NCBI GenBank assembly: GCA_949840905.1
Contig: CATKXW010000016.1
Span: 1 to 47,128, forward strand
DNA length: 47,128 bases
Reading direction: 5' to 3'
Origin: an uncultured Eggerthellaceae bacterium
GTDB taxonomy: Bacteria > Actinomycetota > Coriobacteriia > Coriobacteriales > Eggerthellaceae
The notes under the pieces are model-generated. The model searched no databases and was not told the origin of the DNA. It saw only the letters and a program-made list of their open reading frames with translations. Of the stretch, positions 1-47,128 are shown one piece after another. Positions within the stretch are counted from its first letter, which is position 1. Each line of letters opens with the position of its first letter. The position numbers and the translations under genes are program-made.

Positions 1-2
1 AA

Positions 3-86
3 TTGAAGATTCTAGGCGATGACCGTTTCTTGCCTCTCATGCGAAACGGTTCTTACACCAACATTAGGGACATAATCGACGATTAG
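3..86 (+). CDS. C-terminal fragment of an unknown protein, cut by the window edge
   Basis: From base 3 a frame stays open for 27 codons and ends in TAG at 84-86. The encoded tail is rich in charged and hydrophobic residues (it begins LKILGDDRF and ends RDIIDD) and looks protein-like, but it is too short to assign. The stretch is much AT-richer than the main gene blocks, so the gene, if real, may belong to a transferred segment. No function is claimed. It could equally be a chance open frame. Confidence 0.3.
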   Translation: MKILGDDRFLPLMRNGSYTNIRDIIDD

Positions 87-432
87 TCTTCATGCTTATG
101 TTTGATTCTAGTAAACCATCGTTTCGAATACGTTTTGTACTTTATTTATACTCGATGGGTTCCGAGGGGACTTATAATTCCAAGTGGAGTGTTCTGAACT
201 GGGCAAACATAGAGTGATTATTACGATGCGACTACGCAAGTCTATCGAGTGGGAATAACGGAAAAGATTATGGACGAGTGCAGAGTTCACAAGCCATTAC
301 GTTGGGCGCATGTTGTGCAGTCAGGATAGGACTTTAGACATAATTACCTAATCGGCGTGCTGTGAACTAAGTGGTCAACGTAGCTTGGATGCTGCAGGAC
401 GGACGTAGCACCGCAGCGGGAAACGCTTTTGG

Positions 433-455
433 GTGGTCAAAATAGTGGTCAAAAT
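433..455 (+). repeat. Two tandem copies of an 11-12 bp word
   Basis: The word gtggtcaaaat occurs at 433-443 and again at 445-455, a 12-bp period. A shortened copy, gtggtcaa, lies at 371-378. It leads directly into the 27-bp sequence that is repeated in reverse at 2822-2848. Confidence 0.7.
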
Positions 456-480
456 GATGCCGAAAAGAGCGTTTTGAAGG
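454..480 (+). repeat. 27-bp repeat, inverted copy at 2822-2848
   Basis: Bases 454-480 are the exact reverse complement of 2822-2848. In the frame gat-gcc-gaa both copies encode DAEKSVLK. They then diverge in sequence but keep the frame, a shared glutamate and histidine, and the same Leu-stop ending (512 on the plus strand, 2790 on the minus strand). Such frame-preserving divergence suggests two related gene ends, not a simple non-coding repeat. Confidence 0.7.
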
Positions 481-743
481 GTTACGAAGGGTTGCACGGA
501 AATGCGCTCTGAATTGCGAAATGTTGGTTTTTCTGACGAAGCGTTTTGCGTCTGAAATAACCTGCCACGTCGGAGGTCGCGAGCTCTGATCTCGTATATC
601 CCGCCATGAAGCATCGTTCGGAGACCATGGATCTCCATTGTTTATCCACAGACAAGAGCGGTCGACGTCGCGCAAAGCAGGATTCCCGTTCAGAAGTAGA
701 GCCCCAGAGCAGGGTCCGAAAAGGTCTCGCGTCGTCAGTACGT

Positions 744-956
744 CTAACCCGATGCTCTCATCGCGCCACGCTCGATATCAAGGTCGAGATACGTATGGGT
801 CTCTATGGTTGCGCGAGCATACGAATGTGCCGCCAAACGCTGCATGACGTTTGGACGCGCTCTCTTCATCGCCTGCACGGTGATCGCTTCGTCGATTCCG
901 ACCTCATTGAATATGCTCAAGATGCAAAAGGTGTCCCGAGCAACAGCGCTCGCTAA
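744..956 (-). pseudogene. Tyrosine recombinase (integrase), decayed C-terminal fragment
   Basis: Read on the minus strand, the frame ending in TAG at 744-746 encodes an integrase-like tail. It has an R-[D]-T-F stretch followed by ILSIFNEVGID, which matches the RHT region of tyrosine recombinases, then VMQRLAAHS followed by ARATIETHTYLDLD, which matches the usual 'LGHss..T.dtYsH' end. No start codon or N-terminal catalytic domain is visible, so only about 70 residues remain. The histidine of RHT reads as Asp, and the nucleophilic tyrosine position reads as His (ETHTY instead of ETYTH), which would abolish strand transfer. Known family behaviour: such genes mark integrated phages or conjugative elements. 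I infer an inactive relic. Confidence 0.6.
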
Positions 957-1045
957 TGGACAGATCGCGCGTGATCGTGCGATAGAGGAGCGACCGTCTT
1001 CTTATGATCGTTTTCAAAGAAACTATCGAGCAAGGCGGCTATTCG

Positions 1046-1981
1046 ATGATCTTCGCACTAACTCTCAGCAGGATGCTCATATTCTTCATCATCTTCTTCC
1101 TCGGCTTTGTAGCTGGGAAATCGAAGACCATAACGCCTGGATATCTCCCGGAGCTGGCCAAGCTCATCGCGAATATCTTTCTGCCCGTGATGATCTTCTA
1201 TTCGACCTATGCGAACTGTACGCGGCAGACCATCTTGGAAAACTGGATGATGGTCCTGCTCGCAGCTCTGTTCTACGCGTTCATCAGCTTGCTCATGTTC
1301 TGCATAGCGAAGGCTATGCATATCCCTCACGACAAAGACCGCGTGTTCCAGATGTGCTTCATCTTCGGTAACACCGGTTTCGTGGGCGTGCCTCTGCTGG
1401 CCGCCGTATTCCCCGATGCAGGTCTCGTTTACATGATGATGTTCTCCATCGTCGATCAACTGGCATTCTGGACCTACGGTGTATGGCTTTCCACTGCACG
1501 GGACCATGGACATCCAGCCAAACATCACATGAAGCTGAGCTCTCTGCTGACCCCTAATACAGTGGCTATCGTGCTGGCCGCAGCATTCGTCATGGCGAAG
1601 ATCCCGCTGCCAGACATCCTCGACTCCACGCTCGATCTGATCAGTTCGTCCACCAGCGCTCTTTGCATGATGTATCTGGGAGCCCTAGCCTGCTTCGCGA
1701 AAGTGTCGCCAGTGCTGAAACGACCCGAGCTCTATGTGGGGATCGGTGTGAAGATGGTCCTTCTCCCCATCCTCATCGGCAAGTCGCTGCTATCGCTGAG
1801 CATCGTGCCTGCGAACATGGTCTACGCCCTGACCATGATCATGGCACTGCCGGTGATGACCGTGGTGCCTATGGTGGTAGCGGCCAATGGACGCGAAGCC
1901 GACTATGCCACGGGCATCACCGTGATCACCTTGGTGGCCAGCATCGCAACGATCCCTTTCGTGGTGTTCTGCCTACAATAG
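1046..1981 (+). CDS. AEC-family transporter (auxin efflux carrier family)
   Basis: A protein of about 311 residues made almost entirely of hydrophobic segments, with roughly ten predicted membrane spans in the two five-helix halves usual for AEC (PF03547) permeases. Motifs include the N-terminal GFVAGKSK, the central GNTGFVGVPL loop typical of the family, and a C-terminal TVVPMVVAANG segment. AEC carriers move organic anions or auxin-like acids; the substrate here cannot be told. I prefer the ATG at 1046 because AAGGCGG lies 7 nt before it; the in-frame ATG at 1004 with AGGAG 13 nt upstream is an alternative. The gene stands alone between an integrase relic and an XRE regulator, which might control it. 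Confidence 0.85.
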   Translation: MIFALTLSRMLIFFIIFFLGFVAGKSKTITPGYLPELAKLIANIFLPVMIFYSTYANCTRQTILENWMMVLLAALFYAFISLLMFCIAKAMHIPHDKDRVFQMCFIFGNTGFVGVPLLAAVFPDAGLVYMMMFSIVDQLAFWTYGVWLSTARDHGHPAKHHMKLSSLLTPNTVAIVLAAAFVMAKIPLPDILDSTLDLISSSTSALCMMYLGALACFAKVSPVLKRPELYVGIGVKMVLLPILIGKSLLSLSIVPANMVYALTMIMALPVMTVVPMVVAANGREADYATGITVITLVASIATIPFVVFCLQ

Positions 1982-2177
1982 ATCGATACGCTCACCTGCC
2001 GGTCATGAGCGGAGAGCGTGATGGACGACCCAAGGGTCGAAGGCATGATGTCCGAGCAGATGGCGGAGGCCTCGATGGCAGGGCATCCGATGCGGGCCGA
2101 TTCGGACGAAGGCCCCCGAAAGCGACCGTCCCGAAGGAAGAGCCTCCTGCATCGGCAAAGGCGCAACGGTCTGTTGC

Positions 2178-2205
2178 TTGCCATGGACAGCACCGCGACG
2201 ATAAT
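2178..2205 (+). promoter_or_regulatory. Putative promoter of the XRE regulator
   Basis: TTGCCA at 2178-2183 and GATAAT at 2200-2205 are separated by 16 bp. A transcript would start near 2212 and leave a leader of about 37 nt before the ATG at 2249. The 267 bases between the permease stop and this gene contain nothing else I can support. Confidence 0.45.
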
Positions 2206-2248
2206 GAAAGGACAGACTGATTCGACGGACGAACAGAAGGAGAACGCC

Positions 2249-2704
2249 ATGGCGATGAAGGACACCATCACGCAGATCCGTACCGAACAAGGGCTCACCC
2301 AAGAGGAGATGGCTCGAAAGCTCTTCGTCACACGTCAGGCGGTGTCACGCTGGGAGACCGGTGAGACCTCTCCTGGCATCGATATGGTGAAGCTCATCTG
2401 CACCACCTTCCAGGTACCGTTGGAGCGCTTCTTCGACATGCCGATGGAGTACTATTGCCAGTGCTGTTCGATGCCCATCCCCGAAGCCGAGCTGCATGGC
2501 ACCGAGATGGACGGCTCCCCGAGCGAGAGCTATTGCAAGTACTGCTATCAAAGGGGCGATTTCACAGCCAAAGACGTCGACATGGACGAGTTCATCGAGG
2601 CGACGGCGCAGATGGAAGCCGACGCCCTGGGCATTTCACGAGAAGAGGCCGTCTCCCTCATGGCCACGCTCCTTCCCCACCTAGAGCGCTGGCGAAAAGC
2701 CTGA
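2249..2704 (+). CDS. XRE-family transcriptional regulator with C-terminal zinc ribbon
   Basis: A 151-residue protein. Residues about 5-60 form a Cro/C1-type helix-turn-helix (TQEEMARKLFVTRQAVSRWE). It is followed by a CxxC...CxxC pair (CQCC and CKYC, about 24 residues apart) of the putative zinc-ribbon type (Zn_ribbon_2), then a helical tail. Start at 2249 is set by AAGGAG 7 nt upstream; an upstream in-frame ATG would add an unlikely low-complexity stretch. Proteins with this layout are common small regulators in Firmicutes and Coriobacteriia; the zinc ribbon may sense metal or just stabilise the fold. The neighbour upstream is an AEC permease, a possible target. A 9-bp inverted repeat at 2773-2794 downstream could be an operator. 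Confidence 0.85.
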   Translation: MAMKDTITQIRTEQGLTQEEMARKLFVTRQAVSRWETGETSPGIDMVKLICTTFQVPLERFFDMPMEYYCQCCSMPIPEAELHGTEMDGSPSESYCKYCYQRGDFTAKDVDMDEFIEATAQMEADALGISREEAVSLMATLLPHLERWRKA

Positions 2705-2772
2705 GATTCGATATCGCGATCGAGAACACCGCCTTGAGAGAGGTGCTCGGACGCATGGCGCTTTGCATCGAT

Positions 2773-2794
2773 TCTGAACAGTTACCTGTTCAGA
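2773..2794. repeat. Perfect 9-bp inverted repeat with 4-nt spacer
   Basis: TCTGAACAG at 2773-2781 and CTGTTCAGA at 2786-2794 flank TTAC. It lies about 70 bp after the XRE gene. No T run follows on either strand, so it is more like a protein-binding site than a terminator. It also overlaps the stop of the minus-strand remnant at 2790. Confidence 0.6.
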
Positions 2795-3071
2795 GTTGAT
2801 ATTGGTGGAACGCTTCGATATCCTTCAAAACGCTCTTTTCGGCATCATCTCGACCATCCTGATACAGACTTGGGTCGCTGCCAGAAATCGCCGACCATCG
2901 ATACGCCGAAGATCGTAACCTGCTCTCGTAATGCGGCTCGCTTCTTCGTTGCGCCGCGCATTGGTCGATAAGCCCGCGGTAAGTTAGCTCGCCACGGCTG
3001 ACCTTGAGGAGACTCTCCTGGTAACGTAAGGTCTTTTGCGCGCTTTCATAGCAGCATGCTCTAGATACCAA
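2790..3071 (-). pseudogene. Unknown remnant sharing its C-terminus with a fragment at 432-512
   Basis: A minus-strand frame of about 93 codons ends in TGA at 2790-2792. Only its last 30 residues are supported: they contain DAEKSVLK followed by E, H and a terminal Leu, in the same register as the plus-strand end at 456-512. The upstream part has no recognisable domain and codon use is mixed. I regard this as a degraded gene end or a chance frame around a real repeat. The stretch 2705-3137 holds nothing else convincing. Confidence 0.25.
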
Positions 3072-3137
3072 AAGATATGGCTCTGGCCTTCAGCATGACC
3101 GAGTTGTCTAGATTCGATCATATTAGGAGGCGGAGCC

Positions 3138-3360
3138 ATGTCCGACCCCATCAGAACATGCGACGGCGATGCCGTGCACGGCGAATTCAAAGGCTCGCCC
3201 GAAGGGTGGTCGAAGCCATCCTCAGCACCCTTTTGGAGGAGGCTGACGACCTCGGCAAGGTCGATCGCTACGAACAGCGCACCGCCAAGCGGGAGGCGTA
3301 CGCGGGTGGTGGGCACGTTCTCCGTCGGGAGAAGCGCGCTCATGTTGATGACCGCCAGGT
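3138..3360 (+). pseudogene. IS256/Mutator-type transposase, frameshifted N-terminal remnant
   Basis: An excellent ribosome binding site (AGGAGG at 3126-3131) precedes ATG 3138. The first codons read MSDPIRTCDGDAVHGEF. Near 3180 the coding sense moves to another plus frame, which reads RLARRVVEAILSTLLEEADD and then DRYEQRTAKREAY. This is the pattern seen near the N-terminus of IS256-family transposases (EAD...RYER...R..Y..G). Beyond about 3310 the similarity fades through further frame changes, and the DDE catalytic region is missing. I could not find terminal inverted repeats. The minus strand here is also open for 156 codons (2984-3454); I consider that a shadow. Confidence 0.45.
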
Positions 3361-3544
3361 TCAAATACGTAGCCGGCAGCGAATGGGCTCGAGGAGGTAT
3401 CTGGACGCCACGCTGCTGGACCAGCGATCGTACCAAGGCGTATGGGGCGCTCATGCAAAGTTCGCACGAAATCGTACGTCACCGGCGCGTCAGCATCCCG
3501 AGCGCTATCGGAAGGAGCCGTGCTGCTTCACATTGCGCCAAAGC

Positions 3545-3835
3545 GGTCATAACGTTTCGTCGAGCTCGAACGCCATAGCTTTCTCGTGCGCGCTCGTCGC
3601 AGCTGCCGCTTGCATGATGGTCGTGAGCTTCGCGCTGGTCCATAACCTGCTCGGCCTCGTTCTAGTGGGATTGCTCGCCCTGATCCTCGGCAGCTCCGCG
3701 TTCGGTCTCATCTCGGCTGTCATCATCGGCTTCACGATCCTGTTGTTGGGCCTGTGCTACCTTCTGACCTGTCGCGAATACGAACGGGCGCTCATCGCTG
3801 CCCCGATGCGCGAACTGCCAACCGACTCGCGCGCC
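3545..3835 (+). pseudogene. Hydrophobic protein remnant, two to three membrane spans
   Basis: The plus frame encodes two to three clear hydrophobic segments (one contains LVLVGLLALILGSSAFGLIS, another FTILLLGLCYLL) followed by a charged tail. No start codon with a good binding site is visible: AAGGAG at 3512-3517 is 15 nt before an in-frame TTG at 3533. The frame continues into the antisense of the next gene up to 3994, which suggests that the original 3' end was lost. Probably a truncated membrane protein gene at the edge of the debris zone. No family is recognised. Confidence 0.35.
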
Positions 3836-4195
3836 TCACGGCACCTTGCTCAGCAGGAACCAGTAGGCCCAAACGGTCACCGCAACCAGGAAAAGAGCGC
3901 ACAGGCTATAAGCGACCAGAGCGCCCTTCCTGCTCACGCCGTGCACCAGACCGTGATCGTAGAGAACGTCGTTGAAACGGTAGCAGAGCCCTAGGAGCGC
4001 ATTGCAACCAGCCATGATGCCGCCGAGGACCCAAAGCTCCGAAGGTGCGCCCGAGCGGCTGACCTCTCCATCGAAACCGACCTGTAGCGGGATCGACTCC
4101 GTTCCCGCAGGCAACCCCGCGAGCCCTACCGCCGTAAGAGCGATCGGCGCCACGATCATGACCGCCCAGAAGAGCACGCCCGCCACTTTACGCAT
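3836..4195 (-). CDS. DUF1648-domain (SdpI-like) membrane protein
   Basis: 119 residues with three hydrophobic spans, at about 5-30, 53-72 and 92-115. Between spans one and two is the DUF1648 signature: IPLQVGFDGEVSRSG, the 'P.hf...G..d.s' pattern shared by SdpI-like immunity proteins and small integral membrane proteins. It ends the minus-strand block that starts with mreB, 16 nt after the TIGR03936 gene, so it is probably co-transcribed at low level. The function in this context is unknown. No good binding site is visible before the ATG, so translation may be coupled to the gene upstream. Confidence 0.65.
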   Translation of the reverse strand: MRKVAGVLFWAVMIVAPIALTAVGLAGLPAGTESIPLQVGFDGEVSRSGAPSELWVLGGIMAGCNALLGLCYRFNDVLYDHGLVHGVSRKGALVAYSLCALFLVAVTVWAYWFLLSKVP

Positions 4196-4211
4196 GCGCG
4201 AACACCATCAG

Positions 4212-4862
4212 CTATTCCTGCGCGATGCGCGTGATGGAGAGGAGGCGGGCATCGGATGGGAACGCTTCGGTGCGCTTCATCTCATCTAGGGCAGCGTTCA
4301 GGAAGACGTCGGGGCGCAGCGAGCCGGATGGCTTGGCGAGAAGGCGGAACGCGAGTCGGGCGGTGCCGTCTTCGAGCGGCTCCATGGTGGGCTCACCCTG
4401 GAGGAACTCGCGCACGACCAGCTCCTTCTCCTTCTTCTTGCGCACCACGGTGATGACCTCGGGAAACGCGAAGCGCTCCGGGGTCTCGCTCAGGTGCGCC
4501 TCGTAAGCGCTGAGCGGACAGGCCACCGAAGCGGCCAGAGCGGAGTGATCGACGTAGGAGCACTCGTAGGGGCGCAGATCGTCCACGCTCGCCTCTTGCA
4601 GCGCCGCGAGCGCCTTGGCGGGTGCCACGTAGTCGGTGAGGAAGACGTCGAACAGCTCGCAGGTGCTCCCCACCCCGACGGGCAGCGCCGCGCCGAAAGC
4701 GATGCGCATGTGCGGAGAGAAGCCCTGGCTGACAGCGAACGGCAACCCAGCGCGGCGCACCGCACGCTCCAACGCGCGGGCCACCTCCAGATGCGACAGC
4801 AGCGCCAAACGACCCTGCTCGACGAAGCGCACGCGCAGACGGAACAGACGCGGATCAGCCAT
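4212..4862 (-). CDS. TIGR03936 / DUF2344 family protein, partner of TIGR03960
   Basis: A 216-residue protein beginning MADPRLFRLRVRFVEQGRLA with the family hallmarks LLSHLEVARALERA and GFSPHMRIAFGAALPVG. Family members are found next to, or fused to, the radical SAM protein TIGR03960, and the pair is thought to act in RNA or ribosome modification; the reaction is not established. The start at 4862 is fixed by AGGAGGT 5 nt upstream, and it overlaps the end of the TIGR03960 gene by 8 bp, which indicates translational coupling. A longer upstream frame is antisense-like and rejected. Confidence 0.88.
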   Translation of the reverse strand: MADPRLFRLRVRFVEQGRLALLSHLEVARALERAVRRAGLPFAVSQGFSPHMRIAFGAALPVGVGSTCELFDVFLTDYVAPAKALAALQEASVDDLRPYECSYVDHSALAASVACPLSAYEAHLSETPERFAFPEVITVVRKKKEKELVVREFLQGEPTMEPLEDGTARLAFRLLAKPSGSLRPDVFLNAALDEMKRTEAFPSDARLLSITRIAQE

Positions 4863-6741
4863 GGCGGACCTCCTGTAGCCGATTGTCGACGCCGAGCGAA
4901 GAGCACACCCCGCAGGCGGAGCACTGGGCGAAAGTGCAGTCGGGGGTGAGCGTGCCTTCCTGCGCCAGGCGCCTTTCGCGCGCCAACCACTTCTGCGACA
5001 CGCCCACCGAGATGTGCGACCATGGCAGCACGAACCCTGGATCGAAGGCGCGCTGCGCGATATCCTCGGGCACGATGCACAGCGCTTCGGCAGCTCCGCG
5101 CCACGCGTCCTCATCGAACAGCTCGGTCCACGCATCGAAGCGCGCACCGCGCTTCCAAGCCTCTTCCACCAGCTCAGCTGCCTCGCGACCGCCGCGGCTC
5201 ATGACAGCTTCGACGAAGCTGCTCTTCGGATCGTGGTAGCTCACGTCCACCGCCTTGTACTTCACCGAATGCTTCAGCAGATTCGCCCGCCGTTGCGCTT
5301 CCTCGGTCGGGATCTGGCCGTCCCATTGGAACGGCGTCTGAGCCTTCGGCACGAACAACGCTGCGGACACGCTCATGCGGATGCTGCCACGCTGGTCGGG
5401 CGGCACCGCGGCCTTCGCGCGGTCATAGGCACGCTGAGCTAGGCTCGCGATGCCCTTGATATCGTCGTCGGTCTCGGTGGGAAGGCCGATCATGAAATAG
5501 AGCTTGCAGCGACGCCACCCGGCCGCGAAGGCCGCATCGATGGCCGCGAACAGGTCCTCTTCGGTCACGTTCTTGTTGATGACGTCGCGCAACCGTTGCG
5601 TGCCGGCCTCCGGCGCGAAGGTGAGACCGCCCTTCTTCTGACCGGCCACCAGCTGGGCCATCTCCATCCCGAACGAATCGAGGCGCTGCGAGGGCACCGA
5701 GACGCGCACCCCTGTGTTCGCGAACTTCGCGTTCAGGCGCGACAGGATGGGAGCGATCTGGGAATGATCGGTGGAGGACAGCGAGGTCAGACTCACCTCG
5801 TCGTAGCCCGTTTCCGCAAGGCCGCGTTCCACGGCCTCCACGATGGCATCGGCAGAGCGCTCGCGCACGGGCCGATACATCGTGCCCGCCTGGCAGAACC
5901 GGCAACCGCGAGCGCACCCTCGCAGGATCTCGACGTTCAAACGGTCATGCACCGCTTCAGCGAAGGGCACGATGCACGGCTCCCATGCCGAGCTTTCAGC
6001 GAAGCCCTCGTAGATGCGCTTCTCTACGACCTCGGGTGCGCGCTCGCTCATCGGCTCAGCCCACGAACCGCTGCGCTGAGCCTCCTCTTCGCTGCGCCAA
6101 CGATACAGGCTCGGCACGTAGACGCCTCCCACCTCGGCCAGCTTCCCGAGGATCTCCTCACGCGAGAGCCCTTCGGCGCGACCGGCGGCGATAACGCCCA
6201 GCACCTCTGGCAACATCTCTTCGCCCTCGCCCACCATGATAGCGTCGAAGAAGGGTGCGTACGGCTCCGGGTTCAACGCACACGGGCCACCACCCAGCAC
6301 GAACGGGTCATCTTGCGCGCGGACAGAGGAGCGCAGCGGTATGCCGGCCAGATCGAGCGTTTCCAACACGTTGGTGGCCGCCAGCTCATGCGGCAGCGTG
6401 ATGCCCACCGCGTCGAAGGAAGCGAGCGGTGCGCAGCTCTCGATGGAGAAAAGCGGGATGCCCTCCTCGCGCATGGCCGCGATCATGTCCACGGCCGGAA
6501 GGAACGCTCGCTCAGCGTAGAGGCCCAAGGTCGCGTTCACCGCGTTCACCAGGATGCGCACCGCCTGGTTAGCCTGCCCCAGCTCGTAGGTGTCCGGATA
6601 GATCATGCAGAACGCCAGATCGCCCTCAGAGCGCACCGGCGCTTCCCCACCAGCGAGGAATTCATGGTCGATGTAGCGCGTCGGCTTCTCCACGCGCAGC
6701 AACAAAGGCTCGATGCGCGGCCACAGATCTTCCATCGCCAT
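4855..6741 (-). CDS. TIGR03960 family B12-binding-domain radical SAM protein
   Basis: 628 residues. The N-terminal 170 residues resemble a B12-binding Rossmann domain (MIYPDTYELGQANQAVRI, GGGPCALNPEP, MVGEGEE). The radical SAM cluster motif Cx3Cx2C is CARGCRFC at Cys276, Cys280 and Cys283. A second cysteine group near the C-terminus (Cys602, 607, 610, 613; CTFAQCSACGVC) may hold another Fe-S cluster or zinc. The family is widespread in Clostridia and Coriobacteriia; the substrate is unknown, but the constant partner TIGR03936 follows here with an 8-bp overlap. It lies 3 nt after the DUF697 gene and in one operon with the cell-shape genes. Confidence 0.9.
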   Translation of the reverse strand: MAMEDLWPRIEPLLLRVEKPTRYIDHEFLAGGEAPVRSEGDLAFCMIYPDTYELGQANQAVRILVNAVNATLGLYAERAFLPAVDMIAAMREEGIPLFSIESCAPLASFDAVGITLPHELAATNVLETLDLAGIPLRSSVRAQDDPFVLGGGPCALNPEPYAPFFDAIMVGEGEEMLPEVLGVIAAGRAEGLSREEILGKLAEVGGVYVPSLYRWRSEEEAQRSGSWAEPMSERAPEVVEKRIYEGFAESSAWEPCIVPFAEAVHDRLNVEILRGCARGCRFCQAGTMYRPVRERSADAIVEAVERGLAETGYDEVSLTSLSSTDHSQIAPILSRLNAKFANTGVRVSVPSQRLDSFGMEMAQLVAGQKKGGLTFAPEAGTQRLRDVINKNVTEEDLFAAIDAAFAAGWRRCKLYFMIGLPTETDDDIKGIASLAQRAYDRAKAAVPPDQRGSIRMSVSAALFVPKAQTPFQWDGQIPTEEAQRRANLLKHSVKYKAVDVSYHDPKSSFVEAVMSRGGREAAELVEEAWKRGARFDAWTELFDEDAWRGAAEALCIVPEDIAQRAFDPGFVLPWSHISVGVSQKWLARERRLAQEGTLTPDCTFAQCSACGVCSSLGVDNRLQEVRHG

Positions 6742-6744
6742 GGG

Positions 6745-7908
6745 CTAGCTCTTCTTCCGCGAGAACAGCGCGTCTTTCGCCAGGCCCTTGCCCCGTGCGA
6801 TGACCTTCTGGCCCAAAGGCGTCGCAGATGCCCTCTTCACCGCATCGGTCGCCCCCTCGCGCGCCGTTTGCAGCACGGAGGCGAACCCCACCATGTCGCC
6901 GCCCGCCTCGAAGTACTCGATGGCAGCGCGACCCATGGCCTCGGTGCCCGCATAGCCCACACCGGCACGGATGACCCCGCCCACCACTGGTACCAACCCA
7001 GCTGCGGAACGGGCGATGTTGCGGAACAGGAACGCGCCGGCCACCACGGCCGCCACCTCCTTGGCCCGCGCCATGTCCATGGGCTCGCCATAGGCGGTCG
7101 CTATCTGGAACAGCATCTTGATCTGGTTCAACGTCATGATGGGCATGTCAGCGCCAGGGATGAGCGGCACGAGCCCGATGCCAGCGTTCTGCAACGCAGT
7201 GGCGTTGATGGCGTCAATGGAGAGTGGCCGGCGCACGAAGCGGAAGGCCAGGGCGAAGGCGAGCTTCTTGTCGGCGCATGCGGAGATGATCCACTCCCCC
7301 ATGCGCGTATCGAGAGCTTGCGCATCCTCGGCGCTCAGACGAGCGGGAGCCGCACTCGGTGCCGCGATCGCCAGCGCCACCTCCTCGGCTGCCCCCTCTT
7401 CAGGGGCAGCCCCCTCAGAAGCACCATCGACCTTGGCTGAGACATAGGTCGTCTCTTCCGCCGCAAAGCCCAGCTTGCACGCCCCGCGCATGACGAACAT
7501 CGGCAGCTTGCGCTCGGGAGCGTCCGGGCTCACGATATCGGCTTCAGGGATGGGATGACCCTCTGCCAGAGCGCGCGCAGCCACTCCCTCCACATCCATC
7601 GTCACCACCATCACCGGTATGCCGCCATCTCGCAGATGGGCCGCCTGGGCGCCCACGTTCTCGGCCACCCCAGCGATGATGACCGCCATGTCGTCTTGTT
7701 CATACGGGGTCACGGGAGCCTCGCCTAGATAGCCGATGGTCACTCGCGCGTTGGGCCCGGCGCTCGCGAAGGCGGCGCGCCCATGGGCGATGACATCATC
7801 GGGAGCCGAGTCGTCGATGTAGACGGAAACGGAGACGGGCGTCTGAGCGGCACCCTCCAGGTCAGTAGCGGCCTTCAGGACCGCCGGGATGTCCACGGGC
7901 AGTTGCAT
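6745..7908 (-). CDS. DUF697 (YcjF-like) membrane protein
   Basis: 387 residues. The N-terminal 150 residues look like a soluble alpha/beta domain (VSVSVYIDDSAPDDVIAHG, MAVIIAGVAENVGAQAAHLR), perhaps a degenerate GTPase-like or UspA-like fold. After a Glu/Ala-rich linker near 160-195 comes the DUF697 region (about 235-350) with hydrophobic Gly-rich segments (GLVPLIPGADMPIMTLNQIK, GLVPVVGGVIRAGVGYAG). GAGGAGGAG lies 4 nt before the ATG and within the end of rodA, so the two are coupled. DUF697 proteins are often linked to small GTPases or envelope functions. The position between rodA and TIGR03960 suggests an envelope role, but this is inference. Confidence 0.7.
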   Translation of the reverse strand: MQLPVDIPAVLKAATDLEGAAQTPVSVSVYIDDSAPDDVIAHGRAAFASAGPNARVTIGYLGEAPVTPYEQDDMAVIIAGVAENVGAQAAHLRDGGIPVMVVTMDVEGVAARALAEGHPIPEADIVSPDAPERKLPMFVMRGACKLGFAAEETTYVSAKVDGASEGAAPEEGAAEEVALAIAAPSAAPARLSAEDAQALDTRMGEWIISACADKKLAFALAFRFVRRPLSIDAINATALQNAGIGLVPLIPGADMPIMTLNQIKMLFQIATAYGEPMDMARAKEVAAVVAGAFLFRNIARSAAGLVPVVGGVIRAGVGYAGTEAMGRAAIEYFEAGGDMVGFASVLQTAREGATDAVKRASATPLGQKVIARGKGLAKDALFSRKKS

Positions 7909-7909
7909 G

Positions 7910-9160
7910 TCAGCTCCTCCTCGTCGTCGCTATGCCGTTGTGAGACCATACCGAGCCGATGAGGCCCAGCAGCGTGAAGTTCACCAACATGAACGATGAA
8001 CCGAAGCTCACGAACGGCAACGGGATTCCGGTGATGGGCATCAACCCGCACGTCATCCCGATGTTCTCTAGTATCTGGAATAACCACATGCCCACGATAC
8101 AGCAAACGACGAGCATGCCGAACAGGTTTCCGCAATTGCGAGCGATACGTAAACTCATGAATATGAGAGCTGCATAGAGCAGCAAGAGGAACAGCGCGCC
8201 CACGAAACCGAGCTCCTGGCATAGCACGCAGAAGATGAAGTCGGTATGAGCTTCGGGAAGATAGCCGTAGGTGGCCTGAGTGCCGTTGAACAGTCCCACG
8301 CCGAACATGCCGCCAGCACCGATGGCGATCATGGCCTGGGCGAGGTTGTAGCCCTCCCCGGTCTGGTCAGCTTCGGGATCGAGGAACACCGTCAGACGCG
8401 CCCGCTGGTACTCCTTGAGAATGTGGTACTCATAGCCCCCATCGCCCGTCTCGTATTTGAACAGCTCATCGGCCCACAAGACCAAGGCCACCATCGCGAT
8501 GGCCACTAGCAACGTGACCACCAGATACTTCGGCCGCGCACCGCCCATGACCAGAGCGGTGCCCCCGATGAACAGATACACCAAGCCCGTGCCCAGGTCG
8601 GGCTGCAGCATGATGCACACGAAGGGGATGAGCAGAAAGCCCACCGCTTTCAGATATTCGCGCAGATCATCGAGGCGTCCCTCATAGCGGGCCACCAGGC
8701 TGGCGGCGAACAGGATGACCGTCACCTTCGCGAACTCAGCCGGCTGCACCTGCGTGCCGATCTTCACCCAGCTGCGCGCGCCGTTCACCTCCACGCCTAT
8801 GAAGGGCAGAAGGGGCATGAGGATGAGCACTACGTTCACCACCAACAGCAGCGTGGAGAGGCCGGCCAAGCGTCGATAGTCGAAATGCCATACGCACACC
8901 ATGATGACCAAGCCAGCCAAGATGCCCATCACCTGGCGGCTGAGGCTGCCGTTCTCGGTGGCCGATATAGCCGAGGCGCACACCATCAGTCCATAGCCGA
9001 CCAGCACGAACACCACCAGCAAAAACGGGATGTTCACCGCCGTCATCAGCGATTCGAGCCACGCGAAGCGCGGTTTCTCCGGGCGCTCAGGACGGCCCGA
9101 GGGCTTCGGCTCCTTCGGCTCAGCGGGAACGATCTGGGTTATCTGCGGGATGTCTGCCAT
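7910..9160 (-). CDS. rodA: Rod-shape SEDS peptidoglycan glycosyltransferase RodA
   Basis: 416 residues with about ten membrane spans, following a proline- and charge-rich cytoplasmic N-terminus (residues 1-35). SEDS family marks are GARSWVKIG, the conserved QPAEFAK, LQPDLGTGLVY and a C-terminal PITGIPLPFVSFGSS. RodA polymerises lipid II into glycan strands together with a class B PBP and is guided by MreBCD. The start at 9160 is chosen because AAGGA lies 7-8 nt upstream and the protein aligns with the family length; upstream codons are not SEDS-like. It follows mrdA by 61 nt, in the standard mreBCD-mrdA-rodA order. Confidence 0.93.
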   Translation of the reverse strand: MADIPQITQIVPAEPKEPKPSGRPERPEKPRFAWLESLMTAVNIPFLLVVFVLVGYGLMVCASAISATENGSLSRQVMGILAGLVIMVCVWHFDYRRLAGLSTLLLVVNVVLILMPLLPFIGVEVNGARSWVKIGTQVQPAEFAKVTVILFAASLVARYEGRLDDLREYLKAVGFLLIPFVCIMLQPDLGTGLVYLFIGGTALVMGGARPKYLVVTLLVAIAMVALVLWADELFKYETGDGGYEYHILKEYQRARLTVFLDPEADQTGEGYNLAQAMIAIGAGGMFGVGLFNGTQATYGYLPEAHTDFIFCVLCQELGFVGALFLLLLYAALIFMSLRIARNCGNLFGMLVVCCIVGMWLFQILENIGMTCGLMPITGIPLPFVSFGSSFMLVNFTLLGLIGSVWSHNGIATTRRS

Positions 9161-9221
9161 AGGGTGTGTCCTTGCGGCCCCGCAAAGGGCCTGCAGGTGG
9201 TCGCTGCCTTCCTGTGTCCGA

Positions 9222-11378
9222 TCAGTCGGTGCGAGAAGTGGTATGGGAGAATGATAGCGCAACGGCGTTGCCGCTCGAACCGGCCACCCGCTCGACCGTG
9301 CCCTCGGAAGGATCGGCCCCTTCAGCGCGCACGCAAGCGCCCAGCACCTCGGCCACCACCGGCGCAGCAGAGGTAGAGCCTCCCTCGCCCTGCTCGATGA
9401 TGCAAGCGACCACATAGCGGGGGTCGTCGTAGGGTCCATAGGCCACGAACCATGCATCATCGGCGCGATCGGTGTGCTCAGCGGTGCCCGACTTGCCCGC
9501 CGCAGCCACACCGGCCCGCTGGAACATAGCCGCCACCTGCGAATTGCTCAGGATCATATCCCGCAGCGCATTGCGCACGAAATCCAGATGCCCAGGATTC
9601 ACGTCCGGCTCGGCGATGACCTCCGGCTCCATGGCCACCACCGCATCGCCTTTGGCGTTATGCACCTCGCGCAGCAGCTGCGGGCGCATGATGCGACCCG
9701 TGGCGATGCCGCCGTAGGCCGCTGCCACCTGCAAAGGGGTCACCAGCACATCGCCTTGGCCGATGATCATGTTCGTGTAATCGCCACCGCGCCATGAAGC
9801 CTCAGAGGGCACGTTGCGCCATTGCTCGGCCTTCCAAGCCGGCGTGGGCACGCGGCCAGCCGATTCGTTCACCAGATCGATGCCCGTGCGCTGGCCGAAG
9901 TTGTACATGGAGATGTAATCCTGCAGCGCCGTTTCGGATATCTCGCCGGAACGCTCGGGGCCATGGTCGTAGAAGGCCTTGGCTATCTCGTAGAACACCA
10001 CGTCGCACGACTCGGTGATGCCGTCATGAAGGTTCATCCATCCATGGCCGTGCTTGTCCCAACAGTTCTGGGGCGCTCCGGTGTTGAAGCCATCCCACGA
10101 GCCCTGGCAGTTCCAAATGGCGGCAGAATCGGCGAAGCCGTAGTGCAGCCCCGCCATGGAAGTGAACGCCTTGAACGTGGAAGCAGCCGCGTACTGGCCG
10201 TTCACCGCCCGGTTGTTCAAGGGAGCGTGGGACTGCTCGGTGGTGTAGAGGTCCCATATCTCTTGAGGGATGCCACCGGTGAAGTTGCTGGGATCGAAGG
10301 TGGGAAACGATGCCATGGCGACCACGGAGCCGTCGCGCACGTCCAAGGCCACCACCGCGCCGGCCACGCCCTTGCCCGTGCCGATATCGCCGCGCGGGGC
10401 GATGGTGTTGGCCAGGGCCTTGTCAGCGACGTATTGCACCGTCGCGTCGATGTTGAGGAAGATATCGGAGCCCTTCTGGGCCTGGGTCTGGCTGTCCACG
10501 TCGATGACGTTGCCTGCGGCATCTATCATGACGCGACGCGTACCATGATCGCCGGCGAGCAGGCCATCATAGTAAGCCTCGATGCCCGAGAGTCCCACCG
10601 TATCGGTGGACTTTATATCGCGCCCGTCGGCGGTGGTCTTCAGCTGCTCTTCGCTCGGCGTGCCCGTGTATCCCAGCACATGGGCGGCAAGGGCGCCGTA
10701 AGGGTATTCGCGGATGGTGCGCGTGTCCACCGAAACGCCAGGGAACGCGTCACTGTGCTCGGAGATGAACGCCACGTCGCGCAGAGCGACGTCGCTGGCC
10801 ACCACTCGCTGGTTCTGCGCACCACCAGCCGCATCGTCGATGCGCTGGCGCACGATGGTGCGCGGCACGCCGAGCACGGCCGACAAGCGCCGCACGATGT
10901 CGTTGTCGGAGGCCACCTCCGCATCGGCCAGCACCGTCTGGCTCGTGCGATTCGTCACCAGAGCACGGCCCTTCACATCGTAGATGTTGCCGCGGGCAGC
11001 TGGGCTCGACACGGTGGTGTAGAGGTTCTCCTCGGCATCGCTAGCGTACTCTTCGCCCGAGAGCACTTGCATGGAGAACAGCTTGGCCGCCAGCACGGTG
11101 AAGATGCCCCCCACCAGCACGCTCAGCCCCACGAAGCGGCGGGATATGCTCTTGGAAGCGCCACGGGTGGACAGCGGCGCATTCTTGGTCACGCGCACCC
11201 CGCGGCCGGATGGATGCTCTTTGCGGGGAGAGACGTTGGGTACCGGGGCCATCTCGGCGTTCGGCCGCGCATGGGGCGCATCGCTGCCGTGGCGCTTCGT
11301 CCATGCACGCAGGATGAGGACGCACGCTACGATGACCAGAGCGGCGGCTATCACGGCTGCGATGAGGGCTTCGCGCAT
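9222..11378 (-). CDS. mrdA: Penicillin-binding protein 2, class B transpeptidase
   Basis: 718 residues. The transpeptidase motifs are STFK (near residue 400), SCD as the SxN-type motif, and KSGT (near residue 629). The dimerisation domain follows the second hydrophobic segment (EYASDAEENLYTTVSSPAARG). It cross-links peptidoglycan during elongation as the partner of RodA. Odd feature: there are two hydrophobic N-terminal segments, one at about 4-25 and one at about 83-102, with a basic, proline-containing linker between them; class B PBPs usually have one. The first span exists only if translation starts at 11378, where AAGGAG is about 14 nt upstream, so an internal start cannot be excluded. 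Confidence 0.9.
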   Translation of the reverse strand: MREALIAAVIAAALVIVACVLILRAWTKRHGSDAPHARPNAEMAPVPNVSPRKEHPSGRGVRVTKNAPLSTRGASKSISRRFVGLSVLVGGIFTVLAAKLFSMQVLSGEEYASDAEENLYTTVSSPAARGNIYDVKGRALVTNRTSQTVLADAEVASDNDIVRRLSAVLGVPRTIVRQRIDDAAGGAQNQRVVASDVALRDVAFISEHSDAFPGVSVDTRTIREYPYGALAAHVLGYTGTPSEEQLKTTADGRDIKSTDTVGLSGIEAYYDGLLAGDHGTRRVMIDAAGNVIDVDSQTQAQKGSDIFLNIDATVQYVADKALANTIAPRGDIGTGKGVAGAVVALDVRDGSVVAMASFPTFDPSNFTGGIPQEIWDLYTTEQSHAPLNNRAVNGQYAAASTFKAFTSMAGLHYGFADSAAIWNCQGSWDGFNTGAPQNCWDKHGHGWMNLHDGITESCDVVFYEIAKAFYDHGPERSGEISETALQDYISMYNFGQRTGIDLVNESAGRVPTPAWKAEQWRNVPSEASWRGGDYTNMIIGQGDVLVTPLQVAAAYGGIATGRIMRPQLLREVHNAKGDAVVAMEPEVIAEPDVNPGHLDFVRNALRDMILSNSQVAAMFQRAGVAAAGKSGTAEHTDRADDAWFVAYGPYDDPRYVVACIIEQGEGGSTSAAPVVAEVLGACVRAEGADPSEGTVERVAGSSGNAVALSFSHTTSRTD

Positions 11379-11424
11379 GGGAGAGGTCCAGGCTCCTTCC
11401 GAGGTGAGACGGTTGTTCCTCAGC

Positions 11425-12006
11425 TCATCTTACAATAGTGATGTCGGTATTCTGTGAGGAGCGCTTCTTGCCCTTCTTCGAGAAATGCAAGGTGTTGCGC
11501 GAAGGCCGCATGGTGCGAGGTGACGCGAACAGGCGCAAGCAAGCGCGCAGCAAGAAGAACAGGATCAGGGCCAGGGCCAAGTTGTAGAGGCCGCAGGGCA
11601 AGCTGCGATAGATCAGCGAATCGGCGATGGTGGCCGGGTATCCGCACAGCACGATGATGACACCGTAGAGCACCTCGCTCAGCACCACGCCCACCACCAA
11701 AGCCATGAGAGGGATGAACAGCGAATCGTTATCGAAGCGCACGTAGATCCAAGACACCAGCGCGCACACGATGAGCAGCACGAAGGCCATGGTGCCGAGA
11801 GGGCCGCCGCCCAGAAGGTCGAAGGCGAAGCCGAGCAGAAACGGACAGAAGAGGTTGATCGGCCGTGGCAGCACCAGCGAACTGACCAGCGCATAGACCA
11901 GCAACAGGTTCGGCGTGGCATGGCCGATGGAAAGGCCGGGAGCCACCATGATCTGCAACAGCAGCATGACAGCAGCGCCCACCGCTATGATGACGGACTG
12001 GCGCAT
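11425..12006 (-). CDS. mreD: Rod shape-determining membrane protein MreD
   Basis: 193 residues with five or six hydrophobic spans, and the MreD signature PNLLLVYALVSSLVLPRPIN and GFAFDLLGGGPLGTMAF, in which the Asp-Leu-Leu-Gly element is conserved. The basic cytoplasmic tail (residues 165-193, rich in Arg, Lys and Ser) is longer than usual. It acts with MreC to connect cytoplasmic MreB filaments to the PBP2-RodA synthase. It follows mreC with a 3-nt gap and precedes mrdA by 46 nt. Confidence 0.9.
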   Translation of the reverse strand: MRQSVIIAVGAAVMLLLQIMVAPGLSIGHATPNLLLVYALVSSLVLPRPINLFCPFLLGFAFDLLGGGPLGTMAFVLLIVCALVSWIYVRFDNDSLFIPLMALVVGVVLSEVLYGVIIVLCGYPATIADSLIYRSLPCGLYNLALALILFFLLRACLRLFASPRTMRPSRNTLHFSKKGKKRSSQNTDITIVR

Positions 12007-12009
12007 GGG

Positions 12010-12996
12010 CTATCCCTCCCCTCCCTCGTCATCGTCTCGGGGGGCGCCAGCAGACGGGTTGGGCGAGGTGGTCGACGAATCGGTGCCATCTCGACCGCTA
12101 GCAGCCCCCTCGCCTGCACCCTCGGTGCCTCCCGCCGCCTCATCCTGACCGCGATCGACCAAAGAGGCCGAGAACACCACCGTGTACTCTTCCAGCGGAG
12201 AAGCACTCTCGTTGGGCGCTACCACCACACGGCGGGCCGCATCGCCGATGGAACCCTCTACGCGGGTGATGGTGCCGATGAACAGCCCCTTGGTGAAGCT
12301 GCCGCCCAGACCGCTGGTCAGCACCACGTCACCGGGGTTCAGCTCCACTTCCGCGCTCACGTTATCAAGATGGAGCACGCCCGACAGCGATCCGCGCACG
12401 ACGCCCTCGGCCCGAGAGGACTGCACGAGGGCCGCAACGCCGGATTGCGGGTCGGTCAGCAGGCGCACCACGCAGCTGCGCGGCTCGGCCGAGACCACTT
12501 GGCCGGCCACTCCGGTGGCGCCGATGACCGTGAGCCCGGGCTCCACGCCCTCATCGGTGCCCACATCCAAGGTGATGGTCTGATTCCATGAATCGGTGCT
12601 GCGGCCGATGACCCGGCCGCTCACCCCCTCGATGCCGTAAGCGTTGCCCATGGCGAGCAGGCCGCGCAGCCGCTCCGCCTCCAAACGGTACTCCTCGGTC
12701 TGGGAGACGAGGGCGGAAAGCTCGGCGTTCTGCAAGCGCAGGGCCTCCAAGGTCTCGGGCGCGGCGGCCGCATCGCTGCGCTCCACCTGGGCCGAATAGT
12801 TGGCGTCCACCAATGGCATGCCGAGCATCTGCAAGGGTGCCACCAGGCTCTCCACGCCGCTCTGCAGAGAATGCAGAGGACCGCTCTCATCCTCGCGCGA
12901 GTAAAGAGACATGCAGACGACGCACGCCGCCAGCAGCACCACGAAGGTCAGCCGGCGCAGAAGGAGCGGGATGTTGTTGGTCGTTTCATAAGCCAT
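12010..12996 (-). CDS. mreC: Rod shape-determining protein MreC
   Basis: 328 residues. One membrane span at about 11-30 (LLRRLTFVVLLAACVVCMSL), a coiled-coil region at about 65-115 (TLEALRLQNAELSALVSQ), and the periplasmic beta-barrel domain with the MreC marks GRVIGRS and TVIGATGVAGQV. The C-terminus (about 285-328) is low-complexity, rich in Gly, Ser, Asp and Glu, and probably disordered. MreC is the bitopic link in the elongasome and activates PBP2. It lies 40 nt after mreB. No obvious Shine-Dalgarno precedes the ATG. Confidence 0.9.
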   Translation of the reverse strand: MAYETTNNIPLLLRRLTFVVLLAACVVCMSLYSREDESGPLHSLQSGVESLVAPLQMLGMPLVDANYSAQVERSDAAAAPETLEALRLQNAELSALVSQTEEYRLEAERLRGLLAMGNAYGIEGVSGRVIGRSTDSWNQTITLDVGTDEGVEPGLTVIGATGVAGQVVSAEPRSCVVRLLTDPQSGVAALVQSSRAEGVVRGSLSGVLHLDNVSAEVELNPGDVVLTSGLGGSFTKGLFIGTITRVEGSIGDAARRVVVAPNESASPLEEYTVVFSASLVDRGQDEAAGGTEGAGEGAASGRDGTDSSTTSPNPSAGAPRDDDEGGEG

Positions 12997-13036
12997 GGAA
13001 GGCGTGGCGGATCCGTTTCGACGATGGACGGGGATG

Positions 13037-14092
13037 TCACTTCGAGCGCATGAGCGTCTGGCGCAGGGCCGTCGGGGTCTCGAGCACCTTCAGACAGCCC
13101 GATACCACGTTGGTCAGCGCCGTTTCGCTCACCCATACAGGGATCTCGAGGCGGTCGGTCAGATAGCGATCGAGACCCGACAGCAGCCCGCCGCCACCGG
13201 TGAGCAAGATGCCGTTCTGGATGATGTCGGAGGCCAGGTCGGGATTGGTGGTCTTGAACGTGTCCTTGATGTGCAGCACCATGTCCTCGATGGGCGCCTG
13301 CAAAGCGGCGCGCACATCCTCGGACTGGATGGTCACTTCCTTGGGCTGTTCGGTGTAGATGTCCTGGCCCGAGATGATCATGTCTCGCTCCCGACCGTCT
13401 TCGAACGGCAGCACCGAACCGATCTTGATCTTGATGACCTCGGCGGTGCGCTCGCCTATCTTGATGCCGAGCAGGTCACGCAGGTGTATGGCGATGGCCT
13501 CGTCGAGCTTGTTGCCTGCCAGGCGCAACGATGAGGACGACACGATGCCGCCCAAAGAGATGACGGCCACCTCCGTGGTGCCGCCGCCGATGTCCACCAC
13601 CATCGAACCGGTCGGCTCGGTCACGGGCAGATCAGCGCCCATGGCCGCTGCCATGGGCTCTTCGATGAGGTAGGCCTGGCGCGCACCGGCCTGGATGGAC
13701 GCCTCGAACACGGCACGCTTCTCTACTGAAGTGGCACCGCAAGGGATGCAGATGACGATGCGAGGCTTGGGCTGCCAAGGATACTTGCGCTCGATGGCCT
13801 TGTTGATGAAGGCCGATAGCATGGCCTCGGTGACATCGTAATCAGCGATGACGCCGTCTTTCAGCGGATGCTCGGCCGTGAAGGCGTCGGGCGTGTGGTT
13901 GATCATGTTCTTCGCTTCGTGGCCCACGGCGAGCACGCGATTGGTGCTGCGCTCGATGGCTACGACGGAAGGCTCGTTGATGACGATTCCCTCGCCTGCG
14001 ATGGCGACGAGGGTGTTCGCTGTTCCGAGGTCGATGGCCATGTCAGCCGACATCTGGCCCGTCAAGTTCGTGAACGCGTCTAATATCGACAT
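13037..14092 (-). CDS. mreB: Actin-like rod shape-determining protein MreB
   Basis: 351 residues with the actin-fold nucleotide-binding motifs: phosphate 1 (AIDLGTANTLV, about 19-29), phosphate 2 (VVDIGGGTTEVAVISLGG) and the adenosine motif (ILLTGGGGLLSGL). The length is normal for MreB. It forms membrane-associated filaments that orient the cell-elongation machinery. It is the first gene of the cell-shape operon, with its own putative extended -10 promoter at 14145-14153, so it is separable from the his operon that ends 174 nt upstream. Confidence 0.95.
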   Translation of the reverse strand: MSILDAFTNLTGQMSADMAIDLGTANTLVAIAGEGIVINEPSVVAIERSTNRVLAVGHEAKNMINHTPDAFTAEHPLKDGVIADYDVTEAMLSAFINKAIERKYPWQPKPRIVICIPCGATSVEKRAVFEASIQAGARQAYLIEEPMAAAMGADLPVTEPTGSMVVDIGGGTTEVAVISLGGIVSSSSLRLAGNKLDEAIAIHLRDLLGIKIGERTAEVIKIKIGSVLPFEDGRERDMIISGQDIYTEQPKEVTIQSEDVRAALQAPIEDMVLHIKDTFKTTNPDLASDIIQNGILLTGGGGLLSGLDRYLTDRLEIPVWVSETALTNVVSGCLKVLETPTALRQTLMRSK

Positions 14093-14144
14093 GGAGAGGT
14101 CGCTTTCCTTCGCACGTTTCCTGAAGAGTACGGTTCAAAAGTCG

Positions 14145-14153
14145 ATTCTACCA
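14145..14153 (-). promoter_or_regulatory. Putative extended -10 promoter of mreB operon
   Basis: On the minus strand TGGTAGAAT fits the extended -10 pattern TGn-TATAAT. No clear -35 is seen, as is allowed for extended -10 promoters. Transcription would start near 14138, giving a leader of about 45 nt. Confidence 0.45.
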
Positions 14154-14265
14154 TAGCAACCTCGCAAGAGCCCCTCGCGCAACACCCCGCGGACCGAATG
14201 CCGCAGAACCCCGGCTCTCCTGCTCGATCGACCCCTTCATATGCTGTAAGGATCCTTTTCGTCCA

Positions 14266-14583
14266 TCATGAGAGCGTGCGGAAGAAGCAGGAGGTCTCGC
14301 CGGTGTGGCAAGCGGGACCGGCGGGGTCGACCAGGGCCAGCAGCGTGTCGCCATCGCAATCGTAGCGCAGCTCGATCACCTTCTGCGTATTGCCGCTGGT
14401 GGCTCCCTTGTGCCAAAGCTCCTGGCGCGAACGTGACCAGAAGACCGTCTCTCCCTTCTCCTGCGTCAAGCGCAGCGATTCGGCGTTCATCCACGCGACC
14501 ATGAGCACTTGCAACGTGCTCGCATCCTGCACCACGCACGGGATGAGCCCGTTCTTGTCGTATCTCAGCTCAGGCATGTCCAT
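14266..14583 (-). CDS. hisI: Phosphoribosyl-AMP cyclohydrolase
   Basis: 105 residues, a stand-alone HisI without a fused HisE domain. Motifs: [27 protein letters not shown] and the metal-binding DCDGDTLL with CHTG(E)TSCFF. It opens the adenine ring of phosphoribosyl-AMP, the third step of histidine synthesis, and needs Mg2+ and Zn2+. AGGAAGG lies about 8 nt before the ATG. It is the last gene of the his operon, 80 nt after hisF. A weak hairpin (14627-14653, GCAACA/TGTTGC) lies in that gap. The pyrophosphohydrolase hisE, needed just before this step, is not in the window. Confidence 0.93.
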
Positions 14584-14663
14584 GGTCGGGGCCTTCCTCT
14601 TCTCGGATCTCGGCTACAACGGCGACGCAACAGAGGAACCGACCCTTTGTTGCACGGATCGCA

Positions 14664-15428
14664 TCATAGGCGCACCGGTATGCCTTGACTGCGCAGGTAT
14701 TCCTTCACTTGACGGATGCTCAGCTCGCCGAAATGGAACACGCTGGCAGCCAGCACGGCGTCGGCCTCGCCTTCGATGATCCCTTCCGCGAAATGCTCGA
14801 TGGAGCCCACGCCGCCTGAAGCTATCACGGGAATATCCACCGCCCGCGCCACGGCGCGCGTCAGGGCGCAATCGAAGCCATCGCGAGAGCCATCGCGGTC
14901 CATGGAGGTGAGCAGTATCTCCCCTGCTCCCCTGCGCGCTGCTTCCTCGGCCCACTGAACAGCGTCGATGCCAGTGGCCTTGCGACCGCCGGCCACGTAG
15001 ACCTCCCACTTGTTCGCATCACCTGCCACCTGCTTGGCGTCGATGGCGCACACCACCGCTTGACTGCCGAAAGCCTGGGCTGCTCGAGTGATGAGGGCGG
15101 GGTCGGCCACGGCCGCGGAGTTCACCGACACCTTGTCGGCCCCGGCAGCTATCATGGTGCGCATGGACGCCACCGTGCGGAAGCCACCGCCCACGCAATA
15201 GGGCAGCCGCAGCTCCTCGGCAGCGCGGCTCGCGAGCTCCACGGTAGTGGCACGATCGTCGGAGGTCGCTGTGATGTCGAGGAAGATGACCTCGTCAGCT
15301 CGCTCCTCATCGTAGCGCTGAGCGAGCTCGATAGGATCGCCGGCATCGCGCAAGTCGACGAAATTGACGCCCTTCACCACCCGGCCGTCCTTAACGTCCA
15401 TGCAAGGGATGACACGCTTGGCCAGCAC
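14664..15428 (-). CDS. hisF: Imidazole glycerol phosphate synthase, cyclase subunit
   Basis: 254 residues, a TIM barrel with the two catalytic aspartates in the expected places ([14 protein letters not shown] at the N-terminus, [12 protein letters not shown] near residue 170) and the phosphate sites VGGGFRT and ASGGVGS. Together with HisH it makes imidazole glycerol phosphate and AICAR from PRFAR and ammonia. Start is a GTG at 15428, with GGAGGA 8 nt upstream inside the end of hisA, so the two genes are coupled. Confidence 0.95.
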
Positions 15429-15431
15429 CGA

Positions 15432-16223
15432 TCAGTCCTCCAGCTCTTCGATCGAAAGCGGGCGAACCGCTCTCGCCGCCGCATCACTGAAGGTTATGGT
15501 TCCCCCGCAAGCCGCCACGCCGTCTTCCACCGAGAGCGTTCCCTCGTAGACCGCACGGCCTGCGATGACGCCTTCCACGGAATCGGCCACGGCCACGAGC
15601 GCTTCTAGATCCGCGACCGAGGCGACACCGCCTGAAGCGATGACCGGATGCCCGAAGGCGCGCGCCATCTCCACGTAAGCCTGGGCGTCGATGCCGGTGC
15701 GCTTGCCGTCGCGAGCGATATCGGTGTAGATGAGATGCACGAAACCGAGGTCGGCCATCTTGCTCGCGAGCTCTTCAGCGGGAACACCGCTACCCTCGGT
15801 CCAGCCCTCCACGGCCGCTTCGCCAGCTTTAGCGTCGATGCCAGCGACCAGCGCATCGGCTCCGTAGGCGCTCAACGCATTCTCGACGAAAGCCGTATCG
15901 CGCACCAGCACAGTACCCAGCACCACACGGGTCGCCCCCGCATCCATGAGCGCAGCAAGGGCTTCGGGGGTGCGAACACCACCGCCCACCTCCACCTTGA
16001 GACCGGTGGCGCTCAGAATACCCCGGATAACATCGGTGTTGGTCGGCATGCCCGTGCGGGCTCCGTCGAGGTCGACCACATGCACCCATTCTGCACCGGC
16101 CTCCTCGAACAGCTGAGCGCGACGCACCGGATCGTCATCGTAGACGGTCGCCTTACCGTAATCGCCCTGCTCCAAGCGGACCGCTTTGCCGCCGAGCAGG
16201 TCTATGGCCGGAAGGAAGTCCAT
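15432..16223 (-). CDS. hisA: ProFAR isomerase (HisA)
   Basis: 263 residues starting MDFLPAIDLLGGKAVRLEQG, the typical HisA N-terminus with the catalytic Asp. The second catalytic Asp is in IYTDIARDGKRTG, and phosphate is bound by EVGGGVRT and IASGGVAS. It performs the Amadori rearrangement of ProFAR to PRFAR. The ATG at 16223 is chosen over an in-frame ATG at 16247 because AAGGAG lies 6 nt before it. Coriobacterial HisA could in principle also serve as PriA, as in other actinobacteria; trp genes are not visible here, so this stays open. Confidence 0.93.
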   Translation of the reverse strand: MDFLPAIDLLGGKAVRLEQGDYGKATVYDDDPVRRAQLFEEAGAEWVHVVDLDGARTGMPTNTDVIRGILSATGLKVEVGGGVRTPEALAALMDAGATRVVLGTVLVRDTAFVENALSAYGADALVAGIDAKAGEAAVEGWTEGSGVPAEELASKMADLGFVHLIYTDIARDGKRTGIDAQAYVEMARAFGHPVIASGGVASVADLEALVAVADSVEGVIAGRAVYEGTLSVEDGVAACGGTITFSDAAARAVRPLSIEELED

Positions 16224-16276
16224 GGGAATCTCCTTAGAACGGTTCATGCTCTTGCTTCATCGCTCCATGGTAGCGC

Positions 16277-16909
16277 TCATGAACGCGCGATCCGCACGAA
16301 GTTGCGAAGAAGTCGCATACCTGTTTCCGAGCTCTTCTCGGGATGGAACTGAACACCGTAGGCACGCTCGCCGAAACGGACAGCGCACGGGAAAGCGATC
16401 GAATGGGTCGTTCGCGCGATAGTGGTCGCGCTCTCGGGCGCACGGTAGCTATGGGTGAAGTAGAAATGGGAGCCCGGCTCCAGTCCCTCGAAGAGCGGGT
16501 CGACGAGATCCCCTTCGACCGTGTTCCACCCGACATGGGGGATCTTGCAGCGCATCCCCGCTGCATCCTCGCGCGGCAAGCGCTCGACCGTGCCCGGGAT
16601 GAGCCCCAGGCCCGCCACCGGCTGGCCGGTCGCGCTCTCCACTCCCGCCTCGAACAGCAGATGCATCCCCAAACATATGCCCAAGAAGGGCTTGCCGGCC
16701 GCCATCGCTCCCTTCACCGCCGCGCTCAGGCCCAGCTCGTCCATGGTCTCCATCGCATCGCCGAAAGCGCCCACTCCCGGCAGCACCAACGCGTCGGCAC
16801 GGGCGAGAGCGTCCGCATCATCGGTGACGGTCACCGCAGCGCCCGCATCCGCAAGGCCCCGCTCGACGCTGCGCAGATTGCCCTTATGGTAGTCGATCAC
16901 CGCGATCAT
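16277..16909 (-). CDS. hisH: Imidazole glycerol phosphate synthase, glutaminase subunit
   Basis: 210 residues, class I glutamine amidotransferase. The nucleophile elbow is GICLGMHLLFE, with the active cysteine near residue 79, and the catalytic His and Glu are in VQFHPEKS close to the C-terminus. It supplies ammonia to HisF. AGGAGG precedes the ATG by about 7 nt. It lies 13 nt after hisB and 53 nt before hisA. Confidence 0.95.
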   Translation of the reverse strand: MIAVIDYHKGNLRSVERGLADAGAAVTVTDDADALARADALVLPGVGAFGDAMETMDELGLSAAVKGAMAAGKPFLGICLGMHLLFEAGVESATGQPVAGLGLIPGTVERLPREDAAGMRCKIPHVGWNTVEGDLVDPLFEGLEPGSHFYFTHSYRAPESATTIARTTHSIAFPCAVRFGERAYGVQFHPEKSSETGMRLLRNFVRIARS

Positions 16910-16922
16910 GACAGCAGCCCTC

Positions 16923-17510
16923 CTACAATGCGCCTTTGGTCGAAGGAAGCCGTCCTTCGATGCGCGGATCGAGGGCCACCGCTCCTCTCAGGGCGCGCCC
17001 GCAGGCCTTGAACGCTGCCTCGATGAGGTGATGGGCGTTCTCGCCGGCCAGCTGGCGGATGTGCAGCGTCAGACCAGCATTGGCAGCGAAGGCCACGAAG
17101 AACTCCTTGGCCAGCTGCGTATCGAACGATTCGATGGCTCCGATGGGCACTTCAGCCGCCCAGTAGCAGGCCCCACGTCCCGATATGTCGATCGAGGCGA
17201 GCATGAGCGCTTCGTCCATAGGGACCACCTCGGTAGCGAACCGGGCGATGCCGCGCTTGTCGGCCAAAGCCTCGGCCACGGCCATGCCGAGCACGATGCC
17301 GGTGTCTTCCACCGTGTGGTGAGCGTCTACCTGCAGATCCCCCTTTGCGCGCACGCTCAGGTCGAGCAGCCCATGGCGGCCGAGGGCATCCAACATGTGA
17401 TCGAAGAACCCGTTGCCGGTGTCGATGGCGGTCTCACCGCTACCGTCCAGATCGAGAACCACCGTGATGGCGGTCTCCTTCGTGGCCCGGCATGCTTCCG
17501 AACAACGCAT
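16923..17510 (-). CDS. hisB: Imidazoleglycerol-phosphate dehydratase
   Basis: 195 residues, dehydratase only: there is no N-terminal histidinol-phosphatase domain as in enterobacterial HisB. The metal-binding motifs are GFFDHMLDALGRHG, VDAHHTVEDTGI and the symmetric HLIEAAFKACGRAL with ENAHH. The enzyme binds manganese and forms a 24-mer in known cases. A good GGAAGGGGA site lies just upstream. It sits between hisC (36-nt gap) and hisH. The separate histidinol phosphatase is not in the window. Confidence 0.95.
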   Translation of the reverse strand: MRCSEACRATKETAITVVLDLDGSGETAIDTGNGFFDHMLDALGRHGLLDLSVRAKGDLQVDAHHTVEDTGIVLGMAVAEALADKRGIARFATEVVPMDEALMLASIDISGRGACYWAAEVPIGAIESFDTQLAKEFFVAFAANAGLTLHIRQLAGENAHHLIEAAFKACGRALRGAVALDPRIEGRLPSTKGAL

Positions 17511-17546
17511 GGTCTTCCCCTTCCTCTTCCTCTTCTCGCGCGAACC

Positions 17547-18650
17547 TCACGCTTCTCGATCCGTGTTGAAGAAAGACTCCAAGACGGTCAAGAACCGATC
17601 GTTCTCCTCCGCCGTGCCGATGGTCGTCCGCAGCATCCCTTCCAGATAGGGAGCGTGGGAAAGGTCGCGCACTAGCACGCCCTCGTCGTAAAGGCGCTGC
17701 CACAGCGCCGCAGCCCTCTCGGGGCTCGCCTCGCCCTTCTTGTCAGATACGACGAACAGCACCCAGTTCCCATGGCTCGGGAAGGGGCGGATGTCATCGA
17801 TGGCGGCCAGCCGCGACGCTACGCGCTCGCGCTCGGTCACGATGGCCTCGATGCCGCGCTCGAAGGCAGCGCGGTTCTCATAGACCACCCGAGCGATGGC
17901 CTGGGATACCGCATTCACCGAATAGGGCTGACGCACCTTCAGCAGCTCCTCGATGACCGACGGTGCCGCCAAGACGTAGCCCAGCCGCGCGCCCGCCAAC
18001 GAGAACGCCTTGGAGAAGGTGCGCAGGATGACCAGGTTCTCATGGTGCGCTAACAGCGGGCGCACCGTCTCCCGCGAGAACTCGAAATAGGCCTCATCCA
18101 CCACCACCAGCGCATCAGAAGCGTCCAGGAGCGCCTCGATGAAGCGCGTATCGGCCCGCAGCCCGGTCGGGTTGTTCGGGCTGGCCACGATGACGTAGTC
18201 GATATCGCCGCGAGCCATGCGCGAGAGCACCGCCTCCTCATCGACGGAGAAACCAGCCTTGCGCGGGACGGTCACCACCTCAGTGTTGGTCAACCGCGCA
18301 TTGGCAGCATAGACCGAGAAGGTGGGCGGCATGTCGAGGCATCTGCGCCCTGGGCCGCCCCATGCCAAGGCCAGGTCGAACAGCAGCTCATCGCCACCGT
18401 TGCCCACTAGCACGTTGCCACGGTCCAAGCCGTTGGCTTCCGCGATCATATCCCGCAGATCGTTGGCGAGCGGATCGGGATAGCGGTTCAGGGGCACCTT
18501 AGCGATGGCCTCCATGATGCGGCCGCGCAGCTCCTCGTCTATCCCATTCGGATTCTCATTGGCCGACAGATATGCCGTTGCGGGCAGATACTTCGGGTCA
18601 TAAGGAGAGAGCCCTTGCAATTGCGCGGCGGAGGCGCGAACCCTATTCAC
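17547..18650 (-). CDS. hisC: Histidinol-phosphate aminotransferase
   Basis: About 367 residues, a fold-type I PLP enzyme. The PLP lysine is in TFSKAFSLAGARLGY; other marks are LSANENPNG, VGNGGDELLF, VASPNNPTG and VVVDEAYFEF. It converts imidazole acetol phosphate to histidinol phosphate. I place the start at the GTG at 18650, inside the last codons of hisD, with GGGGAGG 6 nt upstream; this gives an 8-bp overlap with hisD. An ATG at 18692 would overlap hisD by 50 bp and is less likely. Confidence 0.93.
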   Translation of the reverse strand: MNRVRASAAQLQGLSPYDPKYLPATAYLSANENPNGIDEELRGRIMEAIAKVPLNRYPDPLANDLRDMIAEANGLDRGNVLVGNGGDELLFDLALAWGGPGRRCLDMPPTFSVYAANARLTNTEVVTVPRKAGFSVDEEAVLSRMARGDIDYVIVASPNNPTGLRADTRFIEALLDASDALVVVDEAYFEFSRETVRPLLAHHENLVILRTFSKAFSLAGARLGYVLAAPSVIEELLKVRQPYSVNAVSQAIARVVYENRAAFERGIEAIVTERERVASRLAAIDDIRPFPSHGNWVLFVVSDKKGEASPERAAALWQRLYDEGVLVRDLSHAPYLEGMLRTTIGTAEENDRFLTVLESFFNTDREA

Positions 18651-20058
18651 CGGATGCCTCCCCAGCGGCGCGATGGGCCGCATCGAGCGCATCGAGAGCG
18701 TCGGTCACGCTGATGACGTTGGCCGGATCGATGCGCTGGGCCTCGGCGCGACGAGCGAAGGCATCGTCGCCGTTCAACAGCTTGTCGCAGCGCATGGCCA
18801 CCGACATGGCATGAGCCCACAGCCCCTCATGGCTCGCGATGCGCATGACCGCCCGCGCATCGTTGCGCAGCGCGTGGGGACTGAACGAGATGATGGAGGA
18901 CTTCTTCACGAACTCGTCCACCGACAAGGGCGAGGCGTAGCGCGCCGTGCCACCGGTGGGCAGCGTGTGGTTCGGACCCGCCACATAGTCCCCCACGGCC
19001 TCCGGCGTCCATTCGCCCAAGAATATAGCACCGGCGTTGCGGATGCCGCCCAGGTAGTCCATGGCATGGACCACGTGCATCTCCAAGTGCTCCGGAGCGA
19101 TGACGTTGACGGTCTGCAGGGCTTGATCCATGGTGGGCACCACCACTATGAGGCCCATGTCATCGAGGGACTTCCTCGTGATGTCGGCCCGCGGAGAGGC
19201 ATCCAGCAGCACCGCGAGCGCCGCTTCCACTTCCTCAGCGTAGGCCTCCGAGAACGTGACCAGATAGCAAGCGGCGAGCGGATCGTGCTCGGCCTGGGCC
19301 ATAAGGTCGATGGCCACCAGCGCCGGGTCGGCCGTCTCGTCGGCCACCACGCACACCTCCGACGGCCCGGCGATCATGTCGATGCCCACATCTCCCGATA
19401 CCGCCTTCTTCGCCGCAGCCACATAGGCGTTGCCAGGGCCGGTTATCTTATCGACGGGCGCGATGGACTCGGTACCGTAGGCCAGCGCGGCGATGGCTTG
19501 CGCGCCGCCCACGGTGTAGACCTCGGTCACCCCGGCGAGCTTGCACGCGGCCAAGATGGCAGCGTCCACGGTGCCATCTGCGGTGGGCGGCGTGACGCAC
19601 ACGATGCGCTCCACCCCCGCCACCTGGGCCGGCAGCGCGTTCATGAGCACGGTGGACGGATAGAGCGCACGACCCCCGGGCACGTAGATGCCCACGGAAT
19701 CGAGCGGGGTCACCTTCGCTCCCACGATGGCACCGTCCTCGCGGGTGAACACCCAGCTCTGCTGCACCTGCCGCTCGTGGAAGTCGCGGATCTGGCGTGC
19801 CGCATGACCGAGGGCTTCCAGGGTCTCGGGCCCCACATGCGCTACGGCCGCATCGAGGGTGACATCCGAAACGCGGAAGCTCTTCACCGCAACATGATCG
19901 AACCTCTCGGTGAGCTCGCGCAGGGCCGCATCGCCCTGGGAACGCACCTGCTCCACGATGGTCGCCGCCGCTTCGAGGGCTTCGGCGTTGAATGCTCCGG
20001 TACGGTTCAGGAAATGCTTGCTGAACGGTTCGTTGCGCTTGAGAGTGACGCGGCGCAT
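18643..20058 (-). CDS. hisD: Histidinol dehydrogenase
   Basis: 471 residues, slightly longer than the usual 430 because of an Ala/Asp-rich C-terminal tail. Motifs include VGIYVPGGRALYPSTVLMNA, TGPGNAYVAAAKK, IDMIAGPSEV and EHLEMHV, with the zinc ligands of the family (QAEHDP, ..H near GPNHTLPT). It performs the two NAD+-dependent oxidations of histidinol to histidine. The start has only a weak binding site (GAGAAAG). It follows the hisZG fusion by 44 nt and overlaps hisC. Confidence 0.95.
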   Translation of the reverse strand: MRRVTLKRNEPFSKHFLNRTGAFNAEALEAAATIVEQVRSQGDAALRELTERFDHVAVKSFRVSDVTLDAAVAHVGPETLEALGHAARQIRDFHERQVQQSWVFTREDGAIVGAKVTPLDSVGIYVPGGRALYPSTVLMNALPAQVAGVERIVCVTPPTADGTVDAAILAACKLAGVTEVYTVGGAQAIAALAYGTESIAPVDKITGPGNAYVAAAKKAVSGDVGIDMIAGPSEVCVVADETADPALVAIDLMAQAEHDPLAACYLVTFSEAYAEEVEAALAVLLDASPRADITRKSLDDMGLIVVVPTMDQALQTVNVIAPEHLEMHVVHAMDYLGGIRNAGAIFLGEWTPEAVGDYVAGPNHTLPTGGTARYASPLSVDEFVKKSSIISFSPHALRNDARAVMRIASHEGLWAHAMSVAMRCDKLLNGDDAFARRAEAQRIDPANVISVTDALDALDAAHRAAGEASGE

Positions 20059-20102
20059 AGCGGTCTCGCTTTCTCTTCTCGGTCGTGAATAGGTCTATGG
20101 TA

Positions 20103-21788
20103 CTACGCAGAGGCGCCCGCGATGGGAGCGTAGGCGGTCGTTTCGGCATGGGCGTGCAGAGCGCGGGCCAGCTCCGCCACGCGCGGGTCGGTGCGCAGGC
20201 TACAGGGGTTGGCGAAGAAGCGCGCCGTGGATGCGAGCACCTCATCGACCACCACCAGGTCGTTCTCGCGCAGCGTGGTGCCCGTGGCCGTGATGTCGAC
20301 GATGCACTCGGCCAAGCCCGTGAGCGGCGCGAGCTCGATGTTGCCGTGCAGCTTCACGATCTGCACCTGCATGCCGCGACGAGCGAAATGCTCAGCGGCT
20401 ATGGAGGGATACTTCGTGGCCACGCGCACCGACCCGAGCTCGCCGTAGCGACGTTGAGCCGCTCCTTGAGCATAGCGGGGCTCGGCTACGATGAAGCGAC
20501 ACGCACCGAAGCCGAGGTCCACCAGCTCCACAGTGTCAGCGGCGGCCTCTAAGAGCGAATCTTTGCCGCAGATACCGCAATCAGCCGCGCCCGCAGCCAC
20601 GAACACCGGTGCGTCGGTGGGTCGCACGATGATGTAGTCGGCCTGCGCCCCACGGATGATGAGCTGCCGACCGGGTCGGTCGAGATCGGCCGTGTCGAGG
20701 CCAGCTGCCTGCAAGCACGCCACGGCATCGGGGTTCAGCGAGCCCTTCGGCACCGCGATGCGCAAGGGCCGCGCTCCTTCGTATGCCCCGGGCACGGCGG
20801 CCTCCCGTGCGGCAAGAGCCTGTTCCAGGTAGAACGCGAAGCCCGCCGCCGGCCGCTCGGCACCGTAGGCGCCCAGCATGCGATCGTAGCGACCGCCTGA
20901 GCCCAGAGGCGAGCCAAGCCCCTGTCCATAGGCCTCGAACACCAGGCCGGTGTAATAGTCGAACGAGCTCATGACCGAGAAATCCACCAGCACCCGAGCC
21001 TGCGGGTTGAGCGATGCCACCTCATCGTAGAGCCGTTCCAGCCCGTCAAGACCCTGGGCACAGCCGAGCGGAGCGGTCAGAGAACGGACTTCGGCGATAG
21101 CCTCTCTGCCACCACGAATGCGCGGCAAGCGCCGGATGGCCGCAGCCACTGCTCGATCGCATCCGCACCGGGCCGACTCTTCGTCCACCAAACGATCGAG
21201 CTTCACGAAGTCCGACCCATGGAACCCATCGAGCACCGCGGCCTTCCATCCATCGCTCGCCCCGCTCACGTCCAGCAGCGCCCGCAGCACCGCCACCGAC
21301 GCGATGGCGAGGGTGAACGGTCCGACGCCGATGGCATCCATGGCCTCGATGAAGAGCGCTACCACTTCATGGTCGGCTTCAACGTCCCGCACCCCGATGC
21401 ACTCGATGCCTATCTGGGTGAGCTCTCGTGCGCTCGCTGCCGCGTCCCGTGCGGTCTCGCGGAAGACGCGCTGGGTATAGCGAAACCGCAACGGGCCTTC
21501 CACGTCCCCGTAGCGGGTGGCGCACAGACGCGCCACTTGCAACGTCACGTCGGGACGCAGGGCTAGAAGGTCGCCTTGGGCATCGAACAGCTTGAAGGGC
21601 GGTGCCGGCATGCGGCCCGAGGCCAAGGCCCCTTGGCGCAGCACGTCCATCACCTCCAAGGTGGGCGTCTCGATGGGCGCATAGCCGCGAGAAGCGAACA
21701 GATCCTGCACCGCGCGGGTCAGCTGTTCACGTTCGGTCGCCTCATCAGCCAAGATGTCTCGAAAGCCCGAAGGCGTGGCAAGGTTCAT
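20103..21788 (-). CDS. hisZG: HisZ-HisG fusion: ATP phosphoribosyltransferase regulatory and catalytic subunits
   Basis: One continuous 561-residue frame. Residues 1 to about 333 are HisZ, a histidyl-tRNA-synthetase-like protein (TPSGFRDILADEA, LRPDVTLQVARL, RFRYTQRVFRE, GGRYDRMLGAYG). After a linker of about 8 residues, HisG of the short form starts at about residue 342 (LRIAVPKGSLNPDAVACLQ), and the PRPP-binding motif DITATGTTLREN is at about 498-509. Short-form HisG needs HisZ for activity and histidine feedback, normally as a hetero-octamer of separate chains. No stop, frameshift or internal binding site is visible at the junction. First gene of the operon; an extended -10 lies at 21827-21835. 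Confidence 0.92.
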   Translation of the reverse strand: MNLATPSGFRDILADEATEREQLTRAVQDLFASRGYAPIETPTLEVMDVLRQGALASGRMPAPPFKLFDAQGDLLALRPDVTLQVARLCATRYGDVEGPLRFRYTQRVFRETARDAAASARELTQIGIECIGVRDVEADHEVVALFIEAMDAIGVGPFTLAIASVAVLRALLDVSGASDGWKAAVLDGFHGSDFVKLDRLVDEESARCGCDRAVAAAIRRLPRIRGGREAIAEVRSLTAPLGCAQGLDGLERLYDEVASLNPQARVLVDFSVMSSFDYYTGLVFEAYGQGLGSPLGSGGRYDRMLGAYGAERPAAGFAFYLEQALAAREAAVPGAYEGARPLRIAVPKGSLNPDAVACLQAAGLDTADLDRPGRQLIIRGAQADYIIVRPTDAPVFVAAGAADCGICGKDSLLEAAADTVELVDLGFGACRFIVAEPRYAQGAAQRRYGELGSVRVATKYPSIAAEHFARRGMQVQIVKLHGNIELAPLTGLAECIVDITATGTTLRENDLVVVDEVLASTARFFANPCSLRTDPRVAELARALHAHAETTAYAPIAGASA

Positions 21789-21826
21789 GGTGAAGCTCTC
21801 TCATCTTCTCTCGATCCGATGCAGTT

Positions 21827-21835
21827 ACTTTATCA
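21827..21835 (-). promoter_or_regulatory. Putative extended -10 promoter of the his operon
   Basis: TGATAAAGT on the minus strand fits the extended -10 pattern. Transcription would start near 21820, only about 32 nt before the ATG of hisZG, so there is no room for a histidine leader peptide or a T-box. Regulation by attenuation therefore looks unlikely here. Confidence 0.4.
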
Positions 21836-21845
21836 CAGTAGAGTA

Positions 21846-22298
21846 CTAAAGTGTAGGACCTTTCCGTGATGCCCGATACAACCACAGGAGCGCCGCCGCC
21901 ATCAGAAGAAGGCCCACGCCGTCGAACACGATGAATCGCAGCAGCGACGCGCTCAGGATGGCGAACGCAGGATCAGCCGCGATCGTCATATAAAGGTAGA
22001 CCTCCCCCACAAGACCGATGAGCTGCTGGGTCAAGATCACCACGCCCAGCACGCAGAAGCGGTCAGGAGCGACGATGAAGGGCGGATAGGTGGCATTCCA
22101 CATAAGGAACGCCACACCCAAGCCCGCCACGGCGATCTGCCCGACACGGCCAGCATCCTCCAGCATGAAGCCGGCTGTGAAGTCGCCCGGAACCAGCAGG
22201 AAACCGAGCGCGCACTGCACGTTCACCACGAACACAGCGGCGAAGACGAGGCGGGTGACCACGGCGGCTGTCTTTCTCTTAGAAGCCATAGCGGCCAT
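21846..22298 (-). CDS. Small membrane protein of unknown function, four spans
   Basis: About 150 residues from the ATG at 22298 (a second ATG lies at 22289). A short basic N-terminus (ASKRKT) is followed by four hydrophobic segments, including VFVVNVQCALGFLLVPGDF, VAGLGVAFLMWNATYPPFIV and a C-terminal LLLMAAALLWLY. I do not recognise the family. The frame stays open further upstream, but there it runs through the antisense of tRNA-His and is not coding. The gene sits back to back with the tRNA cluster and ahead of the his operon; the stop is 57 nt from hisZG. Confidence 0.65.
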   Translation of the reverse strand: MAAMASKRKTAAVVTRLVFAAVFVVNVQCALGFLLVPGDFTAGFMLEDAGRVGQIAVAGLGVAFLMWNATYPPFIVAPDRFCVLGVVILTQQLIGLVGEVYLYMTIAADPAFAILSASLLRFIVFDGVGLLLMAAALLWLYRASRKGPTL

Positions 22299-22313
22299 TA
22301 TAAGTTTTTTTCC

Positions 22314-22342
22314 TTGCGCCCCTTCGCCAACTTCTCTATAAT
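22314..22342 (+). promoter_or_regulatory. Promoter of tRNA-His
   Basis: TTGCGC at 22314-22319 and a perfect TATAAT at 22337-22342, spaced by 17 bp. The start would be near 22349, about 10 nt before the mature tRNA. Confidence 0.75.
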
Positions 22343-22358
22343 TCTGCCTTGCGCTTTG

Positions 22359-22435
22359 GTGGCTATAGTTCAGTTGGCTAGAACGCCAGATTGTGGCTCT
22401 GGAGGTCGTCGGTTCGAGTCCGATTAGCCACCCCA
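22359..22435 (+). tRNA. tRNA-His (GTG)
   Basis: A full cloverleaf: acceptor GTGGCTA pairs with TAGCCAC (22425-22431), the anticodon GTG is at 22393-22395 between CCAGA and TCTGG, and the T loop is GGTTCGAGTCC. CCA is encoded (22433-22435). The base before, G at 22358, pairs with C at 22432, giving the extra G-1:C73 pair that identifies tRNA-His. Confidence 0.97.
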
Positions 22436-22436
22436 C

Positions 22437-22473
22437 GCGCGCCCCTTCCCTTCCTCATGAAGAAGGTGCGCGC
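22437..22473 (+). other. Hairpin after tRNA-His
   Basis: GCGCGC-C-CCTTC and GAAGG-T-GCGCGC form an 11-bp stem with one mismatch right after the CCA end. No T run follows, so it is either a weak terminator or a processing signal for the tRNA 3' end. Confidence 0.45.
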
Positions 22474-22500
22474 GGCTGAAGGGCGATGCAGAGAATGTGC

Positions 22501-22529
22501 TTGCAAGCTGTTCCGGTTTCGCCTACAAT
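22501..22529 (+). promoter_or_regulatory. Promoter of tRNA-Lys
   Basis: TTGCAA at 22501-22506 and TACAAT at 22524-22529, with a 17-bp spacer. The start would be near 22536, 7 nt before the mature tRNA. Confidence 0.7.
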
Positions 22530-22542
22530 AGCAAAGCGTTTT

Positions 22543-22618
22543 GCGCCATTAGCTTAGTTGGTAGAGCAGGGGACTCTTAATCCCAAGGTCGAAGGTTCGA
22601 GTCCTTCATGGCGCACCA
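22543..22618 (+). tRNA. tRNA-Lys (CTT)
   Basis: Acceptor GCGCCAT pairs with ATGGCGC; the anticodon loop CTCTTAA carries CTT at 22576-22578; the T arm is GAAGGTTCGAGTCCTTC; A73 and an encoded CCA end the gene at 22618. Length is 76 nt. Confidence 0.95.
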
Positions 22619-22628
22619 GAAAGCATCG

Positions 22629-22661
22629 AGAGCCGCCAACGTTGTTGTTGCGGCTCTTTTT
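22629..22661 (+). terminator. Intrinsic terminator after tRNA-Lys
   Basis: AGAGCCGC (22629-22636) and GCGGCTCT (22650-22657) form a perfect 8-bp stem with a 13-nt loop, followed by a run of T residues to 22661. Confidence 0.75.
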
Positions 22662-22675
22662 CTAGCTCGAGGCAT

Positions 22676-22750
22676 GCGCCCATAGCTCAATGGTGGAGCA
22701 GAGGACTCATAATCCTTTGGTTGCAGGTTCGAATCCTGCTGGGCGCACCA
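22676..22750 (+). tRNA. tRNA with CAT anticodon: elongator Met or lysidine-type Ile
   Basis: Acceptor GCGCCCA pairs with TGGGCGC, the anticodon loop CTCATAA carries CAT at 22708-22710, the T arm is GCAGGTTCGAATCCTGC, and CCA is encoded. It is not an initiator tRNA: the anticodon stem lacks the three G:C pairs. The arm sequence GAGGACTCATAATCC followed by TTTGGTTGC resembles known tRNA-Ile2 genes (where TilS changes C34 to lysidine) as much as elongator tRNA-Met. The identity cannot be settled by eye. It starts only 14 nt after the terminator of tRNA-Lys, and no independent promoter is obvious. Confidence 0.9.
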
Positions 22751-22927
22751 TTTCTTCTCTGTTTCCTTCACCCCCTTGCTCTTGCCTTCTGGTTGCAAGG
22801 TCGCATCAGCTAACGGCTCGGTTTCAGTCAGACGCAAAAGACGCTCTTCCTCTCGGGGATGCCGTAGTATGAGAGCGAGAAGGGCTAGTGAGCGCCAAAC
22901 AGCGAACGGAAAGAGCGGTGCAGGGCC

Positions 22928-24031
22928 ATGGTGAGCGAACGCGATAAGGGCATCATCCGCGCCAGCATCGTCGGCATCGCGGGAAACCTCGTGCTCACTG
23001 CCTTCAAGCTGCTGGTGGGCGTGATGGCGAGCTCCATCGCCATCATCCTCGATGGCGTGAACAACGCCACCGACGCGCTGTCCTCCCTCATCACCATCGC
23101 GGGCACGAAGCTCGCAGCACGCCGGGCCGACCGCGCCCATCCTTTCGGCTATGGCCGCGTCGAATACGTCACTTCGGTAGCCATCGCCCTCATCATCCTG
23201 GGCGCCGGCGTCATATCCATGCGCGAGTCCGTCCTCAAGATCATCTCCCCGGCCGATCCGGACTATCGCATGGTCACCTTAGTGGTCATCATCGCCTCCA
23301 TCGCGGCCAAGGTGATCATCGGGCTGTACTTCCGCCGCCGGGGTTCTCAGCTGCGCTCGGAAGCCCTCCGCGCCTCAGGCATAGACTCCGACTACGACGC
23401 GGTGCTCTCCGCTGGCACCCTGGTAGCAGCGCTGGCCATGATGCTGTGGAAGGTGAACATCGACGGTATCGTGGGCGCCATCATCTCGCTGTTCGTGCTG
23501 AAAGCGGGCTTCGACATCCTGCGCGACGCCGTGAACCCCATCATCGGCTGTCGCGAGAGCGACGAGCTCGGACGTCAGCTGAAATCCCACATCGCCTCCT
23601 ACCCTGAGGTGAAGGATGCCTACGACCTCATCCTCGACGATTTCGGTCCGAACGTGATGGTGGGATCGGTGCATATCGAGGTGCCCGATGCTATGACCGC
23701 CTGCGACATCGACCGGCTCACCCGCGCCATCGTGAAAGACGTTGCCGAGAAGTTCAACGTCATCCTCACCGTTGGCATCTATGCGCAGAACACCACGGGC
23801 GCCTTCGCCCCGGTATGCGAGGAGCTGCGACGCATCGTAGCGGCGCACCCCTCTGTGCTTCAGATGCACGGGTTCTACGGCGATGAGAAGACCAACACCG
23901 TCTGCTTCGATCTGGTCATCGACTTCGGCGCCGACGCTCAGAGCGTTCGCGACGACGTAGTAGGCGCTCTGAAGGTCGCCTACCCGCGCTTCTCTTATAA
24001 TGTTACGATCGATACCGATTGCCTCGACTGA
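22928..24031 (+). CDS. Cation diffusion facilitator, probably a Mn2+/Fe2+-type exporter
   Basis: 367 residues with six hydrophobic spans in the first 215 and a cytoplasmic domain after that, the normal CDF layout. The metal site in span 2 reads DGVNNATDALSS, giving an NxxxD pair, and span 5 carries DxxxD in IDSDYDAVLSAG. This N-D-D-D combination is associated with manganese-type CDF exporters, while zinc exporters have H/D-D-H-D. HPFGYGRVEY is the conserved loop. The C-terminal part (about 215-367) is longer than the usual 80 residues and may contain two ferredoxin-like units. An antiporter gene follows with 38 nt between the stop codon and its start, so both probably form one ion-homeostasis unit. 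Confidence 0.88.
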   Translation: MVSERDKGIIRASIVGIAGNLVLTAFKLLVGVMASSIAIILDGVNNATDALSSLITIAGTKLAARRADRAHPFGYGRVEYVTSVAIALIILGAGVISMRESVLKIISPADPDYRMVTLVVIIASIAAKVIIGLYFRRRGSQLRSEALRASGIDSDYDAVLSAGTLVAALAMMLWKVNIDGIVGAIISLFVLKAGFDILRDAVNPIIGCRESDELGRQLKSHIASYPEVKDAYDLILDDFGPNVMVGSVHIEVPDAMTACDIDRLTRAIVKDVAEKFNVILTVGIYAQNTTGAFAPVCEELRRIVAAHPSVLQMHGFYGDEKTNTVCFDLVIDFGADAQSVRDDVVGALKVAYPRFSYNVTIDTDCLD

Positions 24032-24068
24032 CCGTTCTCATAAGACGAAAGAAAGGACGGCCCCGCCC

Positions 24069-26105
24069 TTGGAGACTCTCACGCTCGGACTGCTGCTGCT
24101 GGCCGCAGTGCTGCTATCCTCCATCATCGACCAGGTGGTGCCCCGCATATCGCTGCCTCTCGTGCAGATCGCCACGGGCGTCATCATCGGCATGTTGGCC
24201 TCCGGCAGCATCGACATCGAGCTCGATCCCGAGATATTCCTCGTGCTGTTCATCGCGCCTTTGCTGTTCGACGAAGCGAAGAACGCCGATAAGGCGAGCC
24301 TTTGGCGCAACAGAAAGCCCATCCTCTCTCTCGCCATCGGGCTGGTGGTGGCCACCACGCTCATCATCGGCTTCGCGGTCAACTTCTTCATCCCCTCCAT
24401 CCCTTTGGCGGCAGCTTTCGCCTTGGGCGCGGCCCTCGGCCCCACCGATGCTGTGGCGGTCTCCTCCCTCTCCAAGCAGATAAGCATCCCTGAACGGGAG
24501 GCGAGCCTGCTCAAAGGCGAGCTGTTGCTGAACGACGCCTCGGGCATCGTATCGTTCCAGTTCGCTCTCGCAGCGGCCATCACCGGCACCTTCTCGCTGG
24601 CCCATGCCACCGTCGACTTCCTCATGGAGTTCATCGGCGGCCTGGTGGCCGGCGTCGTGTTGGGATTGCTCGCGAAGCTATTGGTGCGCAAAGTGCGCGA
24701 GATAGGCGTGGAGAACACGACCTTCCACGTGCTGTTCGAGGTGTTCACGCCGTTTCTAGTCTATCTGCTCTCCCAATCCATCCACGTGAGCGGCATCATC
24801 GCGGTGGTAGTGGCAGGGTTGTTCAACGTCATCGCGCCCCGCACCGACGGACCGGCCATCGCCCGCATGAACATCGTCTCTTCCAGCGTATGGCACGTCA
24901 TCACCTTCGCCCTCAATGGCATCGTGTTCGTGCTGCTGGGCACGCAGCTGCCCAATGCCATGCGCAGCACCTGGGACGACGTCTCCATCGACAACCTGTT
25001 GCTGATAGCCTACATCGTAGGGATCACGGTGGTGCTTCTTGGCATCCGCTTCATCTGGGTGCTATGCATGGAAAAGGTCCATCTTCGCGCGACCAAGGAG
25101 CGCTTCAGCAAGCGAAGCCTCCAAGAGGTTCTCATCACCACCCTTTCCGGGGCGAAGGGCACGATCACGCTCTCCATCATGTTCACCATCCCGGTCTACG
25201 TCTCGCTGGCCCCACCGGTGCGCTTCCCTCAGCGCGACCTGCTCATATTCCTCGCCTGCGGCGTCATCGTATGCACCTTGCTGATCGCCACGTTCATCGT
25301 GCCGCTGGTAGCTCCCAAGCGAAACGCCGCCCAGAACGAACAAGAGATGCGCCAACAGGAAGCCGAGACCATGATCGACATCCTGCGCAGCGTCATCGAG
25401 CACCTGGCCGCCCACCAGACCGACGAGAACCGCGCCTCCACCCAAGTGGTCATCCGCTCCTATAACGAGCGCATCGCCAACGTCAAGGATCACAACGACA
25501 TAGAGGACGAGGCCAACATCGCTTTGCGCATCCAGACCCTGCACTGGGAAGAAGAGCGCGTGCTGCAGATGCTCAACGAAGGAGAGGTATCGGGCCTGGC
25601 CGCCTATCGCTACATCAACCGGCTCGAGCACATCGAGCATCTCCTGCGCCACAGCCGAAACCGCTTCTCGCCGCGACGGGCAGCCTTCCGCGCCCGTACC
25701 CTGCTACGCCGCGGCGTGCACACCTTCGTGCGCGAGCTGCCGAACAGCAACATAACCGCCGGTACCGAGGAGATACGCAAGATACAGATAGCCGCCGAGC
25801 TCTATGTGATAGACATCCTGCGAGCCATGGTTGCCTCCCCCGATGAGGAAGTGCCCACCGAAGACGCGGCGAAGCTGCTGTTGGAGTACCAGAACTCGGT
25901 GGCCATCATCCAGAACAGCCTGCCCACGGTGACCAGCGCCATACGCATGGGAGACTGCACCGATGCGGTGAAGCGCTACGCTTACGGCGTGGAGCTGGAG
26001 CAGATCCAAGAGATGTACGAAGAGGAGCGCCTCACCCGCGCCACCGCCCGTCGTTTGCGCGAGAACGTGCAGATGATGCAGCTCGACCTGGACGACCGGC
26101 TCTAG
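24069..26105 (+). CDS. CPA1-family Na+(K+)/H+ antiporter with large cytoplasmic domain
   Basis: About 678 residues. The first 420 hold about 12-13 spans with CPA1 hallmarks: ALGAALGPTDAVAVSSLSKQ and the ion-binding ND motif in ELLLNDASGIVSFQFALA, and ATKERFSKRSLQEVLIT with LSGAKGTITLSI. Residues 430-678 are hydrophilic, helical and Glu/Arg-rich, with no CNBD or TrkA fold that I recognise. I choose the TTG at 24069, with AAAGGA 11-16 nt upstream; the ATG at 24000 lies inside the CDF gene. The stop overlaps, tail to tail, the stop of the next gene by 4 bp (CTAG). Confidence 0.87.
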   Translation: METLTLGLLLLAAVLLSSIIDQVVPRISLPLVQIATGVIIGMLASGSIDIELDPEIFLVLFIAPLLFDEAKNADKASLWRNRKPILSLAIGLVVATTLIIGFAVNFFIPSIPLAAAFALGAALGPTDAVAVSSLSKQISIPEREASLLKGELLLNDASGIVSFQFALAAAITGTFSLAHATVDFLMEFIGGLVAGVVLGLLAKLLVRKVREIGVENTTFHVLFEVFTPFLVYLLSQSIHVSGIIAVVVAGLFNVIAPRTDGPAIARMNIVSSSVWHVITFALNGIVFVLLGTQLPNAMRSTWDDVSIDNLLLIAYIVGITVVLLGIRFIWVLCMEKVHLRATKERFSKRSLQEVLITTLSGAKGTITLSIMFTIPVYVSLAPPVRFPQRDLLIFLACGVIVCTLLIATFIVPLVAPKRNAAQNEQEMRQQEAETMIDILRSVIEHLAAHQTDENRASTQVVIRSYNERIANVKDHNDIEDEANIALRIQTLHWEEERVLQMLNEGEVSGLAAYRYINRLEHIEHLLRHSRNRFSPRRAAFRARTLLRRGVHTFVRELPNSNITAGTEEIRKIQIAAELYVIDILRAMVASPDEEVPTEDAAKLLLEYQNSVAIIQNSLPTVTSAIRMGDCTDAVKRYAYGVELEQIQEMYEEERLTRATARRLRENVQMMQLDLDDRL

Positions 26106-26926
26106 GCCAGGGCCGCCAGCTGCTTGCGCGCCGGTGCCACCAACGCCAAGCGACCGCCGTTGCTCGCCACGAACTCGAGGCATTCCCGCTCACGAGCGAC
26201 ATCGCCGAGGCCATGGCATGCCTGGGCCTCCTTCCAGGCCGACTCCACGCGGATGCGCATGGGCAGCGCCGCATCGTCATGGACCCGACCGTAGAGGCTG
26301 CGCAAGGCGGCGTCATCGTGAGCCACAGCAGCCTGCAGCAACGTCTTCTGATCGTTCAGGAACTTCAGCGGATCGCTGGTCTGCGGTCCCTGCTGCAAGG
26401 TGGGCACTATGTCCAGCCCGCGCTCTACCAATGCCAAAGCTGCGGCGGCCCCTTGGGTCTTGGTCACCAGCGGCACAGCGTTCATGAGCACGCCCAACCG
26501 GATCGAATCGTTCTTCGCTGCATCTATGCTGCGCAGCATGGCCTCCTCGATGGCCCGAGCGCGATCGGTCTTCCCCTCATCCAGCAAGGCCTGCGCGTAG
26601 TAGGTGAGGAACCACGAGGCCATCACGTTATAGGGCTGCTGCATGGCGACGACCACCTCAGTGGCCGCATCGGTGAGCCCCTCAGGGTCGCACTGGTCGT
26701 TATAGCGTGCCAGCATGGCCTCGGTACGCTCGTCTGCTTTGCGACCGAAGAAGCTCTGCGCGGCCATCATCGAGCCGAACAGCAGCACCAAAAGCCCGAT
26801 GAGCCCCGGCAACGACGCAGCCATGATGGTACCGGTGACCGCGGCATACGCCGTCGAGGTCACCACCGGCACCGCCACCGCGACCACGCAGCACCAGATG
26901 ACGTACTTCTTGAAATATGGGAGCAT
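26102..26926 (-). CDS. Membrane-anchored helical-repeat (TPR-like) protein, unknown function
   Basis: 274 residues. Two hydrophobic segments at about 8-30 and 36-58 form a membrane hairpin, followed by a cytosolic helical domain with alternating small and bulky residues (ASWFLTYYAQALLDEGKTDRA, AALALVERGLDIVPTLQ, AWKEAQACHGLGDVARE) typical of degenerate TPR repeats. The start at 26926 has AAGGAGGAG about 7 nt upstream. It follows the MATE gene by 52 nt. No catalytic motif is seen; a role as a scaffold would be a guess. Confidence 0.7.
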   Translation of the reverse strand: MLPYFKKYVIWCCVVAVAVPVVTSTAYAAVTGTIMAASLPGLIGLLVLLFGSMMAAQSFFGRKADERTEAMLARYNDQCDPEGLTDAATEVVVAMQQPYNVMASWFLTYYAQALLDEGKTDRARAIEEAMLRSIDAAKNDSIRLGVLMNAVPLVTKTQGAAAALALVERGLDIVPTLQQGPQTSDPLKFLNDQKTLLQAAVAHDDAALRSLYGRVHDDAALPMRIRVESAWKEAQACHGLGDVARERECLEFVASNGGRLALVAPARKQLAALA

Positions 26927-26978
26927 GAAGCCCTCCTCCTTCTGACCCTCGCGCCCGCGAGCGCGAGCTCTCATCGAA

Positions 26979-28460
26979 CTATAGCAAATCGGCCTCCATG
27001 CGGCGAAGGCGACGCATCTCCCATACGATGAACAGAGCTGTGGTGAAGATAGAGAGGAAATCGGCGATGGGAGCGGCGTAATAGAGAGCATCGAGGCCGG
27101 TCAGGGCCGGATCCATCTGCGGCAGGATGCTCGGCATGACCAGCAGCAAGGGTACCAGGAACAGTATCTGGCGCGTGAGGGTGAGGAAGATCGACTTCGC
27201 CGGCTGGCCGGTTGCCTGGAAGTAGTTCGCGCCCACGATCTGGAATCCCACGAAGGGCAGCATGAGGAACTGCACCTTCAACGCGAACACCGTGAAGGTC
27301 ACCAGCGCCTCGTGGGTGATGCCGAAGGCGGCGACGATGGCCTCAGGGAACAGCATGATGAGACCCCACTCCACCACCGCGATGGCCGTGGCCAGCGCTA
27401 TGCCGAGCCACAGCGTCTGACGCACTCGCTTCACGTTCTTCGCTCCGTAGTTGTAGCCGAGGAGCGGCTGGAGGGCGACGGCCGTGCCGATGAGGGGCAT
27501 GACGGAGAACATGCCGATGCGGTTGATGACGCCGATGGAGGCAAGAGCGTCCACCGCGCCGATGGGACTCAGAGCGCCATAGAAGGCCAGCTGATAGTTC
27601 AGCACGAAGTTCACCACGGCCATGCCCGCCTGGATAGCGAAGCTCGGGAAGCCGAAGGCGAGGATAGTGCCCATGATGCGCGGCGCGGGCACCATGCATC
27701 GCAGGTGCAGACGGAGCGCCACTCCCTTGGTGAACAGGAAGTACCACAGCACCGCCACCACCGAGCAGGCTTGTCCGGCCAAGGTGGCCAGAGCGCTGCC
27801 GGCCACGCCCCAGCCCAGAAGGATCACGAACCAGTAGTTGAACGCTGTTGCGGCCACCAGGCCCACCACCATGGTGCCCAGCGCTCGGTTCGGAGCCCCG
27901 CAGGTCCGGATGAAGTTGTTGACGCCCATGCCGATGGATTGCAGCACGAAGCCGAAGCAGAGTATCTGGATGAACGTGCGAGCGTAGGGCCGCACCTCAT
28001 CGGTAGCGCTCGATGCCGTCAACAACATGTCGAGCAACACTGGGTTCGCTGCCGCGAACGCCACCAGAAGCCACAGGATGATGCTGAGCGTCACCACGTT
28101 GCCCAGCGACCGCTCGGCCGCCGCCCGATCGCCCTGGCCCAAGCGCAGCGCCGCTAGAGCGTTGCCGCCGTTGCCCACGAGCATCGCCAAAGCCATGAAC
28201 ACGATCATGATGGGATTGGCCACGGTAACGGCCGAGAGCCCTATCTCGCCTACTGCATGGCCGAGGAATATGGAGTCGATGAGGTTATAGGAACCGTTCA
28301 CCACCATGCCCACGATGGAGGGCACCGCGAACTCGATGATGAGCTTCGGCACCGAGGCGGTGCCCATGCGGGCCACGCGCTCGGAAGCCCCCTCCGAAGC
28401 GGCGGGGCGCTGGCCTTCCTTCACTTTGATGTGCTGGCGTATCTCGTCTTTATCGGTCAT
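26979..28460 (-). CDS. MATE-family multidrug efflux transporter
   Basis: 493 residues with 12 hydrophobic spans and a hydrophilic N-terminus of about 30 residues. Family marks: FAVPSIVGMVVNGSYNLIDS, GNGGNALAALRLGQGD, GVNNFIRTCGAPNRA and, in the second half, QPLLGYNYGAKN and FQATGQPAKS. The closest named relatives by these motifs are MepA/DinF-like MATE pumps that expel cationic drugs using Na+ or H+ gradients. It lies 30 nt after the metallopeptidase gene in the hppA-rnhA-rsmI unit, which would make an ion gradient from HppA a plausible energy source. Confidence 0.9.
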   Translation of the reverse strand: MTDKDEIRQHIKVKEGQRPAASEGASERVARMGTASVPKLIIEFAVPSIVGMVVNGSYNLIDSIFLGHAVGEIGLSAVTVANPIMIVFMALAMLVGNGGNALAALRLGQGDRAAAERSLGNVVTLSIILWLLVAFAAANPVLLDMLLTASSATDEVRPYARTFIQILCFGFVLQSIGMGVNNFIRTCGAPNRALGTMVVGLVAATAFNYWFVILLGWGVAGSALATLAGQACSVVAVLWYFLFTKGVALRLHLRCMVPAPRIMGTILAFGFPSFAIQAGMAVVNFVLNYQLAFYGALSPIGAVDALASIGVINRIGMFSVMPLIGTAVALQPLLGYNYGAKNVKRVRQTLWLGIALATAIAVVEWGLIMLFPEAIVAAFGITHEALVTFTVFALKVQFLMLPFVGFQIVGANYFQATGQPAKSIFLTLTRQILFLVPLLLVMPSILPQMDPALTGLDALYYAAPIADFLSIFTTALFIVWEMRRLRRMEADLL

Positions 28461-28490
28461 CGTCGCGCTCTTCTCCCCTTCATCACAGCC

Positions 28491-29060
28491 TTACCTCAGC
28501 TTCGCTCGTCGCTCTCTCCAATCGGGCATGAAACCATCCATGAGCTGGTGGAATCGAGGGCCATGACCGCGTTCCAGCAGATGGCACAGCTCATGGACCA
28601 CCACGTACTCGAGACATTCTGGCGGATAGAGAGCCAAGCGGACGTTCAAGCAGATGCGCCCGGTCGCAGGCTGACAGCTTCCCCAGCGGCTCTTCATGTT
28701 GCGATAGGCCAACGCACCGGCCTTCACGCCCATCAGGGGCTCCCAAGCCTCTACCAACGCAGGCGCGCAAGCGCTCACCACCTCCCGCCACGCCCTCACA
28801 TCCTCCGCAGTGGCGGTCTCGGCCCGGGCTAGAGGGGAATCCGCCATGGCGGCTCGCTGGCGCAGCACCCATGGCATCTTGGCGCGCACCAGATCGACCA
28901 CCACGGACGGATCGGTGCCGAAGGGCACGCTCGCGACCAGCGCGCCATCGGGCGGGCGTAGTCGCAGATTCAGGCTCTTGATCGCCTTGGCCGTCACCGT
29001 CACCAGCTCGCCGTCGACATCGATGACGAAACGCTCGGAAGGCCGCTCGCGCCGCAGCAT
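28491..29060 (-). CDS. YgjP-like zinc metallopeptidase (DUF45/M48-related)
   Basis: 189 residues. The zinc motif HELCH is in YVVVHELCHLLERGHGPRF, and the third ligand is probably the His of GPRFHQLM. The N-terminal half carries the family elements KSLNLRLRPPDGALVASVPF and the region KSRWGSC near residue 122. Family members (YgjP, DUF45) are predicted metal-dependent hydrolases whose substrate is not known. It lies 12 nt after rsmI. Confidence 0.87.
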   Translation of the reverse strand: MLRRERPSERFVIDVDGELVTVTAKAIKSLNLRLRPPDGALVASVPFGTDPSVVVDLVRAKMPWVLRQRAAMADSPLARAETATAEDVRAWREVVSACAPALVEAWEPLMGVKAGALAYRNMKSRWGSCQPATGRICLNVRLALYPPECLEYVVVHELCHLLERGHGPRFHQLMDGFMPDWRERRAKLR

Positions 29061-29072
29061 CGCCCGACGCCC

Positions 29073-29966
29073 TCAGCGCTCTTCGCCGGCGCTGCGAGCC
29101 GCCTTCAGCGCCTCCATGGCGAGCTCATAGGCATCGTTGCGCGGGATATGGAAGGCAGCCGTCAGCCGAGCGGCCAGGTCCTTGGTGCGCAGGCCCTCGC
29201 ATGCCAGATCGCGAGCCAGCCGTGCGGCCTCTTCATGGGCCGACGCCTCCTCGGCCGCTCGCTCTTCCGCAGCAGGCGCGTCGATGACCAGCGCTATCTC
29301 GCCCTTCACGCTCCCCTGCTCCTCGATGCGGCGTCCGAACAGCTCGCTCAGCTCCGCAGCCGTTCCGCGCGCCACCTCCTCGTGCAGCTTCGTCAGCTCA
29401 CGGCATACCGCCACCGTCCGCTGCGGGAACGCTTCAGCGATGTTCGCCAATGTAGCGCACAACCGCTTGGGGCTCTCATAGAACACCAGAGCCGCGTCCA
29501 GCTCGCGCAGCGAGTCGAGCAGTGCACGCTGCTCGGCGGCCTTGCGCGGCAGGAACGCTCCGAAATAGAAATGAGGGCTCGCTGTGCCGCTCATCACGTA
29601 GGCGAGCGGGGCTGCGCTCGCACCGGGCAGTACCTCGAAGGGAACGGCGCCCTTTCGCGCAGCCGCCACCAGGCGCATGCCCGGATCGGACACCCCGGGC
29701 ATGCCAGCATCGGTACAGTAGGCGATAGCCTCCCCTGCCCGCACCCGTTCGACCACCTCGGCAGCCTTCGCCTCCATGAGCGTCTCATCGAGGCGCAGAA
29801 GCGGCACCGAGATGCTATGGGCCGCCAGCAGCTTGCCGGTGACCCGCGTGTCCTCGGCATACACCGCATCCGCCCGCCGCAGCGTCTCCAGCCCGCGCAT
29901 CGTGATATCGGCCAAAGTGCCGATGGGCGTGGGCACCAGGCTCAGCATGCCGGCAGGACCGCTCAT
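29073..29966 (-). CDS. rsmI: 16S rRNA 2'-O-ribose C1402 methyltransferase
   Basis: 297 residues, tetrapyrrole-methylase fold. Motifs: LVPTPIGTLADITMRGLETL at the N-terminus, AEDTRVTGKLL, DAGMPGVSDPG, VLPGASA and FYESPKR. It methylates C1402 in the decoding centre together with RsmH. The C-terminal part (about 230-297) is alanine/glutamate-rich. The start overlaps the stop of rnhA by 4 bp (ATGA), which is clear translational coupling. Confidence 0.93.
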   Translation of the reverse strand: MSGPAGMLSLVPTPIGTLADITMRGLETLRRADAVYAEDTRVTGKLLAAHSISVPLLRLDETLMEAKAAEVVERVRAGEAIAYCTDAGMPGVSDPGMRLVAAARKGAVPFEVLPGASAAPLAYVMSGTASPHFYFGAFLPRKAAEQRALLDSLRELDAALVFYESPKRLCATLANIAEAFPQRTVAVCRELTKLHEEVARGTAAELSELFGRRIEEQGSVKGEIALVIDAPAAEERAAEEASAHEEAARLARDLACEGLRTKDLAARLTAAFHIPRNDAYELAMEALKAARSAGEER

Positions 29967-30460
29967 AGCATGCCCTGCTCATCGGCGACGAATCCGATAT
30001 CTTCCAAGAGCTCGATGCCATCGGCCGCTGCGGTAGCGAGCTCGTCGCAGCGCTCGTTCAACGGATGGCCCGCATGGCCCTTCACCCACGAGAACGTCAC
30101 CTCATGGGGCTCCATGGCTAGAAGCAGCCGCTTCCAGAGGTCCACGTTCTTCACCGGCTGTTTCTGGGAATTGCGCCAGCGCTTTCGCTGCCAGCCGTCT
30201 ATCCAATGCTGGTTGAACGCGTTGACCACGTACTGCGAGTCGGAATGCACCTCCACCTCGCAGGCGCTCTTCAACGCCTCCAGCGCCACGATGACGGCCA
30301 GAAGCTCCATGCGGTTGTTCGTCGTACGGGCATAACCGGCAGAAAGCTCGCGCGAGGCCGTGCTCCCGTCGCGCAGAACGCACGTGAGCACGGCCCCGTA
30401 GCCACCGGGGCCCGGGTTTCCCCGGGAAGCCCCGTCGGTATATATGGTGACCTTCTGCAT
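29963..30460 (-). CDS. rnhA: Ribonuclease HI
   Basis: 165 residues. The carboxylate active site is complete: Asp9 in IYTDGASRGNPGPGG, Glu in NNRMELLAVI, Asp in HSDSQYVVNAF and Asp in NERCDELA; the basic handle (GWQRKRWRNSQKQP) is also present. It degrades the RNA strand of RNA-DNA hybrids. The gene starts 7 nt after hppA and overlaps rsmI by 4 bp. Confidence 0.95.
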   Translation of the reverse strand: MQKVTIYTDGASRGNPGPGGYGAVLTCVLRDGSTASRELSAGYARTTNNRMELLAVIVALEALKSACEVEVHSDSQYVVNAFNQHWIDGWQRKRWRNSQKQPVKNVDLWKRLLLAMEPHEVTFSWVKGHAGHPLNERCDELATAAADGIELLEDIGFVADEQGML

Positions 30461-30467
30461 CTACCTC

Positions 30468-32597
<2,130 letters not shown>

Positions 32598-32737
32598 CTT
32601 CTTTCTCCTTCTCTTCTTCGTTGCACTGATTCCACGTTCAGTAGGCCCATTCTATCCAAAGAAGCCCCGCGCTGGGGCCGCCCACGGCCAAGAATGGGCG
32701 AACCTGGGCCACGGACGCGCGAACGGCGCTCCCTCGC

Positions 32738-32746
32738 TGATATACT
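32738..32746 (+). promoter_or_regulatory. Putative extended -10 promoter of the sulfatase gene
   Basis: TGATATACT (TG at 32738-32739, TATACT at 32741-32746) fits the extended -10 pattern. A start near 32753 would leave a leader of about 38 nt and rules out starts further upstream. Confidence 0.5.
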
Positions 32747-32790
32747 GCCAGTTCGCGCTCGATCCTCCCTATCGTCCTTTAGCGAAAGCA

Positions 32791-34776
32791 GTGTCTCTAC
32801 CCGTGAACCCCGGTCATGACGCATCCCGACGCTCCTCCACCGAGGGCCCGACGACCTCCCTGCTCCGCCGAGCTTACGCGCTCTTCGCTTCCTCCTCCAT
32901 CGCTACCCAGACGCTCATCGCGCTCGTCAGCATCGCTTTGGCCTTCGTGCTGCTCGAGCTGCCTTGGAACTCCCAGCTGCTGGCCATGGATAGCGCGTAT
33001 GCCACCGCGAACCTCGGCATCCTCGCGCTGCTGTTCACCGTGTCGTTCCTCCTGGGACAGCGCACGCGCACCGCAGCGGCCGTCTTCGTCGGGGCATGTC
33101 TGCTCACGGGCATCGCCAACCATTTCATCGTGGAGTTCAAAGGGCAGCCCATCGTGCCGGCCGACCTATTCGCCCTCGGCACGGCCGCTTCCGTCAGCGG
33201 CGGCTACGTCCTCACCCCCGGTGGACGCGTCGTGGCGTGCTGTGCGCTCTACGGTGCCTATCTGGTGCTGCTGCGCTTCCTGCCCCTCGCTGCCGCCCAT
33301 GGCCCAGGCACGGCGCAAAGAGCGGGAGCCGTTGCAGCGAACTTGCTGTGCGCCCTCGCATTCGCCCTAGTGGGCGCGAACCATCTTTCCACCACCGACC
33401 TTCATGAGGCTTACGGTTGCACGGTGGACGTATGGGACGTGCGCGGCTCCTACGCCTCCCAAGGCACCGCGCTGTGCTTCCTCACCCGCTTCCAGCAGCT
33501 CACCCCCAGCGAGCCGGCCGCCTATTCGGCTGCCTTGGCCGACGAGCTCCTGGCTGCTGATCGCGCCCGCGCCGAAGGCGATCCCCTCGACGGGCCGACG
33601 CTGGTACAGGCTTCCTACGAGGCGGATGGAGCGCAGCCCGTCGAGATCGTGCGGCCCCATATCATCGCCGTCATGAACGAGACGTTCTCCGACCTGTCCG
33701 CCTACCCAGGCCTCGAGGACAGCGCGGCTCGCACCCGCTACGTTCACACCCTCACTGAGCAGAGCGCTTATGGGGGCACCGCATACGTGTCGGCCCTGGG
33801 CGGGGGCACCTGCAACAGCGAGTTCGAGTTCCTCACAGGCGCCACGTTGGGCAACCTCGGTGGCGGCGAATATCCCTACATGCTCTATGACCTCGACGGC
33901 GCGTCGAACCTCGCAGACCATCTGGCACGACTAGGCTATGGCACTCACGCCATCCATCCGGCCGAAGCCAGCAACTGGCGGCGCGACATGGTCTATGACC
34001 AGCTAGGATTCGAGAGCTTCGACGACATCCTCACGTTCAAAGCGCTCCCCGACTACGAAGAGAGCCTCTTCCGTCGCCTCGTTAGCGACCGCCGCACCTA
34101 CGAGCAGGCCTTGAAGCTGATCGATGAAGCCGAAGGACCGCAGTTCGTCTTCGACGTCACCATCCAGAACCACGGCGGCTACGAGACGCAGCTCATCGAC
34201 GAGGGCGAGCGCAGCAGCATCTCTTGCGATGCCCTCGACCAGACAGCTCGCAACGAGCTGGAGGAGTTCGTCAGCTGCATCAACGCCTCCGAAGACGACC
34301 TGCGCTTCCTCGTCAACGAGCTACGAGCGCGTCAAGATCCCATCGTGCTCTGCTTCTTCGGCGACCACCAGCCCGGCTTCGCCGATCGCCTCTACGAGCG
34401 CACCTACGGCTCCAGCATCGACGGCGTGCCGTTGGAGATGGTGCAGCGTCGTTTCAGCGTACCCTATTTCATCTGGGGAAACGATGCTGCCTGCCAGCTC
34501 GGCTATGCTCAAGGAGCGCCGGGTGGGCACGGGGGGCCGGCCGCGCCCCACAGCAGCCTGAACTACCTCGGCTCGCTGTTGCTGGACGCCTGCGCCCTGC
34601 CCCAGAGCGACTACAGCGCTTTTTTGTCCACCATCCGCCAGGCGATACCCGCCATCAACATGAACGGCTATATGACCGCCGATGAGAGCTGGCATTGGTT
34701 CGATCAGAGCGCCGGTGCCGACGAACAGCTCTGGCAATACTCCGTCGTGCAGTTCCGCAACCTCTTCGGCCGCTAG
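32791..34776 (+). CDS. LTA-synthase-like membrane sulfatase (alkaline phosphatase superfamily)
   Basis: About 661 residues. Five or so N-terminal spans are followed by an extracellular sulfatase-type domain from about residue 285. Likely active-site elements: MNETFSDLSAYP (metal-binding Glu), GGGTCNSEFEFLTG (nucleophilic Thr), and FFGDHQPGF (Asp-His metal site), the same order as in LtaS-type phosphoglycerol transferases. It probably adds glycerophosphate or a related group to an envelope glycolipid or polymer; whether it makes lipoteichoic acid is not known. I take the GTG at 32791 as start because it fits the -10 at 32741; the frame is open further upstream across the hppA start, which I reject. 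Confidence 0.83.
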   Translation: MSLPVNPGHDASRRSSTEGPTTSLLRRAYALFASSSIATQTLIALVSIALAFVLLELPWNSQLLAMDSAYATANLGILALLFTVSFLLGQRTRTAAAVFVGACLLTGIANHFIVEFKGQPIVPADLFALGTAASVSGGYVLTPGGRVVACCALYGAYLVLLRFLPLAAAHGPGTAQRAGAVAANLLCALAFALVGANHLSTTDLHEAYGCTVDVWDVRGSYASQGTALCFLTRFQQLTPSEPAAYSAALADELLAADRARAEGDPLDGPTLVQASYEADGAQPVEIVRPHIIAVMNETFSDLSAYPGLEDSAARTRYVHTLTEQSAYGGTAYVSALGGGTCNSEFEFLTGATLGNLGGGEYPYMLYDLDGASNLADHLARLGYGTHAIHPAEASNWRRDMVYDQLGFESFDDILTFKALPDYEESLFRRLVSDRRTYEQALKLIDEAEGPQFVFDVTIQNHGGYETQLIDEGERSSISCDALDQTARNELEEFVSCINASEDDLRFLVNELRARQDPIVLCFFGDHQPGFADRLYERTYGSSIDGVPLEMVQRRFSVPYFIWGNDAACQLGYAQGAPGGHGGPAAPHSSLNYLGSLLLDACALPQSDYSAFLSTIRQAIPAINMNGYMTADESWHWFDQSAGADEQLWQYSVVQFRNLFGR

Positions 34777-34870
34777 AAGCCGAGGCTAGCCGCCGATCGA
34801 CCTCTCTCTTTTCGTCCTCACCGCTCATCGCTGTCGCTCGAACGACTGCGAGACGGTCCGGCGACAGCCC

Positions 34871-34884
34871 CAGCTGGCCAGCTG
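34871..34884. repeat. Perfect 14-bp palindrome
   Basis: CAGCTGGCCAGCTG is self-complementary. It lies in the 220-bp gap between two convergent genes (sulfatase and ribF), with two further repeats nearby, and may help end transcription. Confidence 0.6.
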
Positions 34885-34914
34885 CTCAGAGCATCAAGCA
34901 TCAGCGCCTACCAT

Positions 34915-34958
34915 GATCTTCGGATGAGCCTGCCCTCCTGAAGACGAAGCCGAAGATC
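34915..34958. repeat. 9-bp inverted repeat in convergent gap
   Basis: GATCTTCGG (34915-34923) and CCGAAGATC (34950-34958) are exact complements with 26 bases between them. No T run follows on either strand. It could fold in either transcript as a bidirectional end structure. Confidence 0.5.
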
Positions 34959-34960
34959 GC

Positions 34961-34986
34961 GACCGCCGAGCTTGACCGCCGAGCTT
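34961..34986. repeat. Tandem duplication of 13 bp
   Basis: gaccgccgagctt occurs twice without a spacer (34961-34973 and 34974-34986), just after the end of ribF. It looks like a simple local duplication. Confidence 0.75.
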
Positions 34987-34996
34987 GCCGGATAGG

Positions 34997-35941
34997 TCAA
35001 AGCGGCATCGTACGGGTGCAGGCGATGTCAGCAGTGATGGTAGCGATGAGCTCTTCGGTGGACGCGAAGCGCCTCATGGGCCGAAGGAACTGATGGAAGC
35101 GCAATTCAAGACGCTGTCCGTAGATCTCTTGGTCGAAATCGAGCAGATGCGCCTCCACGTTGGCGGTGGTCGCATCCTCGAAGGTGAGCGCGACGCCCAC
35201 GTTCACCGCTGCTCGATAGCGCGCACCATCCACCAACGCCTCAGACGCATACACCCCCTCGGCCAAGGGCAGCAGCAGCTCGTCCACCACCATGTTCGCC
35301 GTGCGAATGCCGAATTCGCGTCCATCGCCCCGACCGCGCTCGATGGTGCCCACCACCGAGAACGGCTGGGTCAGCAGCGCGTTCGCCTCTTCGAGCCTCC
35401 CCTCGCCCGGATCGGCGAGCAATCGGCGGATGCGAGTGGAAGTGATGGGCTCATCGTCGAAGGTCTCCAGCTCATAGGCGAGCACTTCGGTGCCCGTGCG
35501 CTCGCCCCAGAACCGCAGCGTACCCACATCTCCTCGAGCCCCAGCACCGAAGCGCAGGTCACGGCCCACATGCAGCGACCCCGGGGGGTCCTGGGCGAAG
35601 GTGCGCTCGAGGAACGCGAGCGGTTCGAGGGAGGCGAGCGCACGACCGAAGGGCAGCACCACCACATGATCGACCCCCGTAGCGGCCAGAGCTGCGATGC
35701 GACGCTCATCGTCCATGAGCTTGCGGAATCCCTCTTTGGCGAACACCTCGTCGGGGTCGCGATCGAAGGTGATCACCACCGAGGGGACCCCCTGACGCGC
35801 CCCATGGGCCCGCGCGCTCTCGATGATGAAGCGATGGCCCTTATGCACGCCGTCGAACACCCCGAAAGCGCAGGATGCACCTGCGAAGAGCGATCGATCG
35901 AAGGCACCATCGAAGCGATGGACGTTCTCGTTGCTAGGCAT
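34997..35941 (-). CDS. ribF: Bifunctional riboflavin kinase / FAD synthetase
   Basis: 314 residues. The N-terminal FMN adenylyltransferase domain has FGVFDGVHKGHRFII and the ..DEPITSTRIRRLL motif. The C-terminal flavokinase domain (from about 190) has FSVVGTIERGRGDGREFGIRTANM, then the conserved Glu within EIYGQRLELRFHQFLRPM. It makes FMN and FAD. It overlaps the end of truB by 8 bp and is the last gene of the translation block, as in many bacteria where ribF follows truB. Confidence 0.94.
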   Translation of the reverse strand: MPSNENVHRFDGAFDRSLFAGASCAFGVFDGVHKGHRFIIESARAHGARQGVPSVVITFDRDPDEVFAKEGFRKLMDDERRIAALAATGVDHVVVLPFGRALASLEPLAFLERTFAQDPPGSLHVGRDLRFGAGARGDVGTLRFWGERTGTEVLAYELETFDDEPITSTRIRRLLADPGEGRLEEANALLTQPFSVVGTIERGRGDGREFGIRTANMVVDELLLPLAEGVYASEALVDGARYRAAVNVGVALTFEDATTANVEAHLLDFDQEIYGQRLELRFHQFLRPMRRFASTEELIATITADIACTRTMPL

Positions 35942-36977
35942 GACCGCGGCTCACTCCCCCTTGGAACACCTTTTCCGGCTTCAAGCGACGACGCTCGCCG
36001 TCATAGCCGTAGAGCGCGAGCAGTCGATTGCCTCCGATGACGGCCACCAGCTCGCCGTCTTCCAAAGGGGATGGGCTCTCCCGCAGATCGCTCATGCAAG
36101 CGCACACATCCCGGCGGGCCTCCGTGGCCTCGTAAGCGAACAGCTCCACCTCGTCCGGTCGCAGAAAACCGCCGTTCTCCACCGCACGCAGCTGCTCATC
36201 GCGCACGAATACGAAGCGCTTGTTCAGCAACCGGACCGGGTCGAGCGCAGCAGCCTCTCCTACCGCTTCGAGCGCTTCCAGAGTGCAGCAATCGTCAAGG
36301 GTCAGCTCACCTGCCACCGTACGCTCCAAGGCGCCCACATGGGCATAGCAGCCCAGCGCCTCGCCAGCATCCCGTGCGATGGAGCGGATATAGGTGCCCT
36401 TCGAGACCGAGAACGCCACGTCCCACGCCACCGTGTCGACGATCCGCGGCCCTTCCGCTGTGCTCAGCTCCTCGGAGATGTCGCGTACCGCGAGCAGTTC
36501 GGCTCGATATATCTCGATGTCGCGAGGCTCCACCTTGATGACGGTGCCCTTGCGAGCCTCGTCGCACGCTTTGCGGCCTCCCACCTTTATGGCCGAGTAG
36601 ACCGGCGGCAACTGCTTCGCCCGCCCCACCAGCGAGGCGACGAAGCGCTCGGCGAACGCTGGATCGCTCAGGTGCGCAGGCACCGGTGCGACATCGGTGA
36701 GCATTCCTTCCGCGTCATCGGTATCGGTGGCGCATCCGAACACGATGCGCACCACATAGCTCTTGTCGTGAGAGGTGAGGTATTCGTTCAAACGGGTGGC
36801 CGACCCGATGCATACCGCCAACACGCCGGTAGCCAGCGGATCGAGGGTGCCTGCGTGGCCCACGCGCTTTTCTCCGAATATGCGACGCACGTGGCTCACC
36901 ACATCATGAGAGGTCATGCCGGGAGGCTTCCGCACGCCAACTACCAGGCTCAGACCCGAATCGCCTCGCTTCGCCAC
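35934..36977 (-). CDS. truB: tRNA pseudouridine-55 synthase
   Basis: 347 residues, longer than the usual 300. The catalytic Asp is in HAGTLDPLATGVL; other family marks are KPPGMTSHDVV, LPPVYSAIKVGG and SVSKGTYIRSIARD. Isomerises U55 in the T loop of tRNAs. The start is a GTG at 36977 with AAGGA in the last codons of nrnA. The extra C-terminal part (about 250-347) resembles a small PUA-like domain. Confidence 0.94.
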   Translation of the reverse strand: MAKRGDSGLSLVVGVRKPPGMTSHDVVSHVRRIFGEKRVGHAGTLDPLATGVLAVCIGSATRLNEYLTSHDKSYVVRIVFGCATDTDDAEGMLTDVAPVPAHLSDPAFAERFVASLVGRAKQLPPVYSAIKVGGRKACDEARKGTVIKVEPRDIEIYRAELLAVRDISEELSTAEGPRIVDTVAWDVAFSVSKGTYIRSIARDAGEALGCYAHVGALERTVAGELTLDDCCTLEALEAVGEAAALDPVRLLNKRFVFVRDEQLRAVENGGFLRPDEVELFAYEATEARRDVCACMSDLRESPSPLEDGELVAVIGGNRLLALYGYDGERRRLKPEKVFQGGVSRGHA

Positions 36978-36983
36978 CGCAGC

Positions 36984-37976
36984 TCAGTCCTTTCCGAGCG
37001 CAGCGAGCGCAGCGGCGCTCACCACATCGATCGCCTCGCCGAGCGGACAGTGCAAGGTGAAGCCTGCCGCAGCTCGATGCCCTCCGCCGTCGAAGCGGCG
37101 AGCGATGGCAGCCACGTCGGTGCCATCCTTCGAGCGGAAACTGCCGCGCACCTCCCCTTCCTGCTCCCGCAGGATGCAGGCGATGCGCACCCCCCTCACA
37201 GAGCGCAGTATGTCGATGAGAGGCTCCGCATCGGCCTTCACGGCCCCCACCTCCTCCATCTCGCGACGACCGATCCATGACAGCACGAGAGCGCCTTCAG
37301 CGAGGAAGCGCATGTGCGCTATGGCGAGCCGCTGCAGCTCCAAGGAAGCGACAGAGCGGTTCTGGCACACCTGCTGGGCGATGGTGGAGGGGTCGGCTCC
37401 TGCTGCCACCATCTCCGCTCCCAAAGCGAACGCCTCAGCATCGGCGTTCTGGTGCTGGAAGCTGCCCGTGTCGGTCATCAGCCCGGTATAGGCGCAGGTG
37501 GCGATGGCGGCATCGGCAGCGATGCCCATGGCCTGCACGGTGCGCCAGATAAGCGTGGTGGTGGAAGCGGCGTCCGGATCGGTGTAGCTCAGCTGGGACA
37601 TGGCCCGATCGGCCCCGTGATGATCGATGGTGATGGTGAGCGCCGCCCGCTCTTGCACGGCGGCCCCATCGCCCAAGCGAGCAGGCGTGGGCACATCCAC
37701 CGCCACGAACGTATCGCAAGGCCCCTCATAGGCTCTCGCATAGACGAGCTCGCTCGCCCCGGGCAGAAACGAGAACGCCGGGTCGATGGGCTCTTCGCGA
37801 GCGAGCAGGCAGGTGGCGTGCTTGCCTGCGAGACGCAATGCCGCAGCCAAGGCCAACTGCGAGCCAAGGCAGTCGCCATCAGGGCTCACATGGCCGCAGA
37901 TGCAGATATGGCCACCACCGAGCAGCGTCTCGGCGATGGCTTCCAGCGTGGTATTGGTTTGCGGCGTGACAGCCAT
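36984..37976 (-). CDS. nrnA: DHH-family phosphoesterase (NrnA-like oligoribonuclease / pAp phosphatase)
   Basis: 330 residues. DHH catalytic motifs: ICGHVSPDGDCLGS, AVDVPTPARLG, TIDHHGAD and TGLMTDTGSF. The C-terminal DHHA1 part contains FRSKDGTDVAAIARRF and GGGHRAAAG. Such proteins degrade nano-RNAs and often pAp, and sit in rbfA-nrnA-truB clusters. AAGGAGGAG about 7 nt upstream decides for ATG 37976; upstream codons are rejected. The 160-bp gap to rbfA contains a hairpin terminator, so nrnA may also have its own start site. Confidence 0.9.
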   Translation of the reverse strand: MAVTPQTNTTLEAIAETLLGGGHICICGHVSPDGDCLGSQLALAAALRLAGKHATCLLAREEPIDPAFSFLPGASELVYARAYEGPCDTFVAVDVPTPARLGDGAAVQERAALTITIDHHGADRAMSQLSYTDPDAASTTTLIWRTVQAMGIAADAAIATCAYTGLMTDTGSFQHQNADAEAFALGAEMVAAGADPSTIAQQVCQNRSVASLELQRLAIAHMRFLAEGALVLSWIGRREMEEVGAVKADAEPLIDILRSVRGVRIACILREQEGEVRGSFRSKDGTDVAAIARRFDGGGHRAAAGFTLHCPLGEAIDVVSAAALAALGKD

Positions 37977-38057
37977 GTCCTCTCCTCCTTCTTCAAAGGA
38001 CCCCGCGAGGAGGCCTCGGACGATGCGGGTCCGGATCTCAAGAGCAGTGGTCAACCC

Positions 38058-38091
38058 AAAGGAGGCGGCGAGACCTCAGCTCACCGCCTCC
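38058..38091 (-). terminator. Hairpin between rbfA and nrnA, possible partial terminator
   Basis: On the minus strand GGAGGCGGTGAG and CTCGCCGCCTCC form a 12-bp stem (one T-G pair) around a 7-nt loop, followed by only three T residues. This would weaken transcription from the rimP-nusA-infB-rbfA genes into nrnA-truB-ribF. Confidence 0.5.
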
Positions 38092-38136
38092 GATGCATCG
38101 TAACGAACGACCTCTGAAGACCCCGATAGGATGCGC

Positions 38137-38526
38137 CTAGAGCTCTCGTCCCTGATCGAGCGTATCTTCGACCAGCTCTTCCCGCGCACGGTCGCGCTCA
38201 GCATTCAACGCCATGGCCACCGCCTCAGCATCATCGACCGAACGATCGAGGGAGAAGCGCAGCTCCGGCGCTTGCTTCCACGACAGCTTCTTGGCCATGA
38301 GCGAACGGATGCGCCCCCTCGCCTGATCGAACGCCGCCTCCACTTCCGCATACCGCTCCGGATCGGTGGCATAGAACACGTTGCAGACGCTTCTGTCGAA
38401 GCTCACCTCGCAACCGGTGATGGTGACCAGCTGCAAGCGCGGATCGGAGATGTCGAACAGCAGGATGCTCGCTATCACCTCGCGCGCCTGCTCGTTCACC
38501 TTTCGGCTCGCTGCATTCTGCTTCAT
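38137..38526 (-). CDS. rbfA: 30S ribosome-binding factor A
   Basis: 129 residues, the usual size. Marks: NEQAREVIASILLFDISDPR and FDRSVCNVFYATD, then a C-terminal KKLSWKQAPELRFSLDRSVD. RbfA helps 30S maturation near the 5' end of 16S rRNA. It starts only 1 nt after the infB stop, so the two are coupled. The C-terminus is acidic and short, as in other Gram-positives. Confidence 0.93.
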   Translation of the reverse strand: MKQNAASRKVNEQAREVIASILLFDISDPRLQLVTITGCEVSFDRSVCNVFYATDPERYAEVEAAFDQARGRIRSLMAKKLSWKQAPELRFSLDRSVDDAEAVAMALNAERDRAREELVEDTLDQGREL

Positions 38527-38527
38527 G

Positions 38528-41272
38528 CTACTCGGTCCTCTCGACTTCCTTTATCACATAGCCCTCGATGGTGTCGCCCACCTTGATATCCTGGTAACCG
38601 GCGATGCCGATACCGCACTCATAGCCGGAGCGCACCGACTTCACATCGTCTTTGAAGCGGCGCAGCGAATCTATCTCGCCCTCGTAGACCACCGTGCCAT
38701 CGCGCACCACGCGCACCTTGTCGTCACGGCCGATCTCGCCTTCCACCACATAGCAGCCGGCCACGGTGCCTGCCTTCGGCACCTTGAACGTCTCGCGCAC
38801 CTCTGCGATGCCGGTATCCTCTTCCACGATATCGGGCGAGAGCAAGCCCACGCGCGCATCGTTGATATCCTCGATTGCCTGGTAGATGACGCGATAGAGG
38901 CGGATGTCCACCTTCTCCTTTTCGGCCTGCTGACGGCTCTTGCCCGTGGGGCGCACGTTGAAGCCGATGATGATGGCATCCGATGCCGCAGCCAAGGTAA
39001 CGTCGGTCTCGGTGATGCCGCCCACAGCGGAGTGCACGATGTTGATGCGCACCTCCGACTGGTCCATCTTGTTGAAAGCATCGGCCAGAGCCTCGATAGA
39101 GCCTTGCACGTCGGCCTTCACGATGAGGTTAAGGTCGGTCTGCTTGCCCGCCTCGATGCGACTGAACAGGTCGTCCAGGCTCATGTGCGACTTCGTCTCT
39201 TGGGCCGCCAGACGCTCGCGCAGCGCACGCTCCTCGGCCAGCTTGCGGGCGTCGCGCTCGTCCTCGAACACGCGGAATTCGTCACCTGCCACGGGCACCG
39301 AGTTCAAGCCCAGTATCTCCACCGGATCGGCCGGACGCGCCGTTTCCACATGCTCCCCGCGAGGGTTGATGAGGGCGCGCACGCGACCATAGGAGGTGCC
39401 CGCCACCACGATGTCGCCGGTGTGGAGCGTACCGCGCTGCACCAGCACCGTGGCCACCGGGCCGCGGCCCTTGTCCAGGTTCGCCTCGATGACGAAGCCG
39501 GAAGCCGATGTATCGGGGTTCGCCTTCAGCTCCAGCACATCGGCCTGCAAGATGATGGTCTCCAGCAGATCGTCGATATGCTCGCGCTTCTTGGCCGACA
39601 CGTCCACGAACATGTTGGCACCGCCCCATTCCTCGGGGATGACCTCGTATTCCACCAGTTCCTGACGCACGCGATCAGGCGTGGCACCGGGCTTGTCGAT
39701 CTTGTTCACGGCCACCACGATAGGCACTTCTGCGGCCTTGGCGTGGTTGATGGCCTCAACGGTCTGAGGCATGACGCCGTCATCAGCCGCCACCACCAGC
39801 ACGATGACGTCGGTCACCTGGGCACCGCGAGCGCGCATGGCGGTGAACGCCTCATGACCTGGCGTGTCGATGAAGGTGATCTGCCGGCCGTTGATGTTGA
39901 CCACCGAAGCGCCGATGTGCTGGGTGATGCCGCCAGCCTCGCTGGCCACCACGCCGGTATCGCGGATGGCGTCGAGCAGCGAGGTCTTGCCGTGGTCGAC
40001 ATGGCCCATGACCGTGACCACAGGGGGTCGGGACTTGAGGTCCTCTTCAGAATCGTTGTAGACCACCGCGTATTCCTCTTCGGGCGAGACCACGCGCACC
40101 TTACGGCCCATGTCGTCAGCGATGAGCTCGATCAGCTCGTCGCTCATGGACTGGGTGAGGGTGAGCACCTGGCCCAGCATGAACAGGCGCTTGATGACGT
40201 CGTTGGGCTGCACGCCGAGGTTCTCGGCGAACTTGGCGACGGTAGCGCCCTGCGGGATCTCCACCACCGACTCGTCCAGCACGAGGGTAGGATCGAGGCC
40301 CTTCTCCAAGGCCTCCATCTCCGCACGCTCGCGAGCCTCGGCCTCGCGCTTCTCTTTGCGCTTCTTGCGGCGTCCTTCGCCTGCATGGGTGGTGGCAGCC
40401 TCTACGGCCGCTCGGGCTTCGGCGAGCACCTTGTCGCGTTGCAGCTTCTCGGCCTGCACGGCCATCTGAGCGTAGCGATCCTCGCCCTGAGCTGCAACAG
40501 CGCCGCCCTCCAGCTCGGGCACCACCTGCACGCCCTTCTTACCGCGCTTGCCGCCCTTGGCCTGGTCGGCAGCCTGCTTCTGAGCCTGGATGCGCTGCGC
40601 CTCCGATTCTATCTGCGACAGCAGAGAGTCGAATTTCGCCTTCTTTTCCGCCACGGAGATGCGCTGCGGCTCTTTCGGGGCAGCAGCCTCTGTGGCAGCC
40701 GCCTTGCTCCCCTTGCGGCCGCGATTGCGCAGGGCCGCTTCCACGGCCTGCTTCTTCGCCACCTCGGCAGCGGCGCGCTCGGCACGGGCACGGGCCTTCG
40801 CCTCCTGCTTCTCGCGCTCGGCACGCTCCTTCTCCGATTCGATCTGGCTCATGAGGCCGGCCATGTCGCCATTGGAGGGCACAGGTGCCTTCTTCAACGG
40901 CTTTCTGCCATCAGCACCTTCTTCGCCACCCTCTGTACCCTCGCCGCTCTCGGCCTCTCGCTTGGCGCGGGCAGCTTCGCGCTCGGCGAGCTCCTTTTCC
41001 ACCGCAGCGCGGCGAGCGGCCTCTTCGGCCTCCTTCTCGGCGGCCTTGGCCTCCTGCTCCTTCTTCAGCTCAGCGGCCTCTTCAGCCTCCAGCTGGCCGG
41101 CGCGAGCCTTGATCTCGGGCTCGAGGTTCTTGCGCACCTTGTCAACGTAGGCGTCGTTGAGCACGCTCGCATGCGACTTCGCAGGTATCTTCATCTGCTG
41201 AAGCCTCTCAAGCATCTCCTTGCTCGTCATATCGAATTCTTTTGCCAACTCATGTACGCGCATGCTGGCCAT
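38528..41272 (-). CDS. infB: Translation initiation factor IF-2
   Basis: 914 residues. An N-terminal IF2_N module ([20 protein letters not shown]) is followed by a long, charged Ala/Lys/Glu/Arg-rich region with predicted coiled coils (about 55-330), a second IF2_N-like unit, and the GTPase domain: [14 protein letters not shown] near residue 422, [12 protein letters not shown] and NKIDKPGA. Domains II, III and IV follow. IF-2 brings initiator tRNA to the 30S subunit. GAGGAG lies 8 nt before the ATG. It follows nusA by 61 nt; the ylxR gene often found between them is absent. Confidence 0.97.
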
Positions 41273-41333
41273 ATCGTTACTCCTCGTGTCCTGCTGTCGG
41301 GTCGCGGCACCAATGGGCGGAAAAGCGCGCCCT

Positions 41334-42599
41334 CTATGCTTCTTCGTTCTCTTCGACCATCAGGAGCTCGGCAACATCGCCGTCTCCCACCGAGTCGACT
41401 ATCTCCATGTCGGCATGGACGCCGCAGTAGCGGCTGTTCGGACGAGCATGGTTACGGCAGCGAGCGCCATTCTCATCCACGTACACGCACACGCCGTCAT
41501 CGCCCTCATCCTCGTCGATGAGCACGTTCTCGTTGGCCAGCGGCTCTCCGGCGAAGCTGGTCGACTTGATGTCGATATGCCAGCCGGTCAGACGGGCTGC
41601 CAGACGGGCGTTCTGTCCCTCCTTGCCGATGGCCAGCGACAGCTGGTCGTCGGGCACCACCACGGTCGCGTAGTGGTTGTCCTCGTCGATGGTCACATGG
41701 CTCACCTTCGCCGGCGACAGAGCATTGGCTACGTAGACGGCAGGATCGTCGCTCCACTGGATGACGTCCACGCGCTCGTTGCGCAGCTCTTCCACCACCA
41801 TGCGGACGCGACTGCCCTTCGGGCCGACGCAAGCGCCCACCGGATCGAGGTTCGACTCTCGCGATGCCACCGCCACCTTCGAGCGGGCGCCCGGCTCTCG
41901 CGCGATGGACTTGATCTCCACCACGCCGTCATATATCTCGGGCACTTCGATCTCGAAGAGGCGACGGATAAGATCCGGATGGGTACGGGACACCACGATG
42001 GAAGGCCGTGCCTGCTCGCCGCGAACGCGCGGCTCGTCGGACTCGGGGTCGCGCACAGCGATGATGAGCACCTTCAGCCGCTGATTGTGGCGATAATGCT
42101 CCGAAGAGGGGCGCTCGTTGCGTTCCTGCGGAGAGCGCTTCGTGTCGTAATGGGGAAGCTCCGCTTCCACCCCATCACGTATCTTGATGATGGTGAAATC
42201 CGGCGTGCCCTGCAGCACCGTGCCGGTGACCAGGTCGCCCACTCGATCGGAGAACTCCTCGTAGATGGACTTGCGGGCCGCCTCGCGCACCAGCGCGTTG
42301 ATGACGCTCTTGGCGTTCTGTGCGGCGATGCGGCTCACATCGCTCGGCGTGACGTCGCGTTCCTCGAACTCGGCATACTCGCCGGTCTCCTCGTCGGGCT
42401 CGCCCACGGGAACCAGCTCGTAGACGTAGATGCGTCCGGTCTGGCGGTCGATGGTCACGCGTGCGTCCCACTCAAGGTCGAGGATGTGCTGATAGCTCTT
42501 GGCCAGCGACTCTTCCAAGCGCTCGATCAGATAGAACTCATCGATGCCTCGCTCATGAGCGAGGGCTTGGAGCGCTTCGATCAATTCTGAAGTTGCCAT
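41334..42599 (-). CDS. nusA: Transcription termination/antitermination factor NusA with C-terminal Cys3His motif
   Basis: 421 residues. An N-terminal RNA-polymerase-binding domain (1 to about 125), an S1 domain (about 130-205), and two KH domains (about 205-345: [20 protein letters not shown] and [20 protein letters not shown]). There are no acidic repeats as in E. coli. Unusual: residues 371-395 read C-x9-C-x10-C-x2-H (Cys371, 381, 392, His395, with [10 protein letters not shown]), similar to small zinc-knuckle motifs, followed by an acidic tail of 26 residues. Gene order rimP-nusA-infB is standard. The nearest binding-site-like word (AAAGGA) is about 15 nt before the ATG. Confidence 0.94.
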
Positions 42600-42646
42600 G
42601 ATGGGTCTGCCGTTTCCTTTCTCAGTGCTCTTTCGTTCCGCTCGAG

Positions 42647-43147
42647 CTATTCGTTCGTCGGATCCATCGTCCTGTTGAAGTCGTAGGTTCCCTTGATGGA
42701 AGCCCGTTTCATGTTCCCATAGGGGATGCGCAACGTCTCGCCGTCAACCTCCAGGAGCACCGTTTCGCCCTCGATACCGGCCAACGCCCCGGTGAACGAC
42801 GCACGGCCCTCGATGGGCTCGACGGTCTTGACCACGGCCGTCTCACCAGCGAAGCGTTGGAAATGCGCGAGGGTGCGCAGCGGGCGGTCGATGCCAGGCG
42901 AAGACACTTCCAGGGTGTAGGCCCCGGGGAACGGGTCGATCCGGTCCATGATCTCGCCGATCCACGCCTGAGCCGAGGAGAGCACGTCGAAGCTGACCCC
43001 CGTAGCCTCATCGAGGGTGTCCACGTACACGCGGATGGTGGGAGCGCGCTTAGCGCCCACTATCTCGATGGTGACGATCTCGATGCCCTCTTCGGCTGCA
43101 CGCGGCTCCAGCGCCGAGAGCAGTCCTTTCTCCTTCGCAGTGAGCAC
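42647..43147 (-). CDS. rimP: Ribosome maturation factor RimP
   Basis: About 166 residues. Marks: the early GIEIVTIEIVGAKRAPTIRVYVD, then LEVSSPGIDRPLRTLAHFQRF, and a C-terminal Sm-like domain with VLLEVDGETLRIPYGNM. RimP acts in 30S assembly. The start is most likely the GTG at 43147, with GGAGG 11 nt upstream. A longer in-frame start at 43300 would read through a complete terminator hairpin and adds a non-conserved stretch, so I reject it. It is the first gene of rimP-nusA-infB-rbfA. Confidence 0.9.
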   Translation of the reverse strand: MLTAKEKGLLSALEPRAAEEGIEIVTIEIVGAKRAPTIRVYVDTLDEATGVSFDVLSSAQAWIGEIMDRIDPFPGAYTLEVSSPGIDRPLRTLAHFQRFAGETAVVKTVEPIEGRASFTGALAGIEGETVLLEVDGETLRIPYGNMKRASIKGTYDFNRTMDPTNE

Positions 43148-43171
43148 GCGCGGCTTCACCTCCCTCACAAT

Positions 43172-43196
43172 AAAAAAAGCGGGACAAGCCCACTTT
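43172..43196 (-). terminator. Intrinsic terminator in the rimP leader (putative attenuator)
   Basis: On the minus strand AAAGTGGG and CCCGCTTT pair (8 bp with one T-G) around CTTGT, directly followed by a run of seven T residues. It ends only about 8 nt before the ribosome binding site of rimP, and the nearest promoter-like element is upstream of it. Every transcript starting there must therefore pass it. Confidence 0.7.
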
Positions 43197-43228
43197 CCTG
43201 AAACGTCGAAAAGTTGTCGCGCCACCCC

Positions 43229-43243
43229 GCGCTCTATGAGCGC
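43229..43243 (-). promoter_or_regulatory. Leader hairpin upstream of the attenuator
   Basis: GCGCTC and GAGCGC form a perfect 6-bp stem with a 3-nt loop. Its 3' arm continues into GCGGGG (43225-43230), which is complementary to the 3' arm TCCCGC of the terminator, so hairpin and terminator on one side and the long-range pairing on the other are mutually exclusive. Confidence 0.45.
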
Positions 43244-43259
43244 GAGAGCAGCGTATATC

Positions 43260-43268
43260 TTTATACCA
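43260..43268 (-). promoter_or_regulatory. Putative extended -10 promoter of rimP-nusA-infB
   Basis: TGGTATAAA on the minus strand fits the extended -10 pattern. A start near 43253 would give a leader of about 105 nt that holds both hairpins. Confidence 0.5.
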
Positions 43269-43357
43269 TAACTCCCTCGACTTTGATAGTGTTTTTTCAA
43301 ACGGACGGCAGGTCGAGCCTCGAACGACGGCGAAGGACACGGGAAGGGCTGCCACGA

Positions 43358-44032
43358 TCAGGAAGCCCAGAGGTATCCGACGCCTCGCACGGTCTCTAGA
43401 TGCTGGGCGAGCTCTGGCCCCAGCTTGGCGCGCACGCGACGCACATGCACGTCCACGGTGCGGCTGCCGCCGTAATAGTCGAATCCCCACACGCGCCTGA
43501 GCAGCGCGTCGCGAGAATAGGTGCGCCCCGGATGAGTGGCCAGAAAGGCCAAGAGCGCGTATTCCATATAGGTGAGGTCGAGGGGCTCCTCGTTCACCTT
43601 CACCTGATAGGTGGCCAGGTTCAACGTCATGGCATCCACCATGATCAGATCGGCGGCCGATCCTTCGTTGCCGGGCCACAGCAGCTGACGGATGCGGGTG
43701 GCGCATTCCTCGCCGCTCGCGCCATCCATGACGAAATCAGCGTGAACGCGCAAGGGCAGTCGGAACATCGGCAGCGCGCCCTCTCCCACTATCAGCAGCA
43801 TGGCAGCGGCACCCTCTTCCACCACCATCTCCTCCACGGCGGCCAATCCCTCCACCGCTTCGGCGCGCGCCTCGTAGATGACCAGGTCGTGGCCTGGATG
43901 CTGCACCAGCAGATGCTCTAGCTGCGCCGAGGACCCCGCGAACACGTCGCAATCGAGCTGGGTCAGAACCTTCTGGAACTTATGGGCGTTATCGAGGCTG
44001 TCAGCGATGAAGATGACCGTCTTGCGCTCCAT
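43358..44032 (-). CDS. glnR: GlnR-like orphan OmpR-type response regulator
   Basis: 224 residues. The receiver-like N-terminus lacks the phosphorylation site: where the acceptor Asp is expected the sequence is LVIYEAR, with Glu54, and the N-terminal acidic pair is reduced (IADSLDN). The C-terminal winged helix (about 130-224) has LDLTYMEYALLAFLATHPGR and WGFDYYGGSRTVDVHVRRVR, which closely follows actinobacterial GlnR. GlnR is the global nitrogen regulator of actinobacteria and controls glnA. Here it starts 3 nt after the glnA stop, without a binding site of its own, so it should be translationally coupled. No sensor kinase gene is nearby. The name is an inference from motif and context. Confidence 0.72.
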   Translation of the reverse strand: MERKTVIFIADSLDNAHKFQKVLTQLDCDVFAGSSAQLEHLLVQHPGHDLVIYEARAEAVEGLAAVEEMVVEEGAAAMLLIVGEGALPMFRLPLRVHADFVMDGASGEECATRIRQLLWPGNEGSAADLIMVDAMTLNLATYQVKVNEEPLDLTYMEYALLAFLATHPGRTYSRDALLRRVWGFDYYGGSRTVDVHVRRVRAKLGPELAQHLETVRGVGYLWAS

Positions 44033-44035
44033 GGC

Positions 44036-45424
44036 TCACAGCACCGCCAGATCGCGCTCGAGCTCCCAGGGGGTGACGATGCGCTGATACTCGTTCCATA
44101 CCCGGCGCTTCTCTCTCACCAGATACCCATGGATATGCTCTCCCAGGGTCTCGCGCATCAGCTCGCTCTGAGCGAGCAGCTCCACCGCCTCGCCCAAGGT
44201 CTCGGGCAGGGTGAGGATGCCTTGGGTGCGCAGATCCTGGCGCGAGAGCTGGAAGAGGTCCTGCTCCTCGCAGGGCGCCTCCAGCGGCAGCTCCTCCTCG
44301 ATGCCGCGAAGGCCGGCGGCCAGCATGGCGGCGAAGGCGAGATAAGGGTTAGCGGCAGGGTCGGGGTTGCGCAGCTCCACGCGGCATGCCTCCTCGCGCT
44401 GGGGGCGATAGCCGGGAATGCGCACGAGGGTGGAGCGGTTGTCCTTCGCCCACGACAGATAGGTGGGGGCTTCGCTGCCCGCCACGAGCCGCTTATAGGA
44501 GTTCACGTACTGGTTCGTGATGGCGCAGAACTCCGGTGCATACTTCAGAAGCCCCGCTATGTAGTGCTTGGCCACCTTCGATAGCCGATACCCCGACGGA
44601 TCCTCTGCGTCGAAGAACGCGTTGCGACCGTCCAGGGTGAACAGGCTCTGATGCACGTGCATGCCCGAACCGGGCGCATCGACCATGGGCTTGGGCATGA
44701 AAGAGGCATGCACGCCGTGCTTCAGCGCTATCTCCTTCACCACCAGCTTGTAGGTCATCACCGCATCGGCCATAGAGAGCGCATCGGCGTAGCGCAGGTC
44801 TATCTCATGTTGGGAGGGACCCTTCTCATGATGGGAGTACTCGACGGGAATGCCCATCTTCTCGAGCGTGATGATGGTGTCGCGCCGCAAGTCGCTCGCC
44901 GAATCGAGAGAAGTGAGGTCGAAGTAGCTGCCCCTATCGAGCACCTCGGTGCCGTGGGCATCTTTGAAGTAGAAGTATTCCAGCTCAGGCCCCACGTTGA
45001 ACACATATCCCGTAGCCGCGGCCTTCTGCACCATGCGTTCCAGCACATGGCGCGGGTCGCCCTCGAACGGCTGGCCGTTGGGCATGCGGATGTTGCAGAA
45101 CATGCGAGCGACCGCATCGGTCTCGGGGCGCCAGGGCAGCACTTGGAAGGTGGAGGGGTCAGGAAAGGCGAGCATGTCCGACTCGCACACTTCTGAGAAG
45201 CCCTGGATGCAGCTGCCGTCGAAGCCCATGCCGTCGGTGAGAGCGGCCTCCAGCTCATCGGGTACGATCGCGAAGGATTTCATGGAGCCGAGCACGTCAG
45301 TGAACCAGAGGCGGATGAAATGCACATCGCGGCTCTCCACGGTACGCAGCACGTAGTTCTGCTCAGGGGTGAGCACAGAGGTGCCGCTAGGGGATGCAGG
45401 GTCGTTCAGGTGGTCGAAGGTCAT
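44036..45424 (-). CDS. glnA: Type I (alpha) glutamine synthetase
   Basis: 462 residues. Active-site motifs: MGFDGSCIQGF, VGPELEYFYF, the ATP-site KPMVDAPGSGMHVHQS and YLSWAKDNRSTLVRIPG, plus VELRNPDPAANPYLAFAAML. The region where GSI-beta enzymes carry the adenylylated Tyr (NLY) reads LFQLSRQDL, so adenylylation control is not expected; feedback control by glutamine is typical of GSI-alpha. It assimilates ammonia. It is followed by the GlnR-like gene and preceded by a promoter with GAAAC repeats at 45535-45566. Binding site before the ATG is weak. Confidence 0.95.
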   Translation of the reverse strand: MTFDHLNDPASPSGTSVLTPEQNYVLRTVESRDVHFIRLWFTDVLGSMKSFAIVPDELEAALTDGMGFDGSCIQGFSEVCESDMLAFPDPSTFQVLPWRPETDAVARMFCNIRMPNGQPFEGDPRHVLERMVQKAAATGYVFNVGPELEYFYFKDAHGTEVLDRGSYFDLTSLDSASDLRRDTIITLEKMGIPVEYSHHEKGPSQHEIDLRYADALSMADAVMTYKLVVKEIALKHGVHASFMPKPMVDAPGSGMHVHQSLFTLDGRNAFFDAEDPSGYRLSKVAKHYIAGLLKYAPEFCAITNQYVNSYKRLVAGSEAPTYLSWAKDNRSTLVRIPGYRPQREEACRVELRNPDPAANPYLAFAAMLAAGLRGIEEELPLEAPCEEQDLFQLSRQDLRTQGILTLPETLGEAVELLAQSELMRETLGEHIHGYLVREKRRVWNEYQRIVTPWELERDLAVL

Positions 45425-45534
45425 GAGGGGATCGGCTCGTCTTTCTCGTGAGCGCAGACGAATGGAGCAGAGGGCACGCGCCTGTCAGGGAGCGCCCTTC
45501 TTTCGTGCGCAGGGGGTCCTTCCATCGCCGCATT

Positions 45535-45566
45535 ATTATAAAGGCGTTTCGTTTCCACCACGTTTC
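45535..45566 (-). promoter_or_regulatory. glnA promoter with GAAAC-n6-GAAAC element
   Basis: On the minus strand a perfect TATAAT (45535-45540) lies downstream of GAAAC-gtggtg-GAAAC (45551-45566), with a further GAAAC directly adjacent (45546-45550). The -35 position (about 45558-45563) reads ACGTGG, not a consensus hexamer. GAAAC/GTnAC half sites spaced by 6 are typical of GlnR boxes in actinobacteria, so this may be an activator-dependent promoter bound by the neighbouring regulator. Confidence 0.5.
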
Positions 45567-45577
45567 GAGCGCCAGCG

Positions 45578-45612
45578 AAAAAGGGGCACCGGGCGGATCG
45601 GCCCGGTGCCCC
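45578..45612 (-). terminator. Strong intrinsic terminator of rpmE
   Basis: GGGGCACCGGGC and GCCCGGTGCCCC form a perfect 12-bp stem with a 6-nt loop, followed on the minus strand by five T residues. It separates rpmE from the glnA promoter. Confidence 0.92.
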
Positions 45613-45658
45613 TCTCTGGATCGCCCATGGGGCGTGAGAAGCTATGGGAAAGAGCGCC

Positions 45659-46150
45659 TTACTCGGCAGCAGCCTCGCCAGCCCCCTCAGCAGCAGGGGC
45701 CTCGGCCTCGACAGCCTCTTCCACAGCCTCGACCACTGCGTCTTCGGCGGCCTCAGCAGCATCGACGGCAGCTTCCTCAGCAGCCTCGGGCTCGGCCGGC
45801 TTCTCGGCCTCCTTCTTGGCGAACTCAGCAGCGCGCTTGGCCTTCTCAGCGGCCTTCGCCTCGCGCTCAGCCTTGCGCTTCTCTTCAGCAGCAGCCACCT
45901 CAGCAGCGCGCTTGGCCTTGCGCTCGGCCTCACGGCTGGCCACCTGCTCGGTAGCGGAGCCGAAACGATCGGCGAAGCGCTGGACGCGACCGCCGGTATC
46001 GATGAGCTTCTGGGTGCCGGTGTAGAACGGATGACATGCGTTGCAGATGTCGATCTTCAACTCGGGCTTGGTGGAGTGGGTGGTGAACGTGTTGCCGCAG
46101 CTGCACTTCACGACGCATTCCATGTATTCCGGATGGATGCCTTGCTTCAT
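45659..46150 (-). CDS. rpmE: 50S ribosomal protein L31 (zinc type) with long charged tail
   Basis: 163 residues. Residues 1 to about 70 are a normal L31 ([35 protein letters not shown]), with the zinc ligands Cys16, Cys18, Cys36 and Cys39. The rest (about 72-163) is a tail of Ala, Glu, Lys and Arg that starts basic ([20 protein letters not shown]) and ends acidic (Ala/Glu-Val repeats), probably one long helix or disordered. Normal L31 is 66-80 residues long. AAGGAG lies 8 nt before the ATG. It is monocistronic: it has its own promoter, leader and terminator. Confidence 0.93.
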
Positions 46151-46174
46151 GGTAGGTAGATCTCCTTTTTTCGC

Positions 46175-46228
46175 CCTTGGTTTCCGACCAAGGTGAGACG
46201 ATCACGGTATCCGCCGCGAAAAACGGCG
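46175..46228 (-). promoter_or_regulatory. rpmE leader with two hairpins (possible L31 autoregulatory leader)
   Basis: Between the putative start (near 46231) and the binding site there are two stems on the minus strand: CGCCG/CGGCG (46212-46228) and CCTTGGT/ACCAAGG (46175-46193). The second ends about 10 nt before AAGGAG. L31 leader RNAs are known in actinobacteria and other groups; I cannot tell if this one matches a described class. Confidence 0.45.
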
Positions 46229-46237
46229 AACTTGTAA

Positions 46238-46246
46238 AGGATAGCA
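46238..46246 (-). promoter_or_regulatory. Putative extended -10 promoter of rpmE
   Basis: TGCTATCCT on the minus strand fits the extended -10 pattern, giving a leader of about 80 nt. Confidence 0.4.
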
Positions 46247-46335
46247 CAGCTTTCCCACCGTGCAAGAGCAGGACGGTCCGATAGCGCCCACCGCTCGTTC
46301 GACAGCGGCAGCAAGCCCTTCATATAGAGAAGTAG

Positions 46336-46347
46336 AGGTCGCGACCT
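46336..46347. repeat. 12-bp palindrome with an extra half site
   Basis: AGGTCGCGACCT is self-complementary; its half GCGACCT recurs at 46364-46370. It lies about 90 bp upstream of the rpmE promoter, in a stretch (46260-46517) without genes. It may be an operator, or chance. Confidence 0.4.
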
Positions 46348-46459
46348 ACGCCGAGATCGCCCCGCGACCTGGCCGCTTCCGATGCTTCGACTATCGCGTT
46401 CGATCCATGGTCGATCCCCATTCCGACATGCTCCATCGCATGACGAGAGCGTTGCATCG

Positions 46460-46492
46460 CGCAGCAAGAGGGATCCTCCCTCTCCTGCTGCG
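46460..46492. repeat. Long imperfect hairpin
   Basis: CGCAGCA-AGAGGGA (46460-46473) and TCCCTCT-cc-TGCTGCG (46477-46492) form a 14-bp stem with a 2-nt bulge. There is no T run. It follows the truncated gene that ends at 46518. Confidence 0.6.
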
Positions 46493-46517
46493 CTGCCGCG
46501 TCTTGTCGATACGTTCG

Positions 46518-46745
46518 TTAGCGTGCGAGGCCGACCGTGTAGTGCAGACGCGCTATCGGATAGCTGGTGGTGCTCGCGCCGCCTTCGGCGTCTTTCTCGG
46601 GAAGGACCAGGGAGTGCAGGTCGGCACCGTCCGAGAAGGCAAGGTCGTAGCGGATGCGCAGATGCGCACCGTTCCTTCCGAACCTCGGAAAGGATGCGAG
46701 GTCGCTGCCCGAGAGCATGCTCGGGGAAGCCTCTGAAAGCGTCAT
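46518..46745 (-). pseudogene. Truncated paralogue of the gene at the right edge
   Basis: A minus-strand frame of 75 codons from ATG 46745, with a TGA stop two codons upstream of this ATG and no binding site. Codon use is like that of real genes here. Its end (Y..L...D....LP, then YPIARLHYTVGL) matches, in order, the end of the protein at 46928-47128 (Y..L...D....MP, then EPVARIVFTVDL), as does the upstream SGSDL versus SADDL. The N-terminal part is missing; coding-like pieces in other frames upstream to about 46840 suggest frameshifts. The function of the family is unknown. Confidence 0.5.
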
Positions 46746-46866
46746 CCGTCAAGAGAATCGCCCCGTCTCCTTGACGTACCCACAGCCGAAGGATCGATGG
46801 TTTTCTCCGTTGACAGAGAGAGACGCGAAGCTGGCCCCCTCGCATCTCCCTCTTCCCACCGAACAA

Positions 46867-46900
46867 GGTGCGAAGGTGCGCGATCGCACTCCTTCGCACC
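46867..46900 (-). terminator. Strong hairpin after the right-edge gene
   Basis: GGTGCGAAGG and CCTTCGCACC form a perfect 10-bp stem with an inner TGCG/CGCA extension. On the minus strand only a weak TTGTTC follows. Its position 28 bp after the stop at 46928 suggests that it ends that transcript. The interval 46746-46866 holds only the possible frameshifted upstream part of the truncated gene. Confidence 0.5.
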
Positions 46901-46927
46901 CTCCCCCTTCCCCTATCGTCGATCCCT

Positions 46928-47128
46928 TTAGAACCTCTCATGGACGAGCCCTGTGAGGTCCACCGTGAACACGATGCGGGCCACAGGCTCGCTCGCAGCA
47001 TCGGATATGGGCATCTCGAAGACATCGAAGCCAGAAAGGAGCTTGATGGCATAGGTCAAAGAGAGCTCTCCTGGATATGCGAGGTTGCCAAGGACATCTG
47101 CTGTCAGGTCATCTGCTGAGATGTCTGA
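46928..47128 (-). CDS. Unknown protein, C-terminal 66 residues, cut by the window edge
   Basis: From the right edge a minus-strand frame with good codon use runs to TAA at 46928-46930. It encodes alternating hydrophobic stretches (LSLTYAIKLLSGFDVFEMPI, ARIVFTVDLTGLVHERF) that look like beta strands of an Ig-like or similar all-beta domain. I do not recognise the family. A truncated relative lies just downstream at 46518-46745, so this is probably the intact member of a tandem pair. Confidence 0.65.
   Translation of the reverse strand, partial: SDISADDLTADVLGNLAYPGELSLTYAIKLLSGFDVFEMPISDAASEPVARIVFTVDLTGLVHERF

Follow-up and report, generated by a model that had tools for sequence, protein, structure and literature searches.

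A fused hisZ-hisG gene in an Eggerthellaceae genome and the probable repeated origin of such fusions

ATP phosphoribosyltransferase catalyzes the first step of histidine synthesis and has HisZ as its histidine-sensing helper. Are the two encoded as a single chain in an uncultured, gut-type bacterium of the Eggerthellaceae and, if so, how could such a gene have arisen? We analyzed a 47,128-nucleotide stretch of its genome (the window; GenBank contig CATKXW010000016.1), in which an initial annotation, made from the sequence alone, had proposed that HisZ and HisG are joined in one protein. We conclude, with a probability of roughly 0.83, that the hisZ-hisG fusion in the window is genuine and that the gene encodes a short-form ATP phosphoribosyltransferase as a single chain. 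From it and its relatives we also infer how histidine would regulate the enzyme, how four chains would assemble, and where the fusion came from.

This kind of fusion is already known: it is annotated in RefSeq as single coding sequences (CDSs) and mentioned in the literature. A 2022 study of histidine regulons (PMC9413887) names hisZ-hisG, the same two genes as in the window, among the his genes that are fused in a variety of genomes. It does so in a single sentence, without taxa, sequence, or mechanism, and hisZ goes unmentioned in the open 2007 paper that it cites. A search of the open literature (subscription journals being mostly outside it) turned up no work on the biochemistry or structure of a fused HisZ-HisG. 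What our analysis adds is a probable route by which the fusion arose.

The fused frame, its domains, and its setting

The minus strand from 21788 to 20103 holds one intact open reading frame (ORF) that starts with ATG, runs for 561 codons, and stops at 20103-20105; the plus strand of the same interval is interrupted by stops. Pfam places PF13393 at residues 8-323 (248 bits) and the HisG domain PF01634 at residues 389-544 (162 bits), and the chain ends 17 residues past the HisG match. The NCBIfam profile TIGR00070 (hisG) matches residues 342-525 at 183.8 bits (cut-off 75.75), while TIGR00443 (hisZ) matches residues 10-328 at 267.9 bits, slightly below its curated cut-off of 271.65. The HisZ part scores 110 bits higher with hisZ than with hisS (TIGR00442, 157.6 bits).

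With HisZ first, both domains in one stop-free frame, and no separate copies, the ORF is a HisZ-HisG fusion, as proposed, and the junction had been placed correctly near 20770 (Table 1). Its second half is a short-form HisG (HisGS): it scores above the curated cut-off, has the PRPP loop, and is accompanied by hisZ in the same ORF, and Pfam detects PF01634 as the sole HisG domain match, without the regulatory domain found at the C terminus of the long form. The first half is a HisZ, with a class II HisRS-like core and hisZ as its best profile. Pfam finds no HisRS anticodon-binding domain in the ORF, HisG following directly on the HisZ core, and the genome has a separate HisRS. The description of this HisZ as complete holds for the HisRS-like core only; the C-terminal domain of about 96 residues found in unfused Coriobacteriia HisZ is missing.

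Table 1. Features of the fused gene and of the his cluster that it heads. Positions are those of the window; (-) denotes the minus strand.
Feature	Residues	Position	Basis
HisZ domain, class II HisRS-like core without C-terminal domain	1-333	20790..21788 (-)	PF13393, TIGR00443, AF2 model against 3od1
Histidine loop	D269, F270, Y278, Y279, G281	20937..20984 (-)	Alignment with HisZ chains, conservation; loop position from PMC9734150
Possible internal GTG start	Val332	20793..20795 (-)	GGGAGG upstream, duplex energy -10.3 kcal/mol; not conserved
Linker	334-341 (~8)	20766..20789 (-)	Low model confidence; relatives' linkers 4-81
Short-form HisG domain	342-561	20106..20765 (-)	TIGR00070, PF01634, PDB HisG matches
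Equivalent of catalytic Arg56 of Psychrobacter arcticus HisGS	Arg374	20667..20669 (-)	Alignment with 5m8h_E and R56A variant 7z6r_C; invariant
PRPP-binding loop DITATGTTL	498-506	20271..20297 (-)	Conservation in fused relatives; alignment with solved short HisG
hisD, next gene of the cluster		18643..20058 (-)	PF00815
hisC		17547..18692 (-)	PF00155
hisB		16923..17510 (-)	PF00475
hisH		16277..16909 (-)	PF00117
hisA		15432..16247 (-)	PF00977
hisF		14664..15428 (-)	PF00977
hisI-like		14266..14583 (-)	ORF sequence read by eye

No second HisG was found in the genome (1.98 Mb, 98% complete), and the HisZ part matches just one further ORF there, a HisRS-like one of 454 residues on contig C7. The fused gene heads a same-strand his cluster in the order hisZG-D-C-B-H-A-F-I. 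hisE is seemingly missing from this cluster, and the genome has a single PRA-PH match, on another contig (G000 contig C11:13923-14261). A tRNA-His gene (22359-22435, plus strand), with genes for tRNA-Lys and tRNA-Met after it, is located some 570 bp upstream of the cluster and is read in the opposite direction. An L31-Coriobacteria ribosomal protein leader (RF03128) at 46162-46194 on the minus strand fits the class assignment.

Arg374 and the key residues of the PRPP loop and of the histidine loop with its DYYTG sequence are invariant across 37 fused relatives, and the PRPP loop aligns with DIVSTGQTL and DVVDTGNTL of solved short HisG chains. Ser350 (20739-20741) aligns with Arg32 of P. arcticus HisGS, a reported leaving-group stabilizer. 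Whether fused or not, nearly all Coriobacteriia HisG carry Ser, Ala, or, rarely, Lys, Thr, or Val at this position but keep the Arg56 equivalent. An AF2 single-chain model has a mean pLDDT of 84.4 and a pTM of 0.83, with low confidence at the linker (pLDDT ~59, residues 331-340). Its HisZ half matches the HisZ structure 3od1 (Z 35.2) and also covers the whole Lactococcus lactis HisZ chain. The HisG fold was assigned from sequence matches to PDB HisG chains, since matches to the HisZ half filled the whole-model structure searches.

Distribution among relatives

Two neighboring genes could look fused if a sequencing or assembly error had erased a stop or frameshift between them. We found no support for such an error at this locus. 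The other genome of the same genus has a fused ORF with 65% identity, both domains lie in one stop-free frame in about 100 loci, and fused ORFs occur in many independent isolate and metagenome assemblies, complete genomes included, as well as in a RefSeq CDS. Moreover, a simple slip would not remove the HisZ C-terminal domain. Given the recurrence in independent assemblies, we reject an artifact, which has next to no probability.

The 80 loci from named genomes represent Adlercreutzia, Gordonibacter, Eggerthella, Slackia, Paraeggerthella, Olsenella, Thermophilibacter, and others, and all have a fused single frame except a few (contig ends or an in-frame stop). We also searched 395 genomes of the window's order; the matches listed (E to ~1e-140) were nearly all single, near-full-query matches in one open frame, and the fused ones among them belonged mainly to families f1, f2, f3, and f5. 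Judged by the named loci, f1 seems to be Eggerthellaceae and f2 Atopobiaceae. For f3, Coriobacteriaceae is probable, since the same fusion occurs as one RefSeq CDS in Collinsella aerofaciens. The fused ORF is present in nearly all examined Eggerthellaceae, Atopobiaceae (Olsenella), and Coriobacteriaceae (Collinsella). In a survey of the phylum, the top-ranked full-length matches, among the matches listed, were all Coriobacteriales. The fusion in the window is thus a typical member of a widespread arrangement, being conserved across relatives; it is common in this group, and the case itself is ordinary.

Several loci depart from this pattern. In G035, G054, and G140, open frames of more than 600 residues looked like fusions but were rejected: GC-rich DNA gave rise to long frames that overlap there, and the two genes are separate. 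An Adlercreutzia metagenome assembly (L019) has an in-frame stop inside the HisZ part (at approximately position 2899), reflecting either decay or an assembly error. Within one genus, the assembly breaks inside the HisZ-HisG linker (G224, with L097 and L116, and L085). These breaks may come from repeats; related linkers are long and rich in Ala, Gly, and Glu. One genome of the window's otherwise fused family (G219, L114) carries hisZ and hisG as two separate genes, both divergent (25% and 40% identity), probably gained by transfer.

Loss of the HisZ C-terminal domain and a probable route to fusion

Other orders of Coriobacteriia encode HisZ and HisG separately, in genes that usually overlap by 4 nt (ATGA or GTGA), and their HisZ runs on past its core by the length of the full C-terminal domain. 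Unfused families of the window's own order (f4, f96, f98, f99, and most of f100) have a HisZ extension of mostly 41-75 residues, or about 95 in f98. A hidden Markov model (HMM) of the full domain recognized seven of nine tested extensions from these same-order families (E values 5e-9 to 4e-4). It matched none of the long fused linkers tested, and the idea that these linkers hold relics of the domain was dropped. Two genomes of f100 have almost no HisZ extension yet keep separate genes: G805 (2 residues), which forms a long, uncertain branch in the tree, and G830 (21 residues).

In the fused proteins, the HisZ C-terminal domain is gone. G801 belongs to the otherwise mostly unfused f100 and is fused, with a 25-residue linker. 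The fused chain of family f9 is only ~475 residues long (L106, L108); its HisZ is also shorter by ~80-100 residues, lost between the regions of motifs 2 and 3, and, judged from these sequences, appears to be a minimal HisZ.

Several unfused Coriobacteriia (G041, G044, G054, G066, G070, G082, G084, G100, G128, and G140) carry, beside the hisZ/short-hisG pair, a second HisG of ~290-325 residues, the size of the long form. The long and short forms are usually assumed to be mutually exclusive, and these genomes run against that assumption.

A tree of concatenated HisZ and HisG places the fused proteins in three well-supported clades (f1; f2/f3/f5; f6/f8/f9) plus G801. Trees of HisZ only and of HisG only recover the same three clades; thus, the two domains traveled together. 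A single clade for all fused proteins was not rejected with 51 rows (p-AU 0.097), while a single clade for all but G801, with 62 rows, was rejected modestly (p-AU 0.035). Eggerthellaceae plus Atopobiaceae/Coriobacteriaceae (f1 with f2/f3/f5) as one clade was not rejected (p 0.38). Re-splitting of a fusion that had already lost the domain is unlikely, because the unfused families of the same order still carry the homologous HisZ extension. Taken together, the three clades, the rejected single clade, and the improbability of re-splitting give an estimate of at least three fusions within Coriobacteriia, from a topology with several weak deep branches. The fusion in Monoglobus (Clostridia) is almost certainly independent of these, and adding it brings the estimate to at least four.

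The starting point would have been a translationally coupled hisZ-hisG pair from which the HisZ C-terminal domain was progressively lost. Deletion of the leftover stop/start region would then have joined the two frames, and this would have happened several times. We consider it somewhat probable that at least four fusions occurred (at least three in Coriobacteriia and one in Clostridia), those in Coriobacteriia after erosion and loss of the domain, with the steps preserved in living genomes: full domain and 4-nt overlap, half domain, no domain with two genes, and fusion. This graded series offers a clear natural example of a coupled gene pair repeatedly becoming one gene. It also suggests that domain loss removes the obstacle to a self-contained homotetrameric ATP phosphoribosyltransferase.

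The initial annotation had added that such a fusion could mark a lineage. This is borne out in part: the fusion is found almost throughout Eggerthellaceae, Atopobiaceae, and Coriobacteriaceae, but other families of the order are unfused, and it appears to have originated repeatedly within the class and again in Clostridia.

A single-chain enzyme and its two-chain counterparts

In the known short-form ATP phosphoribosyltransferase, a HisZ tetramer lies between two HisG dimers, so that the two subunits stand at 1:1 (4:4) (PMC10795190). HisZ raises HisG activity via an interface ~20 Å from the active site and also transmits histidine inhibition (PMC9734150). The fused protein most likely works in the same way. 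Its HisZ part would still bind histidine and would activate and inhibit the HisG part as in two-chain enzymes. Four identical fused chains (4 × 59.7 kDa) would be the equivalent of the HisZ4HisG4 octamer, with the usual HisZ-HisG interface holding the assembly. The simplest reading is of an ordinary histidine-regulated enzyme, probably a homotetramer of fused chains that reproduces the 4:4 complex.

Linkers are 4-81 residues long (median 10; 95 fused loci), with an unconserved sequence and no common motif. The join thus looks like a loose tether, and the linker would act as one. This bears on the earlier suggestion that tethering constrains the octamer, so that allostery may differ. In such a case HisG could, for example, be locked in an activated state or tied to a defined neighboring HisZ, and regulation would be unlike that of the hetero-octamer. 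Permanent attachment would indeed remove the pool of free, non-activated HisG. However, linker length is free to vary, the histidine-loop residues and the Arg56 equivalent are kept, and we found no positive support for altered allostery, which we regard as improbable.

A fixed 1:1 ratio, also proposed earlier, follows if the full chain alone is made, but it would change nothing, the known octamer being 4:4 already. Internal starts could in principle add a second product, so that free HisG would be made alongside the full chain and the 1:1 ratio undone. The Shine-Dalgarno (SD) sequence before the GTG at Val332 (Table 1) is stronger than that of the gene's own start (-3.7 kcal/mol), and AAGGAG also precedes a TTG at residue 342. 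Yet linker starts at ≤ -7 kcal/mol occur in only 12 of 97 fused loci, and the same-genus relative lacks the internal SD and GTG. Strong SDs precede 13% of linker start codons, weakly above the 6% for start codons elsewhere in the same genes, and we set aside a conserved internal HisG start. Because the SD and GTG/TTG are not conserved, free HisG from an internal start is decidedly unlikely.

Cleavage of the chain after translation into HisZ and HisG, which would then form an ordinary hetero-octamer, is more doubtful still. The linker is flexible and modeled with low confidence, which would fit cleavage, but the range of linker lengths and the lack of a shared motif leave no common cleavage site visible. 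The reading as an uncleaved, histidine-regulated single-chain enzyme is preferred.

Short-form ATP phosphoribosyltransferase serves as a model system in which a synthetase-like protein can both activate and inhibit an enzyme from a distance of about 20 Å. Natural single-chain forms would ease expression at fixed stoichiometry and could test whether HisZ-HisG dissociation matters for regulation.

Comparable fused proteins already exist in RefSeq. That of Collinsella aerofaciens (WP_320677953.1) is one 571-residue CDS with both domains that heads hisD-C-B-H-A-F and shares 47% identity over 99% of the query; unlike the window's protein, it has a longer linker, and it is named hisG, with the product given only as "ATP phosphoribosyltransferase". 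The protein of Monoglobus pectinilyticus (WP_320690599.1; 556 residues) has the same domain order and a short linker, but it comes from another phylum, has 32% identity, keeps Arg at the Arg32 equivalent, and is named hisZ. Because of these two names, each genome seems to lack the half of the enzyme that its annotation leaves out.

The hetero-octamers of P. arcticus (5M8H) and Acinetobacter baumannii (8OY0) share with the fused protein the short HisG, the HisZ core, the PRPP loop, and Arg56. They differ in having separate chains, a HisZ of 388-389 residues with extra residues past the core, and Arg32, which is Ser or Ala in nearly all Coriobacteriia. The HisZ4HisG4 complex of L. lactis (1Z7M) likewise has a short HisG and a HisZ without the C-terminal domain, and this HisZ forms a working octamer; unlike the fused protein, it is built from two separate chains.
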